Origin: Geodermatophilus tzadiensis
Lineage (GTDB): Bacteria > Actinomycetota > Actinomycetes > Mycobacteriales > Geodermatophilaceae
NCBI RefSeq assembly: GCF_003002915.1
Contig: NZ_PVTG01000007.1
Span: 124,001 to 188,000, forward strand
Length of the DNA: 64,000 nt
Direction of reading: 5' to 3'
Shown here: positions 1-64,000 of the stretch, in pieces
Layout: each line of letters starts with the position of its first letter
Numbering within the stretch: position 1 is the stretch's first letter
Made by a program: the position numbers and the translations under genes
Notes under the pieces: model-generated
What the model was told of the DNA's origin: nothing
Databases searched by the model: none
The model's input: the letters and a program-made list of their open reading frames with translations, nothing else

Positions 1-1682
1 CCGTCGTGGGGCCGCTCGAGGGGCTCGGACGAGTAGGTGACGCGGCCGTCCAGGACGGTGCTCTCGCAGGTGTGACACGTCCCGTTGCGGCACGAGAAGC
101 GCACGGGCACGTCGCAGGCCTCGGCCAGCTCCAGCAGGGTGCCCGAGCGCGCGTCCCAGGGCACCGTCAGCCTGCTTCTCACGAAGCTCACCGCGGGACC
201 GGAACCCGGCGGCTGGGCCCCCGGGGGTGGGTGCGGTGCCCGGGGTGTCCCCGTGGCCACGATGCCCGACGTGGTGGCGCCCTGGCTGCCGAAGACCTCG
301 ACGGCGACCCGCTCCGGCGGCACCCCGCGCGCCGCCAGGCCCGCGCCCAGGTCGCGGAGGAAGCCGGCGGGGCCGCACAGGTAGAAGTCCGCGTCGAAGG
401 GCACCGCGGCGTCCTCGAGCACGCCGGCGTCGAGCCGGCCCACCACATCGGGGCGGCCGCCCGCGCCGGGCCGGGGCCGACTGTGGGCGACCAGCCGGTG
501 GGCGTCGGGCAGCCGCGCCAGGAGCTCGTCCACCTCGGCGGCGAACGCCTGCTCGGCGTCGTCCCGGGCGCCGTGCACCCACCACACCGCCCGAGTATCG
601 CGCCGCAGGGCCAGGCTGTGGAGCATCGCCAGGACCGGGGTGGCGCCGACGCCCGCGCTGACCAGCACGACCGGACGCTCGCCGGGGCGGAGCGTGAACT
701 GTCCCCGCGGGGCGGCGACCTCGACGAGGTCCCCGACCTGCACGGTGCGGTGCAGGAGGCCGCTGGCCGAGCCCCCGGGTTCCAGCTTGACGCTGACCCG
801 GTAGCCCGCCTGCGGGTCCGGCGGACCGGACATCGAGTAGCTGCGCAGCACCGGGTGCGCCTCGGCGTCGGGCTGCAGGCGCAGCGTCAGGTACTGGCCC
901 GGGTCGGCGGCCGGCACCGCATCGCCGTCCGCGGGGAGCAGGCGGAACGAGCTGATCGTGCTGCTCTCGGCCTGCTTCGCCATCACCCGCATCGGCCGGA
1001 AGCCCTCCCAGGCCGGCCGGGACGCGGCCTCGTCGGGAGCCTGGTCGAGCAGCGCCTGGAAGCTGTCGTGCCAGCCCCGGCTCAGCGCCGGGATGGCGAC
1101 CGCCCGGCGAAGGGTCGCCCGCGACCGACCCGGCAGGTACAGGAGAGCGTCGACGTCGGCCACGGTGAGACGCTGCTCGGCCTCACCGGTCTTGACGATC
1201 TCCTGACCTGCCTCGACCAGCCCCTCCTGGAGGACCCGCAGGTAGAACCCGGGCCGGTGGTGGGTGACCAGGAGCGTGGGCATCTCGGGGACGTCCAGGC
1301 GGATGCCGACGCGATAGCAGGTGACCCGGGGCTGCGTGACCTCGAACTCCGCCTGCCCGATGCGGTACCGGTCGCCGATGCAGACCTCGTCGTCGGGCAG
1401 GCCCTCGACGGTGAAGTTCTCGCCGAACTGGCCGTAGCCGAAGTCGTCCCGACCGAGGACCTGCTCCCAGTAGCGGTAGGACCCGATCTGGTACACGAAG
1501 ACGGCACGGTGCTCGCCGCCGTGAGCCAGCCGGTCGGCCTGGTCGTCACCGTCGATGTTGGTGCGGCGCACCATCCGGGCGCCGGGGACGGGCTCCTTGT
1601 AGACCGCGGTGCGGACCGTCCTCCCCCGCCAGGACAGCTCGCGTGGTCCGCCGACGTTGATCGACAGCAACCGGTCGGTCAT
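1..1682 (-). CDS. MOSC domain / flavin reductase / 2Fe-2S ferredoxin fusion (3' end beyond window)
   Basis: 560 codons are visible from ATG at 1682; the stop lies beyond base 1. Order of parts: MOSC domain (about residues 1-165, YiiM-like, with GGEH and the CYRVGI segment), the short 3-alpha helical region (about 170-220), a ferredoxin-reductase FAD-binding part (RSYSMSGPP near 285), an NAD-binding part (VSAGVGATPVLAML, and the YLCGPAGF motif), then a plant-type ferredoxin domain whose ligands CRNGTCHTC (C-x4-C-x2-C) are seen; the fourth Cys falls outside. MOSC proteins bind Mo/Fe-S sulfur or reduce N-hydroxylated bases, and the fused electron-transfer modules suggest a self-sufficient NAD(P)H-driven reductase. 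It lies 47 bp behind the peroxiredoxin gene and probably shares its transcript. The substrate is unknown. Confidence 0.85.
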   Translation of the reverse strand, partial: MTDRLLSINVGGPRELSWRGRTVRTAVYKEPVPGARMVRRTNIDGDDQADRLAHGGEHRAVFVYQIGSYRYWEQVLGRDDFGYGQFGENFTVEGLPDDEVCIGDRYRIGQAEFEVTQPRVTCYRVGIRLDVPEMPTLLVTHHRPGFYLRVLQEGLVEAGQEIVKTGEAEQRLTVADVDALLYLPGRSRATLRRAVAIPALSRGWHDSFQALLDQAPDEAASRPAWEGFRPMRVMAKQAESSTISSFRLLPADGDAVPAADPGQYLTLRLQPDAEAHPVLRSYSMSGPPDPQAGYRVSVKLEPGGSASGLLHRTVQVGDLVEVAAPRGQFTLRPGERPVVLVSAGVGATPVLAMLHSLALRRDTRAVWWVHGARDDAEQAFAAEVDELLARLPDAHRLVAHSRPRPGAGGRPDVVGRLDAGVLEDAAVPFDADFYLCGPAGFLRDLGAGLAARGVPPERVAVEVFGSQGATTSGIVATGTPRAPHPPPGAQPPGSGPAVSFVRSRLTVPWDARSGTLLELAEACDVPVRFSCRNGTCHTCESTVLDGRVTYSSEPLERPHD

Positions 1683-1729
1683 CCGCGTGACCTCCTCCTG
1701 CACTGGTCGCCCCGGCGTCGGCGGCGCGA

Positions 1730-2320
1730 CTACAGGGCGCGCAGTACGGGATCGGCATCCTCGTCGTGGAAGAACTGCGAGTGGTCGCCGGCGTCCCATG
1801 CCTCACGGAACCCCGGTGCGCCCAGGTCCCAGTCCGGCCGGATGTCCCGGGTGACCTCGCGCAGGTCGCGCCGGAGGTCGTCGACCGAGGGGCGACCCCA
1901 GTACCAGTAGCCGTTGTAGAGGCTGTAGATCACGAGGCCGGGCTTGAGCACGAGCGTGTGCGGGACCATCGGGTCGTGATAGGGGTCGGTGTACTCCTTG
2001 ATGTCGAGGTCCTTCTGGACCTTGCGGCCGGCATCGGACAGGAAGGTCCAGTTGGCGCCGACCGAGGCACGGAACTCGCGGGTGGTGACGATGTTGTCCG
2101 TCGAGATCGTCACGATGCGCGTGTAGGCGACCGCGAACTCCGACTGCACCGCCGCGAGCTTGAGATGCTGCTGGTTGTCCTTCGGGCAGTAGTGACCACG
2201 GGAGAGCAGCAGGACCATCGGGTCGTTGCCCTGCAGCTCGCTCAGCCGCCGTCGCTTCTTGGTGTGGTCGGTCAGTTCGTAGTCGGGGAACGTCCCGCCG
2301 GGGACGATGTCGGCGCGCAT
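1730..2320 (-). CDS. 1-Cys peroxiredoxin-like AhpC/TSA family protein
   Basis: 196 aa with a thioredoxin-like fold signature: PGGTFPDYELTD at the N-terminus, then SRGHYCPKDNQ with the only cysteine of the protein (Cys45) in the place of the peroxidatic cysteine. The common CPxxC form is absent because the second position is Asp/Asn, so resolution would need an external thiol. The C-terminal half keeps the VPHTLVLKPGLVIY strand of redoxin-like proteins. ATG 2320 is preceded by AGGAG. It is the first gene of a two-gene minus-strand unit with the MOSC-reductase fusion, which suggests a joint role in redox detoxification. Peroxidase activity is inferred from the family. Confidence 0.75.
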   Translation of the reverse strand: MRADIVPGGTFPDYELTDHTKKRRRLSELQGNDPMVLLLSRGHYCPKDNQQHLKLAAVQSEFAVAYTRIVTISTDNIVTTREFRASVGANWTFLSDAGRKVQKDLDIKEYTDPYHDPMVPHTLVLKPGLVIYSLYNGYWYWGRPSVDDLRRDLREVTRDIRPDWDLGAPGFREAWDAGDHSQFFHDEDADPVLRAL

Positions 2321-3085
2321 GGCGTGCTCCTGTGACGATTACGGCCGCCGCGGTCGGCAGACGTCGGGTCAGCGCCCGGGGCGGACGGATGGACGGCGAA
2401 ACCATCGCTGCAGCCACCGGTCCAACAGCCGCCCGAGCGCCTGGAGATGCTCGAACGCATCCGGGGACCACATCTCGCCGACCTCCCAGCCGGATCGGGT
2501 GCTGTGGGAACAGCGAGCAGTCTGGCGAGCACCCGGGATCATCGCGCCCGTGGAAGTCCCGGGCCGACAGCCCTGGTCGGGCCTGGGGCCGACCGTGAGC
2601 CCGACCTCTCACGGCCTCAGCGGCAGTCGTCCGGTCGGGCCCGAATGGTTCCGCCGGGTCGTCGGCTTCGCCTGACGACCGGGCGCAGCCGCGTCGCCGG
2701 GGGCTCGTTCGCTCAGCCGACCGGGAGGCGGCCGGGGCTGACCTCCGGTGGCGGCTCCGGTGACGGCTCCGGCCGCACGCTGCCGCCCAGGTGGACGTAC
2801 GCCATCCCCTCCGCAGGGCCGCACGTGTTCACGTGCTGCCTCCTCCCTGGCCCAGTGGCGGGTGAGGCCACGGTCGTCAGCCGGGCAGTCGCTCGCACCC
2901 GTGAGCGCAACCGGGGACCGCCCGGACTCCGCGCACCACGGCACGGGTCAGCGCCGGCCGCCCAGCCGTCTTGGGCGAGCGACCTGGCGACCACGAGCTG
3001 GGACGTGGGTGCCCGCGCCCTGGCAGGCCGCGGCCAGTGGGTTCCACGGGCGCGAGGACCCGCGGCACCACCGAGGCTCACCGCC
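2321..3085. other. Intergenic region between divergent genes, no gene seen
   Basis: 765 bases lie between the peroxiredoxin start and the SDR start. The open frames here are long only because stop codons are rare at this GC content; none has a ribosome site, a recognisable domain or a natural amino-acid composition. The stretch must contain the promoters of both flanking transcription units, but I cannot place them. Confidence 0.5.
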
Positions 3086-3934
3086 ATGACCGACAAGACC
3101 CCGTCCACCTGGTTCGTCACCGGCGCCTCCTCGGGCATCGGCCTCGCCGTCGCCCGCGCCGCAGCTGATCGCGGCGACAACGTCGTGGCCCTGGCCAGGA
3201 CCACCGCGGCGATCCAGCCGCTGGTCGAGCAGCACGGCTCCCGCGTCCTCGCACAGGCCGTCGACGTCCGACGCCCGGCCGAGGTCCGGGACGCCGTCTC
3301 GAACACCCTCGAGGCGTTCGGCCGGATCGACGTCGTCGTCAACAACGCCGGCTACGGACTCTTCGGCGCGGTCGAGGAGTCCACCGACACCCAGGCCCGG
3401 GACACCTTCGACACCAACGTCTTCGGGGTCCTCCACGTCCTGCGGGCGACGCTGCCGGTCCTGCGCGCTCAGCGCAGCGGGCACGTCCTGCAAGGGTCGT
3501 CGTACTACGGCCGGATCGCCGAGCCGGGGGTCGGGCTGCTCAGCGCCACCAAGTACGCCGTCGAGGGCCTCACCGACGCCCTGACCCCAGAGCTGGAGCC
3601 CCTGGGCATCAAGGTCACCCTGGTCGAGCCCGGACCGACGGCGACGGCCTTCGTGTCCAACCTGGACGTCGCCGAGTCGATCGCCGACTACGACCAGACG
3701 GTGCGGGAGGTGCAGAAGGCCATCGGCGACCTGCCGCCCGAGACCTTCAACGCCCCCGACCAGGTCGCAGCGGCGGTGCTCGCCGTCGTCGACGCCCCGC
3801 GACCTCCTCGGCGCCTGGTCACCGGCAGCTTCGCCGTGAAGGCGATCCGGGAGGCCCTGGAAGACCAACTGGCCGAGCTCAAGGAGTGGGAGGCCACCGC
3901 CCTCGCCGTGGACGACGTCCTCGTGGCCTCGTGA
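3086..3934 (+). CDS. SDR-family protein lacking the catalytic tyrosine
   Basis: 282 aa classical short-chain dehydrogenase/reductase. The cofactor motif TGASSGIG (residues 12-19), NNAG (86-89) and the Ser138/Ser139 position are present. In the YxxxK active site the sequence reads LSATK: Leu152 (codon CTC at 3539-3541) replaces the Tyr that normally donates the proton, while Lys156 remains. Relatives of this type usually read YSATKFAVEG, so this is a single-residue loss in an otherwise ordinary protein. It may bind NAD(P) and be catalytically dead, or use another residue. ATG 3086 was chosen because homology begins there; the upstream open frame has no SDR features. It is first in a loose plus-strand series of four genes. 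Confidence 0.85.
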   Translation: MTDKTPSTWFVTGASSGIGLAVARAAADRGDNVVALARTTAAIQPLVEQHGSRVLAQAVDVRRPAEVRDAVSNTLEAFGRIDVVVNNAGYGLFGAVEESTDTQARDTFDTNVFGVLHVLRATLPVLRAQRSGHVLQGSSYYGRIAEPGVGLLSATKYAVEGLTDALTPELEPLGIKVTLVEPGPTATAFVSNLDVAESIADYDQTVREVQKAIGDLPPETFNAPDQVAAAVLAVVDAPRPPRRLVTGSFAVKAIREALEDQLAELKEWEATALAVDDVLVAS

Positions 3935-4124
3935 TCCCGGGCCCACCGGACCCTCGGACGCCCGTGACGGCATCGGCACCCCGGACGACCTCCGGCGCCC
4001 GGCCGACTCGAGTGCGCGAGCAGCGCAATCGGACGGGCCGGCACCACAAGTCATCGATCACGTCTCGGCCTGAGCACCCGCACGCAGGCCGGCCCCCGAG
4101 AGACGCCCCCGGAAAGGCAGACAC

Positions 4125-4958
4125 ATGCCGCGCATGACGGTCGGCCGAGAGAACGGCCAGGACATACAGATCCACTTCGACGACCACGGCGACGGCCCGC
4201 CGGTCGTGCTGATCCACGGCTACCCGTTGGACGGACGGTCCTTCGAGAAGCAGGAGCGTGTCCTCCTCGGTGCCGGACACCGGGTCATCACCTACGACCG
4301 GCGGGGCTTCGGACGATCCAGTCAGCCCTCCACCGGCTACGACTACGACACCTTCGCCGCAGACCTGGAGATCCTGCTCGAGACCCTCGACCTCTCGGAC
4401 GTGGCGCTGGTGGGCTTCTCCATGGGCACCGGCGAGGTCGCCCGCCACTTCGGTCGCCGCGGCTCGGGCCGGGTCAGCAAGGCGGTGCTCATGGGCTCGG
4501 TGCCCCCGTTCCTCCTGCGCACCGACGACAACCCCGACGGCGTCGACGGCCAGGTCTTCGCGGACATCAAGCGCGCAGTGCTCGCCGACCGGCCGGCGTA
4601 CTTCAGAGCCTTCTTCGACGACTTCTTCAACGTCGACCAGTACGCCGGCACCCGGATCAGCGACCAGGCATACCAGGCTGCCTTCGCCACCGCGCTCACG
4701 ATGTCTCCTCTGGCGGCGCACGACTGCGTGGACAGCTGGCTGACCGACTTCCGGGACGACGTGGCGGCCATCGACGTCCCCACCCTGCTCCTCCACGGCG
4801 ATGCCGACCGGATCCTGCCCTACGCGGCCACCGCGGCACGGCTTCCGGCACTGGTGAAGGACCTGACCGTCATCACCGTCGAGGGTGGCCCGCACAACAT
4901 CGCGTGGACCCATCCCGAGGTCGTCAACCCGGCTCTCCTGGAGTTCCTGCACTCCTGA
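4125..4958 (+). CDS. Alpha/beta hydrolase, non-haem chloroperoxidase type
   Basis: 277 aa. The HGYPLDGRSFEKQ segment (31-43), the YDRRGFGRS loop (57-65) and the nucleophile elbow GFSMG (Ser99) are the signature of cofactor-free haloperoxidases/arylesterases. The acid lies in HGDADRILP and the catalytic His in GGPHNIAWTHP near the C-terminus, so the triad is complete. Such enzymes hydrolyse small esters or lactones and show perhydrolase activity in vitro. ATG 4125 follows GGAAAGG; a second ATG three codons later is possible. The gene lies 190 bp after the SDR gene and ends in a hairpin. Confidence 0.87.
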   Translation: MPRMTVGRENGQDIQIHFDDHGDGPPVVLIHGYPLDGRSFEKQERVLLGAGHRVITYDRRGFGRSSQPSTGYDYDTFAADLEILLETLDLSDVALVGFSMGTGEVARHFGRRGSGRVSKAVLMGSVPPFLLRTDDNPDGVDGQVFADIKRAVLADRPAYFRAFFDDFFNVDQYAGTRISDQAYQAAFATALTMSPLAAHDCVDSWLTDFRDDVAAIDVPTLLLHGDADRILPYAATAARLPALVKDLTVITVEGGPHNIAWTHPEVVNPALLEFLHS

Positions 4959-4971
4959 GGCGGCGCCACCC

Positions 4972-5005
4972 GACACCCCGCCCCGCACGGGCGGGCGGAG
5001 GTGTC
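4972..5005 (+). terminator. Hairpin after the haloperoxidase gene
   Basis: GACACC at 4972-4977 pairs with GGTGTC at 5000-5005, and the GC-rich interior CCGCCCC/GGGCGG extends the stem. No T-run follows, as is usual in high-GC actinobacteria. It may end or attenuate the transcript before the next hydrolase. Confidence 0.45.
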
Positions 5006-5086
5006 CCGCGCCATCCACCCGGAGGCCGGGCGGTCGATCCGCCGCCCAGGCGGCACCTGCACCAACACCCGGAGAGGGTGACCCCG

Positions 5087-5929
5087 ATGGGAAATCCCGT
5101 CACCACCGCGCCGGACCGCGCCCTGCAGACGCGCTACACGACCGTCGACGGGCTGGCGATCCGCTATGCCACCAGCTCGGCCCGCCCGGACCAGGCGCTC
5201 CTCTTGTCCCCCTGGCCGGAGAGCCTGTACGCGTTCGAGCCGATGTGGCCCCAGCTGGCCGACCATGCCCAACTCGTGGCCGTGGACCTGCCTGGCTTCG
5301 GCCAGTCGGAAGGACGCCCCGACCTGCTGTCCCCCAGGGCCATGGGCGAGTTCGTCGTCCGGATCGCCGATCACCTCCAGCTCGACCGCCTCCACGCCGT
5401 CGGCCCCGATGTGGGCACCAGCGCGCTGCTGTTCGCGGCGTCGACCCACCCGGATCGGTTCCGGAGCCTCGTCGTCGGCAGCGGCGCGACCACCTATCCG
5501 CTGGAGCTCGGCGAACCGCTGACCCGCTGGGTGCACACCCCAGACCTCGCCCGCTACGAGGCGATGGACCCTCGGCGGATCGTCGCCGGGGCGCTCGACG
5601 GCATCTCGTCGGCGTACCAGCTCCCCGAGCACGTGCGCGAGGACTACCTGTCGGCCTACGACGGAGAACGGTTCGTTGCGTCGATGGCGTACGTGCGGTC
5701 GTACCCGACCGAACTGGCCGCGCTGGGCCCCGTCCTGCCCCGCGTCACGACGCCGGTGCAGGTCATCGCAGGCGCCCGCGACGGCGCCGTCCCCCCCACC
5801 AATGGGCGCTACCTGCACGACCGACTGCCCGCGAGCAGGCTGGACGTGATCGACGCGGGTCACTTCACCTGGGAAGACGCTCCGGACACCTACGCCCGGC
5901 TGGTCGCGAACTGGTGGGCGCGCACGTAG
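5087..5929 (+). CDS. Alpha/beta hydrolase with aspartate nucleophile
   Basis: 280 aa from ATG 5087, preceded by GGAGAGGG. The elbow reads GPDVGTS, putting Asp108 where most family members have Ser; this is the pattern of epoxide hydrolases and haloalkane dehalogenases. A second Asp occurs in GARDGAV and His in DAGHFTWED near the C-terminus. The oxyanion segment that is normally HGxP reads SPWP (41-44), so the usual His is missing, and the cap region (about 125-195) is rich in aromatic and acidic residues. The substrate is not predictable. It sits between another hydrolase and a metallo-beta-lactamase-fold gene. Confidence 0.8.
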   Translation: MGNPVTTAPDRALQTRYTTVDGLAIRYATSSARPDQALLLSPWPESLYAFEPMWPQLADHAQLVAVDLPGFGQSEGRPDLLSPRAMGEFVVRIADHLQLDRLHAVGPDVGTSALLFAASTHPDRFRSLVVGSGATTYPLELGEPLTRWVHTPDLARYEAMDPRRIVAGALDGISSAYQLPEHVREDYLSAYDGERFVASMAYVRSYPTELAALGPVLPRVTTPVQVIAGARDGAVPPTNGRYLHDRLPASRLDVIDAGHFTWEDAPDTYARLVANWWART

Positions 5930-6095
5930 GAGCCCCGCCGACGGAGGAAGACCTCGCTGGGCCATGTCCGCGCTGCGCCTCAGCGCTCCTCGCCCGCGCC
6001 GCTGCGGACCGCCGGACAGCGGCCGACACGGGCGGCACCCGACCATCGAGCCACGCGCCTCACAACACCAACGCATCCGAGAGGAGAAGTCACGC

Positions 6096-6836
6096 ATGCG
6101 CATCCAGCGGATGCCCTGGGCGGGCATCAGGATCGAGACCGCCGACGGTCGGGTCGCCATCGACCCCCTCTTCACCCTGGAAGACGGCTGGGGGCCACCG
6201 AAGGACCCCTTCTACCCCCTGACCGACTTCGGGCCGGTGGACGCGGTGCTCAGCACCCACTTGCACACCGACCACTTCGACGCCAAGGCCATCGCCGACT
6301 TCTACGGCGCCGACCTCCCGGTCTACGTTCCCGACCAGGCCGTGGACGAAGCGCGGCGCAGTGGGCTGACCGGCATAGCCGGCGCCACCGTCGGCCAGCC
6401 GATCCAGATCGGGTCGCTGACCATCACCCCGACCTTCTCCGTCGACGGGATCGGGGACGCACAGCACGCCTACGTCGTCGAGGCCGACGGACGCCGCATC
6501 CTCCACTGCGGGGACACCCTGTGGCACGGCTACTGGTGGAGGATCCAGCAGCAGTTCGCCGCCTTCGACGCCGTCTTCCTGCCGGTGAACGCCGCCACCG
6601 TGGAGTTCCCGGGAGTGATCCCCAGCGGGCTACCGGTCATCATGTCGCCCGAGCAGGCGGCCGCGGCAGCCGTGGTGCTCGAGGCCGAGCAACTGGTCCC
6701 CATCCACTACGGGACCTTCCACAACCCTCCGTGGTACACCGAGACACCCGACGTCCTGTCCCGGCTGGAGACGGCCACCAAGGACAGGGTGGCGCTCACG
6801 ATCATGGAGGCGAAGGACGAGCTCACCCTGGCCTGA
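6096..6836 (+). CDS. Metallo-beta-lactamase-fold hydrolase, UlaG-like
   Basis: 246 aa from ATG 6096, with GAGGAG six bases upstream. The metal site is STHLHTDHFD (His55, His57, Asp59, His60), followed by HCGDTLWHGYW and IHYGTFHNP, which carry the later metal ligands. The compact length and the early IETADGRVAIDPL strand fit the UlaG/YtnP-like branch of small metal-dependent hydrolases rather than beta-lactamases. These act on phosphodiesters, lactones or cyclic sugars. It is the last of four adjacent plus-strand genes. Confidence 0.85.
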   Translation: MRIQRMPWAGIRIETADGRVAIDPLFTLEDGWGPPKDPFYPLTDFGPVDAVLSTHLHTDHFDAKAIADFYGADLPVYVPDQAVDEARRSGLTGIAGATVGQPIQIGSLTITPTFSVDGIGDAQHAYVVEADGRRILHCGDTLWHGYWWRIQQQFAAFDAVFLPVNAATVEFPGVIPSGLPVIMSPEQAAAAAVVLEAEQLVPIHYGTFHNPPWYTETPDVLSRLETATKDRVALTIMEAKDELTLA

Positions 6837-7815
6837 GCGCTGCGGCATGCCGCCGCGGAGTCCTGCAGCAGCTTGCCGGGCTGCTGCGACGGAAACCCTC
6901 GTGCGTGCTCAGCCGTCAGCCGCTCCCGCCATCTCCCGTGCGTCGTCCACGTCCCACAGCGGCTCACCTCGCTCCGTGAAGCGGCTGACTGCCTTCCGGC
7001 AGCACCAGGGTTGCGGACGTACTCGCGGGCTCGGACGACGTTCCTGGCAGCGAACGATCACCCTCAGTCGCCATCACCGGCGATGTGCACGGGCTCGTCT
7101 CCCCCGAGGTGGCCCGCGAGGCAATGGCCGTCCTGCGCACCGCCCTGACCGAATGAGGGTCGCCTGCTGGTGGTCAAACCGCCCGAAGACGCTGCAGGGG
7201 CCGTTCCGGATCTCTCCGGACACGGCCCCTGAGCTGCGGTCTCCCGCCCAGTCACATTCGAGGGGTTCGCGCTGGTTCGTGACAGTGGTCCATGCCCAGG
7301 TCAACGGTCTGTGACGTCCACTGTCGTCCGCCTCGATTCGTCGCCGTTCGGAGCGCGTTGCTGTACCGGTTGCTGTCCTTCTCCCCCGCGCTCGGGCGTG
7401 TCAGTGAGGTCAGAGGCGGGCCATGATGAAGTACCCCTCACCGTGCATGGCGGGATCGGGCGGATACGGCCGCCGAGCAGGACAGCTACGACCGTCACAA
7501 CCACGCCCGGACACCCTCTGACGCGACGACGTCCACTTCGGCCGCGCTGACCAGCCGCCGGCGCTGCTGCCGTGCTGGCGATGGTCGACAGGTGACCGCT
7601 CGGTGCCCCTGAAAGGTCGACCGGCCGCCGTCTCCCCGTGCGCAACGCTGCCCGCTCGGCGTGCCGGGTCCTCCGGTGGAGAAGAGGATGGAGACGCACC
7701 GGATCGCAGGGCGGCCGGGATCGGTGTCGGCGCCGCGGGCCTCCTCGGGCGTCCTGTCGGTCGGTGGACCGCAGGGCGCCACTCAGCTCTGCGCCGACCT
7801 GCGCGAGGAGGCTCC
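6837..7815. other. Gene-poor accessory stretch with a repeat copy
   Basis: 979 bases without a convincing gene. At 7037-7156 a plus-strand frame ends in a natural-looking tail (SPEVAREAMAVLRTALTE, then TGA), which may be the remnant of a lost gene but has no start and no identifiable family. At 7195-7247 lies a 53-bp sequence found again beside tRNA-Pro. The remaining part up to the cupin gene shows nothing I can name. Confidence 0.5.
7195..7247. repeat. 53-bp direct repeat, copy 1 (contains a terminator hairpin)
   Basis: Bases 7195-7247 are identical to 26776-26828. The core is a hairpin: CAGGGGCCGT pairs with ACGGCCCCTG, with an inner TCCGGA/TCCGGA stem. The left flanks also resemble each other (CTGGTGGTCA here, GGTGGTGGTCA there). 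In copy 2 the repeat is the terminator directly behind tRNA-Pro; here no tRNA follows. The two copies are direct repeats bounding 19.5 kb. Confidence 0.85.
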
Positions 7816-8364
7816 ATGGTCACCCCCGATCCCGTCGCCGGTACCGAGTTCTGGCGTGACATCAAGCCGATCGACAAGGAGAAGGTCTTCCGCAAGGACG
7901 CGGCACCCGAGGTCTTCCTGCCCGACACGATGTCCGACGACGACCGCTTCTTCGTACCGCTGTCGGAAACTGTGTTCACTCGGCCGCTGTGGATCTCCCT
8001 GGCCCAGAACCGGTGGGCCGATGTCCTCATGGCCAAGCAGCCAGGCCTGGTCAACCGGCACTATCACCCTCACCAGGTGTTCGGCTACACCCTCTCTGGC
8101 CAGTGGAGTTACCTCGAGCACGACTGGGTCGCCACCGCCGGCACCTTCGTCTACGAGGCACCTGGCGAGGCCCACACGCTGGTGGCGCATGAATCCCCCG
8201 AGCCCATGCGCGTCCACTTCAACGTCACCGGACCGCTGATCTGGCTCGACGAGAACGGGGAGCCCAACGGCACGTTCGACGCCTACGACTACCTGGAACT
8301 AGCGCGCGAGCACTATGAGAAGGCCGGTCTGGGTGCCGAGGCGGTGAACAAGCTCCTGAGGTAG
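7816..8364 (+). CDS. Cupin-fold dioxygenase, 2,4'-dihydroxyacetophenone dioxygenase-like
   Basis: 182 aa from ATG 7816, with GAGGAGG upstream. The segment NRHYHPHQVFGYTLSG gives the His ligands of cupin motif 1, and YEAPGEAHTLV gives motif 2. The layout, with an N-terminal arm of about 70 residues and a single cupin barrel, matches the ChrR-like/2,4'-dihydroxyacetophenone dioxygenase family, which cleaves C-C bonds using a non-haem metal. It has no obvious pathway partner here and is flanked by scarred intergenic DNA, so it may be acquired. Confidence 0.75.
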   Translation: MVTPDPVAGTEFWRDIKPIDKEKVFRKDAAPEVFLPDTMSDDDRFFVPLSETVFTRPLWISLAQNRWADVLMAKQPGLVNRHYHPHQVFGYTLSGQWSYLEHDWVATAGTFVYEAPGEAHTLVAHESPEPMRVHFNVTGPLIWLDENGEPNGTFDAYDYLELAREHYEKAGLGAEAVNKLLR

Positions 8365-8718
8365 ACCTGACCGCCGTCGGCCGCGAGCGCAGCCATCGTC
8401 CCGGGCCGGTCAGGCCTGCCTACACGGGTGGAGCCGAGGAGACTCGAACCCCGGACCCCACACTGTCAGGGCGGCTGAGGGGGGCCGGGGCGGTACGTCA
8501 GAGTTCATCTGCGCAGGTCAGGAGGCGACATCGTCGTCGCCGGACTCCTGCGGACGACCATGAACACCGTTGTCAGGCCACCATGGTGGCACCACACGGC
8601 AGCCGCCTGACCGACCATCGAGCGCCGCCTGAGCGCCGATGACCGGACGGCCTTTGCCTCGGGGGCTCGTGATGGGCTCACCTGGACGATGCACGACCAT
8701 CTGGTCATACTTGTGACC
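8365..8718. other. Intergenic region with a tRNA/tmRNA 3'-end fragment
   Basis: 354 bases between the cupin gene and the toxin-antitoxin pair. It contains the tRNA-like fragment at 8429-8462 and, at its right end, the palindromic operator of the antitoxin gene. No open frame here looks real. Confidence 0.5.
8429..8462 (-). other. 3'-end fragment of a tRNA- or tmRNA-like gene
   Basis: Read on the minus strand, the sequence contains GGTTCGAGTC, the T-loop consensus, followed by TCCTCGGCTCCA, which has the form of an acceptor 3' strand with discriminator A. No anticodon arm or 5' half is present upstream. Such isolated 3' ends are typical of attachment-site duplicates left by integrases that target tRNA genes or ssrA. 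Which gene is copied cannot be decided from this window. Confidence 0.5.
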
Positions 8719-8719
8719 A
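8702..8719. promoter_or_regulatory. Putative autoregulatory operator of the toxin-antitoxin pair
   Basis: TGGTCA (8702-8707) and TGACCA (8714-8719) form a perfect inverted repeat with a 6-base spacer that reaches the A of the antitoxin start codon. A further half-site GACCA precedes it at 8695-8699. Phd/YefM antitoxins repress their own operons through such palindromes, so a bound dimer here would block initiation. Confidence 0.6.
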
Positions 8720-9003
8720 TGACGACGCTGTCGCTGGCAGACGCCAAGGCGCACCTGTCTGCCCTGGTGGCCCGGGTCAGTGGCCAGCACGAGCGGGTCT
8801 ACGTGACAGTCCACGGCAAGCCGTCGGCCGTCCTGGTGGCGACGGAGGACCTCGAGTCCCTGGAGGAGACGATCGAGATCCTGGCCGATGCCGACACGAT
8901 GCGGCGACTGCACACCTCGGATGCCGAGCTGGCCCGCGGCGAGGTCGAGACGCGCGAGGAGCTGGACGCGGCCATGCGCCGCCGCCTCGGCTCCGGCAGG
9001 TGA
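8719..9003 (+). CDS. Phd/YefM-family antitoxin
   Basis: 94 aa from ATG 8719. The N-terminal DNA-binding part (TTLSLADAKAHLSALVARV) and the strand VTVHGKPSAVLVATEDLESL are the Phd/YefM signature. The C-terminal tail (DAELARGEVETREELDAAMR) is acidic and helical, as expected for the toxin-neutralising part. The stop overlaps the start of the downstream toxin by four bases (GTGA), the usual coupling of type II pairs. Confidence 0.9.
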   Translation: MTTLSLADAKAHLSALVARVSGQHERVYVTVHGKPSAVLVATEDLESLEETIEILADADTMRRLHTSDAELARGEVETREELDAAMRRRLGSGR

Positions 9004-9287
9004 CTGGGCAGCCGGCGCCCTACGTCCTGGCGATCACGCCGACCGCCCGCCGCCAGCTCGCCGAGTACCTGCCGGAGGCGGTCGCCGCGGCCGCGTACGA
9101 GTTCATCACCGGCCCACTGCTGGACAGCCCGCAGCGGGTCGGCAAGCAGCTCCGTCCCCCGCTGGAGGACCGGTACAGCGCGCGCCGCGGCACCTACCGG
9201 GTCATCTATCGCATCGACGACGACAGTCACACGGTGACCGTCGTCGATGTCGCCCACCGCCGGGATGCGTATCGCTCCGGCCGTTGA
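9000..9287 (+). CDS. RelE/ParE-family toxin
   Basis: 95 aa from GTG 9000. The pattern YVLAITPTARRQLAEYLPE, then QLRPPLEDRYSARRGTYRVIYRIDDDSHTVTVV is that of RelE-superfamily toxins: basic residues on the central strands and the RGTYRVIYRID sheet. With a Phd/YefM partner the likely target is ribosome-bound mRNA, though a ParE-type gyrase target cannot be excluded. It appears complete, so the module may be functional. Confidence 0.9.
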   Translation: MTGQPAPYVLAITPTARRQLAEYLPEAVAAAAYEFITGPLLDSPQRVGKQLRPPLEDRYSARRGTYRVIYRIDDDSHTVTVVDVAHRRDAYRSGR

Positions 9288-9984
9288 CCACCCATCGCAG
9301 AGTTGCTGCGGAGAACAGCACCTGCGACCGCTTGACCCCCAGCCGTCGGCCGAGGGTTCATGCAGGTTCGTCTCACTCCATCTGCCCAGGTCAGCTGGTA
9401 CACGGGACGGCAGCGGACAGGAGTGAACAGCCCCGACCCTGGTCCGATGGTGGTCAAGGATCGCCACGCCCACTTGCACTAAGGCGTCTGGTGCACCCGC
9501 CTCTGCCCGTCGCGGAGCGTGACGGTGTCTCGGAGGGTCCTGCAGTATCCGGCCGCCACGTGCGCGGACGTGGCGCCGGCCTCCGGGACCGGGCATCCCT
9601 GCGCGGACCGTGGACGGAGGGGGTCATGGTCGAGCTCGGCCGCGGACGGCGGGGTGCACTGGCCGACTGATCTCGTCGTTGCCGACCTCCGCACCTGCCC
9701 CTCAGCGCAGCGAGCCCGGTCGGCGATCCAGCCCTCGGGTATCCACCAGCTCCCGATCGGTGAGGGTCCGCCTGGGCGGACAGACTTCCCGGGCTGGGGC
9801 AAGCCCCAGGCGCGCTGGACCACCGGAGGTTCGTCGGTGCTGCCCCGGTTGACCCCCACCAGCCCGCGGGTGCGCGGCTCCCCGCCGCAGGCGGCGCGCA
9901 TCCGCGAGCCTGCGGCGCGCAGGCTGCGCGTCCCACGGGCATCGCCGAGGCGGTGATCCGGATGCCGTGCGCCTCCGGTCTCGC
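9288..9984. other. Gene-poor stretch between toxin gene and galactonate locus
   Basis: 697 bases with no convincing gene. It holds the tRNA-Pro-like fragment at 9320-9342 and, at 9908-9924, a short hairpin (GCCTGCG/CGCAGGC) that could end minus-strand transcription of the kinase gene. The rest shows no motif I recognise. Confidence 0.5.
9320..9342 (-). repeat. tRNA-Pro internal fragment (possible attachment-site relic)
   Basis: These 23 bases match 26850-26872 of the intact tRNA-Pro gene with a single mismatch (9330), in the same orientation. The matched part covers the anticodon-loop side and the variable region up to the T stem. Nothing else of a tRNA remains around it. A 22/23 match in unrelated DNA is not expected by chance. 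Confidence 0.7.
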
Positions 9985-10929
9985 TCAGCGGTGGATGTCG
10001 TGCCCCTCCAGCAGGTACAGCTCCGCCCGGGACGGCAGGCCCTCCCAGTCACCGTCGACGGTGACCGCGAAGGCGCCGGCGGCCGCCGCGGTGCGCAGGC
10101 GCTGTGCCGGCTCCGCACCGGCGAGCGTGTCGGCCAGCCAGCCGGCGGCGAACGAGTCGCCCGCGCCGACGGGATCGGTCTCGCGCACCCGGAAGACCGG
10201 CGCGTCGAGCACGACGCCGTCGACGACGGCCGTGGCGCCGTCGGCCCCGCACTTCAGCAGGACGCTTGCGGGCCCCATCTCGCTGAGCGCGCGGGCCAAC
10301 TCGACCGGCGTCCGGCCGGGCACGAGCAGCTGCGCCTCCGCCTCGGTGGCGAAGACGATGTCGGCGCGCTCGACGAGCCATCGGTACTCCGCGGCCGAGT
10401 CGCGGCCCTGCCAGAGCGACGACCGGTGGTTCAGGTCGAGCGACACCAGGGTCCCGGCCGCGCGAGCCTCACCGACGGCCAGCCGGACCGCCTCTCGCGC
10501 CGAAGTGGACAGCGCCGGCGTGATCCCGCTGACGTGAACGGCCGCGGCGGCCCGGACCGCCCCGACGTCGATGTCGGACGGTGCCAGCCGGGCTCCGGCG
10601 CCGTCCGCGCGCCGGTAGCTCACCCGTGTGGTGCCACTCGCGCGCCGCTCCTTGAACATCAGCCCGGTCGGCGCATCCGGGTCCACGACCACGCCGGAGA
10701 CGTCGACGCCCTGTCCGGCGAGGGTCTCCCGGATCAGCGCGCCGAACTCGTCGTCGCCGACCCGTCCGATCCACGCGGCGCGCACACCCAACCGAGCGGC
10801 GCCGATGGCGACGGTGCTCTCGGCCCCTGCTATCCGCAGGTCGAGGCTGCGGGCCCGGCGCAGTGGGCCGACCTGGGGAGACGACAGCGCGGCCATCGTC
10901 TCCCCGATCGCGAGCAGTCCCGGGGTCAT
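9985..10929 (-). CDS. 2-keto-3-deoxy sugar-acid kinase, PfkB family (KDG/KDGal kinase)
   Basis: 314 aa. Ribokinase-fold features: N-terminal LLAIGETMAAL, the GGAES-like GAEST at 35-39, and the ATP/catalytic motif DPVGAGDSFAAG with Asp258 as the base. It phosphorylates 2-keto-3-deoxy-gluconate/galactonate for the aldolase encoded immediately upstream, with which it overlaps by four bases (ATGA). E. coli DgoK belongs to another family, so this is a non-orthologous replacement in the galactonate route. It is the last gene of a long minus-strand operon. Confidence 0.88.
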   Translation of the reverse strand: MTPGLLAIGETMAALSSPQVGPLRRARSLDLRIAGAESTVAIGAARLGVRAAWIGRVGDDEFGALIRETLAGQGVDVSGVVVDPDAPTGLMFKERRASGTTRVSYRRADGAGARLAPSDIDVGAVRAAAAVHVSGITPALSTSAREAVRLAVGEARAAGTLVSLDLNHRSSLWQGRDSAAEYRWLVERADIVFATEAEAQLLVPGRTPVELARALSEMGPASVLLKCGADGATAVVDGVVLDAPVFRVRETDPVGAGDSFAAGWLADTLAGAEPAQRLRTAAAAGAFAVTVDGDWEGLPSRAELYLLEGHDIHR

Positions 10930-11609
10930 CGAATCGCCGCCCGCGCGGTCGCGACTGCCGCCACGACCTCCTGCGCCCGTGCCGAGAGACCGTCCTCGCC
11001 GTCCAGCGGACCTCCCGTCAGTGCGTTCCCCAGCAGCGGGCTGCCGATGCCGAGCGCGACGGCCCCCGCCGCGACGTACTCGGGGACCTGCTCGAGGCGC
11101 ACACCCCCGGTGGGGATGAACGGCACGTCGTCCAGCGGCGCGCGCAGTTCCCGCAGGTAGCGCGGGCCGCCGACGCTGGCGGGGAACAGCTTGACCGCCG
11201 TCGCGCCCGCCCCCCACGCGGTCGTGGCCTCGCTGGCGGTGAACGCACCCGGGTACCAGGACAGCCCCGCGGCGACGACGGCGGCACCGACGGCGGGCAC
11301 GGTGTCGGGGCACACGATGAACCGGGCTCCTGCATCCGCGGCGGGACCGACCTGCCCGGCGGAGCGGACGGTGCCGACGCCGACGTCCACCCGGTCGCCG
11401 AACCGGTCCCGGGTCGCCGTGATGGCAGCCAGCGCGCCAGGGGTGTTCATCGTGATCTCCAGGCAGGTGACCCCGCACGCCACCAGGACGTCGATCACGT
11501 CGCCGAGCCGCTGCCCGTCTGCGGCACGGAGGATCGCGACCACCCCGGTGTCCTGCAGCTGGTGGCTCATCGGCCGGCGGGGCGGCGAGGCGGTGGGGAG
11601 TCGGCTCAT
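10926..11609 (-). CDS. dgoA: KDPG/KDPGal aldolase
   Basis: 227 aa. Class I aldolase of the Eda/DgoA type: the base Glu51 in CLEITMNTPGAL, Schiff-base Lys140 in AVKLFPAS, and the phosphate site FIPTGGV. It would split 2-keto-3-deoxy-6-phospho-sugar acid into pyruvate and glyceraldehyde 3-phosphate. ATG 11609 overlaps the stop of the lactonase gene (ATGA); an alternative ATG at 11570 would shorten the N-terminus by 13 residues to the length of Eda. The neighbouring DgoD-type dehydratase favours the galactonate isomer as substrate. Confidence 0.88.
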   Translation of the reverse strand: MSRLPTASPPRRPMSHQLQDTGVVAILRAADGQRLGDVIDVLVACGVTCLEITMNTPGALAAITATRDRFGDRVDVGVGTVRSAGQVGPAADAGARFIVCPDTVPAVGAAVVAAGLSWYPGAFTASEATTAWGAGATAVKLFPASVGGPRYLRELRAPLDDVPFIPTGGVRLEQVPEYVAAGAVALGIGSPLLGNALTGGPLDGEDGLSARAQEVVAAVATARAAIR

Positions 11610-12568
11610 CGTGCGGGACCTCTCTCGTCCGTGCGGGACATGTCCAGTGGCGTGCCGGGGCGTTCGGTCCAGCCGGCGAGCGGGCCGTCGTACGGGGTGG
11701 CGGCCGGGCCGGTGACGCCGACGTCGGCGACGAACAGCCGGCCCGCCAGCGGTTCCTGCCGGCGCACCCGCTCGGGCAGGCCGAGCGGGGAGGTGCTGAT
11801 CACCAGGAGGCGCCCGTCGGCGCCGGCGAAGCAGCAGCTGGTCGGCTGGGACACCGGCAGGTCGACGGCGGTGAGCAGCTCCCCGGTGGGGGCGTAGCGG
11901 CGCACCTGCCCGCCACCCCACATGGCCACCCAGAGGCAGCCCTCGTCGTCCGTGCACAGTCCGTCCGGTCCGCCGGCGCCCGGTTCGGCGACGACGAGCG
12001 GCCGGCGACTGCCGAGGGTCCCGGAGTCGACGTCGTAGTCGAAGGCCCAGATGGTGGCCGGACCGGAGTCGACCAGGTACAGCACCGTCCCGTCGGGGCT
12101 GGAGGCGATGCCGTTGGAGACGGTCAGGCCGGTCAGCAGCCGGGTCACCGTCCCGTCGGGGTCGACCCGGTAGAAGTTGCCGGACCCGGGCGACGCGTCG
12201 AACGCCATCGTGCCGGCGAGCAACCGCCCAGCGGGATCGCAGGCAGCGTCGTTCATCCGGGTGCGACCGAGTTCCTCGGTGGACAGGTCGAGGAGGCGGC
12301 GGACGGAGCCGTCGGCGGAGAGGTGCGCGAAGCCGTCGTCGGCGGCGAGGACCCATCCCCCGCCGCGGGCCGGCAGGACCGCGCCCACGGTGCCGCCGAC
12401 GTCCACGACCCCACCGGACTGCAGGGTGCCGCCGCCGGCCAGGGCGCGGTGCACACGGCCGGCCAGCAGGTCGACCCAGAGCAGCTCCTGTCGGTCGGCG
12501 TCCCAGACCGGCCCCTCGCCGTGCTCGGTGACCGGCCCGTCGACCGGCCGGGCGATCAGGTCCGCCAC
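11606..12568 (-). CDS. SMP-30/gluconolactonase-family sugar lactonase
   Basis: 320 aa from GTG 12568, overlapping the mutarotase gene by 13 bases. The beta-propeller pattern GEGPVWDADRQELLWVDLL, then RMNDAACDPAGRLLAGTM, SNGIASSPDGTVLYLVDSG and GPDGLCTDDEGCLWVAMWGGG is diagnostic of the SGL family, with the metal ligands Glu (GEGP), Asn (MND), Asn (SNG) and Asp (GPDG) in place. In this operon it would open the aldono-lactone made by the sugar dehydrogenase. Confidence 0.9.
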   Translation of the reverse strand: MADLIARPVDGPVTEHGEGPVWDADRQELLWVDLLAGRVHRALAGGGTLQSGGVVDVGGTVGAVLPARGGGWVLAADDGFAHLSADGSVRRLLDLSTEELGRTRMNDAACDPAGRLLAGTMAFDASPGSGNFYRVDPDGTVTRLLTGLTVSNGIASSPDGTVLYLVDSGPATIWAFDYDVDSGTLGSRRPLVVAEPGAGGPDGLCTDDEGCLWVAMWGGGQVRRYAPTGELLTAVDLPVSQPTSCCFAGADGRLLVISTSPLGLPERVRRQEPLAGRLFVADVGVTGPAATPYDGPLAGWTERPGTPLDMSRTDERGPAR

Positions 12569-13425
12569 GGTTCTCCGTCCTCTCCTGCGTCGAGTGCCAC
12601 CCACCACCGGCGCGGCCGGCCGGGCGCCACGGTCCACACGTTCCCCGCGGCGGCCGCACGGTCGAGCCGGTCGTAGAAGCCCGAGCTCGGTTCGATCGCC
12701 AGCACGTCCCCGGCGGCCAGGTGTCCCCGGTCGAGCCAGATCCCCAGGTACGGCAGGTCGCCGGGGTCCCACGTCAGGCGCAGCCAGCCGCCGTCGGGGT
12801 CCACCAGCGCCGCACCGTGCAGCGCGGGCGAGCCCGTCGGGTCGACGTACCACTTGCCGCAGCCCCCGGGCGCCACGAGCCGGCCGGGGTCGACGGTGGC
12901 GGGCCACGACCCGGACTCGGGGTCGTCGCCGTCGACGCGCAGGACCGGCACCGGCTCGGGCAGCACCAACCGCGTGCCGGGACGCAGCGCGAACTGGGGA
13001 TGAGCGGCCCACAGGAGAGGGACCACGCGGTCCCCGGTGACGGTGAGCTCGTAGTCGAGCCGGATCCCGCACGGGGTTCCGGTGACCCGTCGCCGCAGCC
13101 GGAAGGGCAGGCTCGCGCCGTCGACGGCGTGCTCCGTGACGTCGCCCGACCAGGGCCGGCACCACAGGTCGCCGTGGTCCCCGACAGCCACCTGCCGGCC
13201 GCCCTCGTCCAGGAGGCAGGGGTCGATGCTGGGCAGCATCTCGTCCCAGCCGGCCAGCGGGCCGTCGGTGAAGCGGTCGTCCGGCCCGCCGGGGCGGCGG
13301 CCGGGCCGGTCGTCGTCGGCCAGCCACTGCCGTCCCCGGGGATCGGTCAACCCGGTCAGCCGCGCGCCGTGAGCCAGGTCCACCTCCCAGGTCAGGCCGG
13401 CCGGCTCCGATGCGGGTCGGGTCAT
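12556..13425 (-). CDS. Aldose 1-epimerase (galactose mutarotase) family protein
   Basis: 289 aa. Galactose-mutarotase-like beta-sandwich: HGARLTGLTDPRGRQWL near the start, LAGWDEMLPSIDPC, the catalytic His in LLWAAHPQFAL, and the Glu in LAIEPSSGFYDR. It would interconvert sugar anomers ahead of the dehydrogenase. Both ends overlap neighbouring genes (ATGA with the regulator, 13 bases with the lactonase), so translation is tightly coupled in the operon. Confidence 0.8.
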   Translation of the reverse strand: MTRPASEPAGLTWEVDLAHGARLTGLTDPRGRQWLADDDRPGRRPGGPDDRFTDGPLAGWDEMLPSIDPCLLDEGGRQVAVGDHGDLWCRPWSGDVTEHAVDGASLPFRLRRRVTGTPCGIRLDYELTVTGDRVVPLLWAAHPQFALRPGTRLVLPEPVPVLRVDGDDPESGSWPATVDPGRLVAPGGCGKWYVDPTGSPALHGAALVDPDGGWLRLTWDPGDLPYLGIWLDRGHLAAGDVLAIEPSSGFYDRLDRAAAAGNVWTVAPGRPRRWWVALDAGEDGEPWRT

Positions 13426-14141
13426 CCGGTCTGGGCCCGGTCCAGACGGTCCATGAGCGTGGCCATCTGGTCGCCGGCCTCGCCGAGCAGTTCCTCCATC
13501 CGCATCTGCGCCGCCACCGCGTCGCCCGACGAGACTGCGTCCACCAGAGCCCCGTGCATGTCGACGGCGTGCGGGGAGATGCCCTCCACGGCCACCTCGC
13601 CCGAGCGGGCCTCGAGCGCGGCGGCGACCGTCTTCGAGAGCTGGGCGATCATCGGGTTGCCGGACGCCCGCAACAGAGCCGAGTGGAACACGATGTCCGC
13701 GCTCGTCCACGCCCCGACGTCGCCGCGTCCGGCTGCCTCCACCATGGCCGCGTACGCCTCGCGCAACGCGCGCACCCCCGTCTCGTCCGCCCTCCGGGCC
13801 GCCAGGCCGGCGGCATGGGGTTCGACGGCGGATCGCATCTCCAGCAGCTCCCGGGTCACGGCCGCGTAGTCGCTGCTGCGGATGCGCCAGAGGATGACGT
13901 CGTGGTCGAGCACGTCCCAGTCGCTGCTGCCGTGCACCCGCGTGCCCACGTTCTGCCGGGCGGACAGCAGCCCCTTGGCCTCGAGTACGCGCAAGGTCTC
14001 ACGGACCACGGTCCGCGAGACGCCGTAGCGCTCGCACAGCTCGTCCGGGACCAGCACGGTGCCCTCGGGGATGGCTCCGCTGACGATCTGTGAGCCGAGC
14101 TCGTCCACGACGGTGCCGTGCAGTCCGCGCCGCGCCCTCAC
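13422..14141 (-). CDS. GntR-family regulator with FCD domain (DgoR-like)
   Basis: 239 aa from GTG 14141. The winged helix lies at the N-terminus (IVSGAIPEGTVLVPDELCERYGVSRTVVRETLRVLEAKGLL). The C-terminal FCD domain has the metal-binding pattern with RSAVEPHAAGLAARR, DIVFHSALLRASGN and EHxxL-like MHGALVDAV. FadR/DgoR-type proteins repress sugar-acid operons and are released by the acid or its keto-deoxy product. It sits inside the operon it most likely controls, with overlaps on both sides. Confidence 0.9.
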   Translation of the reverse strand: MRARRGLHGTVVDELGSQIVSGAIPEGTVLVPDELCERYGVSRTVVRETLRVLEAKGLLSARQNVGTRVHGSSDWDVLDHDVILWRIRSSDYAAVTRELLEMRSAVEPHAAGLAARRADETGVRALREAYAAMVEAAGRGDVGAWTSADIVFHSALLRASGNPMIAQLSKTVAAALEARSGEVAVEGISPHAVDMHGALVDAVSSGDAVAAQMRMEELLGEAGDQMATLMDRLDRAQTG

Positions 14142-14968
14142 GCGAACCTCACGCCGAAGCCGCCGTCGACCGCCCAGTCGGCGCCGGTGACGAAGGACGC
14201 CGCGTCCGAGGCGAGGAAACAGGCCACCTGAGCGACCTCGGCGGGAGTGCCGATGCGCCCGAGCGGCTGGACCCCGAGCACCCGCTCCTCCTCCCCGAGG
14301 CCTCGGCGCTCGGCGAAGTACTCCTCGGCCAGCGCGGTGCGGATGTAGCCGGGCGAGAGGGCGTTCACGCGGATCCCCTTCTCCGCGACCTCGAGCGCGA
14401 GGCTGCGGGTGAGCCCGACGAGCCCGGACTTGGCCGCCGCGTAGGGGAACATGCCGCGTTGGGTGAGCCGGGCGTGCAGCGACGCGATGTTGACGATGCT
14501 GCCCCGGCCCGCGGCAGACATCGCCGGCAGCACCGCGCGCGAGCACAGCCAGGCACCCTTCAGGTCCACGCCGAACACGTCGTCCCAGTCCTGCTCGGAC
14601 ATGGCCACGGGGTCGAAGTAGGCGTTGCGACCGGCGTTGTTGACCAGCGCCGTGGGCACGCCCAGCTCCGCCTCGGCAGCCGCCACCCACGCGGCGACGG
14701 AGTCGGCGTCGGTGACGTCGGCCGGCTGGAAGAACACCCGGTGCCCCTCGCCGGTCAGCCGCGCGGCCAGCTTCTCGCCTGCCTCCGCCGCGAGGTCGCA
14801 GAACGACACCGCGGCCCCCTGGCCGACGGCGGCCTCCACGACGGCGGCGCCGATGCCCTGCGCCCCGCCGGTGACCAACACGACCGCCCTGGCCATCGGC
14901 GCCGGCACGGTCGTCACCGGGCCTCGGCCGGACGGCGCGGCGCCGCCGGTGGGATGGGCTGCGGTCAT
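14138..14968 (-). CDS. SDR sugar dehydrogenase (probable galactose/aldose dehydrogenase)
   Basis: 276 aa. Classical SDR with VTGGAQGIG (32-40), NNAG (110-113), Ser163, Tyr176 and Lys180 (YAAAK), and the C-terminal ADWAVDGGFGV. ATG 14968 follows GGAGGGAG. Its place beside mutarotase, lactonase and galactonate dehydratase points to NAD(P)-dependent oxidation of D-galactose, or a similar aldose, to the lactone. The N-terminal 25 residues are low-complexity and could be trimmed if translation starts at the internal ATG before ARAVVLV. Confidence 0.88.
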   Translation of the reverse strand: MTAAHPTGGAAPSGRGPVTTVPAPMARAVVLVTGGAQGIGAAVVEAAVGQGAAVSFCDLAAEAGEKLAARLTGEGHRVFFQPADVTDADSVAAWVAAAEAELGVPTALVNNAGRNAYFDPVAMSEQDWDDVFGVDLKGAWLCSRAVLPAMSAAGRGSIVNIASLHARLTQRGMFPYAAAKSGLVGLTRSLALEVAEKGIRVNALSPGYIRTALAEEYFAERRGLGEEERVLGVQPLGRIGTPAEVAQVACFLASDAASFVTGADWAVDGGFGVRFA

Positions 14969-15011
14969 GCGGGACTCCCTCCGGAGTACACGAACTGGTT
15001 GCGCGGTCGGG

Positions 15012-16070
15012 TCACTGGGGGATCCCGACCCGCCGCTCGCCGCTGCGGAGCTGCTGGATGACGACGGCGACGACGAGCAAGGTGCCCTTCGCGACGTTCT
15101 GCCAGAAGGGGTTGACGCCGAGGAGGGTCATGCCGTTGATGAGCACGCCGAGCAGCAGCACGGCCAACAGGGTGCTGATGATGCTGCCCTTGCCGCCCTT
15201 GAGGGCGGTGCCACCGAGCGCGGCGGCGGTGATCGCCTCCAGCTCCAGGCCTTCGCTGCCGGAGATGGGCTGGCCGGAGCCGGTACGGGCGGTGATGAGG
15301 ACGCCGGCGATGCCGGCGACCATGCCCGCGAGGGCGAAGATCGCGAGGATGTAGCGGTTGATGTTGATCCCGGCCAGGCGGGCGGCTGCGTCGTTGCCAC
15401 CGAGGGCGTAGATCTTCCGGCCGATGTCGGTGTACTTGAGCATGACGTGCAGCAGGCCCGCGACGAGCAGCAGGACCCAGATCAGCGTGGGGATGCCGAG
15501 GATCGAGCCGCGGGCCAGGAAGATGAAGATCGGGTCGCTCCCGGTGTAGCCCTGGGCACGACCATTGCTGATCAGCTGCGCGATGCCCTTGAAGGCCGCG
15601 AGGGTGGCGAGGGTGGCGATGACCGGGTTCACCCGCCCGTAGACGATGATCGCGCCGTTGACCAGGCCGCAGAGCAGTCCGATCAGCACGGCGCCGGCCA
15701 GCCCGAGGACGGCCGTCGACCCCGTGGCGGTGAAGATCATGGCCGACGCGACCGAGGCCAGTCCCGCGACGGATCCCACGGAGATGTCCAGTCCGCCGGC
15801 GATGATCACGACCGTCTGGACGACCGCGAGCAGGCCGGAGATGGCCACGGCGGTGCCGATGACGATCAGGTTCGAACCGCGGAAGAAGTCGGCGTTCTGG
15901 GAGCCGATCACCAGGATGACGAGGGCCAGGGCGATCAGCAGGCTGACGTTGGTCACGCCGACCGCCTCGAGGACGCGGTGCAGCGGTGAGGGGCGCCTCG
16001 CGCTGGGCGTCGTCGCGTCGGCGGCCGCCGTGCTCGTCTGGGCGGGAAGGGGGGCGCGGGTACCGGTCAC
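15012..16070 (-). CDS. Sugar ABC transporter permease, RbsC/AraH type
   Basis: 352 aa, with a hydrophilic N-terminal tail of about 40 residues then about ten hydrophobic segments. The motifs GGLDISVGSVAGLAS, GRVNPVIATLATLAAFKGIAQL and YALGGNDAAARLAGININRY are characteristic of the branched CUT2 permeases. It works as a homodimer with the duplicated ATPase encoded next to it; the start overlaps the ATPase stop (ATGA). Substrate by context: galactose, arabinose or a related aldose. Confidence 0.93.
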   Translation of the reverse strand: MTGTRAPLPAQTSTAAADATTPSARRPSPLHRVLEAVGVTNVSLLIALALVILVIGSQNADFFRGSNLIVIGTAVAISGLLAVVQTVVIIAGGLDISVGSVAGLASVASAMIFTATGSTAVLGLAGAVLIGLLCGLVNGAIIVYGRVNPVIATLATLAAFKGIAQLISNGRAQGYTGSDPIFIFLARGSILGIPTLIWVLLLVAGLLHVMLKYTDIGRKIYALGGNDAAARLAGININRYILAIFALAGMVAGIAGVLITARTGSGQPISGSEGLELEAITAAALGGTALKGGKGSIISTLLAVLLLGVLINGMTLLGVNPFWQNVAKGTLLVVAVVIQQLRSGERRVGIPQ

Positions 16071-17620
16071 CGGGAGGCTCCTTCTGCTGCGTGGTCGGCG
16101 ATGGCCAGGGCGAGGATGCGTTCCTCGGTGGCCTCGTCGCGGTCGAGTTCGCCGGCGATCCGGCCGTTCTGCATGACGACGATGCGGTCGGAGAGCCCGA
16201 GCACCTCGGGCAGCTCCGACGAGATGACGAGCAGGGCCACGCCGCTGGCGGCGAGCTCGTCGATGATCGCGTAGATCTCCGCCTTCGCGCCGACGTCGAC
16301 GCCCCGGGTGGGCTCGTCGAGGATCAGGACGTCCGGGCGGCGGGCCAGCCAGCGGGCCAGCACGACCTTCTGCTGGTTGCCACCGGAGAGCTTGCGGATC
16401 TGCTGTTCCGGGCTGGGAGTGCGCACCCGGAGTTGCTCCACGTACCGGTCGACCAGCTCCCGCTCCGCTCGCGCTCTGACGAAGCGCAGCCGGGAGAGCC
16501 GGTCGAGCACCGCGAGGGAGAGGTTGTCCCGCACGGTGCGGTGCATCAGGAGCGCGTCGGCCTTGCGCTCCTCGGGCGCGAAGCCGATGCCGGCGGCGAC
16601 GGCGTCGCCGGGGGTGCGCAACCGCAGGGGCCGGCCGTTGACCACGACCTGGCCGCCGCGCAGCGGCACGTCGCCGACCACGGCGCGGGCGAGTTCCGAG
16701 CGCCCGGCACCGACCAGTCCGGCGAGGCCGACGACCTCGCCGGCGTGCACGACCAGGTCGACGTCGGAGACGTCGTCGCTGGTCACGCCGCGCAGCTCCA
16801 GCACCGGTCGGCGGGACTCCGTGGAGGCCACGGGTTGGTCGGCCGCCCCGGTGTGCCTCCGCTGGAACATGGAGGAGAGGTCGCGGCCGACCATCATGCG
16901 GACCAGTTCCTCCTCGTCGGTCTCCGCGGCCGGACGGACGCCGATCAGCCGCCCGTCGCGGAGCACGGCGATGCGGTCGGCCAGCTCGAAGATCTCCTTC
17001 ATCCGGTGCGACACGTAGACGATCGCCACGCCGCTCTCCCGGAGTTCCCGGATCAGGCGGAAGAGGGACTCGGTCTCGGCGTCGGACAGCGACGACGTCG
17101 GCTCGTCGAAGGCGAGCACCGCGGTGTCGCTGGTCAGCGCCCGCAGGATCTCGATGAGCTGACGCTGCGCGGCGGACAGCCGGCTGCCGAGGGTGTCGGG
17201 GTCGATGGCGCCGGTGAAGCCGGTCCGCTCGAGGTCTGCGCGGACCCGCTCGCGCAGCGCCCGGCGGTTGAACCGGCGAGCCGTGGCGGGCAGCCGGCCG
17301 ATGTAGACGTTCTCGGCCACCGAGACGTGCGGGACGATCTCGGGCTCCTGGTAGATGACGCGGACCCCGGCGGCCATGGCGTCGGCCGGCGAGGAGAAGG
17401 TCACCGGTTCCCCGTGCATCCGGAGGGTCCCCGTGTCCGGCGGCTGGTCCCCGGAGAGGATCTTCAGCAGGGTCGACTTCCCGGCCCCGTTCTCACCCAT
17501 GAGGGCCAGGACCTCGCCGGGTCGGATCTCCAGGGTCACGTCGGTGAGCGCATGCACGCCGGCGAAGGACTTGCCGATCCCCTCGGCGACCAGCGTCGGG
17601 GGTGTGGAGGTGGTGGTCAC
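16067..17620 (-). CDS. Sugar ABC transporter ATPase with two nucleotide-binding domains (CUT2)
   Basis: 517 aa from GTG 17620, preceded by GGGAG. Domain 1 has Walker A GENGAGKST, signature LSAAQRQL and Walker B LAFDEPTSSLS; domain 2 has LVGAGRSE in place of Walker A, signature LSGGNQQK and Walker B LILDEPTRGVD. The degenerate second P-loop is normal for RbsA/AraG/XylG proteins. An upstream ATG at 17743 would overlap the binding-protein gene and add a low-complexity tail, so I prefer the GTG. Confidence 0.93.
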   Translation of the reverse strand: MTTTSTPPTLVAEGIGKSFAGVHALTDVTLEIRPGEVLALMGENGAGKSTLLKILSGDQPPDTGTLRMHGEPVTFSSPADAMAAGVRVIYQEPEIVPHVSVAENVYIGRLPATARRFNRRALRERVRADLERTGFTGAIDPDTLGSRLSAAQRQLIEILRALTSDTAVLAFDEPTSSLSDAETESLFRLIRELRESGVAIVYVSHRMKEIFELADRIAVLRDGRLIGVRPAAETDEEELVRMMVGRDLSSMFQRRHTGAADQPVASTESRRPVLELRGVTSDDVSDVDLVVHAGEVVGLAGLVGAGRSELARAVVGDVPLRGGQVVVNGRPLRLRTPGDAVAAGIGFAPEERKADALLMHRTVRDNLSLAVLDRLSRLRFVRARAERELVDRYVEQLRVRTPSPEQQIRKLSGGNQQKVVLARWLARRPDVLILDEPTRGVDVGAKAEIYAIIDELAASGVALLVISSELPEVLGLSDRIVVMQNGRIAGELDRDEATEERILALAIADHAAEGASR

Positions 17621-17680
17621 GTGCTCTCCCTGCCCGGTGCGAGCGGGTGGACGGTGGGTGGGCTGGTGGAGGGGGTGGGA

Positions 17681-17714
17681 CCCGGCAGCGCCCGGGAGGT
17701 CGGGCGCCGCCGGG
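17681..17714 (-). terminator. Intercistronic stem-loop behind the binding-protein gene
   Basis: CCCGGCAGCGCCCG (17681-17694) pairs with CGGGCGCCGCCGGG (17701-17714) with one mismatch and a 6-base loop. It stands between the stop of the binding-protein gene and the ATPase start. Such structures commonly stabilise the upstream message or reduce read-through, giving more binding protein than membrane components. Confidence 0.7.
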
Positions 17715-17720
17715 AACCGG

Positions 17721-18761
17721 TCAGGTGCAGACGACGCCGGCATCCTCGTAGTTGTCGGCGGTGACGATCTCCGTGTTCGCGAACGTCTCGGCGGGCAGGT
17801 CCTCGCCGTCCTGCAGCGCCTGCACCATCTCCTCGACGGCGGTGCGGCCCACCTCGGCGCCGGAGATGAACAGCGCCGACCTCATGCCGGTCGCCTCACC
17901 GGCCGCCCACGGCTTGCAGGCGAGGTAGGCACCGAGCCCGACGCCGTTGATGTCGTCGGGAGACACGCCGCTGTTCTGCAGGGCGGTCACGACCCCGTCG
18001 ACGTTCTCGTCGTTGCAGCCCCAGACGATCCAGTGCTTCACACCCGGGTTGGCGGTGATCACGGCACCGGCCTCGTCCTGGGCACCAGTGGCGGAGTTGT
18101 CGGTCCCGACGTCGATGACCTCGACCTCGCCGCCGCCGTTCGCCTCGAAGGTGCTCCTGGCCCCCTGCACGCGGTCGGCGCAGACCGACAGGTCCTGCTT
18201 GTAGGCCGAGATGACGCGCGTGTCCGCCGCGTTCCAGCCGGACTCGGTGAACAGGCGGGCGGCTTCCTCGCCGACTGCCTCGCCCATCTGGGTGCCGTTG
18301 AAGCCGACGAACGGCACGGCGTTGCCGGAGCCGTCCTCGATGCTGTCGTCACTCGCCAGCAGCGGCACGCCCGCGTTGGTCGCCGCCTGGGCGACGGTGG
18401 GCCCGATCTGCTGGTCGGGGACGACGATGATGATCCCGTCCACTCCGCGGGCGACCTCGGTGTCGATCGCGCTGATGGCCTTGTTCGCGTCCGTACCGAC
18501 GTCGACGACGTCGAGCTCCACGCCGAGCTCGTCGGCCGCCTCCTGGGCGCCCTGCGCCTGGTCGACGAAGTACTGCTGATCGCCCTGCTTCTGGATGTAG
18601 GCGATGCGCAGCGCGCCGTCGTCGGAACCACCGCCAGAACCGCCACCGGAGCCGGCCTCCTGGCCGGAGGAGCACGCGGACAGGACTGTCGCCAGTGCCA
18701 GGCCGGCGACGACCGAGGCGCGCGCCAGGGGGCGGCGCCGGGTTGAGGACAGCATCTTCAC
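17721..18761 (-). CDS. Sugar ABC transporter substrate-binding lipoprotein
   Basis: 346 aa. A lipoprotein signal peptide ends at LSAC (Cys30), followed by a Gly/Ser linker. The body is a periplasmic-binding-protein-like domain, with IAYIQKQGDQQYFVDQAQGAQ, VDGIIIVVPDQQ and the hinge segments; ADRVQGARSTF and the closing VTADNYEDAGV resemble arabinose/galactose-binding proteins. GTG 18761 or ATG 18755 can serve as start; GGAG precedes both. It is the first gene of the minus-strand operon, behind the shared promoter region. Confidence 0.92.
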   Translation of the reverse strand: MKMLSSTRRRPLARASVVAGLALATVLSACSSGQEAGSGGGSGGGSDDGALRIAYIQKQGDQQYFVDQAQGAQEAADELGVELDVVDVGTDANKAISAIDTEVARGVDGIIIVVPDQQIGPTVAQAATNAGVPLLASDDSIEDGSGNAVPFVGFNGTQMGEAVGEEAARLFTESGWNAADTRVISAYKQDLSVCADRVQGARSTFEANGGGEVEVIDVGTDNSATGAQDEAGAVITANPGVKHWIVWGCNDENVDGVVTALQNSGVSPDDINGVGLGAYLACKPWAAGEATGMRSALFISGAEVGRTAVEEMVQALQDGEDLPAETFANTEIVTADNYEDAGVVCT

Positions 18762-18796
18762 TCCATCTCCGAGCCTGCGGCCCAGGTCACAACGTT

Positions 18797-18811
18797 TATG
18801 CTATTTTCATA
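18797..18811. promoter_or_regulatory. Candidate operator in the AT-rich divergent promoter region
   Basis: TATG (18797-18800) and CATA (18808-18811) form an inverted repeat around ctatttt, in one of the very few AT-rich patches of the window (18791-18815). It lies between the divergent binding-protein operon and dgoD. The position and short palindrome fit binding by the GntR/FCD regulator of the operon; this assignment is inference. Confidence 0.45.
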
Positions 18812-18917
18812 CCAATGCGTGCGGCGGAGTGTCAACTACGCCACACTGAGTCGGCCTCCGTCCCGAGCAGGACCGGAGGCGTGGTCCGGCGCCGGCAGAG
18901 TGCAGAGGGGACGGTTC

Positions 18918-20063
18918 GTGAAGATCACCCGCCTGGAGACGTTCCTCGTCCCACCCCGCTGGCTGTTCTTGCGCGTGGAGACCGACGAGGGAGTGGTGGG
19001 CTGGGGCGAGCCGGTCGTCGAGGGCCGCGCGCACACGGTGGCGGCCGCTGTCGACGAGCTGGCCGACGACCTCGTCGGCGCGGACGCATCCCGCATCGAG
19101 GACCTGTGGCAGACGATGACCCGCGGTGGCTTCTACCGCGGCGGCCCGATCCTCTCCAGTGCCGTCGCCGGTATCGACCAGGCCCTGTGGGACATCAAGG
19201 GCAAGGCGCTCGGTGTCCCGGTGCACGACCTCCTGGGCGGGCCGGTGCGCGATCGCGTGCGGATGTACGGCTGGGTCGGCGGGGACGAGCCCGCCGAGGT
19301 CGCGGCCGGGGCGGCCGAACGGGTGGCGGCGGGGTACACGGCCGTGAAGATGAACGCCGGCGGTCGCCTGCGCTCACTGGAGTCCGTGAGCGAGATCCGG
19401 GCCGTCGTCGACCGCGTGGCCGCGGTGCGGGAGGTGCTCGGTCCGGATCGAGACGTCGCCGTCGACTTCCACGGCCGGGTCTCCCCCGCCCTCGCTCGCG
19501 TGCTCTGCCAGGAGCTCGAGCCGCTGCGGCCGCTGTTCGTCGAGGAGCCCGTAGTACCCGAGCTCCTCAGCGAGCTGTCGCGGATCTGTGCCTCGACGAC
19601 GGTGCCGATCGCGACCGGGGAGCGGCTGTACTCGCGGTGGGACTTCCGCACGGCGCTCGACAGCGGGATCGCCGTCGTCCAGCCGGACCTGTCCCACGCC
19701 GGCGGGATCTCCGAGTGCCGGCGCATCGCCGCGCTCGCCGAGACCTACGGCGTGGCCCTCGCACCCCACTGCCCCCTGGGGCCGATCGCGCTGGCGGCCT
19801 GCCTGCAGGTGGACCTGGCCAGCCCCAACGCGCTGATCCAGGAGACCAGCCTCGGCATCCACTACAACGTCGGCGCCGACACCCTCGACCACCTGCTCGA
19901 CCCGTCGGTGTTCGAGTTGCGGGACGGCTTCGTCGAACGGTTGACCGCCCCGGGCCTGGGGATCGAGGTGGACGAGCAAGCGGTGCGCACCGCGGCGGCC
20001 ACGGGCCACCGGTGGCGGTCCCCCGTCTGGCGGCACGCCGACGGCAGCCTCGCCGAGTGGTGA
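18918..20063 (+). CDS. dgoD: D-galactonate dehydratase
   Basis: 381 aa from GTG 18918. Enolase-superfamily enzyme that converts D-galactonate to 2-keto-3-deoxygalactonate. It is strikingly like E. coli DgoD along its whole length: PPRWLFLRVETDEGVVGWGE, FYRGGPI, AGIDQALWDIKGKALG, DFHGRVS (Asp183 metal ligand, His185), FVEEPV (Glu209), GERLYSRWDF (Glu235), QPDLSHAGGISE, APHCPLGPIALAACLQ (His284) and the terminal WRHADGSLAEW. All catalytic residues are present. It is transcribed opposite to the rest of the pathway from the shared region. Confidence 0.96.
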   Translation: MKITRLETFLVPPRWLFLRVETDEGVVGWGEPVVEGRAHTVAAAVDELADDLVGADASRIEDLWQTMTRGGFYRGGPILSSAVAGIDQALWDIKGKALGVPVHDLLGGPVRDRVRMYGWVGGDEPAEVAAGAAERVAAGYTAVKMNAGGRLRSLESVSEIRAVVDRVAAVREVLGPDRDVAVDFHGRVSPALARVLCQELEPLRPLFVEEPVVPELLSELSRICASTTVPIATGERLYSRWDFRTALDSGIAVVQPDLSHAGGISECRRIAALAETYGVALAPHCPLGPIALAACLQVDLASPNALIQETSLGIHYNVGADTLDHLLDPSVFELRDGFVERLTAPGLGIEVDEQAVRTAAATGHRWRSPVWRHADGSLAEW

Positions 20064-20092
20064 GCCGTCCGTCAGGCGATCCCACCGACTCC

Positions 20093-20698
20093 TCACCTGG
20101 CCAGTCCGAGCAGGCAGGCGGCGGCGCCTCCGCGGATGGCGTCGGTGGTGGCGACGTCGAGACCGGCCGCCTCCAGCCGACCGACGGGGTCCTCGACGCC
20201 CGTGTCGCGGGGGAGGTCGCTGCCCAGCGTCACCTGGATGGGACGCATGACGTCGACGAGGTGGTGCAGCTGACCGGGCGGGTGGACGAGCGAGTCGACG
20301 CCGGTGCACCGCGGCAGCTGCTCGGTGGTGTGCGCGTCCGGCCGGCCTGACCATGCATGGTCGGCGCGCACGACGTAGCCGGCGAGGTAGCCGCTGTCGC
20401 ACGCCGACCGGATCCGCAGCCGCGGATGGCGCTCGAGCAGGCCGGCGAAGACGGTTCGCAACAGCGCCAGCGCCGCCCCGGTCGGGTGCCCGACCGAATG
20501 GGACGAGTTGTGGGCGTCCAGTCGCTCCCCCAGCGCCCAGCCCTCCGGGTGGATGAGCACCGCGGTGTCCAGCTCCTCGGCGGCGGCCCAGGAGTCGGCC
20601 ACAGTCGGATCGTCGAGCTCGACCCCCGGCCCGGCCGGGGTGGAGATGCGCTCCCCGCGCACTCCGTGTCCGCGCAGCGCGGGCTCGAGTTGTTCCAC
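20093..20698 (-). pseudogene. Truncated amidohydrolase-2 (ACMSD-like) remnant
   Basis: About 200 codons that read as the C-terminal two thirds of an amidohydrolase-2 family protein: VELDDPTVADSWAAAEEL, VLIHPEGWALGE, LLERHPRLRI, VDVMRPIQVTLGSDLP and the end DAIRGGAAACLLGLAR. The N-terminal HxH metal motif is absent, and the usual AHGGGY reads ACDSGY, so a metal His is lost. A GTG at 20698 opens the frame but no full-length start exists. It lies between dgoD and the MFS gene as a leftover of a larger gene. Confidence 0.7.
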
Positions 20699-20781
20699 AG
20701 CCGGCTCCGATCTCCAGTCGTCCTCCGGTGACCGCCGGCGGGCATCGCAGACCGCCGGCGGTCGAGGGCAGGTGGCTCGGG

Positions 20782-22059
20782 TCAGGCCGACGCGCGGTCC
20801 CGGACGGGGTCGACCGCCAGGGCGAAGACCAGCCCACCGAGTGCGAGCACGAGCCCGAAGACGAGGAAGGATGCGGTGTAGCCGCTCCCCGGGGCGGCCC
20901 CGGTGTCGATGAGACGACCGGCGATGAGCGGACTGATGACGCCGGCTGCTGCGGACGCCACCGTGATCATGGCCAGCGCACCGGCTCGGTGGGCCGCCTC
21001 GAACAGTTCCGACACGACCGGGAAGGTGACGGTGTTGACCGTGACCGAGAAGCCGTAGCCGAGGATGACTGCGGCGACCGCTACGACGGGCGCGTCCAGT
21101 AGCGGGATCGCGGCGAGCACGAGACCTGACGCCAGGAGGCAGATGCCGCCGACCCGACCGCGGCCGACTCGCGCAGGGGCGCCGCGGCGCATGATCCGGT
21201 CGCCCAGTCCGCCGATGAGGAACAGTGCACCGAGCCCGGCGACGCTGGGGAGTGCGAACAGCGTGCCGGAGGCGGCAGCGGAGAAGCCGAGCGCGTTCTG
21301 GAAGTAGGACGGCAGCCAGGTGAAGACGACCGCGGCCAGTGCGCCCTGGGCGAAGGTGGCGAACAGGCAGGCGAGCATGGTCGGGGTGAGCAGCCCGCGC
21401 ATCCAGCTGCGATCGCTGCGCGCCGGAGCGGTCGGGTCGGTGCCGGCGTGCGGGCCCGTCCGACCGAGGAAGTACCACACGGTCAGCCACACCAGGGCAA
21501 CGACACCGATGGCGACGAACCCGATCCGCCAGCCGAGAGTGACCACCAGCAGGGAGATGACCGGCAAGAGGGCGATCTTGGAGAACGACGCGCCGCTGGT
21601 GATGATGGCGGCGGGTAGGCCGCGTCGGCTGGCAGGGAACCAGGAGTAGGCGGCGGTGTGAGCCAGCGGTACGGCCGGGCCCTCGGCGGTACCGACCACG
21701 ACCCGGCTCGCGATGAGCATCAGGGCGCCCCCTGCCAGGGCTGCTGGGATCTGACCGAGGGTGATCAACGCGCCACAGCCCAGGAGCACCGCACGGGTCG
21801 ACACCCGACGCCCGGACAGCGCGATCGCCAGGCAACTGACCATGGTGAGGAGATAGGTCGCGCTGCTGATCAGCCCGTAGGTCGTCGCGGACATGCCGAA
21901 CTCGGTGCGGATGGGAGTGGCGACCAGGCCGAGCAGGCCCTTGTCCAGGAACACCAGGACGTGCGCGCCGGCGGCGGCGGCGGTCACCGCCCAGGGCATC
22001 CATGCTCGGCCGGTGTCGGTGGTGCCGTCCGCAGGAGGACGGCTCAGGTCGGTCGTCAT
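20782..22059 (-). CDS. MFS transporter, anion:cation symporter type
   Basis: 425 aa from ATG 22059, preceded by GAGGAG. Twelve hydrophobic segments in two halves. WFPASRRGLPAAIITSGASFS and the charged loop after TM6 resemble the ACS branch, which carries sugar acids and aromatic or hydroxy acids. The cytoplasmic loop GDRIMRRGAP and the signature VVGTAEGPAVPLAHTAAYSWFP fit that branch. With the adjacent SDR, TIM-barrel and LysR genes it probably imports the substrate of that small pathway; galactonate is also possible because dgoD is near. Confidence 0.85.
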   Translation of the reverse strand: MTTDLSRPPADGTTDTGRAWMPWAVTAAAAGAHVLVFLDKGLLGLVATPIRTEFGMSATTYGLISSATYLLTMVSCLAIALSGRRVSTRAVLLGCGALITLGQIPAALAGGALMLIASRVVVGTAEGPAVPLAHTAAYSWFPASRRGLPAAIITSGASFSKIALLPVISLLVVTLGWRIGFVAIGVVALVWLTVWYFLGRTGPHAGTDPTAPARSDRSWMRGLLTPTMLACLFATFAQGALAAVVFTWLPSYFQNALGFSAAASGTLFALPSVAGLGALFLIGGLGDRIMRRGAPARVGRGRVGGICLLASGLVLAAIPLLDAPVVAVAAVILGYGFSVTVNTVTFPVVSELFEAAHRAGALAMITVASAAAGVISPLIAGRLIDTGAAPGSGYTASFLVFGLVLALGGLVFALAVDPVRDRASA

Positions 22060-22129
22060 CGGGTACTCCTCATCGAGAGCCACGGGTCCGGGTCATCCCG
22101 GCCACGGATTGAGTGCGGTGCGAGCTGGT

Positions 22130-22183
22130 GCGCGAGCAGGACTGCTCAGGGCGAAGGCGCGAGCAGGACTGCTCAGGGCGAAG
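22130..22183. repeat. 27-bp tandem duplication, two copies, spanning a stop codon
   Basis: Bases 22130-22156 are repeated exactly at 22157-22183. Each unit contains the inverted repeat GAGCAG-GA-CTGCTC and the codons LAPSP plus TGA of the SDR reading frame. The duplication therefore lies over the 3' end of the minus-strand SDR gene and places two identical small hairpins behind it. Confidence 0.85.
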
Positions 22184-22922
22184 GCGCGAGCTGCGCGCCG
22201 CCGCACACGTGCAGGACCTCGCCGGTGATGAAGCCGGCTCCGGGCGAGGCCAGGAAGCCGACTGCTCCGGCGATGTCGTCCGGAGTGGCGAATCGCCCCA
22301 TCGGGGTCATCGCCAGGTGCTTGGCCTCGAAGGCCGCGTACTCGGCTTCGGTGCGTCCAGTCCGGGTGAACGGTGTGGCGACCATGCTCGGAGCGACCGC
22401 GTTGACGGTCACGCCCAGCGGCGCGAACTCCAGGGCCAGCGAGCGGGTCAGTCCCACGACCCCCGCCTTGGACGTCACGTAGGCCACCGGCCCCCCCGAG
22501 AGCCAGGTACGCGAGGTGATGTTGACGACCCGCCCACCGGTGCCGGTGCTACGCCACAGGCCCGCGGCGGCCCGACACAACGCGGTCGGTCCCCAGACGT
22601 TGACCGCCATCACGCGCTCCCAGGTCTCCCGCTGCAAGGAGTCCAGCTCGCGAGGCGCGGTGACCGCGGCGTTGTTGACCACGACGTCGATGCGGCCGAA
22701 CCGCTCACCCACGTCGTTGACGAACGCCTCGACCGAGGCGTCGTCGGCCACGTCGAGCTCGTGGGCCTGTGCACGGTCGATGCGGTCGGCCTGCGTGCGG
22801 GCGCCGTCGACGTCGCGGTCGGCCAGCAGCACCACGTCGGCCGACGCGCTCAGGTGGGCCCCGATGGCCGCGCCGAGCCCGCCGGCGCCGCCGGTGACCA
22901 CGGCGACCCGCTCGGCCCTCAT
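22173..22922 (-). CDS. SDR-family oxidoreductase
   Basis: 249 aa with VVTGGAGGLG (8-17), NNAA (83-86), Ser137, Tyr148 and Lys152 (YVTSK), and the usual GFLASPGAGFITGEVLHVCGG end. The catalytic set is complete. ATG 22922 overlaps the stop of the TIM-barrel gene (ATGA), so the two are co-translated. Probable role: NAD(P)-dependent oxidation or reduction of a hydroxy acid or cyclitol in the same pathway; the substrate is unknown. The 3' end carries the 27-bp tandem duplication. Confidence 0.87.
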   Translation of the reverse strand: MRAERVAVVTGGAGGLGAAIGAHLSASADVVLLADRDVDGARTQADRIDRAQAHELDVADDASVEAFVNDVGERFGRIDVVVNNAAVTAPRELDSLQRETWERVMAVNVWGPTALCRAAAGLWRSTGTGGRVVNITSRTWLSGGPVAYVTSKAGVVGLTRSLALEFAPLGVTVNAVAPSMVATPFTRTGRTEAEYAAFEAKHLAMTPMGRFATPDDIAGAVGFLASPGAGFITGEVLHVCGGAQLAPSP

Positions 22923-23779
22923 GCCGTCACCATCGCGGGCTCTGCCCGGTCCAGGACCTCGAGTCCTCGACGCAGCGCCTCGACCGGAGCGAGGTCGGCA
23001 GTGAAGTCCTCGAGCGAGAGCCAGCCTCGGTAGCCGCCGCGGTGCAGTGCCCGGCGCAGGGCGACGACGTCGAGCAGGCCGTCGTCCATCGGAGACCACT
23101 GCAAGACCCAGGGGACACCGGGCTCGGAGGGAACGTAACGGGCGTTCTTGACGTGTACGTGTGCCAGGTGGGCGCCCAGGAGCTCGATCGCGGTGTCGTG
23201 GTCCTCGTACCCCTCCACCAGCAGGTTCCCGGCGTCGTAGATCGCACCGATCAGAGCGGGGTCAGCCCCGTCGAGGATCCGGGCGGTCAGCGAAGCGCTC
23301 GGGCAGATCGAGCGCTGGTGCAGCTCGAGCAGCGCCCGCACCCCGTGTCGCGAGGTGATCCTCTCCAGCTCGTCGACGAACCGACGGGCGGCCTGTGCCT
23401 GCTCCGACCACGCCGTCCCATCGCGCCACGGCGCCCGGAAACGGAACCAGCCGACGCCGGCCTCAGCCGCGGCGGCGGCTGCGCGACGAGCAGTCGCCAC
23501 GTCGCCGGTGTCGACATAGGTGTCCAGGCCGACGACCTCGAGCCCGGCCCGGCGACACCGTTCCACGGTTCTGGCGACGTCCTCGAAACGCAGGGTGCAC
23601 CGGTTGTCGGTGAAGACGTCGGACCCTGCACCCGGCCCACGATCGTCGACCCGCCACTCGATCCCGGTCGCACCCGAGCGCAGGACCGTCTCGATCGCTT
23701 CCTCCGGGGTGTGCCCGAAGAGCATGATCGAGCACACGCCCAGAGGGTTCACGGTCACGTCACCGTCGTTGTCAGCCAC
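22919..23779 (-). CDS. Sugar phosphate isomerase/epimerase-like TIM-barrel protein
   Basis: 286 aa of the xylose-isomerase-like (AP endonuclease 2) superfamily. Metal ligands are visible in order: LLELHQ (Glu), IYDAGN (Asp), HVHVKN (His) and WLSLEDF (Glu). Family members act as hexulose epimerases, inosose dehydratases or 3-dehydroshikimate dehydratases. The last possibility is noteworthy because a dehydroquinate-synthase-like gene lies 1.2 kb away, but nothing in the sequence decides it. GTG 23779 is chosen; later GTG codons are possible. Confidence 0.82.
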   Translation of the reverse strand: MADNDGDVTVNPLGVCSIMLFGHTPEEAIETVLRSGATGIEWRVDDRGPGAGSDVFTDNRCTLRFEDVARTVERCRRAGLEVVGLDTYVDTGDVATARRAAAAAAEAGVGWFRFRAPWRDGTAWSEQAQAARRFVDELERITSRHGVRALLELHQRSICPSASLTARILDGADPALIGAIYDAGNLLVEGYEDHDTAIELLGAHLAHVHVKNARYVPSEPGVPWVLQWSPMDDGLLDVVALRRALHRGGYRGWLSLEDFTADLAPVEALRRGLEVLDRAEPAMVTA

Positions 23780-23834
23780 GTCACAAGTGAACGGTGGCGC
23801 CCGTCGCCCCGTCCAAGACCAGGTACGACACCCT

Positions 23835-23857
23835 GGCCATACCCGCTGGGCATGGCC
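23835..23857. promoter_or_regulatory. Long interrupted palindrome, probable LysR operator
   Basis: GGCCAT (23835-23840) and ATGGCC (23852-23857) are perfect inverted arms, and inside them CCC and GGG also pair, so 18 of 23 positions are symmetric. It lies between the divergent TIM-barrel gene and the LysR gene, 25 bases ahead of the LysR start, the standard place for an autoregulatory LysR site. The ATG inside the right arm is therefore unlikely to be the regulator start. Confidence 0.65.
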
Positions 23858-23881
23858 CGCCCGTGCGACGACACTGGAGCG

Positions 23882-24784
23882 GTGGAGCTCCGCCACATGC
23901 GCTACGTCCTGGCCGTCGCCCGTCACGGGTCCTTCGGCAGGGCAGCGGAGGCGTTGCTGATCGCCCAGCCCTCGCTCAGCCGTCAGGTCCGTGACGTCGA
24001 GAAGGAGCTGGGCGAAGAACTGTTCGTTCGCGGAGCGAGCGGGGCCACGGTCACCGCGGCCGGGCGGGTGTTCGTCGCTCACGCTCGGCAGGTGGTGGCC
24101 ATGGCAGATTCGATCGGGGAGGTGGTGCGGGCCGAGACGCCGCCGCGCGAGCTCGTCCAGATCGGTCTACCCCCCGGTCTGTCGACCGAGTGGACGTCCG
24201 AGGTCGCGCGCGGACTGCTGCGCCACGTTCCCGGCGCTGACGTGCGATTCGTCGAGGCCGGGAGCGCCGAGCAACTACGACTGCTCACCCAGGGGCGCTT
24301 GGACGTGGCCGTGGTCCATCAGCTCCCGCCGGCTGACACCTGGTCCGCCCTGCTCGCGAGCGACCCACTGGGTGTTGCCGTGCGCCCGGACCACCCGCTC
24401 GCCAGCGCCGCCTCCTACCGGCTCGCCGACCTCGACCAGCTGCGGGTCCTGGTCCACTCCCGCGACCAGATCCCCACCCAACAGGACGGGATACTGGCCG
24501 CCGCGAGTTCGTCCGGCATCAGCCCGGTGTGGATCTTCGCCCGGTTCGTCGAGCACTCGCGGGCCTGCGCCGAGGCCGCGGAGGCCGACGCGGTGCTGGT
24601 GAGCTCGCACACCGCGGTGCGGCAGCTGCCCGACTGGGCGTGGCGTCCGGTCCAGGACCTCGGCCAGCCCATGAACACCTGGGTGGTCCGGCGCAACGAC
24701 GCCCGCGACGTCGTCGCGTTGGTGATCGGCGTGGTCAGGGCGTCCAGAACTCGACCGGATGCCGAGTCCCAGCGCGAGGACTGA
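23882..24784 (+). CDS. LysR-family transcriptional regulator
   Basis: 300 aa from GTG 23882, the standard length. The N-terminal helix-turn-helix is clear (ELRHMRYVLAVARHGSFGRAAEALLIAQPSLSRQVRDVEKELG, about residues 2-44), followed by the effector-binding domain starting near 90 (VQIGLPPGLSTEW). It is divergent from the isomerase/SDR/MFS genes and most likely activates them when the imported substrate or an intermediate is present. An ATG at 23852 would add ten residues but lies in the palindrome. Confidence 0.9.
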   Translation: MELRHMRYVLAVARHGSFGRAAEALLIAQPSLSRQVRDVEKELGEELFVRGASGATVTAAGRVFVAHARQVVAMADSIGEVVRAETPPRELVQIGLPPGLSTEWTSEVARGLLRHVPGADVRFVEAGSAEQLRLLTQGRLDVAVVHQLPPADTWSALLASDPLGVAVRPDHPLASAASYRLADLDQLRVLVHSRDQIPTQQDGILAAASSSGISPVWIFARFVEHSRACAEAAEADAVLVSSHTAVRQLPDWAWRPVQDLGQPMNTWVVRRNDARDVVALVIGVVRASRTRPDAESQRED

Positions 24785-24994
24785 CGCGAGCCGGCGTCCT
24801 CACACGAGACTCAACCGGCACGCCGGTCCACCACGCGGTCGTCCACACGGCGGGGTCGCCCTCGACATGGACGTCGCGAGCACGAGCGAGCTCGACACCC
24901 GGATGTCGCACGTCGCCGGGGATGTCTCGTGACCCACCGCTGATGCTCGAGCAGCAGTGATCCGCGCTGGGGTCGCTGCGTCAGACTGCCAGGT

Positions 24995-26581
24995 GTGGCG
25001 ATGATCGTGCTGGTCGGTTTCATGGGAGCGGGCAAGACGACGGTCGGGCACGTCCTGGCCGAGCGGCTGGGCACGCCCTTCGTCGACAGTGACGTCTACA
25101 TCGAGCAGCAACTCGGCCGCAGCATCGTCGACGTCTTCGCCGCTGAGGGAGAAGAGCACTTCCGGGAGATCGAGCACCGGTCGATCAACGAGTTGGTCCG
25201 TGGCTCCGACGCGGTCCTGGCGCTCGGCGGCGGCGCCCTGGGGGATCCGCGGACACGAGCCATCCTGCGCAAGACCACCGTCGTGTACCTACGGGTCGAC
25301 TACGACGAGGCCCTGTCGAGAGTCCACCAGGACCTGTTCCGCCCCATGCTGCAGCGCGCCGATCTCGACCAGACCTACTCACGGCGCCTGCAGGCCTATG
25401 CCGAGGTCGCAGCGATACAGGTGGACACGAACGGACGCCGTCCCGACGCCGTCGCCCTCGACGTCCTGAGGGAGCTCACCCGCCTGCCCAGCACTCCACC
25501 GGGGACCTCCAACATCCTCGTGACTCCCGTCGGCGGCACCTACTACGCGCATGTCGGCAGGCAACTGCTCGACCTGGCGGGCACCTTGTTGCCCACCTCG
25601 ACGGACATCGAGCAGGCGGTCATCGTGGAATCCGATCGGGACACGAGCACCGCCGACCGCGTGGCCGCAAGCGTCACCGCCCAGGGCATCTCGGTCACAC
25701 GAGTGCCGGTTCCGGACACGGAGGCGGACAAGGATCTCGCCGCGGTTCGCCATGTCGCCGGTCAGTTGGCCGACGTCGCGCTGCACACGAACGACCTGGT
25801 CGTGGCTGTGGGCGGGGAGCCGGTCTGCGACCTCGCCGGATTCGTCGCCGCCACCTTCAACCGAGGCACCCGGCTGGCCCTGGTGCCCACCACGCTCGTC
25901 GCCCAGGCCGATTCCGCCATCGGTGGCAAGAACGCGATCAACATGCCCCAGGGGCGCAATCTCATGGGGACGATCCACCAACCCACGGTCGTCATCGCCG
26001 ACGTCACCACCGCATGTGCCAACGTGGAGCGTGGCTTCCGAGCCGGATTGTCCGAGATCGCCAAACACGCGCTGATCAGCCGGAGCGACCTGCTCCACGT
26101 TCTCGAAGAATCATCCGAAGGCGCCTGTTCAGCCGACGTCGACGCTGTGCACCAGCTCGTCAGCCGCAGTCTCGAGATCAAGGCCGACATCGTCAGTCGG
26201 GACGAGCGCGCGACCGCGGAGCGGATCGTTCTCAACTACGGCCACACCTTCGGTCACGCGATCGATCTGGTGACAGGGCAAGTGGAGGACCAAGGTCAGT
26301 CGGTGTCGCTGGGCATGATGGCCGCCGCCCATCTCGCCCGCCGCCAGGGACGTGTTGGCGACGACGTGGTCGACCGGCACCGGCACCTCCTGTCGAGGCT
26401 GGGACTGCCGACCACGGGGCGCTTCGACCTGGAAGCCATGAAACGCGCGTGGCTGCGGGACAAGAAGTACCGGCACGGGGTCCGCTTCGTCGTCCTCAAC
26501 GGGTTGGGACGAGCCGAGACGGGGGTCACCGCCTCGACCGACATGCTGGCGGACGTGCTGGACGACCTGGCGAGGCGCTGA
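24995..26581 (+). CDS. Shikimate kinase / 3-dehydroquinate synthase-like fusion
   Basis: 528 aa. Residues 1-165 are a shikimate kinase: GFMGAGKTT (8-16), DSD (31-33), the FREIE and GGGALGDPRTR loops, and RPML. Residues about 170-528 are a dehydroquinate-synthase fold: VPTTLVAQADSAIGGKNAIN, GLSEIAKHALI (Glu ligand), LNYGHTFGHAI (His ligand), RDKKYRHGVRF. Two deviations stand out. The NAD loop normally GGGVvGD reads GGEPVCD (273-279), and the third metal ligand in LHGEAV is replaced, reading QGQSV (Gln433). AroKB fusions are known, for example in Thermotoga. This accessory copy may be a divergent sugar-phosphate cyclase. GTG 24995 or ATG 25001 starts it. Confidence 0.87.
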   Translation: MAMIVLVGFMGAGKTTVGHVLAERLGTPFVDSDVYIEQQLGRSIVDVFAAEGEEHFREIEHRSINELVRGSDAVLALGGGALGDPRTRAILRKTTVVYLRVDYDEALSRVHQDLFRPMLQRADLDQTYSRRLQAYAEVAAIQVDTNGRRPDAVALDVLRELTRLPSTPPGTSNILVTPVGGTYYAHVGRQLLDLAGTLLPTSTDIEQAVIVESDRDTSTADRVAASVTAQGISVTRVPVPDTEADKDLAAVRHVAGQLADVALHTNDLVVAVGGEPVCDLAGFVAATFNRGTRLALVPTTLVAQADSAIGGKNAINMPQGRNLMGTIHQPTVVIADVTTACANVERGFRAGLSEIAKHALISRSDLLHVLEESSEGACSADVDAVHQLVSRSLEIKADIVSRDERATAERIVLNYGHTFGHAIDLVTGQVEDQGQSVSLGMMAAAHLARRQGRVGDDVVDRHRHLLSRLGLPTTGRFDLEAMKRAWLRDKKYRHGVRFVVLNGLGRAETGVTASTDMLADVLDDLARR

Positions 26582-26775
26582 CGCGCGAAGCGGCGACGCC
26601 TTCGACCGGTAGCCCACCGCGCTACGACACCGAGCGGCCCCGCTCTCCGTCACCGCCGGACCGGCCACACGGAGCCGCCGCGGACCTCGACGCGGCGCTC
26701 GCCGCAGTCCGTCGTGGCCAGCTCAGGGTCGGATGACGGTGACCAGGTGGTGGTCACACCGTCCCGACAAGCCGT

Positions 26776-26828
26776 CAGGGGCCGTTCCGGATCTCTCCGG
26801 ACACGGCCCCTGAGCTGCGGTCTCCCGC
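26776..26828 (-). terminator. Terminator of tRNA-Pro; 53-bp direct repeat, copy 2
   Basis: On the minus strand the sequence begins three bases behind the tRNA-Pro 3' end. CAGGGGCCGT/ACGGCCCCTG forms the outer stem (26776-26812), with TCCGGA arms inside. The whole 53-base block is identical to 7195-7247. Here it has a clear job as the tRNA terminator. Confidence 0.75.
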
Positions 26829-26830
26829 TG

Positions 26831-26904
<74 letters not shown>

Positions 26905-26909
26905 AGCGC

Positions 26910-26929
26910 CGGGCGGCTCGCGCCGCCCG
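26910..26929 (-). terminator. Hairpin terminator behind the cyd operon
   Basis: CGGGCGGC (26910-26917), loop TCGC, then GCCGCCCG (26922-26929). A perfect 8-bp GC stem lies 50 bases behind the last gene of the minus-strand cyd operon and six bases in front of tRNA-Pro, so it would insulate the tRNA from operon read-through. Confidence 0.7.
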
Positions 26930-26979
26930 ATCGCTGCTCCAGCAGGCTACCGCACCCGCTCGCCCGATCTGCGCGGTGG

Positions 26980-27864
26980 TCAGGCCGGCACGGCGTCCCG
27001 GTCGGTGCTGAGCACCTCGCGCAGCCGGGCCGCGAACGCCGCGACGTCGGCCGGCGGGCCGTAGGGCGAGTCGAGGAAGCTGCCGTGGTCGCCGGGGAAC
27101 ACGACCGGCTCGACGCCCAGCGCCGCGGCCACGGCGAGGCCGCCCCGATGCGCGAGCTGCCCGACCGAGCCCTCCCCCACCGCGGGCACGATCCGCGTCG
27201 ACGAGGCCCGCAGCGCCGCGACCTCGTGCTCGTGCGCGGTGCACGACAGCAGGTTCTGCGCGAGCAGCACGTCGTCCCGGGAGCCGTCGTCGTCGGCCGG
27301 CAGGCCGAAGGCGGCGGGGTCGGCGGCCGGCTGCCGGGTGAACTCCTCGGTGAGCGGCCCCTGGTGCATCACCAGCCGGACGAACTCCGCCATCCCGGCG
27401 CCGAACCCGCGGCGCCGGTAGGTGTCGTGCACGTGCCGGCAGGCGGCCAGCGCGGCCTCCCGGTCGGGCAGCAGCTGCGACGCCGGCGGCTCGTGCGCGA
27501 CCAGGGTGCGCACCTGGCCGGGGTGCCGGGCCACCCAGACGAGCGCGTTGACCGCTCCCCCGCTGCTGGCCAGCACGTCCACCGGCCCGCCGCCGACCGC
27601 CTCGGCCACCCGCGACAGGTCGTCGGCGTGCTCCTCGGGCGTGGAGGTGGCCGCGCCGTCGGTGCGGCGGCTGCGCTCGGCGCCGCGCGGGTCGTAGGTG
27701 ACCACCGTGCGGTCGGGGAACTGCGCCGCGAGCGAGCCGAAACCGGAGGCGGCCATCGGCGAGCCGACGAGCAGCAGCGGCGGCCCGTCGCCGGTGCCGG
27801 GCCGGACGTCGTAGGTGACGACGGCGCCGGCCGTCTCGAGGGTGTGCGTCTGCGGTGTGGTCAT
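26980..27864 (-). CDS. Alpha/beta hydrolase, last gene of the cyd operon
   Basis: 294 aa. Strand-turn VLASSGGAV places the nucleophile Ser101 in an elbow where the first Gly of GxSxG is Ala; YDPRGAERS and the His of FPGDHGSF complete the fold. ATG 27864 overlaps the cydC stop (ATGA), so it is translationally coupled to the cytochrome bd assembly exporter. It is not a normal part of cyd operons and its substrate is unknown. Similar stand-alone proteins are annotated only as hydrolases. Confidence 0.8.
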   Translation of the reverse strand: MTTPQTHTLETAGAVVTYDVRPGTGDGPPLLLVGSPMAASGFGSLAAQFPDRTVVTYDPRGAERSRRTDGAATSTPEEHADDLSRVAEAVGGGPVDVLASSGGAVNALVWVARHPGQVRTLVAHEPPASQLLPDREAALAACRHVHDTYRRRGFGAGMAEFVRLVMHQGPLTEEFTRQPAADPAAFGLPADDDGSRDDVLLAQNLLSCTAHEHEVAALRASSTRIVPAVGEGSVGQLAHRGGLAVAAALGVEPVVFPGDHGSFLDSPYGPPADVAAFAARLREVLSTDRDAVPA

Positions 27865-29510
27865 GCACCGGTAGACGCCGGGTGGAGGCGGGACTCATCG
27901 GTGCCGAGGTCGACCACCCGCCACCGCTCGTCGAGGGCCGCGGCGTCGTGGGTGACCAGCAGCACGGCGCGGGCGTCGCGGGCCAGCAGGTCGAGCACGC
28001 GGGCCGACAGCGCGGGGTCCAGGTGCGCGGTGGGCTCGTCGAGCAGCAGCACGTCGGCCGGGCTGAGCAGCGCGCGGGCCAGCCCGACCCGCGCTCGCTC
28101 GCCGGCCGACAGGCGCTCCCCGCCTTCTCCCACCCAGCCGTCCAGCCCGGGTGCGGTGGCCAGGTGCGCGAGCCCGACGTCGTCGAGGACGGCGAGCAGC
28201 TCGGCGTCGGTGGCGTCGTGCCGGCCCAGGCGCAGGTTGCCGGCCAGCGTGCCGCCGAGCAGCTGCGGCGCCTGCGCGGCCCAGGCCAGCCGTGACCGGA
28301 CGCCGTCCAGCGGCAGCTCGCGCAGGTCGGTGCCGCCGAGGGTGACCCGCCCGGCGTCGGGGTCCCGTGCGCGCAGCGCCAGGTCCAGCACGGTGCTCTT
28401 GCCCGCGCCGCTGCGTCCGGTCAGCGCCACCTTCGCCCCGTCGGCGACGGCGAGGTCGAGGCCGGCGACGGCCGGCTCCGCGCTGCCCGGGTAGCGCAGC
28501 GTGACGCCCTCCAGCCGCAGCGCCGACCCCGGCGGCAGCGGCGCGGGCTCCTGGGGGTCGGTCACCGCGGGCCGCTGCTCCCCCAGCTCCCGCACCCGGC
28601 CGGCGGCGGCGCGGATGCCGCCGGCGACGCTCCACGCCACGCCCAGCCCGCCCACGGCCTCGAACGCCCCGAGCACCCCCAGCGCGCACGCCGCCAGCAG
28701 CAGCACGTCGGTGGTCCCCGCGGCGACGTCGGTGCCGACCAGCCAGAGCGCCGCGACCAGGCCCAGCCCGGGCACGCCCTCCCGGCACAGCGTCGTGGCC
28801 GCGGCCAGCCGGGCGGCGGCCCGCTCGGCCTCCTCCTGCCGGTCGAGGTGGCCCTCCAGCGCGCGCAGCGCCGTCGCGCCGCCGTCCCCGCCGAGGTGGT
28901 CGGCCAGGCCGCGCACCAGGTCGAGGGTGTCGGCGGCGACGGCGGCGTCGGCCCGCGCCGCGGCCACCGCGGCGCGCCGTCCGGCCCGGGCCGCGGCGGC
29001 CGGCACGGCGACGCCGAGCACCAGCAGCAGCCCGGCGAGCACCAGCGCGGTGGCCGGCGAGACCAGCGCGGTGGACGCCACGGCGACCCCGCCGGCGACG
29101 ACGGCCAGCCCGGTGGGCACCACCAGCCGGGCGACCACGCCCTGCAGCTCGTCGACGTCGGTGCGCACCCGCGACAGCAGCTGCCCGCCGCGCGCGCCGC
29201 TCAGCGCCGCGGGCGCCAGCGGGGTCAGCCGCTCGAGCAGCCGCCCCCGCACCCGGGCCACCAGCCGCAGGGTGACGTCGTGGGTGACCAGCCGCTCGGT
29301 GTAGCGCAGCGCGGCGCGGGCGACGCCGAAGAAGCGCACCCCGGTGATCAGCGGCATGAGCACCAGCAGCGTCGAGGGCCGCTGCGACGCGCCGGTGATC
29401 AGCGCGCCGGACGTGGCCAGCAGGCCCGCGCCGCACAGCACGGTGAGCGCGCCCAGGACGACCGCCAGCGCCGTCCGCGGGCCGCGCACCAGCCCGAGCA
29501 GCTCGCTCAC
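27861..29510 (-). CDS. cydC: Thiol exporter ABC subunit CydC
   Basis: 549 aa from GTG 29510, overlapping the cydD stop (GTGA). The N-terminal half has six hydrophobic segments (LLATSGALITGASQRPSTLLVLMPL; GVRFFGVARAALRYTERLVTHD is the classic CydC motif). The ATPase half shows Walker A GRSGAGKST, the Q-loop AAQAPQL, signature LSAGERAR and Walker B VLLLDEPTAHLD. With CydD it exports cysteine/glutathione-type thiols and is needed for maturation of cytochrome bd. Confidence 0.93.
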   Translation of the reverse strand: MSELLGLVRGPRTALAVVLGALTVLCGAGLLATSGALITGASQRPSTLLVLMPLITGVRFFGVARAALRYTERLVTHDVTLRLVARVRGRLLERLTPLAPAALSGARGGQLLSRVRTDVDELQGVVARLVVPTGLAVVAGGVAVASTALVSPATALVLAGLLLVLGVAVPAAAARAGRRAAVAAARADAAVAADTLDLVRGLADHLGGDGGATALRALEGHLDRQEEAERAAARLAAATTLCREGVPGLGLVAALWLVGTDVAAGTTDVLLLAACALGVLGAFEAVGGLGVAWSVAGGIRAAAGRVRELGEQRPAVTDPQEPAPLPPGSALRLEGVTLRYPGSAEPAVAGLDLAVADGAKVALTGRSGAGKSTVLDLALRARDPDAGRVTLGGTDLRELPLDGVRSRLAWAAQAPQLLGGTLAGNLRLGRHDATDAELLAVLDDVGLAHLATAPGLDGWVGEGGERLSAGERARVGLARALLSPADVLLLDEPTAHLDPALSARVLDLLARDARAVLLVTHDAAALDERWRVVDLGTDESRLHPASTGA

Positions 29511-31162
29511 CGGGGCACCGCGGGCAGCGCCAGGGCGCCGTCGGCCAGGGCCACGACCCGGTCGTGCAGCGCGAGCGGGGCGGTCCGGTGGGTGACGGTG
29601 ACCACGGTGCGCCCGGCCGCAGCCTCCTCGAGCGCCGCCAGCACCGCCTGCTCGGTGGCCTCGTCGAGCTGGCCGGTGGGCTCGTCGAGCACCAGCAGGC
29701 CGGCGTCCTTGACCAGCGCGCGGGCCAGCGCCAGGCGCACCCGCTCGCCGCCCGAGAGCCGGGCGGCGTCCTCGCCCAGGGGTGTGTCCGTCCCCTGCGG
29801 CAGCCGGCGCACCACCTCGAGCAGGCCGGCCCGCGCCAGTGCCCGCTCCACCTCGGCGGCGGTGGCGTCCGGCCGGCCCAGACGCACGTTGTCGGCGACG
29901 CTGCCCGGCAGCAGGAACGGCCGCTCGGGCACGTGCGCCACCCGGGCGCGCCAGGCGGCGGGGTCGAGCTCGGTCAGCGGCACGCCGTCGACGAGCACGG
30001 CGCCCTCGTCGGGGACGGCGAAGCCGAGCAGCAGCCGCACCAGGCTGGTCTTGCCCGCCCCGCTCGGGCCGACGAGCGCGGTGCGCGACAGCGGCGGCAG
30101 GTCGAGGTCGACGCCGTCGAGGGCCGCCCGCCCGCCGTGGCGCAGGGTGACGCCGCGCAGCGTCACGGCCGGCACGCCGGCGGGCACCGGGCGGCTGCCG
30201 GAGGCCGGCTCGGGGGCGTCGAGCAGCGCGAACACCCGCTCGGCCGCCGGCTCCCCCTCCAGGCCGGCGTGCCGGTCGGCGCCCAGGGCGCGCAGCGGCG
30301 CGAAGAACTCCGGCGTCAGCAGCAGCACCAGCAGCGCCCGCTGCAGGGTCAGCTGCCCCTCGAAGAGCCGCACGCCGACGGTGACCGCGACCAGCGCCGT
30401 GCACAGGACCGCGCCGAACTCGAGCACGAAGCCGGACAGGAACGCGGTGCGCAGCACCCGCATCGTGCTGACCCGGTGGGCCTCGCTGACGTCGGTGAGC
30501 CAGCGCGCGCTCGACCGCGCCCGCCCGTAGGCCACCAGCGTGGGCAGCACCCGCAGCGTGTCGGCCAGCGACGCCCCGAGCCGGGCCAGCGTCTCCCACT
30601 GGGCGCGCGCGGCGCGGGCGGCCAGCGTGCCGGTCAGCCACAGGAACAGCAGCACCAGCGGGCCGGTGAGCAGCAGGATCAGCGCCGACGCGGGGTCGAG
30701 CACCAGCACGGTCGCGGCCACCAGCGGCGGGACGACGGCGGCCGCCGTCGCCCCGGGCAGCAGCCGGCCGACGACGCCGTCGAGCCGGCCGACCCCCTCG
30801 GTGACCGTGGTGACCAGCTCGCCGTCCTGCTGCGCGCCGGCGTGCGCGGGACCGAGGGCGACCAGCTTGCGCAGCAGCGCCCCGCGCAGCCGGCGGCGGA
30901 CCCGCGCCGAGGTGCGGGCCACCGCCCGGTCGCGGACGGCGAGCACCCCGGCCCGCGCCAGCCAGGCCGCCGCCACCCCGCCGAGGGAGCCGGCGAGCGC
31001 GGCGGGTCGCGCGCCGTCGACGACCGCGGCCACGAAGGCGGCGACCAGCGCCCACTGCACCACCAGCAGCGCCCAGGTGAGCACGCCGGCGACCGCGCAC
31101 AGCACCACCGAGCGGCGGACGCCGGGCACCGTGAGCAGCCGCCCGGCCGGGCCCCGGGGCAT
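29507..31162 (-). CDS. cydD: Thiol exporter ABC subunit CydD
   Basis: 551 aa. The membrane half contains GVLTWALLVVQWALVAAFVAAVV and EFGAVLCTALVAVTVGVRLFEG; the nucleotide-binding half has GPSGAGKTS, the loop HVPERPFLLPGSVADNV, signature LSGGERVR and Walker B LLVLDEPTGQLD. The start ATG 31162 shares one base with the cydB stop (TGATG), so the four cyd genes form one translationally coupled operon in the order A, B, D, C. Confidence 0.93.
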   Translation of the reverse strand: MPRGPAGRLLTVPGVRRSVVLCAVAGVLTWALLVVQWALVAAFVAAVVDGARPAALAGSLGGVAAAWLARAGVLAVRDRAVARTSARVRRRLRGALLRKLVALGPAHAGAQQDGELVTTVTEGVGRLDGVVGRLLPGATAAAVVPPLVAATVLVLDPASALILLLTGPLVLLFLWLTGTLAARAARAQWETLARLGASLADTLRVLPTLVAYGRARSSARWLTDVSEAHRVSTMRVLRTAFLSGFVLEFGAVLCTALVAVTVGVRLFEGQLTLQRALLVLLLTPEFFAPLRALGADRHAGLEGEPAAERVFALLDAPEPASGSRPVPAGVPAVTLRGVTLRHGGRAALDGVDLDLPPLSRTALVGPSGAGKTSLVRLLLGFAVPDEGAVLVDGVPLTELDPAAWRARVAHVPERPFLLPGSVADNVRLGRPDATAAEVERALARAGLLEVVRRLPQGTDTPLGEDAARLSGGERVRLALARALVKDAGLLVLDEPTGQLDEATEQAVLAALEEAAAGRTVVTVTHRTAPLALHDRVVALADGALALPAVPR

Positions 31163-32196
31163 CAGTAGCCGTGCTTGAGCGAGCCCTCGTCGGGGCGGAC
31201 GCGCTCACGGAAGACGTAGTAGTTCCAGATCTGGTAGCCGATGATCAGCGGCAGGAAGATCCCGCCCACCCAGGTCATCAGCACCAGCGTGTAGTGCTGG
31301 CTGGCCGTCTCCTCCAGCGTCAGGCCGAAGTCGGGGTCGAGCGTGGAGGGCAGCACCTCGCCGCGGGTGAACAGCGCGATGAACACCGTGACGGTGGCGA
31401 ACAGGATGGTCAGGCCGCTCATCGTGAAGGCGAGGGTGTCGCGGCGGCGGGACAGCGCCAGCCAGATGCTGGCCAGGGTGAGGAACGCCGCGACCGGGAA
31501 GAACCAGGGCAGCACGCCGAAGCTCTCGAACAGGCCCTCGGTCACGTAGCCCATGACGACGAACCCGACGACCGCCACCGTGGCCAGCGCGCCCCAGCGC
31601 AGCGCGGCCCGGCGGGCGCGGTCGTAGAGCACGGTGTCGGTGTGCAGGCGCAGCAGCAGGAAGTTGGCGCCGTGCAGCATGAACAGCAGCAGCGTCGTCG
31701 CCCCGCCGAGCAGCGAGAACGGCGTGAACATCTCCAGCAGCCCGCCCTGCACCCGCCCCTCGCGGCCCACCGGCATGCCCTCGATGAGCTTGGCCATGAT
31801 GACGCCCCACAGGAACGAGGGGACGACGCTGCCGGCGAAGGACATCCAGTCCCAGAACGCGCGCCACCGCTCGCTGTCGACCTGGTTGCGGTACTCGAAG
31901 GAGACCCCGCGCAGCAGCAGCGCCAGCAGGATGGCGACGAACAGCGGGTACATGCCACTGAACACCGCGCCGTACCAGACGGGGAAGGTGGAGAACATCA
32001 GCCCGGCGGCGGCGATCACCCACACCTCGTTGCCGTCCCAGAACGGCCCGATGGTGCCGGTCAGCGCCCGCTCCTCGGCCTCGGTGCGGGCGAGCGTGGG
32101 CCGCAGGATGTCGACGCCGAAGTCGAAGCCCTCGAGGAAGAAGTAGAGGGTGAAGGTGAGCGCGATCAGCCAGAACCACAGGGTGACCAGGTCCAC
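31162..32196 (-). CDS. cydB: Cytochrome bd ubiquinol/menaquinol oxidase subunit II
   Basis: 344 aa from GTG 32196, with AGGAGG eight bases upstream. Starts with LVTLWFWLIALTFTLYFFLEGFDFGVDIL, followed by GPFWDGNEVWVIAAAGLMFSTFP, the CydB hallmark, and about eight membrane helices. It pairs with CydA as the second pseudo-symmetric subunit and holds no haem itself in the bd family. Two bases separate it from the cydA stop. Confidence 0.95.
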   Translation of the reverse strand: MDLVTLWFWLIALTFTLYFFLEGFDFGVDILRPTLARTEAEERALTGTIGPFWDGNEVWVIAAAGLMFSTFPVWYGAVFSGMYPLFVAILLALLLRGVSFEYRNQVDSERWRAFWDWMSFAGSVVPSFLWGVIMAKLIEGMPVGREGRVQGGLLEMFTPFSLLGGATTLLLFMLHGANFLLLRLHTDTVLYDRARRAALRWGALATVAVVGFVVMGYVTEGLFESFGVLPWFFPVAAFLTLASIWLALSRRRDTLAFTMSGLTILFATVTVFIALFTRGEVLPSTLDPDFGLTLEETASQHYTLVLMTWVGGIFLPLIIGYQIWNYYVFRERVRPDEGSLKHGY

Positions 32197-32198
32197 CG

Positions 32199-33623
32199 TC
32201 AGTTCCTCCTCTCGTACCCCTGCAGGCCCACACCCTCGTAGTCCGGCGCGGGCGCGGCCACCAGCTGCGCCTCGGGCTTGCGGTGGATGCCGGCGCGCGC
32301 GGTGACGCTGAGCAGGTAGACGTCCAGCCCGATGAGCGCCAGGTACACCACCCACAGCCCGATCAGCCCGGCGAGCACCTCGCCGAAGGTGTTGGGGCTG
32401 ACGCCCTCCTCCACCGTCAGCAGCCCGTAGACCATGAACGGCTGGCGGCCCATCTCGGTGACAATCCAGCCGGTGAAGTTGGCGATCCACGGCAGCGGGA
32501 TGAACAGCACCAGCGCCCGGAGGAACCAGCGGGTCCCGTCCAGGCCGCGCCTGCGCCGCCACCAGAGGAACAGGCCCAGGAACGCCGTGGCCAGCAGCAG
32601 CGAGCCGATGCCGACCATGATCCGGAACGACCAGTACACCCAGGTCACGGGCGGGATGTAGTCGCCCTCGCCGTAGAGCTCCTGGTACTCCTCGTTGAGC
32701 GGGATGAGCCCCTCGTAGCGGCCCTCGAAGCTGTTGTAGGCCAGCACCGACCCGACGATGGGGATCTCGATGTTGAACGAGTTCTCCTGCGCCTCCTCGT
32801 CGATGAACGCGACCAGCGACCACGGCGCCGGGGAGTCCGACGTCTCCCACTGGGCCTCCATCGCCGCGAACTTCATCGGCTGGTCCTCGCGCGCCACCTG
32901 CGCCTCGGTGTGCCCGCTGACGACGGAGAACACGGTGCCGATGGCGGCGAAGACCAGGCCGATGCGCAGCGAGGCGGAGTAGACGTCGGTGTCCTGCCGG
33001 CGCAGCAGGTGGAAGGCGCTGATACCGAGCACGAAGAAGGCGGCGACCACCCAGGCGCTGCCCTGCACGTGGGCGAAGTACAGCCAGGCCTTGTAGTTGA
33101 AGACGACGGCACCGAAGTCGGTGAGCCGGGCCTGGCCCTCGACGACCTCGTAGCCCACGGGGTGGTGCATCCAGGCGTTGGCCAGCACGATCCAGAACGC
33201 GCTGATCTGCGTGCCGATGGCGACCAGCCAGATGCTGCCCAGCCGCATCCAGGGCCTGAGCCGGTCCTTGCCGAACCACCACAGCCCGATGAAGGTGCTC
33301 TCCAGGAAGAACGCCATGAGCACCTCGAGCGCCAGCGGGACGCCGAAGATGTTGCCGACGAAGTCGGAGTACTCGCTCCAGTTCATCCCGAACTGGAACT
33401 CCTGCACGATCCCGGTGACCACGCCGACGGCGAAGTTGATGAGGAAGAGGTGACCGAAGAAGTTGGTCATCTTCTCGTAGACGTGCCGCCGGTCCTCGCG
33501 GACGTAGGCGATCGTCTCCATCACCGCGATGAGGAAGGCCAGTCCCACGGTCAGCGAGACGAAGAAGAAGTGGAAGATGCTGGTCGAGGCGAACTGGAAC
33601 CTGCTGAGCTCGACCACGTCCAC
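32199..33623 (-). CDS. cydA: Cytochrome bd oxidase subunit I
   Basis: 474 aa, nine membrane helices. The haem b595 ligand is the His of RFQFASTSIFHF (His18 region); the haem b558 ligands lie in YFAHVQGSAW and near the Met of VTEMGRQPF. The quinol-binding loop after FSVVSGHTEAQVAREDQPMKFAAMEAQWET is short, as in actinobacteria. The conserved GRQPW element reads GRQPF here. The enzyme reduces oxygen with high affinity at the membrane. Confidence 0.95.
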   Translation of the reverse strand: MDVVELSRFQFASTSIFHFFFVSLTVGLAFLIAVMETIAYVREDRRHVYEKMTNFFGHLFLINFAVGVVTGIVQEFQFGMNWSEYSDFVGNIFGVPLALEVLMAFFLESTFIGLWWFGKDRLRPWMRLGSIWLVAIGTQISAFWIVLANAWMHHPVGYEVVEGQARLTDFGAVVFNYKAWLYFAHVQGSAWVVAAFFVLGISAFHLLRRQDTDVYSASLRIGLVFAAIGTVFSVVSGHTEAQVAREDQPMKFAAMEAQWETSDSPAPWSLVAFIDEEAQENSFNIEIPIVGSVLAYNSFEGRYEGLIPLNEEYQELYGEGDYIPPVTWVYWSFRIMVGIGSLLLATAFLGLFLWWRRRRGLDGTRWFLRALVLFIPLPWIANFTGWIVTEMGRQPFMVYGLLTVEEGVSPNTFGEVLAGLIGLWVVYLALIGLDVYLLSVTARAGIHRKPEAQLVAAPAPDYEGVGLQGYERRN

Positions 33624-33694
33624 GTGCGCACCACCTCGTCCGGGAGCCCGGCAGGGGACGCGCGGGGCTGGCGCGGCGGCCGGGCGCCCTCAGG

Positions 33695-33706
33695 GTTGCA
33701 CGCAAC
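33695..33706. promoter_or_regulatory. Palindrome upstream of cydA
   Basis: GTTGC-AC-GCAAC (33695-33706) is a perfect inverted repeat about 70 bases ahead of the cydA start, inside the only AT-richer patch of this intergenic region. It could bind the regulator of the cytochrome bd operon; the regulator is not identifiable here and the site does not resemble the Rex consensus. Confidence 0.35.
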
Positions 33707-33788
33707 TAGCTGACCTGCACCGCGAGCGGGAGCGGCCCCGCGAGCGGGGCGGCAGGCCGCGGGGCCGGAGCCGTGCCAGGCTCCCGGG

Positions 33789-33965
33789 ATGGCCTTCGAC
33801 CTGCACCGCGCCGACGGCGAGGTGATCCGCTACGAGGACGGCGCCCGCTTCAGCTTCACCGCCACCGGGCACCTCGTCGTCTACGACACCCGCGGCAACA
33901 AGACGCTCTACAGCCACCACAGCTGGGACCGCATCGAGGAGCCCGTGCCCCCGCCGCGGACCTGA
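33789..33965 (+). CDS. Small hypothetical protein, 58 aa
   Basis: ATG 33789 to TGA 33965. The frame has strongly coding-like codons and a compact two-sheet pattern (VIRYEDGARFSFTATGHLVVYD, then KTLYSHHSWDRIEEP). No Cys and no membrane segment. It lies divergent from cydA and convergent with the FAD monooxygenase, and ends directly at a hairpin. I do not recognise a named family; it looks like a small cytosolic beta-rich protein conserved for its own sake. Confidence 0.6.
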   Translation: MAFDLHRADGEVIRYEDGARFSFTATGHLVVYDTRGNKTLYSHHSWDRIEEPVPPPRT

Positions 33966-33988
33966 CCGGGCGGCTCAGCGCCGCCCGG
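33966..33988. terminator. Bidirectional terminator hairpin
   Basis: CCGGGCGGC (33966-33974), loop TCAGC, then GCCGCCCGG (33980-33988). The perfect 9-bp stem starts right behind the stop of the small plus-strand gene; its loop contains the stop codon of the minus-strand monooxygenase gene, so it serves both convergent units. Confidence 0.75.
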
Positions 33989-35924
33989 CGGGCACCGGCG
34001 CCGCCTCGACGAGGAACCGGCCGAGGAAGCCGGTCAGCTCCTCGTGCGCGTCGAGGGGCAGCACGGCCGCGACGTGCTGGTCGGGGCGGACGACGACCAC
34101 GCACCCGGCGTCGCGGTCGATGCCGCGCGCGTCGAAGACGTCGCCGGCCCGGGCGTCGGGGCAGAACGCCTTCTCGTGGTCGACCAGGCCGAGCCGGCCC
34201 TTCCGGGGCAGCAGCACCGGGGGCAGCGCGTCGACGGCCAGCTCGCGGTGGTGCTGCTGGAAGACCGCGCGGACGTCGAGGACGGAGTCGGGGTCGGCGC
34301 CGGGCGGGGTGAACCGGACGAGCGGGGACGCCGCCGACCCGAGGTGGTCGAGCAGCTGGCGGGCCCGCGACCCCGGGGCGGTGGGCGCGGGCCGGTCGGC
34401 GAAGACGTAGAGGCGCCAGGCGCCGTCGGCCCGGGCGACGTGCCCGAGGTGCAGCGGCCGCGCGTCGGCGAGCCGGACCACCGGCGCGGAGTGGAAGCGC
34501 ATGCCCACCGGGAAGCCGCCGGCCAGGTGCTGGTGGGCGGCCCCGGCGGTGATCATCGACGGGGCGTACCGGGTGGCCACGCCGGCGGTGAAGCGGCCCT
34601 GCTGCACGAAGTACCGCTGGAACTCCGCCGGGTCGACGCCGTGGCCGTCGGCGTCGCCGGACTCCCGCGGCGGGGCGCTGAACATGCGGGCGAACTCGCG
34701 GTCGAAGTCGATGAGCTCCCGGGCGACCGCCTGCCGCTCGGCGGTGTAGGTGTGCAGCAGCTCGGGGCGGGCGGTCCCGCGCAGGACGGCGGCGAGCTTC
34801 CAGCCGAGGTTCCACGCGTCGGCCATGGAGACGTTCATCCCCTGGCCGGCCTTGGCGCTGTGCGTGTGGCAGGCGTCGCCGGCGATGAGGACGCGGGGCG
34901 TGCGGGTGGCCACCTCGGCGGCCGGGACGTCGTCGAACCGGTCGCACAGCCGCTGGCCGATCTCGTAGACCGACCACCAGGCCACCTCGCGCACGTCGAG
35001 GGTGTAGGGGTGCAGCACCCGGTTGGCGACCTCGGTGAGCTTCTCCGGGGTGACGCCGCGGGTCTCGAGCACCTCCCGGTCGTGGACGGCGTCGAGCTCG
35101 ACGTAGAGCCGCACCAGGTAGCCGCCCTCGCGCGGGATGACCAGCAGGTTGCCCTGGTTGGCCGAGTGGATCGCGCACTTGAGCCGGATGTCGGGGAAGT
35201 CGGTGACCGCCAGGACGTCCATCACGCCCCAGGAGGAGTTCATGGGGTCGCCGACCAGCTCGCGGCCGATCGCGGCCCGGACGCTGCTGCGCGCCCCGTC
35301 GCAGCCGACGACGTAGCGGGCGCGGACGGTCGACGTCTCCCCGGTCGGGCGGCCGCCGCGGACGTGCTCGACGGTGACCGTCACCGGGTGGTCGGCCGTG
35401 CCGCCGGTGTCCACCCGCAGGTCGCGCACCTGCAGCCCGTACCGCGGCTCCAGCCGGGCGGCCGACCGCGCCATGTGCTCCCGGAGCAGGTCGAGCATCC
35501 GCGCCTGGTTGACGATGACGTGCGGGAACTCCGACAGCCCGTCCTCGGTGTCCTGCACCCGCCCGGTCCGCACGATCCGGCTCCGGTCGGCCGGGTCGGG
35601 CCGCCAGAAGGCGACCTCGTTGACCCAGTACGCCTCGTCCAGCAGGGGCCCGGCCAGGCCGAACGCCTCGAACACCTCCACGGTGCGGCAGGCGACCCCG
35701 TCGGCCTGGCCGACCGCGAGCGGGCCGTCCCGGCGGTCGACCACCACGGTCGCGATCTCGGGGAAGGCGGCCAGCTGCGCGGCCAGCACCAGGCCGGCCG
35801 GTCCGGTGCCGACGACGAGCACGTCGGCCTCCGCCGGCAGGCCCTCCGGCCGGGCCGCCACCGCGGGGTGCGGCTCCTGCCGGCGCGGGTCGCCGGTCCG
35901 GTAGCCGTCCAGGTGGAACTGCAC
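33975..35924 (-). CDS. FAD-dependent aromatic monooxygenase, phenol 2-monooxygenase type
   Basis: 649 aa. FAD-binding Rossmann motif VLVVGTGPAGLVLA (35-48), the second FAD motif GCDGARSSVR near 210, and GDACHTHSAKAGQGMN, the typical ribityl-binding loop of phenol hydroxylase and 3-hydroxybenzoate 4-monooxygenase. The last 180 residues form the thioredoxin-like C-terminal domain of that subgroup. It hydroxylates a phenolic ring using NAD(P)H and oxygen; the exact substrate is open. It stands alone between cydA and der with no ring-cleavage genes nearby. Confidence 0.88.
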   Translation of the reverse strand: MQFHLDGYRTGDPRRQEPHPAVAARPEGLPAEADVLVVGTGPAGLVLAAQLAAFPEIATVVVDRRDGPLAVGQADGVACRTVEVFEAFGLAGPLLDEAYWVNEVAFWRPDPADRSRIVRTGRVQDTEDGLSEFPHVIVNQARMLDLLREHMARSAARLEPRYGLQVRDLRVDTGGTADHPVTVTVEHVRGGRPTGETSTVRARYVVGCDGARSSVRAAIGRELVGDPMNSSWGVMDVLAVTDFPDIRLKCAIHSANQGNLLVIPREGGYLVRLYVELDAVHDREVLETRGVTPEKLTEVANRVLHPYTLDVREVAWWSVYEIGQRLCDRFDDVPAAEVATRTPRVLIAGDACHTHSAKAGQGMNVSMADAWNLGWKLAAVLRGTARPELLHTYTAERQAVARELIDFDREFARMFSAPPRESGDADGHGVDPAEFQRYFVQQGRFTAGVATRYAPSMITAGAAHQHLAGGFPVGMRFHSAPVVRLADARPLHLGHVARADGAWRLYVFADRPAPTAPGSRARQLLDHLGSAASPLVRFTPPGADPDSVLDVRAVFQQHHRELAVDALPPVLLPRKGRLGLVDHEKAFCPDARAGDVFDARGIDRDAGCVVVVRPDQHVAAVLPLDAHEELTGFLGRFLVEAAPVPAGRR

Positions 35925-35960
35925 GTCCTCGCCTCCCGTCCGCGCCGGGCGCCCGCGACG

Positions 35961-37304
35961 TCAGCCGCGGGGGCGCTCGCGACCCTCCCGGACCTTGACC
36001 GAGATGTCGATGGGCGTCCCGGCGAAGCCGAAGCGCTCGCGCAGCTTGCGCTCGAGGAAGCGCCGGTAGCCGGCCTCGAGGAAGCCGGTGGAGAAGACGA
36101 CGAACCGCGGCGGCCGGACGTCGGCCTGCGTCACGTACTTGATCTTCGGGGCGCGGCCGCCGCGCGCCGGGGGCGGCGTCTCCTGCACCAGCTGGCGCAC
36201 GTAGGCGTTGAGCTCCGCCGTCGGCACCCGGGTCTCCCAGGAGGCGATGGCGGCGCGCAGGTGGTCGGCCAGCCGGCCGACGCCGCGGCCGCTGGCCGCC
36301 GAGATGTTCACCCGGCTGGCCCACCTGACGCGGGCGAGGTCGCGCTCGACCTCCTTCTCCAGCTGGGCGTGCCGGTCCTCGTCGAGGGTGTCCCACTTGT
36401 TGATCGCGATGACCAGCGCGCGGCCGGCCTCCACCACCTGGGTGATCACCCGCTGGTCCTGCTCGCTGATGACCTCGTCGGCGGCGAGCAGCACGACGGC
36501 CACCTCCGCGGCCTGGATCGCGGCCTCGGTGCGCAGGCTGGCGTAGTACTCGGTGCCGCTGGCGGTGTTGACCTTGCGGCGCAGGCCGGCGGTGTCGACG
36601 AAGCGCCACTCCTCCCCGCCCAGCGTGATGATCGAGTCGACCGGGTCCACGGTGGTGCCCGCGACGGAGTCGACGACCGAGCGCTCCTCCTTGGCCAGCC
36701 GGTTGAGCAGGCTGGACTTGCCCACGTTGGGCCGCCCGACCAGCGCCACCCGCCGCGGGCCGCCCTCCTCCGGCTCCCCGCGCGGCGCCTCGGGCAGCGC
36801 GTCGAGCACCAGGTCGAGCAGGTCGCCCGAGCCGCGGCCGTGCAGCGCGCTCACCGGCTGCGGCTCGCCGAGGCCCAGCGACCACAGCTCGGCCGCGTTG
36901 GCCTCGCTGCGCTCGTCGTCGACCTTGTTCGCCACGACGATGACCGGCTGCTCGCTGCGCCGCAGGATCCGCGCGGCGGCCAGGTCGGTGTCGGTCGCCC
37001 CGACCGTGCTGTCGACGACGAGCACGATCACGTCGGCGGTGCGCATCGCGTGCTCGGCCTGCCGGCTGATCGACGCGCCCAGCCCCTCGGCCCGGGGGTC
37101 CCAGCCACCGGTGTCGGTGACGGTGAACCGCCGGCCGTTCCACAGCGCCTCGTAGGAGATGCGGTCGCGGGTCACGCCCGGGACGTCCTGCACCACCGCC
37201 GCGCGGCGGCCCAGGATCCGGTTCACCAGCGTCGACTTGCCCACGTTGGGCCGGCCGACGATCGCCACCACCGGCAGCGGGCCGCCGGTGCCCTCCTCGG
37301 TCAC
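35961..37304 (-). CDS. der: Ribosome-assembly GTPase Der (EngA)
   Basis: 447 aa with two tandem G domains. First: [20 protein letters not shown]. Second: [33 protein letters not shown]. The C-terminal KH-like domain ends in [17 protein letters not shown]. It is essential for 50S maturation. The start overlaps the cmk stop (ATGA), the conserved cmk-der arrangement. Confidence 0.97.
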
Positions 37305-37987
37305 GACCGCACCTCCACTGCCGAGCGGGCCAGCTCCACCACGCGGTCCACCACCTGTTCCCGACCGAGGTCGGTGCTGTCGACGACCACCGCGTCGGCG
37401 GCCGGCCGCAGCGGGCTGTCCGCGCGGCTGCTGTCGTACTCGTCCCGGCGGCGCAGGTCGGCGGCGAGCTCCGCGACCTCCTCCGGCGTGGTGAGCCCCA
37501 GCTGGTCGGCCCGCCGCTGCGCGCGCGCCTCCGGCGCCGCGGTCAGGTACACCTTCACGGTCGCGTCGGGCAGCACCACGGTGCCGATGTCGCGGCCCTC
37601 GACGACGACGGCGTCGGCCGCGGCCACCAGCGAGCGCTGCTGGTCGACCAGCTGCCGCCGCACCGCGGGCACCGCCGAGACCGCGGAGACGGCACGGGTC
37701 ACCTCGGCGCCGCGGATGCGCACCGCGACGTCGGTGCCGTCCACCTCCACCCGCTCGGTGTCGGCCTGCGTCCCCACCTCGATGCGCGCGCCCGCCACCA
37801 CCCGGGCCACCGCCTCGGCGTCCTCGGGGTCGACCCCGGCGTCGAGGACCGCGACCGTGGCGGCGCGGTACATGGCGCCGGTGTCGAGGTAGGCCGCGCC
37901 CAGCCGGGCCGCGACCGCGCGCGCGACGCTGGACTTGCCCGTCCCCGACGGCCCGTCGAGGGTCACCTGCCCCCGGAACCCGCTCAC
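37301..37987 (-). CDS. cmk: Cytidylate kinase
   Basis: 228 aa from GTG 37987. [16 protein letters not shown] is the P-loop, followed by [10 protein letters not shown] and [14 protein letters not shown], the CMP-binding signature, and [15 protein letters not shown]. It makes CDP/dCDP from CMP/dCMP. The reading frame stays open upstream through two 48-bp tandem repeats, each offering an in-frame GTG (38035, 38083), the last of which overlaps the aroH stop. The true start could therefore lie 16 or 32 codons further out, giving a repetitive N-terminal tail. Confidence 0.95.
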
Positions 37988-38088
37988 TGCGCTGTCGCTG
38001 CGCGCAGTGGTCTCCGCTCGCTGGCGCGCGCTCACTGCGCTGTCACCGCGCGCAGTGGTCTCCGCTCGCTGGCGCTCGCTCACTGCGC
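37982..38088. repeat. 48-bp tandem repeats at the aroH-cmk junction
   Basis: Units 37982-38029 and 38030-38077 differ at only a few bases, and a third, partial copy begins at 38078. Each unit begins with the sequence that contains both the aroH stop and a cmk-frame GTG (CAGTGAGC on the minus strand). 48 is divisible by three, so the cmk frame is kept: the repeats would encode [16 protein letters not shown] twice. Confidence 0.85.
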
Positions 38089-38442
38089 GATGTCCCGTCG
38101 CAGCGCCACGGCACCCCGCAGGTACACGTGCTGGATCTCGGTGCGCGGCCGGTCGGTCTCCACGTGCGCCATCAGCCGCAGCACCCGCGGCAGCGCGTGC
38201 GGGACGCCGATCTCGGTGGCGCACATCAGCGGGACGTCGCCCATGCCCAGCTCCCGGGCGGCCAGCGCGGGGAACTCCGACACCAGGTCGGGGGTCGCGG
38301 TGAACAGGATGCTGATGATGTCGTCGAGGTCGAGGCCGTTGCGCTCGACGACGGTGCTCACCAGCTCGCGGGTGGCCTCGAGCACCTGGTCGCGGTCGTC
38401 GGCGTCCACCTGTGTCGCGCCCCGGATGGCCCGTACGGCCAC
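38080..38442 (-). CDS. aroH: Chorismate mutase, AroH class
   Basis: 120 aa, the standard length of the trimeric AroH fold: AVRAIRGATQVDADDRDQVLEATREL, then DIISILFTATPDLVSEFPA, PLMCATEIGVPHALPRVLR and the closing HVYLRGAVALR. The active-site residues Arg, Glu, Cys and Arg of the Bacillus enzyme occur in these segments. It converts chorismate to prephenate for Phe/Tyr synthesis. It precedes cmk and der in one transcription unit. Confidence 0.93.
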   Translation of the reverse strand: MAVRAIRGATQVDADDRDQVLEATRELVSTVVERNGLDLDDIISILFTATPDLVSEFPALAARELGMGDVPLMCATEIGVPHALPRVLRLMAHVETDRPRTEIQHVYLRGAVALRRDIAQ

Positions 38443-38612
38443 TGCACCCTCCTCGGTCGGTCCCGGCTCCCGTCCCTGGGTGCCCGGTCGAGTCTAGGTA
38501 CCCCGCGCCAGCGCCCTCCCCCGTGGCAGCCTTCCGCGCCGGGGAGCCCCCCATGGGGGCACCGAGACCTAGTGCCCTGGGCGGTTCCGGACGGATTCGT
38601 CACGGTAACGGG

Positions 38613-38894
38613 GTGAGTCGAGACGAGGCCCACGGCCGAGCCACTGCCCGTCGAGCAGGCGTCACCGGGACGCCTGCGGACCGGACCCGTCCGGGGCGGG
38701 CGGTGTGCACCGTGCGGACCGACCGCACCGCCGGCACCGTCCGGGTCCGCGGCCACCTGGACGGGGTGGGCGCCGAGGCGCTGTGCCGGGTCGTCGACGC
38801 GCTCCGGCAGCTCGGCCACCGGCAGGTGGTCGTCGACCTGGGGTCGGCGACCGTCACCGACGACGCCCGCGCGCTCCTCACCGCCTCGGCCTGA
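38613..38894 (+). CDS. Small STAS-like protein
   Basis: 93 aa from GTG 38613. After an Arg-rich leader of about 35 residues comes a compact unit (TVRVRGHLDGVGAEALCRVVDAL, then HRQVVVDLGSATVTDDARALLTA) with the strand-helix-strand order of STAS/anti-sigma-factor antagonist domains. The phosphorylatable Ser would lie near DLGSATV. A start at GTG 38702 would give a minimal 63-aa form. No sigma-factor or kinase gene is nearby, so the role is uncertain. Confidence 0.55.
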   Translation: MSRDEAHGRATARRAGVTGTPADRTRPGRAVCTVRTDRTAGTVRVRGHLDGVGAEALCRVVDALRQLGHRQVVVDLGSATVTDDARALLTASA

Positions 38895-38902
38895 CCGGCC
38901 GA

Positions 38903-38921
38903 CCGCGGCGCCGGGCCGCGG
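38903..38921. terminator. Hairpin between convergent genes
   Basis: CCGCGG at 38903-38908 pairs with CCGCGG at 38916-38921 around CGCCGGG. It lies between the ends of the STAS-like gene and the minus-strand mutarotase gene, as expected for a shared terminator. Confidence 0.5.
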
Positions 38922-38926
38922 AGAGG

Positions 38927-39837
38927 TCAGAGCGGGCGGATGCCCCAGGTGGCCGTCGTCGACTCCCCCGGCTCCAGCCGGCGGACGCCCGTGCCGGTGC
39001 GGAACGCGTCGGGCGGGCAGGTCATCGGCTCCACCGCCAGGCCGTGGCGGCGCCGGGCGGCGGGCTCGACCACGTCACCGGTGAACACCTGCAGCCAGCC
39101 GTAGGAGGCGTCCAGCCAGAGGACGGCGCCGCGGCCGCTCGCGTCCACCAGCCGCACCTCGGCCACCCCGTCGGCGTCCCGCGCGAGGTCGGTGAGGCAG
39201 TCGTCCAGGCGCAGGCCGCCGATCCGGCGGCCGGTCCGCAGGTCGTACGGCGTCCCCTCGACCGGCTCGGTGCCCACGGGCAGCAGCCGGTCGTCGGGGG
39301 TGACGCGGGTGGCGGCCGGCACGGTGAGCGTGCAGTCGTCGAGCAGCCCCTCCCCCGCGGCGAGGTAGGGGTGGTGGCCCTCGCCGTAGGGCAGCGCGCG
39401 GTCACCCTCGTTGGTCGCGGTGGTGGTCACCCGCAGCCCCTCGGCCGACAGCTCGTAGCCGACCCGCAGCCGCAGCGCGAACGGGTAGCCCGGCTGCGGG
39501 TGCAGAAGGTGCTCGAGCACCACCGAGTCGTCGCTGCGGGCCAGCACCCGCCAGGCGACGAAGCGCACCAGACCGTGGATCGCCGTCCCCCGCTCCGGCT
39601 CGGTCACCGGGGTGCGCAGCTCCCGCCCGTCCCACGACCAGACGCCGTCGCCGAGCCGGTTGGGCCACGGCGCGAGCACGTGCCCGCGGACGTCGGGCGC
39701 CATCTCGTCGGCGGCGTAGCCGTCGAGCACAGCGCGGCCGCCCGCGGAGTAGGTGCGCAGGCCGCCGCCCACCTCGACGACGACGGCCTCCGCGTCGCCG
39801 GCGCGCAGGACGTGCTGCTCACCGGTGGGCAGCACGC

Positions 39838-39841
<4 letters not shown>
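38927..39841 (-). CDS. Aldose 1-epimerase
   Basis: 304 aa from GTG 39841, overlapping the ATPase stop (GTGA). Mutarotase signature: NRLGDGVWSWDGRELRTPVTEPERGTAIHGLVRF (substrate Arg and His), GEGHHPYLAAG with the catalytic His, and VEPMTCPPDAFRTG with the catalytic Glu. It speeds anomer exchange of xylose, arabinose or glucose released inside the cell. It is the last gene of the minus arm of the xylan locus. Confidence 0.9.
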
Positions 39842-40911
<1,070 letters not shown>

Positions 40912-40975
40912 GGTGGTTCTCCTCGCGGGGTGTCGGCGACGGCGCCGGCAGGTGGGTCGGGTGGGTCGGGTGGGT

Positions 40976-42376
40976 TCAGGAGCGGTCGGCGGTGAGGTCG
41001 CGGACCTCGGCGTAGCGCTCGCGGACGGCGGGCACCGGGTCGGCCTCGTAGGTCTCGGTGCTGGTGGCCGGCCACACCGGCGGGGTGTCGCCGCCGGCGA
41101 GCACCCAGGCGGCCTGCCGGGCGGCGCCGTCGGCCACGTACTCCCCCGGCGGCGGCACCAGGACCGGCACGCCGAGGACGGCGGGGGCGAGCCGGCGGAC
41201 GGCCTCCGAGCGGGCGCCGCCGCCGACCAGCAGCACCCGGCGCACCGGGTTGCCCTGGGCGGCGATGGCCTCCAGCCCGTCGGCGAGGCCGCACAGCAGC
41301 CCCTCGACGGCGGCGCGCGCCAGGTGCGCCGGGGTGGCGGTGGCCAGGGTCAGGCCGTGCACCGCCCCGGTGGAGCGCGGGCGGTCCGGCGTCCGCTCGC
41401 CCTCCAGGTAGGGCACCAGCACCAGGCCGCCGGCCCCGGCCGGCGCGCTGAGCGCCAGCCGGGACAGCTCCGCGTGGTCGACGCCGAGCAGCCGCGCGGT
41501 GGCGTCGAGCACCCGGGCGGCGTTCAGCGTGACGACCAGCGGCAGGAAGTTGCCGGTGGCGTCGGCGAACCCGGCCACGGTGCCCGACGGGTCGGCGCTC
41601 GGCGTGGTGGACACGGTGGAGACCACGCCGGAGGTGCCGATGGACAGCACGACGTCACCGGGCTCGGCGCTGATGCCCAGCGCCGCGGCCGCGTTGTCGC
41701 CGGTGCCGGGACCGAGCACCGCGCCGCCGCCGGCGACCGTCCCGGCCCGCTCCGCCGGACCGAGCACCCGCGGCAGCACCGGCGTGCGGCCGAAGGCCCG
41801 CTCGAGCAGGTCGGGCCGGTAGGCCTCCTGGGCCGGCGACCAGTAGCCGGTGCCGCTGGCGTCCCCGCGGTCGGTGACCAGGGCGTCGAGGCCCGGCGTA
41901 CCGGCCAGCTGCCAGGTGAGCCAGTCGTGCGGCAGGCACACCGCCGCCGTCCGCGCCGCGTTCGCCGGCTCGGCCTCGGCCAGCCAGCGCAGCTTGGTGA
42001 CGGTGAAGGAGGCCACCGGCACCAGGCCGACGGCGTCGGCCCAGGCCTGCGGGCCGCCGAGCTCGGCGGTCAGGTCGGTCGCCGCCTGCGCCGAACGGGT
42101 GTCGTTCCACAACAGGGCGTCGCGCACGACCCGGCCGTCCTCGTCGAGGCAGACCATCCCGTGCTGCTGCCCGCCGACGGCCACCGCGGCGACGTCGTCG
42201 AGGCCCCCGGCCTCGACGACCGCCGTCCGCAGCGCCGCCTCCCAGGCGGCCGGGTCGACCTCGGTGCCCTCCGGGTGCGGCGCCCGGCCCTCCCGGACCA
42301 GGGCGCCGCTGTCGGCGTCCCGCACCACGACCTTGCACGACTGGGTCGACGAGTCGACCCCGGCCACCAGTGTCAT
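40976..42376 (-). CDS. xylB: Xylulokinase
   Basis: 466 aa of the FGGY family. [15 protein letters not shown] at the N-terminus, [14 protein letters not shown] and LLWNDTRS for substrate binding, [11 protein letters not shown] with the catalytic Asp, and [21 protein letters not shown] for ATP. Phosphorylates D-xylulose, the product of XylA encoded seven bases upstream, feeding the pentose-phosphate pathway. Confidence 0.95.
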
Positions 42377-42383
42377 GACCGGA

Positions 42384-43574
42384 TCAGCGGGCGCCGAGCA
42401 GGTGCTCGAGCATCAGCTGGTCGACGCGGACGACCCCGGCGCCGCGCTGGGCGACGGTGTCGGCGTCGAAGTCCTCGAACGACGAGCGGTCGGCCAGCAG
42501 CTCCTCGAAGGTCTCGCCCTCGCCGAGGGTCGGCTGCCGCAGCTCCGGGACGCGGGCGGCGGCGAGCGCCTCCTGCACCTCGGGGTCGGCGCGGAAGGCC
42601 GCGGCGCGCTCCTTGAGCAGCAGGTAGGTGCGCATGTTGGCCTCGGCCGAGCGCCAGACGCCGTCCATGTCCTCGGTGCGCAGCGGCTTGTAGTCGAAGT
42701 GCCGGGGGCCGTCGTAGGACGGGCCGCCCTGCGGGCCGCCGTTCTCCAGCAGGTCGACGGTGCTGAAGGCCTGCAGCAGGTCGCCGTGGCCGAACACCAG
42801 GTCCTGGTCGAACTTCGGCCCGTGCTGGCCGTTGAGGTCGATGTGGAAGAGCTTGCCCAGCCAGATCGCCTCGGCGATGCCGTGGGTGAAGTTCAGGTTC
42901 GACATCTGCTCGTGGCCGGTCTCGGGGTTGATGCCGACGAGGTGGGCGTGGTCGAGCTTGGAGATGAAGGCGATGGCGTGCCCGACGGTGGGCAGGAAGA
43001 TGTCGCCGCGGGGCTCGTTGGGCTTGGGCTCCAGCGCGAAGCGCAGGCCGTAGCCGCGGGCCTCGGAGTAGGCCGCCAGGGTGTCGATCGCCTCGGCGTA
43101 GCGGTCCAGCGCGGCGAGGAGGTCCTTGGCGGTGTCGACCTCGGTGCCCTCGCGGCCGCCCCACAGCACGTAGGTCTGCGCGCCCAGCTCGGCGGCGAGG
43201 TCCATGTTGCGCATGACCTTGCGCATCGCGTAGCGGCGGACCTCGCGGTCGTTGGCGGTCAGGCCGCCCTCCTTGAACACCGGGTGGGTGAACAGGTTGG
43301 TGGTGACCATGGGCACGACCAGGCCGGTCTCGTCCAGCGCCGCGCGGAAGCGCTTGATGTGCTCGTCGCGCGCGGTGGTGTCGCTGCCGAACGGGATCAC
43401 GTCGTCGTCGTGGAAGGTGACGCCGTAGGCGCCCATGTCGGCGAGCCGGTGCACCGACTCGACGACGTCGACGGCCGAGCGGCTGGCCTCGCCGAACGGG
43501 TCGCGGCCCGGCCAGCCGACGGTCCAGAGGCCGAAGGTGAACTTGTCCTCGCGGGTGGGCTGAGGGGTGGACAT
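42384..43574 (-). CDS. xylA: Xylose isomerase
   Basis: 396 aa, the length of the class I actinobacterial enzyme. [17 protein letters not shown] at the start, TFHDDD (His55, Asp58), [25 protein letters not shown] (metal Glu), [11 protein letters not shown], and [17 protein letters not shown], which carries the remaining metal ligands. It converts D-xylose into D-xylulose. ATG 43574 has a purine-rich GAAAGGAACACC site upstream. Confidence 0.97.
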
Positions 43575-43624
43575 GGTGTTCCTTTCGCGGGCGGTGTGGT
43601 GCGGGGTGGTGCCGGAGTGGGCGG

Positions 43625-45127
43625 TCAGGTGAGGGAGACGGCCGTCCAGGAGACCGGTGGCAGGCTGACGCTGAGCCTGCCCTCGATCAAAGCCGCTCGG
43701 GGGGTCGGCCGCAGCCGGACCCGGTCCTGGCGGTCGGTCGTGTTCGCCGCGTGCGGGTCCGGGTCGGACAGCGTCAGTGCCTCCTCGACGGTGCGCACGC
43801 CGAGCGGGGCGAGGTCGACGGTGACCTCCGCGTCCTCCGTCTGCGAGCGGTTGACGAGGAAGAGGGCGGCCACGCCGTCGTCGGCCGTGGCGGCGGCGTC
43901 GACGACGGGCACCTCGCCGTACTCGGCGGTGTCGTAGCCGGGGCAGTCGACGTCGACCTGCAGGGCGACGCCGCGCGCCAGGCGCGAGGTGGTGGCGAAC
44001 GGGAAGAACGTCGTCTTGCGCCACGCCGGCCCGTCCGGCTCGGCCGCGATGGGGGCGATCACGTTGACCAGCTGGGCCAGCGAGGCGCTGGTCACCCGGT
44101 CGGCGTGCCGGATCAGCGACATCAGCAGGTTCCCGACGACGACGCCGTCGGCGACGGTGTAGGGCTCCTCGCTGATGGCCGGCGCGAGCGGCCAGTCGTC
44201 GATGCGCCGCGCCAGGTCGGCCGGCACCCGGGACAGGTACCAGACGTTCCACTCGTCGAAGGAGACGTTGATCGTCCGGGTGCTCCGGCGCACGGCCTTC
44301 ACGTGGTCGGCGGTGGCGACGACGGTCTCGATGAAGCGGTCCATGTCCGTCGCGGAGGCGAGGAAGGAGCCGAGGTCGCCGTCCTTCTCCTCGTAGTAGG
44401 CGTGGCAGGAGAGGTAGTCGACGTCGTCGTAGGCGTGGGTGAGCACGGTGCGCTCCCACTCCCCGAACGTCGGCATGGCCGCGCCCGACGAGCCGCAGGC
44501 GACCAGCTCGAGGTCCGGGTCGACCTGGCGCATGGCCTTCGCGGTCCGGGCGGCGAGCTTGCCGTAGTCGTCGGCGGACATCTGGCCGAGCTGCCAGGGG
44601 CCGTCCATCTCGTTGCCGAGGCACCACATGCGGACGTCGAAGGGCTGCCGGCGCCCGTTGCGGACCCGCTGGTCGGCGAGCGTCGTGCCCGACGGCACGT
44701 TCGCGTACTCGAGCAGGTCCAGCGCCTCGAGGGTGCCGCGGGTGCCGAGGTTGACGGCCAGCATGAGCTCGGCGCCGACCTGCTCCAGCCACGAGGCGAA
44801 CTCGTGCAGCCCGACCTCGTTGGTCTCCGTGCTGTGCCAGGCGAGGTTGAGCCGCACGGGGCGCTGGTCGCGCGGGCCGACGCCGTCCTCCCACCGGAAC
44901 CCGGAGACGAAGTTCCCGCCGGGGTAGCGGACCGTCGTCACCCCCATCTCGCGGACGAGGTCGACCACGTCGCGGCGGAAGCCGGCCGGGTCCGCCGTCG
45001 GGTGCCCCGGCTCGAAGATGCCGCCGTACACGCCGCGTCCCATGTGCTCGACGAAGGCGCCGAAGAGCCGTCGGGACACCTGGCCCACCGGTCGCGCGGG
45101 GTCGACGGTGAGACGAGCGCGCAGCAT
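43625..45127 (-). CDS. GH51 alpha-L-arabinofuranosidase
   Basis: 500 aa. The barrel motifs [21 protein letters not shown] and [20 protein letters not shown] are those of GH51. Glu173 in [12 protein letters not shown] is the acid/base and Glu292 in SFDEWNVWY the nucleophile. There is no signal peptide, so it removes arabinose side chains from imported arabinoxylo-oligosaccharides inside the cell. The start shares a base with the esterase stop (TGATG). Confidence 0.95.
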
Positions 45128-46113
45128 CAGACGCCCCGCCCCTCGAGCCGGCCGCGCAGCCAGGCGAGCTGCACGCGCTGCTGGTGGGCCTGCCCGCCCT
45201 CGTGGTCGTTGAACGGGTAGACCTCGATCTCCTTGGGGCCGCCGTAGGCGTTGTAGGCCGCGAAGACCGTCGACGGCGGGCAGATCTCGTCCATGAGGGC
45301 GACGGAGAACAGCGCCGGGGCGGACGACCTGCGGCCCAGCACCGCGCCGTCGAAGTAGGCGAGCGTCCGGAAGACGCGGTCCACGTGGTCGCGGTGGGCC
45401 CCGAGGTAGCGCACGACCTCGCCGTACGGGTCGCCGGGGGCGGTGCGGGTGGCCCGCGGGAAGTCGCAGAGGAACGGTACGTCGGGCATGATCGCCCGCA
45501 CTCCCCGGGCGAGGGCCGAGACGGCGAGCGCGATGCCGCCGCCCTGGCTGATCCCGGTGACCGCGACCCGGTCGCCGTCGACCCCGGGGTGGTCCCGCAG
45601 CACCTCGAGGGCCCTCGTGGCGTCGGTGTAGACCCGCCGGTAGTAGTAGTCCCGCGGCGACAGCACGCCCCGCGTGAGGAACCCCGGCTGCGCGGCCGCC
45701 GAGCCCACCGGGTCGCCGGTGTCCCCCACGGTCCAGCCGCTGCCCTGCCCGCGCGTGTCGACGACGAGCTGCGCGAAGCCCGCCGACGCCCAGAAGACGT
45801 GCTCGTGGGGCAGCCCCCGTCCGCCGTTGTAGCCCTGGAACTGCACGACCCCGGGCAGGGCGCCGTCCCCGCGCACCGCGCGGGCGGGCAGGTGCAGCCA
45901 GGCGCGGACCGGGTCGCCGCCGGAGCCGGCGAAGGACACGTCCTGGGTCTCGACGGTCACCAGCCCGTTGTCGACCGGCGTGCACGACACGTCCAGCGGC
46001 CGCTCGGCCGCCTCGGCGAGGGTCGCGTCCCAGAAGTCCCAGAGGTCGTCCGGCGCGGGGAGGTCCGGCTGGTAGCGCCGGAGGTCCTCCAGCGGGAGGT
46101 CGGTCTGCGGCAT
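45127..46113 (-). CDS. Acetyl xylan esterase, CE7 family
   Basis: 328 aa, typical for the CE7/cephalosporin C deacetylase fold. [18 protein letters not shown] at the N-terminus, the family marker RGQG (121-124), nucleophile Ser189 in GISQGGG, Asp in [10 protein letters not shown] and His in FNDHEGG. It removes acetyl groups from xylo-oligosaccharides in the cytoplasm. Both ends share a base with neighbours (TGATG), so translation is coupled to the GH3 and GH51 genes. Confidence 0.95.
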
Positions 46114-48464
46114 CAGTCCCCGCTCCGCCGGACGGCGCTCTCCGGGTGCAGCCGGCGCTCGAAGCCGACCGTGCGGCGGCTCCCGCTGAGCGTGAACGGC
46201 AGCACCTCCCGCACGTCGGCGCTCGAGGCGCCCACCCGGAGCTCCACCTCCCCCGGCTCGACGATCCGCGCGCCGTCGCGTCCGGTGAAGGAGGTCAGGT
46301 CGGCGTGCAGGGTGAACCGCACCGTGGCGGCGGACCCGGGCGCGAGGTCGACCCGCCGGGCGGCGACGAGGGCCTGCACCGGCCGGACCACCTCGGCGGC
46401 CGCGTCGTGCAGGTAGACCTGGACGACCTCGCTCACCTCGTGGTGGGTGTCGTTGCGGAGCTCGACCTCCACCTCGGCGGTGCCGTCGGTGTCCCACTCC
46501 GGTCCGCCGACCGCGCGGACCCCGCCCCAGGTGGCGGAGCCGTACCCCAGCCCGTGCCCGAAGGGGAACAGCGGGGTCGGGTCCACCATGCTGACGTCGG
46601 TGCGCCGGCCCAGGGCCGCCGCGAGGTAGGTCCCCGGCTGGCTGCTGTCGGCGCGCGGGAAGCTCACCGGCAGCCGGCCCGACGGGGACACCCGCCCGCT
46701 GAGGACGTCGGCGACCGCAGGGCCGCCCTCCTCGCCGGGGAAGAACCCGCAGACCACCGCGGCGAGCCGGTCGGCCTGGCGGGACAGCTCGTAGGGCCGG
46801 CCCACGAGCAGCACCAGCACGACCGGGGTGCCCGTCGCCAGCAGGGCCTCGAGCAGCTCCTCCTGCCGGCCCGGGAGCCGGAGGTCCACGGCGTCACAGC
46901 CCTCCCCCGACGTGCCGTTGCCGAACAGGCCGGCCTGGTCGCCGAGGACGGCGACGCACACGTCGGCGTCGGCCGCGGCCCGCACGGCGGCCTCGATGCC
47001 CTCGTCGTCGCCGCCCAGCACCGGGCAGCCCTCGGCGACGACGACGTCGAACGCGGCGGGGTCCGCCCGCAGCGCGTCGGCGAGCGTCGGGATGTCGACG
47101 CCCACGGGCACGTCGGGGTGGTGCACGCCGACGTGCATCGGGAAGGAGTAGCAGCCGAGCACCGCCTGCGCGGTGTCGGCGCGGGGACCGACCACCGCCA
47201 GGCGCAGGCCGGGCCGCAGGGGCAGCGTCCCGTCGTTGGCGAGCAGGACGACCGAGCGGCGGGCGAGGTCCCCGGCGACGGCACGGGACTCCGCGGAGTC
47301 GAGGGTGACCTCGCCGTCGAGGACCGCCGGCGAGTCCGGCGACCAGTCGGGGTCGAGCAGGCCGAGCTCGCACTTCTGCAGCAGCACCCGGCGCAGCGCC
47401 CGGTCCACCAGGGCCTCGTCCACGGCTCCGCCGCGCACCGCCTCGACCAGCGGCCCGCCGTAGCAGTTCACGGTCGGCAGCTCCACGTCGATGCCCGCCG
47501 CCAGGGCCCGCGCGGCCGCCTCCGCCGGCGAGGCGGCCACGCCGTGCAGGGTCTGGAGGAAGGCGATCGAGAAGTAGTCCGCGACCACCGTGCCGGTGAA
47601 CCCGTAGGTCTCGCGCAGCAGGGAGGTGAGCAGCGCCGTGTCCGCCGCCGACGGCACGCCGTCGATGTCGGTGTAGGAGTTCATCACCGACCGGGCACCG
47701 GCCCGCAGGGCCATCTCGAACGGCGGCAGGAAGACGTCGGCGATCTCCCGGGGGCCGGCGGAGACCGGCGCGAGGTTGCGCCCCGCGCGGGAGGCGGAGT
47801 AGCCGACGAAGTGCTTGAGCGTGGCGACGACGCCGCTGGACTCCAGGCCGCGGACGTAGGCGCTGCCGATCGTGCCCACCAGGTGCGGGTCCTCGCCCAT
47901 GGTCTCCTCGACCCGTCCCCAGCGCAGGTCGCGGGCGACGTCGAGGACCGGGGCGAGCCCCTGGTGCACGCCGAGCCGGCGCATGTTCTCCCCGATGAGC
48001 GCGCCCATCCGCTCCACGAGGTCCGGGTCGAAGCTGGCCGCCCAGCACAGCGGCGACGGGAAGACGGTCGCCGTCCACGCCGCGAGACCGGTGAGGCACT
48101 CCTCGTGCACCAGCGCGGGGATCCCGAAGCGGCCGGCCGCCACGATCTGCCGCTGGCTCTCCGCCAGGCCCTTGGCCCCCACCAGCGGGTCGACCGGCGC
48201 GGTCCCGAACGGGCGGGTCAGCTGCCCGAGCCCGTTGCGGACGAGCTCGTCCCAGTCCACCGGCGCGGCGGCCATGTCGTGCTGGTGCGGGGCCACCTCG
48301 CCCTCGGTCTCGTCGATGCCCACCCACACGCCGTACAGCTGGGCGACCTTCTCCTCCAGCGCCATGCGGGAGATGAGGTCGGCCACCCTGTCCTCGGCGG
48401 GGACGGCGGGGTCGCGCCAGGGGGCCAGCTCGCCGGCCGTGCGGGTCTCGTCGTTGGTGCCCAT
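46113..48464 (-). CDS. GH3 beta-xylosidase/beta-glucosidase
   Basis: 783 aa. The N-terminal barrel contains RWGRVEETMGEDPHLVG and KHFVGYSASRAGRN (217 onward), and the nucleophile Asp296 in GTVVADYFSI. A second alpha/beta-sandwich domain (about 400-600) includes VVLLANDGTLPLRPG and GFFPGEEGGPAVADVLSG, and a fibronectin-like C-terminal domain closes the protein. No signal peptide is present. By context it releases xylose from xylo-oligosaccharides. ATG 48464 is preceded by a weak GAGGG site. Confidence 0.93.
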   Translation of the reverse strand: MGTNDETRTAGELAPWRDPAVPAEDRVADLISRMALEEKVAQLYGVWVGIDETEGEVAPHQHDMAAAPVDWDELVRNGLGQLTRPFGTAPVDPLVGAKGLAESQRQIVAAGRFGIPALVHEECLTGLAAWTATVFPSPLCWAASFDPDLVERMGALIGENMRRLGVHQGLAPVLDVARDLRWGRVEETMGEDPHLVGTIGSAYVRGLESSGVVATLKHFVGYSASRAGRNLAPVSAGPREIADVFLPPFEMALRAGARSVMNSYTDIDGVPSAADTALLTSLLRETYGFTGTVVADYFSIAFLQTLHGVAASPAEAAARALAAGIDVELPTVNCYGGPLVEAVRGGAVDEALVDRALRRVLLQKCELGLLDPDWSPDSPAVLDGEVTLDSAESRAVAGDLARRSVVLLANDGTLPLRPGLRLAVVGPRADTAQAVLGCYSFPMHVGVHHPDVPVGVDIPTLADALRADPAAFDVVVAEGCPVLGGDDEGIEAAVRAAADADVCVAVLGDQAGLFGNGTSGEGCDAVDLRLPGRQEELLEALLATGTPVVLVLLVGRPYELSRQADRLAAVVCGFFPGEEGGPAVADVLSGRVSPSGRLPVSFPRADSSQPGTYLAAALGRRTDVSMVDPTPLFPFGHGLGYGSATWGGVRAVGGPEWDTDGTAEVEVELRNDTHHEVSEVVQVYLHDAAAEVVRPVQALVAARRVDLAPGSAATVRFTLHADLTSFTGRDGARIVEPGEVELRVGASSADVREVLPFTLSGSRRTVGFERRLHPESAVRRSGD

Positions 48465-48571
48465 GCCCTCGGGGGTCCGTCCGATCTCGTCGTGGGGGTG
48501 TGTGGTGGTGCGTGGTGGTACGTCGCGGGGGGTGTCGCGGGAGGTGCGGTGCCGCGCCGTCGGCGCGGCGC

Positions 48572-49843
48572 TCAGGCCAGGGTGACCTCCGGCAGCGGCG
48601 CGTCGGGCCGCAGCGCCCAGGAGGCGGAGCGGTCCCCGGCCGACACCGCGTACTCGCCGGCCCACCCGCGCACGGGGACCCGGCCCTGGCCGTCGGTCCG
48701 CAGCCGGGTGGGCGGCAGCCACCACTCGCCCTTGACGAGGCCGCGGAGGGCGTCGTAGGCCGGCTTGGGCGTGCCGTCGGCGCGCACCAGCCCGGCGGGG
48801 GCGCCCAGCCAGGCCCCCCGGTCGGTGATCCCCCAGTAGGTCACGGCCTCGACCGCGGGGGAGGACATCAGCGTCCGGTAGTGGCGGACGATCTCGTCGG
48901 CCTGCCGCTCCTCGCCCTCCGGCGTGGAGGGCCACTCGTCGACCCGGTGGTCGTTGAGGTCCACGATCTCCGGCGGCATCAGGTCCCCGGACACCAGCGT
49001 CGTCTCGGTCCAGTGCAGCGGCAGGCCGTAGCGGGCGAACCGCTCCAGGACCTCCTGCGTCCGCTCCTCGCCCCAGTAGCCCTGGTGCATGTGGCTCTGC
49101 AGTCCGATGGCGTCCACCTGCACGCCGGCCTCGAGGACGCCCTCGATCAGGCACTCGTACGCCGTCGACAGGTTGAAGTCGTTGAGGACCAGGGTCGTCG
49201 TGGGGTCGGCCGCGCGCGCCTCCTCGAAGGCCAGGCGGATGGTCGGGATGCGGCCGATGCGGCGGCAGAGCCGGGTGATCGCGTTCTGCCGGTCCTCGTT
49301 CGCGAAGACCGGCATGATGACGACCTCGTTGATCGCGTCCCAGGTGTCGACGAGCCCCGCGAAGGACGTGACCTCCCGCCGGACCCGGGCCCGCACGACC
49401 TCCTCGACCTCGGAGTCGGGGCGCTCCCGCAGCCAGTCGGGGGCGAGCGTGTGCCAGACGAGCGGGTGGCCCTTGACGGACACGCCCCGGTCGCGGAACC
49501 ACGCGGCCGCGGCCTGCAGGCGCCGGGTGTCGGGCTGCCCCTGCACCGGCTCGAAGCCGGCCCAGTAGAACGGGAGGGTGGCGGTGTTGAACAGGTCGAG
49601 CCACAGGTGCTCGAGCCGCTCGGCCGCCTCGGGGTCGGCACCGCCGAAGACGTTCTCGCGGGATCCGCCCTGCTCCTCGTTGGCCAGCCCCACGAAGTCG
49701 AAGCCGATGTTGCCGAAGGCGACGTCGTGGCGCACCTGGCGGACCACCACGTCCGTGTCGGCACAGGGCGAGCCGTCGGCGGAGCGCACGGTCAGCGTGC
49801 CGTCGAGACAGCGGACGGAGGCGGGCGATGTGGAGCAGGTCAC
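48572..49843 (-). CDS. GH10 xylanase, apparently cytoplasmic
   Basis: 423 aa. GH10 motifs KGHPLVWHTLAPDWL, DTWDAINEV (acid/base Glu173), LVLNDFN, GLQSHMHQG and LHWTETTL (nucleophile Glu280), then VTYWGITDRGAWLGAPAGLV. There is no export signal, so it most likely cuts imported longer xylo-oligosaccharides. It is the first gene of the minus arm, starting six bases from the palindromic operator. Confidence 0.93.
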   Translation of the reverse strand: MTCSTSPASVRCLDGTLTVRSADGSPCADTDVVVRQVRHDVAFGNIGFDFVGLANEEQGGSRENVFGGADPEAAERLEHLWLDLFNTATLPFYWAGFEPVQGQPDTRRLQAAAAWFRDRGVSVKGHPLVWHTLAPDWLRERPDSEVEEVVRARVRREVTSFAGLVDTWDAINEVVIMPVFANEDRQNAITRLCRRIGRIPTIRLAFEEARAADPTTTLVLNDFNLSTAYECLIEGVLEAGVQVDAIGLQSHMHQGYWGEERTQEVLERFARYGLPLHWTETTLVSGDLMPPEIVDLNDHRVDEWPSTPEGEERQADEIVRHYRTLMSSPAVEAVTYWGITDRGAWLGAPAGLVRADGTPKPAYDALRGLVKGEWWLPPTRLRTDGQGRVPVRGWAGEYAVSAGDRSASWALRPDAPLPEVTLA

Positions 49844-49848
49844 TCCGA

Positions 49849-49868
49849 AATCGTTATCGACAACGATT
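49849..49868. promoter_or_regulatory. LacI-type operator in the divergent promoter of the xylan locus
   Basis: AATCGTT (49849-49855) and AACGATT (49862-49868) form a perfect 7-bp inverted repeat around ATCGAC. TTGACA at 49867-49872 overlaps the right arm and could be the -35 box of the plus-strand transporter operon. The site lies only six bases ahead of the GH10 start, so a bound repressor would block both arms. The likely ligand-sensing repressor is encoded at the end of the plus arm. Confidence 0.75.
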
Positions 49869-49948
49869 GACAGCGCAAGTCCTTGCTGCCACCTTCTTCA
49901 AATGTGTTCCACGCCACCGCGGCGTGCGGAAGGACGAAGGGGTCAGAC

Positions 49949-51241
49949 ATGCGGCGTACGGGGCGAGCAGCTCTCTCGGTGCTGTGCAGCAGCGCGGTGC
50001 TGCTGACGGCCACTGCCTGTGGCGGTGGCGACAGCAGCGCGTCGGGAGGCGACGACAACACGATCACCTGGTGGCACAACTCGAACAACGAGCCGGGCAA
50101 GGGCTACTACGAGCAGGTGGCGGCGGACTTCGAGGCCGCCAACCCGGGCGTGACCGTCGAGGTCGTCGCCATGGCGCACGAGGACATGGTCGACAAGCTC
50201 GAGGCCGCGTTCCAGAGCGGCGACGTGCCGGACGTCTACATGGAGCGCGGCGGCGGTGAGCTCGCCGACCACGTGGAGGCCGGCCTCGTCCGCGACCTGT
50301 CCGAGGACGCGTCGGAGGAGATCGACAAGATCGGCGGCTCGGTGGCCGGCTGGCAGGTCGAGGACCAGACCTACGCGCTGCCGTTCTCCGTCGGCGTCGT
50401 CGGCTTCTGGTACAACACCGAGCTCTTCCAGCAGGCGGGCATCACCGCACCGCCGGCCACGATGGAGGAGCTGACCGCCGCCATCGAGACCCTCAAGGGC
50501 GCCGGCATCACGCCGATCTCGCTGGGTGCCGGCGACAAGTGGCCCGCCGCCCACTACTGGTACTACGCGGCGGTGCGCGCCTGCTCCGAGGACGTGCTGA
50601 CCGATGCGGTCACCAGCCTCGACTTCACCGACCCGTGCTTCGTCCAGGCGGGTGAGGAGGTCCAGACGCTGATCGACACCGAGCCCTTCAACCCCGGCTT
50701 CCTGACGACGCCGGCGCAGGAGGGTGCCACCTCGGCCTCCGGCCTGCTCGCGACCGGGCAGGTCGCCATGGAGCTGACCGGCCACTGGGAGCCCGGCGTC
50801 ATGCAGGGCCTCACCGAGGACGGCCAGGGCCTCGGCGCCAAGACCGGCTGGTTCCCGTTCCCGGCGGTCGAGGGCGGCGAGGGTGACCCCCAGGCGCAGC
50901 TCGGTGGTGGCGACGCGTGGGCCGTCGCGCAGGAGGCCCCGGACGCGGCGGTCGACCTGGTGAAGTACCTGCTCTCCGACGAGGTGCAGACGGGCTTCGC
51001 CGAGAACGACATGGGTCTGCCGACGAACCCCGCCGCCTCGGGGTCGGTCTCCGACCCGGCGCTCGCCCAGCTGCTCGAGGTCCGCGACGCGGCGCCCTAC
51101 GTCCAGCTGTACTTCGACACCGCGTTCGGGGCGTCCGTCGGCGGTGCGATGAACGACGCGATCGCGCTGCAGTTCGCCGGCGAGGCGACGCCGCAGGACA
51201 TCGTGGACCAGACCCAGCAGGCCGCCGACCAGGAGCAGTGA
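49949..51241 (+). CDS. ABC transporter substrate-binding lipoprotein (oligosaccharide)
   Basis: 430 aa from ATG 49949. A lipoprotein signal ends at TATAC (Cys24), followed by a Gly/Ser/Asp linker. The family-1 fold shows ITWWHNSNNEPGKGYYEQVAADF, GDVPDVYMERGGGEL, LPFSVGVVGFWYNTELFQQAGI and GGGDAWAVAQEAP. By context the ligand is xylo-oligosaccharide or cello-oligosaccharide. It opens the plus arm, with the two permeases following at once. Confidence 0.93.
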   Translation: MRRTGRAALSVLCSSAVLLTATACGGGDSSASGGDDNTITWWHNSNNEPGKGYYEQVAADFEAANPGVTVEVVAMAHEDMVDKLEAAFQSGDVPDVYMERGGGELADHVEAGLVRDLSEDASEEIDKIGGSVAGWQVEDQTYALPFSVGVVGFWYNTELFQQAGITAPPATMEELTAAIETLKGAGITPISLGAGDKWPAAHYWYYAAVRACSEDVLTDAVTSLDFTDPCFVQAGEEVQTLIDTEPFNPGFLTTPAQEGATSASGLLATGQVAMELTGHWEPGVMQGLTEDGQGLGAKTGWFPFPAVEGGEGDPQAQLGGGDAWAVAQEAPDAAVDLVKYLLSDEVQTGFAENDMGLPTNPAASGSVSDPALAQLLEVRDAAPYVQLYFDTAFGASVGGAMNDAIALQFAGEATPQDIVDQTQQAADQEQ

Positions 51242-51248
51242 TCCGACG

Positions 51249-52241
51249 ATGACCTCCCAGGGCGCCGTGACGGCGGCAGACCCGGGGGCAGCGGTCACCC
51301 GGCGCGCGGACGCGCGCCGGGTGACCGGCCGGTCCGGCGGGACCGGCCGCCCCGGTCGTGACAGGACCCGGAAGCGCCTGGAGATCCTCTTCTTCGTGGC
51401 GCCGGCCCTGGCGCTGATGGCTCTCTTCGTCGTCTACCCGGTCTTCTCCGCGGCCCGGATGTCGTTCTACCGCTGGAAGGGCTTCGGCCCGATGGTGGAC
51501 TTCGTCGGCCTGCAGAACTACGTCCGCGTGCTGGCCGACGACGTCTTCACCGACGCCGTGGTGCACAACTTCATCATCGTCTTCGCCTCGATCCTGGTGC
51601 AGCTGCCGCTGGGGCTGGCGCTGGCGCTGCTGCTCAACCGCCGCATCCGGGGCCGGGGCCTGCTGCGGACGATCATCTTCGTCCCGTACGTCCTCGCCGA
51701 GGTGATCGCCGGCGTCGTGTGGTTCCAGCTGCTGCAGCCGCGGTCCGGCCTCCTCGAGACCATGCTGACGTCGGTGGGCTTCCCGGTCCCCGAGCAGGGC
51801 TTCCTCGGCACCCCCGACCTGGCCCTGGTCACGGTCTTCGTCGTGCTCACCTGGAAGTACCTCGGCCTGGCCGTGCTGCTCTTCCTGGCCGGGCTGCAGG
51901 GCGTCCCCGACGAGCTCCACGAGGCCGCCCAGCTCGACGGCGCCTCGTGGTGGCAGGTCCAGCGCCGCATCGCGGTCCCGCTGCTCGCGCCCACGATCCG
52001 GACCTGGGTCTTCCTGTCCATGATCGGGTCGCTGCAGCTGTTCGACATGGTCTGGATCCTCACCGGCGGCGGGCCGGCGAACGCGACGACCACGATGGCG
52101 ACCTACCTCGTCAGCCAGGGCACGCAGCGGAGCAACTTCGGGATCGCCGGAGCCGCGTCCGTCGTGCTGTTCCTGATCGGTTTCGCGATGGCCGTCGCCT
52201 ACCAGTTCCTGGTGCTGCGCCGCGACACCAAGGACGCGTGA
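51249..52241 (+). CDS. Sugar ABC transporter permease, MalF/UgpA type
   Basis: 330 aa, about six membrane helices after a basic N-terminal tail of 45 residues. The ATPase-contact EAA loop is EAAQLDGASWWQVQRRIAVPLLAP. VPYVLAEVIAGVVWFQLL and LTWKYLGLAVLLFLAGLQ are typical of CUT1 permeases. It starts seven bases behind the binding-protein stop. Confidence 0.93.
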   Translation: MTSQGAVTAADPGAAVTRRADARRVTGRSGGTGRPGRDRTRKRLEILFFVAPALALMALFVVYPVFSAARMSFYRWKGFGPMVDFVGLQNYVRVLADDVFTDAVVHNFIIVFASILVQLPLGLALALLLNRRIRGRGLLRTIIFVPYVLAEVIAGVVWFQLLQPRSGLLETMLTSVGFPVPEQGFLGTPDLALVTVFVVLTWKYLGLAVLLFLAGLQGVPDELHEAAQLDGASWWQVQRRIAVPLLAPTIRTWVFLSMIGSLQLFDMVWILTGGGPANATTTMATYLVSQGTQRSNFGIAGAASVVLFLIGFAMAVAYQFLVLRRDTKDA

Positions 52242-52275
52242 CCCCGGTGCGGACGACACACGAGAGGAGGGCCCG

Positions 52276-53115
52276 GTGATGGCAGGACGGGCGAGGACGT
52301 ACGGGCGGGGTGGCCCGCTGGTCTACCTGGTGGCGCTCGCGGTCGTGGCGCTCACGCTCGGGCCGGTGCTCTACGGCGCGCTGGGCGGCTTCCGCAGCAA
52401 CGAGCAGCTGGCGCGCGACCCCGCCGGGCTGCCCGACCCGTGGCTGCTGCGCAACTACGAGGGCGTCCTCGGCAACCCGGAGTTCTGGCGCTACGCGCTG
52501 AACTCGACGGTGGTCGCCCTGATCACCACCGTGGTGGCGGTGCTCGCCGGCGTGATGGCCGCCTACCCCCTGGCGCGCTACCAGTTCCGGTTCCGGGAAC
52601 CGCTGTTCCTGGTCTTCGTCCTGGGGCTGCTCTTCCCGGCGGCCGTGGCGATCGTGCCGCTGTTCATCCTGGTGACCCGCGACCTGCAGCTCGGCAACAC
52701 CTGGTGGGGCATCGCCCTGCCGCAGGCGGCGTTCGCGCTGCCGACGACGGTGGTGATCCTGCGGCCCTTCCTGATGGCGTTGCCCAAGGAGGTCGAGGAG
52801 GCCGCGATGATCGACGGCGCCTCCCGGATCGGCATCTTCTGGCGGATGGCGCTGCCCCTGTCGATGCCCGGGCTGGTCACGGTCGGCGTCCTCGCCTTCG
52901 TCGCGTCCTGGAACGCCTACCTGCTCCCGCTGCTCCTGCTGCAGGGCGACATGCGCACCCTGCCGCTGGGCGTGGCCGACTACTCGACCGAGCACTCGGC
53001 CGACACCGCCGGGGTGCTGGCGTTCACGACCATCGCGATGATCCCCGCGCTCATGCTGTTCCTCGCCATGCAGCGGCGCATCGTCAGCGGGCTCCAGGGA
53101 GCGGTCAAGGGCTGA
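52276..53115 (+). CDS. Sugar ABC transporter permease, MalG/UgpE type
   Basis: 279 aa, six membrane helices. The EAA loop reads EEAAMIDGASRIGIFWRMALPLSMP; AAYPLARYQFRFREPLF and FVASWNAYLLPLLLLQ are typical of the MalG partner. GTG 52276 and ATG 52279 both follow GAGGAGGG. It completes a CUT1 importer whose ATPase is encoded in the opposite arm. Confidence 0.93.
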   Translation: MMAGRARTYGRGGPLVYLVALAVVALTLGPVLYGALGGFRSNEQLARDPAGLPDPWLLRNYEGVLGNPEFWRYALNSTVVALITTVVAVLAGVMAAYPLARYQFRFREPLFLVFVLGLLFPAAVAIVPLFILVTRDLQLGNTWWGIALPQAAFALPTTVVILRPFLMALPKEVEEAAMIDGASRIGIFWRMALPLSMPGLVTVGVLAFVASWNAYLLPLLLLQGDMRTLPLGVADYSTEHSADTAGVLAFTTIAMIPALMLFLAMQRRIVSGLQGAVKG

Positions 53116-53170
53116 GCCGGGCCCCGCACCCGCCCGGAGGAGGCGCCGGGGGCCGGCTCCGGCCCGGCTC
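53114..53170 (+). terminator. Structured terminator behind the transporter genes
   Basis: GAGCCGGGCC (53114-53123) pairs with GGCCCGGCTC (53161-53170), enclosing a GC-rich stretch that can fold further. It begins at the permease stop and would limit read-through into the regulator gene. Confidence 0.5.
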
Positions 53171-53249
53171 CCCGGCGCCGATCTCCTGGACAGCGCAGCC
53201 CCCTCCTCTGGCAGGGTGACCACCGGGGGCCCGACCGAGAAGAGGAGCC

Positions 53250-54353
53250 ATGGCACTCGATGCCCCGAGGGACGACGTCGGCCCGGGCCCCGTGCTGGGA
53301 CCGGCCGACGGGACCCCGGCCGGGCACCTCCCGCTGCCGTCCCCCCGTGGCCGGGTGACGATGCAGCAGGTGGCCGCCGAGGCCGGCGTCTCGATCTCCA
53401 CGGTGTCGAAGGTGCTCAACGGGCGGTACGGCGTGTCCACCGCGACCGTCGACCACGTCACCCGGGTCATCGAGCGGCTCGGCTACGAGGCGAGCCTCGT
53501 CGCGCGGAGCCTGCGCAACCGCCGGACCAACGTCGTCGGCGTGCTCGTCATGGACTTCGAGCCCTTCAGCACCGAGGTCCTCAAGGGGGTCGCCGACGGG
53601 ATCCACGGCTCCGGCTACGAGCTGATCGCCTACTCCGCCGGCGGGCACGTCGAGGCCCGGGTGGGCTGGGAGCGCCGGTCGCTGACCCGGTTGATGGGCA
53701 GCCTCGTCGACGGCGCCGTCCTCGTCACGCCGACCGTGACCGACGTGCAGGCCGACGGGCCGGTGGTGGCGGTCGACCCGCACACCGGTCCCACCGGACT
53801 GCCCTCGGTCGCCGCCGACAACCTGCAGGGCGCCCGGCTCGGCGTCGAGCACCTGATCGGGCTGGGGCACACCCGCATCGGCATGATCACGGGTCGCGCG
53901 GACCTGCTGTCCGCGCAGCAGCGGCAGCAGGGCTACTGCGAGGCGCTCGGCGCCGCCGGGCTGCCCGTGGACGGGGCACTGGTGCGGTCCGGCGGCTTCG
54001 ACCCGGAGCTCGCCCGCGAGGCGGCCCGCGAGCTGCTCGCGCACCCGTCCCCGCCGACCGCGGTCTTCGCGGCGAACGACCTGTCGGCGCTGGCGACCCT
54101 GGAGGTCGCGGCCGAGCTCGGCCTGGACGTGCCGCGTCAGCTCTCGGTCGTGGGCTTCGACGACATCCCCGAGTCCGCGCTCGCCGATCCCCCGCTGACC
54201 ACGGTGCAGCAGCCGATCCGGCAGATGGGCAGGCAGGCCGCGGAGATGCTGCTGGCCCTCATCTCCGGCGAGGAGCTGGCCGAGGAGCACCGCACCCTGG
54301 CGACGTCCTTCCGCCCGCGGGCGTCCACGGCCCCGCCGGACCGGGCGTCCTGA
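53250..54353 (+). CDS. LacI-family transcriptional regulator of the xylan locus
   Basis: 367 aa from ATG 53250 with AAGAGGAG upstream. After a loose N-terminal tail of 35 residues comes the LacI headpiece (VTMQQVAAEAGVSISTVSKVLNGRYGVS, about 36-63) and the hinge RSLRNRRTNVVGVLV. The effector domain has the sugar-binding clefts and ends VVGFDDIPESALADPPLTTVQQPIRQMG. It probably binds the palindrome at 49849-49868 and responds to a xylo-oligosaccharide or xylose. Confidence 0.92.
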   Translation: MALDAPRDDVGPGPVLGPADGTPAGHLPLPSPRGRVTMQQVAAEAGVSISTVSKVLNGRYGVSTATVDHVTRVIERLGYEASLVARSLRNRRTNVVGVLVMDFEPFSTEVLKGVADGIHGSGYELIAYSAGGHVEARVGWERRSLTRLMGSLVDGAVLVTPTVTDVQADGPVVAVDPHTGPTGLPSVAADNLQGARLGVEHLIGLGHTRIGMITGRADLLSAQQRQQGYCEALGAAGLPVDGALVRSGGFDPELAREAARELLAHPSPPTAVFAANDLSALATLEVAAELGLDVPRQLSVVGFDDIPESALADPPLTTVQQPIRQMGRQAAEMLLALISGEELAEEHRTLATSFRPRASTAPPDRAS

Positions 54354-54372
54354 CCGGTCCGCAGGTCCTGCC

Positions 54373-55221
54373 TCAGAGCCCGACGAGCTCCTCGAGCGCC
54401 CCGACCTCCTGGCGGGTCAGCCGCCGGATGGAGCCGCTGCGCATCCGCTGCAGCGACACCGGGCCGACCGCGGTGCGGGTCAGCCGGGACACCGGCAGGC
54501 CGACGGCGGCCAGCAGCCGGCGCACGATGTGCTTGCGGCCCTCGTGCAGCACGACCTCGACCACCGACTGCCCGGCGTGGGTGTCGACCACCCGGAACGA
54601 GTCGACCTTCACCGGGCCGTCCTCGAGCTCCACGCCGCCGCGCAGCTTGCGGTGCACCTCGCGCGACACCGAGCCCGACACCTGCGCCAGGTAGGTCTTC
54701 TTCACCCCGTAGGAGGGGTGGGCCAGCCGGTGGGCGAGCTCGCCGTCGTTGGTGACCAGCAGCAGGCCCTCGGTGTCCTGGTCGAGCCGGCCCACGTGCA
54801 CCAGCCCGGGCGCGAGGTCGCCGACCATGTCGCCGATCGTGGGCCGGTCGCGGTCGTCGCTCATCGCGGTGAGCACGCCCGGGGGCTTGTTGACCGCATA
54901 GGTGACGCGGTCGTCGCGCAGCTCGATGCGCGCCCCGTCGACGGCGATCTTGTCCGTCGCGGGGTCGACCCGCATGCCCTGCACCGTGACGGTCCTGCCG
55001 TTCACGCTGATCCGGCCGCGGTCGATCATGTCCTCGCAGACGCGGCGGGAGCCGACGCCGGCGCGGGCGAGCACCTTCTGCAGCCGCTCCCCCTGGCGGT
55101 CCTCGGAGACGGGGGCGGGCTCGCGGTCGCCGGGGTGGGCCGGGGCGAGCTCCATGTCGGCCGACCAGCCCTCACCGCCGGGGGTGGCGGGGAGCTCGTC
55201 GGGGTGCGCTGCGGTGTCCAT
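54373..55221 (-). CDS. rluB: 23S rRNA pseudouridine synthase RluB type
   Basis: 282 aa. An acidic N-terminal tail, an S4 domain (about 44-95, ERLQKVLARAGVGSRRVCEDMI), then the RsuA-type catalytic domain with NKPPGVLTAM and the active-site Asp147 in VGRLDQDTEGLLLVTNDG. VVEVVLHEGRKHIVRRLLAAVG is also diagnostic. It modifies helix 89 or a nearby site of 23S rRNA. It follows scpB with a 56-bp gap. Confidence 0.95.
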   Translation of the reverse strand: MDTAAHPDELPATPGGEGWSADMELAPAHPGDREPAPVSEDRQGERLQKVLARAGVGSRRVCEDMIDRGRISVNGRTVTVQGMRVDPATDKIAVDGARIELRDDRVTYAVNKPPGVLTAMSDDRDRPTIGDMVGDLAPGLVHVGRLDQDTEGLLLVTNDGELAHRLAHPSYGVKKTYLAQVSGSVSREVHRKLRGGVELEDGPVKVDSFRVVDTHAGQSVVEVVLHEGRKHIVRRLLAAVGLPVSRLTRTAVGPVSLQRMRSGSIRRLTRQEVGALEELVGL

Positions 55222-55277
55222 CGCCTCCAGTCTCCCACCTGGCCGGCGGCCACCGGTCGGCGCCGACGGCGGGGCGC

Positions 55278-56114
55278 TCAGCCCTCCGCGGTCTCCCGCG
55301 CCACGGCGGCCGCGTCGGGCAGCAGCGGCGCGAGCGGGGGCAGCTCCTCCAGGCTCGCCAGCCCCAGCCGCTCGAGGAACAGCGGCGTGGTGCCGTAGAG
55401 GCCGCCACCGCTGTCGGGGTCGGTGCCCACCTCGGCCACCAGGCCGCGCGCCAGCAGGGTGCGCATGACGCCGTCGACGCCGACGCCGCGGATGGCCGAC
55501 ACCCGCGCGCGGGTCACCGGCTGCCGGTAGGCGATGACGGCGAGGGTCTCCAGCGCCGCCTGGGTCAGCCGGGCGCGCTGCCCCTCGGCCAGGTGCCGCT
55601 CCACGACCGGCGCGAACTCCTCGCGGGTGTAGAGCCGCCAGCCCTCCCCCACCCGGCGCAGCGTCACGCCCGACCGGCGGGCGTCGTGCTCGGCGGCGAG
55701 GTCGGCGAGCGCGTCGTGCACCCGGGACGGCGGCACCCGCAGCGCACCGGCCAGGGTCGCCTCGTCCACCGGCCCGTCGGCGACGAACAGCAGCGCCTCC
55801 AGGCCGCCGCGCAGCTCGACGGGGTCGAGGTCGGCCTCCGGCTCCGGCTCGGGCAGCGGGAAGAGCGCGGCCTGCGGTTCGTCGGGCAGCGGCCCGCCCG
55901 GCAGGGCATCGTCGGGCAGCGGCGGCGGCTCCGCCGGGGCCGCGGACGGGCGCTCGGCCACCCGGGCGGCGAGCTCGGCGGCGACGGCGTCCCAGACGGC
56001 CGGGTCGGCGTCGGCGCGGCCGGCGGACTCCTCCCGCGTGGCCTCCAGCTCGGCGGCCAGCGCCTCCCAGCTGATCGGCGCCCGCTCCGGCGCGGGCTCC
56101 TGCGGGCCGGTCAC
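55278..56114 (-). CDS. scpB: Segregation and condensation protein ScpB
   Basis: 278 aa from GTG 56114, overlapping the scpA stop (GTGA). A long Pro/Glu/Ala-rich N-terminal extension (about 1-95) precedes the two winged-helix domains: LRGGLEALLFVADGPVDEATLAGAL and LTQAALETLAVIAYRQPVTRARVSAIRGVGVDGVMRTLL, the second being the ScpB hallmark. It works with ScpA and SMC in chromosome condensation. Confidence 0.95.
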   Translation of the reverse strand: MTGPQEPAPERAPISWEALAAELEATREESAGRADADPAVWDAVAAELAARVAERPSAAPAEPPPLPDDALPGGPLPDEPQAALFPLPEPEPEADLDPVELRGGLEALLFVADGPVDEATLAGALRVPPSRVHDALADLAAEHDARRSGVTLRRVGEGWRLYTREEFAPVVERHLAEGQRARLTQAALETLAVIAYRQPVTRARVSAIRGVGVDGVMRTLLARGLVAEVGTDPDSGGGLYGTTPLFLERLGLASLEELPPLAPLLPDAAAVARETAEG

Positions 56115-56977
56115 GACGCGGCCCGCTCGCCGGCCTCGCCGTCCCGGGGGCCCGCCCCGCCGAGGTCGCCGACGGCGGCGACGGTGGCCGGGCCGGTCCA
56201 CCGCACGTGCAGCTCCCCCAGGGGCGTCGGCTGGGTGAAGGTGACCCGCTGCTGCCGGTAGAGCTCGAGCAGCGCGAGGAAGCGGGCGACGACCTCCAGG
56301 GTCGAGGAGCAGTCGCCGGTCAGCGCCCGGAAGGTGAGCGTGCCGGCTCCGAACAGGGCACCGCGCAGCGTCAGCAGCTGCTCGGCGACGCTCACCGGCG
56401 GCGCGTGCAGGTGCCGGACGCCGACCGTCGGCGGCTCCCGGGGCGTCAGCGCCCTGGCCGCCAGCGCGGCGAAGCGCTCGGGCGTGACGCCGAGCAGCAC
56501 CTCGGGCACCAGCCCGGCGAAGCGCGGCTCCAGCGGCGCGACGCGCGGGTGGCGGCCGGCGGCGACCGTCTCCCGCTCGCGCAGGAACGCCGCGGCCTGC
56601 TTGTAGGCGCGGTACTGCAGCAGCCGGGCGAAGAGCAGGTCGCGGGCCTCGAGCAGCTCGAGGTCCTCCTCGTCCTCGACCTCGGCGGCCGGCAGCAGCC
56701 GGGCGGCCTTGAGGTCGAGCAGCGTGGAGGCGACGACGAGGAACTCGCTGGCCTGGTCGAGGTCGAGCTCGTCGCCGAGCGCCCGCAGGTGGGCGATGAA
56801 CTCGTCGGTGACCACCGACAGCGCGATCTCGGTGACGTCGAGCTGGTGGCGGCCGATCAGCTGCAGCAGCAGGTCGAACGGGCCCTCGAAGTTGGTGAGC
56901 CGGACCGTGAACCGGGTCGACGGCGCGTCGTCGGCGACACGCTCCGCCGTCGCCACCGCCTGCGCCACACCGCTCAC
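56111..56977 (-). CDS. scpA: Segregation and condensation protein ScpA
   Basis: 288 aa from GTG 56977. Kleisin N-terminal region FTVRLTNFEGPFDLLLQLIGRHQLDVTEIALSVVTDEFIAHL, then ASEFLVVASTLLDLKAARLLP, and the C-terminal winged helix ending LARFLALLELYRQQRVTFTQ-like. It bridges the SMC heads. The order parA, small RHH gene, scpA, scpB, rluB is one transcription unit. Confidence 0.95.
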   Translation of the reverse strand: MSGVAQAVATAERVADDAPSTRFTVRLTNFEGPFDLLLQLIGRHQLDVTEIALSVVTDEFIAHLRALGDELDLDQASEFLVVASTLLDLKAARLLPAAEVEDEEDLELLEARDLLFARLLQYRAYKQAAAFLRERETVAAGRHPRVAPLEPRFAGLVPEVLLGVTPERFAALAARALTPREPPTVGVRHLHAPPVSVAEQLLTLRGALFGAGTLTFRALTGDCSSTLEVVARFLALLELYRQQRVTFTQPTPLGELHVRWTGPATVAAVGDLGGAGPRDGEAGERAAS

Positions 56978-57038
56978 GGACCGCAAGGCTACGTCCGACC
57001 CCCGACAGATCCCGACACCCGCGCGCGGGTGTCGGGTG

Positions 57039-57551
57039 CTATCCGCGGAGGCGCCGGACCAGCACCGACGAGTCGCCGTTGTCGGCGAGGTCGGCGAGCA
57101 GGACGGCGACCGCCTCGCGCACGATCCGGCCGCGGTCGGCCGCCACGCCGTGCTCGGCGCGCAGCGACAGCCGAGCGCTCTCCAGCGCGAGCAGCTCCTC
57201 GGCGGAGATGTAGACGGTGATCTTCTCGTCGTGCCGCTGGCGTGCGCCGCCGGCCGGACGCGCGGCCTTGCCGCGGGTGCGGGCACCGGGCGCGGACGGC
57301 GCCGGGACGGCGGGCGCCCGGTAGGCGGCCAGCGGGTCGGCGCCCGCGCCGCCGGGCACCAGCGTCAGGCCGGTGCCGGTCGCCGGCTCCTCGACCGGCT
57401 CGGGCTCGGCCGGGCGGCGGGCCGCACCGCGCAGCGCCGGTGACCGGCTGGCCGCGGCCAGGTCGGGCAGCTCGGTGACCTCGGCACCGGCGGGCCCGTC
57501 GGTGCGCCGGAACAGCTCGGCGGCACCGGGCAGGACCGGACGACGTGTCAC
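57039..57551 (-). CDS. Ribbon-helix-helix protein between ParA and ScpA
   Basis: 170 aa from GTG 57551, overlapping the parA stop (GTGA). The first 110 residues are Pro/Ala/Arg-rich and look disordered. The last 55 (KITVYISAEELLALESARLSLRAEHG, then RGRIVREAVAVLLADLADNGDSS) have the strand-helix-helix order of MetJ/Arc/CopG DNA-binding proteins. Coupled to a ParA-type ATPase, it could be the DNA-binding partner that replaces a ParB-like protein. I know no named gene for it. Confidence 0.7.
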   Translation of the reverse strand: MTRRPVLPGAAELFRRTDGPAGAEVTELPDLAAASRSPALRGAARRPAEPEPVEEPATGTGLTLVPGGAGADPLAAYRAPAVPAPSAPGARTRGKAARPAGGARQRHDEKITVYISAEELLALESARLSLRAEHGVAADRGRIVREAVAVLLADLADNGDSSVLVRRLRG

Positions 57552-58456
57552 AGGGAGATGACCTCCTTGGCCAGGTCGCGGTAGGCGGCCGCGCCCGAGG
57601 AGGTCGGCGCCCAGGTGGTGATGGGCTGGCCGGCGACGGTGGTCTCCGGGAAGCGGACGGTGCGCTGGATGACGGTCCGGAAGACGGTGTCGCCGAAGGC
57701 CTCGACCACCCGGCTGAACACCTCGCGGCAGTGCACGGTCCGGGAGTCGTACATCGTGGCGAGGATGCCGTCGATCTCCAGCGACGGGTTGAGCCGCTCC
57801 TTGACCTTGTCGATCGTGTCGACCAGCAGCGCCACCCCGCGCAGCGAGAAGAACTCGCACTCCAGCGGGATGACCACGCCGTCGGCCGCGGTGAGCGCGT
57901 TGACGGTCAGCAGGCCCAGCGAGGGCTGGCAGTCGATGAGGACGTAGTCGTACTCGTCGCGGACGTCGGCCAGCGCGCGCAGCAGCGTCTGCTCGCGGGC
58001 GACCTCGCTGACCAGCTGCACCTCGGCGGCCGACAGGTCGATGTTGCTGGGCACCAGGTCCAGGCCGGGCACGTCGGTGCCCACCCGGACGTCGGCCAGC
58101 GTCGTCCGCCGCTCCATGAGCGCGTTGTAGATCGTGCGGTCCAGCTGCTGGGCCGGGACGCCGAGGCCGACCGACAGCGCCCCCTGCGGGTCGAGGTCGA
58201 CCAGCAGCACGCGGCGGCCGTACTCCACCAGCGAGGCGCCCAGGTTGATCGTCGACGTCGTCTTGCCGACGCCGCCCTTCTGGTTGCACATCGCGATGAC
58301 CCGCGCCGGGCCGTGCCGCTCCAGGGGCGGGGGCTCCGGGAGCCGGCGCTGCCGCGCGCGGGCCGGGTCCAGCTTCGAGGCGGCGGCCCCCATCTCGGTG
58401 CCGCTCTCGGCCGGGAGCACGAGGGCCTGGCCGGCCGCGTCCCCTCGGATCGCCAT
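57548..58456 (-). CDS. ParA-family ATPase
   Basis: 302 aa. The deviant Walker A is KGGVGKTTST (60-69), followed by LLVDLDPQGALSVGLGVP, the Walker B/switch DYVLIDCQPSLGLLTVNAL, and IPLECEFFSLRG. A 50-residue Pro/Arg-rich N-terminus precedes the domain. Orthologues sit beside scpAB in many actinobacteria (as in the mycobacterial scp locus) and are distinct from the oriC ParA. ATG 58456 follows GGAAGGG. Confidence 0.92.
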   Translation of the reverse strand: MAIRGDAAGQALVLPAESGTEMGAAASKLDPARARQRRLPEPPPLERHGPARVIAMCNQKGGVGKTTSTINLGASLVEYGRRVLLVDLDPQGALSVGLGVPAQQLDRTIYNALMERRTTLADVRVGTDVPGLDLVPSNIDLSAAEVQLVSEVAREQTLLRALADVRDEYDYVLIDCQPSLGLLTVNALTAADGVVIPLECEFFSLRGVALLVDTIDKVKERLNPSLEIDGILATMYDSRTVHCREVFSRVVEAFGDTVFRTVIQRTVRFPETTVAGQPITTWAPTSSGAAAYRDLAKEVISL

Positions 58457-58655
58457 GAGTCGCCCTTCCTCCGGTTCCCCTGCCGGCGATGCCGGCGCGA
58501 GCAGCGTCCTGTCCGCTCGGGTCGCCCCCGACGGTAGGGAGACTCCTGCCCGACCGGCGGGAGGACACGCCGGTGCTGGCGACTGTTGCCCGCGTTATCG
58601 GCCGGCGGCCCCATCAGGCTGGGCAAGAGCTGCCAGCCCGAAGGGCGGCCCGTCG

Positions 58656-59606
58656 TCAGCTCAGCGCGCGCGGGTGGCTGCTGGCGTAGACCTCGCGCAG
58701 CTTGTCCACCGTGACCAGCGTGTAGACCTGCGTGGTCGTCACCGACGCGTGGCCGAGCAGCTCCTGCACCACCCGGACGTCGGCGCCGCCGTCGAGCAGG
58801 TGCGTGGCGAAGGAGTGCCGCAGGGTGTGCGGGGAGACCTCGGCGGTGATCCCCGCCCGCTCGGCAGCCGTCCGCAGGATCGCCCAGGCGCTCTGCCGCG
58901 ACAGCGACCCGCCGCGGGCGTTGAGGAACAGCCGCCCGCCGCGGACCCCGCCCCGGCCGGCCGTGGCGAGAGCGGGCCGGGCGCGCACCAGGTACTCCTC
59001 GACGGCGCGCAGCGCGTAGCTGCCCACCGGCACGATGCGCTGCTTGCCGCCCTTGCCGGCCAGCCGCACCACCGACTGGCCGCGGTCGAGGTCGTCGACG
59101 GCCAGGCCCACGGCCTCGGAGATGCGCGCGCCGGTGCCGTAGAGGACCTCCAGCAGCGCCCGGTCGCGCAGTCCCCGCGGCCCCTCGAGCGACCCGGCGG
59201 CCTCGATGAGCGCGACCACCTCCTCGACCGGGATCGCCTTGGGCAGCCGCCGCGCCGGCGCCGGCGGGCGGACCTCGGCGGCGACGTCGCCGGGCACCAG
59301 CCCGTCGAGCAGCGCGAAGCGGTGCAGCCCGCGGACGGCGACCACCGCGCGCGCCGCCGAGGTGGCCGACAGCGGCGGGTGCTCGTCGTCCCCGGCGCGC
59401 AGCGCGGCGAGGAACCCCGAGACGTCGCTCTCGGCCACCTCCGACAGATCCCGGACGCCGGCGTCGGCCAGGAACCGGGTGTAGCGGCGCAGGTCGCGGC
59501 GGTAGGAGGAGATGGTGTTGGCGGCCAGGCCGCGCTCGACGGCGAGGTGGTCGAGGTAGCCGGTGACCACGCGCTCGACGACGGGTCCCGGCAGGGTGGC
59601 GGTCAG
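58656..59606 (-). CDS. xerD: Tyrosine recombinase XerD
   Basis: 316 aa. N-terminal core-binding SAM-like part ([26 protein letters not shown]), C-terminal catalytic part with Arg161 (GTGARISEA), Lys185, His260 and Arg263 (HTLRHSF), His286 (LGHASVTT) and Tyr295 (QVYT). It resolves chromosome dimers at dif with XerC. The frame reaches the ald stop with no ATG or GTG before the family N-terminus; a CTG at 59606 overlaps that stop and has GAGGAG eight bases ahead, so I take it as start. GTG 59570 is the alternative. Confidence 0.93.
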
Positions 59607-60718
59607 GACAGCAGCTCCTCCCAGGGCACGGCTTCCATCCCGTGCGCCTCCGCCACCTCGGGCAGCACCACGTGCCCGCCGACGACGTTGACCCCGTGGG
59701 CCAGGGCCGGGTCGGCGGTGACCGCCGCCCGCGTCCCCTGGGTGGCCAGGGCCATGACGTAGGGCAGCGTCACGTTGGTCAGGGCGTGCGTGGAGGTGTT
59801 CGGGACGGCGCCGGGCATGTTCGCCACGCAGTAGAACACCGACTCGTGCACGCGGAAGGTCGGCTCGTCGTGTGTCGTGGGCCGGGTGTCCTCGAAGCAG
59901 CCGCCCTGGTCGACGGCGATGTCCACCAGCACCGAGCCGGGCTTCATCCGCTTGACCAGGTCGTTGCTCACCAGCGTGGGGGCCTTGGCGCCGGGCACCA
60001 GCACCGCGCCGATCACCAGGTCGGCGTCGAGCACCGCCCGCTCCACCTCGTAGGAGTTGGAGGCCACCGTCTGCAGGTGCCCCTGGTAGATGCGGTCGGC
60101 GGCGCGCAGCTTGTCGATGTCCCGGTCGAGGACGACGACCTCGGCCTGCATGCCCAGCGCGATCGCCGCGGCGTTCATCCCCGACACCCCGGCGCCGATG
60201 ACGACGACCTTGGCCGCGTAGACCCCCGACACGCCGCCGAGCAGCACCCCGCGGCCGCCGTGCGCCCGCTCCAGGCTGTGCGCGCCGACCTGAGGCGCCA
60301 TCCGCCCGGCGACCTCGCTCATCGGCGCCAGCAGCGGCAGCGCCCCGTCGGCCGTCTGCACCGTCTCGTAGGCGATCGCGGTGGTGCCGGAGGCGACCAG
60401 CGCCTCGGTGCAGGGGCGGGAGGCGGCCAGGTGCAGGTAGGTGAACAGGGTCTGCCCGGAGCGCAGCCGGCCGTACTCCTCCTCGACCGGCTCCTTGACC
60501 TTGAGCAGCAGGTCGGCGTCGGCCCACACGTCGTCGGCGGACCCGACGATCCGCGCGCCGGCGGCCACGTAGTCGCCGTCGGGGATGGAGCTGCCCTCCC
60601 CCGCGCCCCGCTCGACGAGCACCGTGTGCCCGGCGCGGGTCAGCTCGGTGACCCCGGCCGGGGTCAGCGCCACCCGGTACTCCCTGTTCTTGACCTCTCG
60701 GGGCACCCCGACCTGCAT
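59603..60718 (-). CDS. ald: Alanine dehydrogenase
   Basis: 371 aa, the exact family length. [20 protein letters not shown] at the start, Lys75 in LLKVKEP, His96 in TYLHLA, the NAD loop [13 protein letters not shown], and [11 protein letters not shown]. It interconverts L-alanine and pyruvate plus ammonia with NAD. The stop overlaps the xerD CTG start, an unusual neighbour pair. The upstream 170 bp holds the divergent promoters of ald and the plus-strand membrane gene. Confidence 0.97.
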
Positions 60719-60888
60719 GGATCTCGCTCCCGTCTCCGCGGCCGGGCCGAGGTCGTCGGCGCCGCGCCTGTCGTCCGCTCCCGGGTGAGGGAGCCCACAC
60801 CCGGACCCTAGCCAGCTCCCGCGCTGCCGCACCCCGGTGGAGCGTCGACGATGGCCGGGTCATCCCCCAGGAGGAGGAAGCACCCCCC

Positions 60889-61545
60889 ATGCCCCTGACT
60901 GCGCCGCGCCTGTACGCCGCCCGTCCCGACCGGCGCCTCGGCCAGGTCCTCGCCGACGTCGGCGTGCTGGCCTGGCTCGTGCTGTGGGTGGTCGTGGCCC
61001 GGGTGGTGCACGGGGCGGTGCTGGTGCTGGCCGAGCCGGGCCGGGCGGTGGAGGACCTCGGCAGCTCCGTCGCCGACAGCATGGGCTCGGCGGCGTCGGC
61101 CGCGGAGGACGTGCCGGTGGTCGGCGACGAGCTGTCCACGCCGTTCGACGCCCTCGGCGACGCCGCGGGGTCGGTCAGCGGCGCCGGGCAGGCCGCGCAG
61201 GACGCCGTCGGCACCCTGGCCACCGTGCTCGCCGTCGTGCTGGTGGTGCTGCCGGTCGGGTGGCTGCTGGCGCGGTGGCTGCCCTGGCGGCTGCGCTGGG
61301 TGCGGGAGGCCTCGGCGGTGTCGCGGATGTCGGGCGGCCCGTCGGACCTCGAGCTGCTGGCGGCACGCGCCGTCGCCACCGCTCCCCTGCCCCGGCTGGC
61401 CGCGCTGCCCCCGGGCACCGGCGCGGCCTGGCGGGCCGGTGACCCCGCGGCGGTGCGGGCGCTGGCCGCGCTGGAGGCCGGCCGGCTGGGACTGCGGCTG
61501 CCCGACCCCGGCCCGGGCGCCACGGCGCCGTCGCGCTCGGGTTGA
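60889..61545 (+). CDS. Two-helix membrane protein of unknown function
   Basis: 218 aa from ATG 60889 with AGGAGGAAG upstream. One hydrophobic segment lies near residues 20-50 ([24 protein letters not shown]) and another near 107-130 ([22 protein letters not shown]). Between them is an Ala/Gly/Ser/Asp-rich loop with no charge cluster, probably outside the membrane. The C-terminal 80 residues are cytoplasmic and Ala/Leu-rich. I do not recognise the family. Confidence 0.75.
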
Positions 61546-61593
61546 GCCGGGCACCGTCCGTGCCGATGTCCTGCTGCGCGGCGGGAGGTGGGG

Positions 61594-62286
61594 ATGGGAC
61601 GGACGAGACGCGGCACGGCGCGGCGACCGGTCCGGCGCGGGCCGTCCGCCGGCGGCGTGGCCGGGCGGGCGCTGGTGGCCACGGCGGTCGGCCTGGTCGT
61701 GCTCTCGGCGCCCGCGACCGAGATCGCCGCGCAGGTCACCGCCTCCTGGGCGCCGTTCCGCGACGCCGGGACCGCCGACGGACCGAGGCCGGCACCGGTG
61801 GTCCGGTCGCCCGGGGCCGCCACCGGCGTGCCCGACCGGGCGGTCGACACCCCGGTGCTCGCCGTCCCCGCGCCACGCCGGCTGGAGGTCGAGCTGCCCA
61901 CCCCGATGGTGCCCCGCGGGCAGCCGCTGGAGACCACGCCGCCGCCGGCGCAGTGCGGCGGGTACGGCGGCGTCCGGCAGGTCCCCCCGGGCGTGGTGCC
62001 CGGACCGGGGTCGGCCACGGTGAGCTGGCAGGCCGACGGCCGCGACGACGTGCAGGGCTACCGGGTGACGGCGGTCAGCCAGCAGCTGGTGTCCGGCCCG
62101 CAGCCGGCCCCGCCGGAGGTGACCGTCGGCCAGCGCGGCGACTGCGGCGCGGTGACCGCCACCCTCGGCGGGCTCAGCGGCGGCGTCCCCTACGTCTTCT
62201 GGCTCGAGGAGCTCGTCCTCGACGCCGACACCGGCGTCACCGAGTACGAGCAGGTCGGCTGGTCCAGCCCCGTCGTCATCCCCTGA
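61594..62286 (+). CDS. Secreted or anchored protein with fibronectin III-like domain
   Basis: 230 aa from ATG 61594, with GGGAGG upstream. An Arg-rich leader is followed by a hydrophobic segment ([26 protein letters not shown]) that can act as signal anchor. A Pro-rich linker leads to a C-terminal beta-sandwich ([27 protein letters not shown] to [31 protein letters not shown]) with fibronectin III character and two Cys that could pair. Function unknown; it is the last plus-strand gene before a large palindrome. Confidence 0.7.
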
Positions 62287-62299
62287 GGCGGCCTCTCCC

Positions 62300-62362
62300 G
62301 CGCGAGATCGGCGCTCTCGTGGCCATCAGCCGCTGATGGCCACGAGAGCGCCGATCTCGCGC
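62300..62362. repeat. 63-bp near-perfect palindrome between convergent genes
   Basis: Arms of 31 bases (62300-62330 and 62332-62362) are perfect reverse complements with a single base between them (62331). It lies 14 bases behind the plus-strand secreted-protein gene and 14 bases ahead of the NUDIX stop, so a bidirectional terminator role is natural. The arm length is far beyond what termination needs, which suggests a mobile palindromic element. Confidence 0.9.
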
Positions 62363-62376
62363 AGGGGCCGGGGACC

Positions 62377-62976
62377 TCAGGTGGCGTCGACGGGGCGCAG
62401 CCGCGTGCCGGCGGCGCGGTGCTGGGCGGCGGCGAGCAGCCCGACGACGGCGGCGGAGTTGCGGATCGCGCCGTCGAACACCCGCTGCACCGCGTCGGCC
62501 AGCGGCACCAGCTCCACGGTCATGTCGAGCTCCTCGTGCTCGACGGTGAAGCCCTCGGGCCGGTCGACGTCGGACAGGCCCTCGGCGAGGTAGACCAGCA
62601 CCAGCTCGTCGCAGAAGCCGGGCGTGGAGAACGTCGTGGTGAGCAGCGACCACCGCTCGGCGGCCATGCGCACCTCCTCGGCCAGCTCCCGCTTGGCAGT
62701 CTCCAGGGGCGGCTCGCCGTCGGCGTCGCGCAGGCCGGCGGGCAGCTCCCACAGGTAGCCGCCCACCGGGTGCCGGTACTGCCGCAGCAGGACGACGTTG
62801 CCGTGGTCGTCGAGCGCCACGACGGCGACCGCGCCCGGGTGGCGGACCACCTCGCGCACGCTGTCCCCGCCGCCGGGCATGGCCACGGTGTCGCGGACCA
62901 GGGTGATGACCCGGCCCTCGTAGACGGTCTCGGTGCCCAGCACCCGGTAGTCGCCCTCGGCGGCCGGCTCGCTCAC
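62377..62976 (-). CDS. NUDIX hydrolase, ADP-ribose pyrophosphatase type
   Basis: 199 aa from GTG 62976. The NUDIX box is GLRDADGEPPLETAKRELAEEV, preceded by LLRQYRHPVGGYLWELPAG, as in ADP-ribose hydrolases. It cleaves ADP-ribose to AMP and ribose 5-phosphate. The gene sits two bases behind the pyrG stop, the same neighbour as in the mycobacterial pyrG locus. Confidence 0.92.
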   Translation of the reverse strand: MSEPAAEGDYRVLGTETVYEGRVITLVRDTVAMPGGGDSVREVVRHPGAVAVVALDDHGNVVLLRQYRHPVGGYLWELPAGLRDADGEPPLETAKRELAEEVRMAAERWSLLTTTFSTPGFCDELVLVYLAEGLSDVDRPEGFTVEHEELDMTVELVPLADAVQRVFDGAIRNSAAVVGLLAAAQHRAAGTRLRPVDAT

Positions 62977-62978
62977 GG

Positions 62979-64000
62979 TCAGATCCCGACCTTCTCGGCT
63001 TCCTCGAGCGGCACCGGCAGCCGGGCGGACTCCTGCCGCTCGATGGCCGCCTGCACGAACGCGGCGAACAGGGGGTGCGGCCGGGTGGGGCGGCTCTTGA
63101 GCTCCGGGTGCGCCTGGGTGCCCACGAAGAACGGGTGCACGTCGCGGGGCAGCTCGGCGAACTCGACGAGCAGGCCGTCGGGCGAGGTGCCGCTGAACAC
63201 CAGGCCGGCCTCGCCGAGCCGCTCGCGGTAGGCGTTGGCCACCTCGTAGCGGTGGCGGTGGCGCTCGGTGACCTCCGTCGAGCCGTAGGCCGCCGCGGCC
63301 TGCGAGCCCTTCTGCAGCGCCGCGGGGTAGCTGCCCAGCCGCATGGTGCCGCCCAGCCCGCGCTCGCCGGCGATGACGTCGACCTGGGTGGCCATCGTGG
63401 CGATCACCGGGTCGGCGGTGTCGGGGTCGAACTCCGCGGAGTTGGCGCCCTCGAGGCCGGCGACGTCGCGCGCGTACTCGATGACCATGCACTGCAGGCC
63501 CAGGCACAGGCCCAGCGTCGGGATGCCGTTGGTGCGGCTGTAGCGGATGGCGCCGAGCTTGCCCTCGATGCCGCGCACGCCGAAGCCGCCCGGGATGCAC
63601 ACGCCGTCGACGTCGCCGAGCGCGGCGGCCGCGCCCTCGGGGGTCTGGCAGTCGTCGGAGGGCACCCAGCGGATCTGCACCCGGCTGCGGTGGGCGAACC
63701 CGCCGGCGCGCAGCGCCTCGCTGACCGACAGGTAGGCGTCGGGCAGGTCGACGTACTTGCCGACCAGCGCGATGGTCACCGTCTGCTTCGGCCGGTGCAC
63801 GCGGTCGAGCAGGTCGCCCCACACGGTCCAGTCGACGTCGCGGAAGGGCAGGCCCAGCCGGCGGACGACGTAGGCGTCGAGGCCCTCGCGGTGCAGCACC
63901 TTGGGGATGTCGTAGATCGACGGCGCGTCGGGGCAGGAGATGACGCCCTCGGCGTCGACGTCGCACATCAGGCTGATCTTGCGCTTCATCGAGGTGCCGA
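62979..64000 (-). CDS. pyrG: CTP synthase (N-terminal part beyond window)
   Basis: The visible 340 codons hold the end of the synthetase domain ([29 protein letters not shown]) and the complete glutamine amidotransferase domain: [28 protein letters not shown], nucleophile Cys in [15 protein letters not shown], and His/Glu in [16 protein letters not shown]. It makes CTP from UTP, ATP and glutamine. The start lies to the right of base 64000. Confidence 0.97.

Follow-up and report, generated by a model that had tools for sequence, protein, structure and literature searches.

The window, by which we mean the whole 64,000-nucleotide stretch of DNA analysed here, lies on contig C7 of a source genome of 4.87 Mb. 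Between positions 24995 and 26581 it encodes one protein of 528 amino acids in which a shikimate kinase is fused to a dehydroquinate-synthase (DHQS) domain. The reading frame stays open from the GTG at 24995 to the stop at 26581, and the ATG at 25001 is a start of equal merit. The fused gene is accompanied by a LysR gene and a divergent TIM-SDR-MFS run, and the accessory block of SDR, TIM barrel, MFS and LysR genes described in the initial annotation is recovered by profile matches. The features that concern us are these:

18798–20063, forward strand: galactonate dehydratase (NF010624, 625 bits, cut-off 311)
20782–22083, reverse strand: MFS transporter (top NCBIfam match the D-galactonate subfamily, 134 bits, cut-off 395)
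22173–22973, reverse strand: SDR oxidoreductase, start picked by eye
22919–23800, reverse strand: xylose-isomerase-like TIM barrel (AP_endonuc_2), start picked by eye
23825–24784, forward strand: LysR-type regulator, upstream of the fused gene and on the same strand, start picked by eye
24995–26581, forward strand: fused gene, shikimate kinase plus DHQS-like domain, 528 aa, GTG 24995 or ATG 25001
25001–25492, forward strand: kinase half, residues 3–166, all 14 kinase positions checked intact
25499–26578, forward strand: DHQS-like half, residues 169–528, top solved match M. tuberculosis DHQS
25811–25831, forward strand: changed NAD loop GGEPVCD, residues 273–279, Glu275 standing at the third Gly of GGG
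25955–25957, forward strand: Arg321 at the Lys161 position (alignment of 75 rows)
26054–26056, forward strand: Glu354, metal ligand kept (Glu194; alignment of 75 rows)
26243–26245, forward strand: His417, metal ligand kept (His271; alignment of 75 rows)
26291–26293, forward strand: Gln433 replacing the third metal ligand (His287; alignment of 75 rows)
26830–26904, reverse strand: tRNA-Pro(GGG), adjoining the fused gene

The fusion proposed in the initial annotation is confirmed by Pfam, with SKI (140 bits, against a cut-off of 22.1 bits), DHQ_synthase N (114 bits) and DHQS_C (112 bits) all above their cut-offs, and the protein falls below the cut-off of the AroB equivalog model TIGR01357 (273 bits versus 305). 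In the AlphaFold model of the fused protein, built on 16 rows, the mean pLDDT is 89.1 and no residue is under 50; the DHQS-like half is predicted to fold well. With this model, the top Foldseek match is 3qbd, the M. tuberculosis DHQS (TM 0.93 by target length, 32% identity), and DOI synthase and ValA rank 21 and 50, both below DHQS.

The catalytic residues of shikimate kinase, which we take to be the P-loop, D32/D34, R58, GGG, R117 and R136 in their respective roles, have counterparts in the kinase half in the P-loop, D31/D33, R57, GGG78-80, R116 and R131, and the P-loop, aspartates and substrate Arg had been correctly read from the outset. All 12 members of the clade described below likewise keep the 14 positions, apart from a Ser at Thr16 in one member, as do all 17 of the separate AroK rows compared, a set that includes one native gene three times; among the 30 other fusions, single departures are seen at five of the 14.

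For the synthase half, 19 DHQS positions were tabulated in 75 hand-picked rows, namely the 12 clade members, whose motifs were already known before the table was built, 30 other fusions and 33 separate AroB proteins, two of these being the same native gene. Position numbers and roles, that of Lys161 included, we take to be those of A. nidulans. The window protein differs at three sites: Gly116 is Glu275, Lys161 is Arg321 and His287 is Gln433. Twelve active-site residues are kept (Asp279, Arg290, Lys312, Asn322, Glu354, Lys357, Lys396, Arg410, Asn414, His417, His421 and Lys490). The initial annotation had counted two changed hallmark sites, the NAD loop GGEPVCD and the metal segment, and both stand; the third, Arg321, where 63 of 63 comparison rows have Lys, had been missed. 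Within the metal segment, EDQGQSV, the replacement of His by Gln433 is upheld, all 63 comparison rows carrying His there, but the accompanying change of Glu to Gln435 is no hallmark: the position varies, with E, A, D, N, H, S, I, R, L, M and also Q (L025) found in His-keeping domains. The Glu, His, His metal triad of AroB is therefore incomplete in the window protein, its third member being Gln433, and the GGG of the NAD loop and Lys161 are absent, with GGE and Arg321 in their place. Sequencing error or chance is ruled out for these sites because relatives at 98% and 86% identity have them too, Gln433 recurring in G025 (98%) and, as QGESV, in L004 (86%).

DHQS is described as requiring a divalent metal and as oxidizing its substrate via bound NAD (PMC7144000), and a double mutant of the Aro1 DHQS at the metal His is reported to be inactive (PMC9074039). 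In the related iron-alcohol-dehydrogenase family, a GGGS motif is said to touch the coenzyme pyrophosphate (PMC5125639).

Relatives of the fused gene are numerous, a scan of genome contigs giving at least 574 matches, of which the best 80 were retained; among the matches listed, the nearest named relative is that of Blastococcus sp. CT_GayMR19, Geodermatophilaceae. In three sets of sampled whole genomes, centres included, matches were found in 13 of 148, 8 of 198 and 19 of 249 genomes, and 3, 5 and 2 of these, respectively, were members of one clade that stands apart by score (at least 569 versus at most 242 bits in the 148-genome set, and at least 545 versus at most 414 bits in the other two). 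We count 12 clade genomes (G000, G025, G026, G027, G028, G029, G148, G168, G256, G298, G340 and G354); G555 seems to be G026 again and was counted once. The clade set and the control set used below are both samples. The 12 form one group in the tree of the DHQS half (75 rows, SH-aLRT 100), and again after the removal of catalytic columns, in 64 rows with 11 omitted (bootstrap/SH-aLRT 100/99). In the tree of the kinase half (169 columns) they also group, though support is lower, at 79, or at 96 with one Arsenicicoccus kinase included. By these trees the 12 are a well-supported actinobacterial clade. In Arsenicicoccus bolidensis (L061, about 10001–10990, in a frame from 9662), a single frame preceding aroB encodes two tandem shikimate kinase domains; of these, the first is similar to the clade kinase half and keeps RPM, and the second reads SSSM in place of the usual RPL.

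The pattern of loss within the clade is partly shared and partly particular to branches. None of the 12 members keeps Gly116 or Lys161, five lack Gly115, Asp119 is Tyr in four, and His287 is lost in the other eight (Gln in three, Asp in four, Val in one), the alignment at this last site lying beside a gap in L110–L113. L113 further lacks Lys152, Asn162 and Lys356, and L098 lacks Glu260, Asn268, His275 and Lys356. In contrast, the 63 comparison rows keep Gly116, Asp119, Lys161 and His287, save Gly116 in L057, where it is Glu; their other exceptions are Gly114 to Ser in four Fibrobacterota rows and one gap at Lys356, position 260 being left out of this count as it varies widely. Seven pocket residues (R130, D146, E194, K197, K250, R264 and H271) are kept in all 12 clade members. 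In the 64-row tree the sister of the window's group is a set of four rows in which His287 is retained (99/84), L109–L113 falling outside, so His287 has most likely been lost at least twice within the clade. That the branches lost different catalytic residues, in addition to a NAD-loop change common to all, fits lost catalysis better than one new chemistry. Outside the clade, L057 (10001–11566) is a distant fused protein whose NAD loop reads GGEEVID and whose genome has a second DHQS; its terminal branch is the longest in the DHQS tree, and it may represent a separate early instance of this process.

Whether the source genome has a separate aroK and aroB was raised by the initial annotation, which would have given up its reading had there been no other aroB. 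Both genes are present (G000:C3:240600-242107). The same holds for DHQS across the clade, each of the 12 genomes having a second DHQS that is complete at 18 of 18 checked positions. As a control we used 32 genomes whose fused protein lies outside the clade, hand-picked across lineages: in 30 the fused protein is the one DHQS, and only two (G193 and G031) have two. The difference in possession of a second DHQS (12/12 versus 2/32) has a Fisher p of 4e-9, which overstates independence since the rows are related. For the kinase, 8 of the 12 genomes (G027, G028, G029, G148, G256, G298, G340 and G354) have no SKI match above 100 bits besides the fused protein, a count in which completeness is unstated for genomes reached through loci. 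Weaker SKI matches of 22–36 bits, at or above the 22.1 cut-off, occur in G148, G298 and G340. In G298 the contig is 5.43 Mb and the genome is given as 5.4 Mb, which makes the absence of another strong kinase there fairly firm. The other four genomes (G000, G025, G026 and G168) have a separate strong kinase. Within the genus, separate aroK and aroB are found in 26 of 26 genomes, and the fused gene in addition in two.

The synthase half is under purifying selection. Between the window and L004, dN/dS is 0.13 for the kinase half (dS 0.43) and 0.18 for the DHQS-like half (dS 0.53). In five of the six pairs among L110–L113 it is 0.17–0.25 for the DHQS-like half, 0.10–0.27 for the fused kinase half and 0.06–0.08 for the adjacent true aroB of the same genomes; deeper pairs, with high or saturated dS, were not used. 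The DHQS-like half is thus under a constraint that is weaker than that on a live DHQS and comparable to that on its own kinase half, and because the latter has similar values, relaxation is not confined to the DHQS-like half.

The position of the fused gene differs among clade members. In five of 12 (L007 and L138–L141) it lies directly before aroB, occupying the place that aroK has in the native locus of the source genome (L095), which reads aroC, aroK, aroB and then efp and nusB. In L007, aroC is just upstream of the fused gene; the same search found none upstream in L138–L141. In L005, aroB follows about 4.7 kb after the fused gene, with aroC between.

A conserved accessory pathway around the fused gene was looked for and not found: when 13 other window genes were sought by tblastn (1e-6) near the fused gene in ten related loci, several of them on short contigs or cut by contig ends, only a generic ABC ATPase was found, in L136. 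G025, which shares the whole window block, was set aside from this search. L004 has near its fused gene a TIM-barrel gene of the same Pfam family as that of the window. Against solved structures the window TIM barrel matches IolE (E 8e-5) and the SDR matches BbsD, FabG-like and other SDRs, with no specific relative for either, and we therefore make no claim of a dehydroshikimate dehydratase or of cyclitol metabolism.

Several further observations concern the surroundings of the gene. Ten window proteins from a sugar ABC permease to the fused gene (15012–26581) are 97–100% identical to those of G025, whereas identity is 89–94% for the Cyd and hydrolase proteins further right, so the block has perhaps been exchanged recently; its third-position GC is below that of most genes to the right. 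Integration at tRNA-Pro with a duplicated tRNA end was rejected, as the repeat, found at both 7157–7247 and 26747–26872, is a terminator-like hairpin beside the tRNA and not the tRNA itself. In L004 (3763–10445) about 5 kb separate the fused gene from the tRNA-Pro region seen in the window, and a PhaC-like gene and a class I DAHP synthase are located in this interval. An amidohydrolase-like frame at 20093–20845 in the window covers positions 91–288 of a 289-position Pfam profile and is probably a truncated gene. Citrate-synthase-like genes, 52–53% identical to the copy in L007, occur about 4 kb or less from the fused gene in three clade members, L006 (5424–6275), L007 (15076–15936) and L136 (9646–10434).

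The combination of a seemingly live kinase, synthase lesions that differ between members, a constant second complete DHQS and a kept fold fits a pseudoenzyme domain on a working kinase. We consider it probable that the fused protein is a working shikimate kinase carrying a maintained, catalytically dead DHQS-like half, and that in the source genome it is a spare copy. The kinase half would convert shikimate and ATP to shikimate 3-phosphate, and the C-terminal half, a DHQS domain in origin, would have ceased to form dehydroquinate. The presence of a separate aroB would have freed the synthase half from catalytic duty; the NAD loop and Lys161 would then have changed in all members, and branches would separately have lost Asp119 or the third metal His. 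The half would stay folded most likely as the pairing, stabilizing or ligand-binding part of the kinase, and since DHQS domains are described as forming pairs (PMC9074039), kinase pairing may be the simplest role. In the source genome the gene would be an extra copy, besides the native aroK-aroB, in an accessory block. An origin from a bifunctional fusion is weakly suggested: L008, a bifunctional fusion, adjoins the clade in the DHQS tree (83/44), the separate aroB L058 coming next (99/92), and stands elsewhere in the kinase tree. Several points run counter to the pseudoenzyme reading as a whole. The values of dN/dS far below 1 and the seven kept pocket residues are equally compatible with a different activity; a metal might still be held by Gln433 or Asp432, and the maleylacetate reductases, which belong to the same superfamily, are reported to function without one (PMC5125639); the fused kinase half of L110–L113 is about as relaxed as the DHQS-like half; and a separate aroK is present in 4 of the 12 clade genomes, the source genome included.

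A more specific role for the dead half, as a ligand sensor gating the attached shikimate kinase, seems to us rather unlikely. NAD handling and redox chemistry would be gone and most of the sugar-acid-phosphate pocket retained, and the ligand could be DAHP, dehydroquinate or, given the galactonate dehydratase nearby, a 2-keto-3-deoxy sugar acid.

It is unlikely that the half is still a dehydroquinate synthase with altered metal or cofactor handling, in which Gln433 or Asp432 serves as ligand. The twelve retained residues (Asp279 to Lys490) speak for it, as do the changed NAD loops of two comparison lineages: three of the four Fibrobacterota rows with Ser at Gly114 (L030, L037 and L059) come from genomes with a single DHQS found, and L057 shares Glu at Gly116. 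However, three sites are altered together in the window protein, all 12 clade genomes have a complete second DHQS, and the inactive Aro1 metal-His double mutant (PMC9074039) argues against activity.

The initial annotation suggested a novel type of sugar-phosphate cyclase paired with its own cyclitol kinase, in which another sugar phosphate would be cyclized and the product then phosphorylated. The accessory block, the TIM barrel of the same family near the L004 gene, the separate aroK and aroB, purifying selection and the retained pocket are all in its favor, but the proposal went unsupported and we regard it as very improbable: a profile of five clade members scores 275 bits with DHQS, 142 with DOI synthase and 110 with ValA among solved structures (a comparison of scores, not of tree positions), the NAD loop is altered in 12 of 12 with lesions that differ per branch, 8 of 12 genomes have no other strong shikimate kinase, and no specific window neighbor was found by tblastn in the ten loci compared. 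That the gene is an acquired copy decaying without function in the source genome is equally improbable, for while it is redundant with the native aroK-aroB, occurs in only two of 26 genus genomes and has a truncated amidohydrolase nearby, its 528-codon frame is open and its two halves are constrained relative to L004.

If the pseudoenzyme reading is correct, the clade is a recognizable group of “bifunctional” AroK-AroB proteins that have probably lost the second of their functions and for which that label is probably wrong, and automatic annotation and metabolic models would miscount DHQS genes in these actinobacteria. The clade would also be a natural test of why dead enzyme domains persist: dead and live forms occur in the same genomes, adjoining in five cases, so that the constraint on each is directly comparable. 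Should the dead half prove to control the kinase, this would be a new mode of shikimate-pathway regulation. By the titles and abstract openings of the hits listed, we found no AroK-AroB protein with a dead DHQS half in a collection of open-licence papers, a body that subscription papers mostly fall outside.

In domain order, length and fold, the window protein is like the bifunctional AroK-AroB fusions (PRK14021 and PRK13951), of which L008, the sole DHQS of its genome, is an example, its position beside the clade in the DHQS tree being weakly supported. It differs from them in its scores (274 and 226 bits, where the cut-offs are 565 and 560), in its altered NAD loop, Lys161 and metal His, and in the second complete DHQS of its genome. 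Maleylacetate reductase provides a parallel for the loss of a metal ligand in the same fold; however, all subfamilies of its family are said to retain the GGGS motif for the coenzyme (PMC5125639), and in the window protein GGG is lost. In Candida albicans Aro1, the DHQase domain is reported to be inactive, with Dqd1 able to perform the step (PMC9074039), and here too a seemingly dead domain is retained in a fused shikimate-pathway protein while a separate gene would do the step, although the Aro1 case concerns DHQase rather than DHQS, in a fungus, and with activity measured, where ours is read from sequence. The AROM-related fungal repressors QutR, GaaX and TanX, which a working hypothesis holds to be catalytically inactive and still able to recognize the inducer, likewise have shikimate-pathway domains and a gene adjoining a regulator gene (PMC10512348). 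QutR resembles the C-terminal half of AROM (PMC10512348), and the window protein differs in that its kinase residues are intact; were its dead half a sensor, it would be a bacterial counterpart of these fungal proteins.
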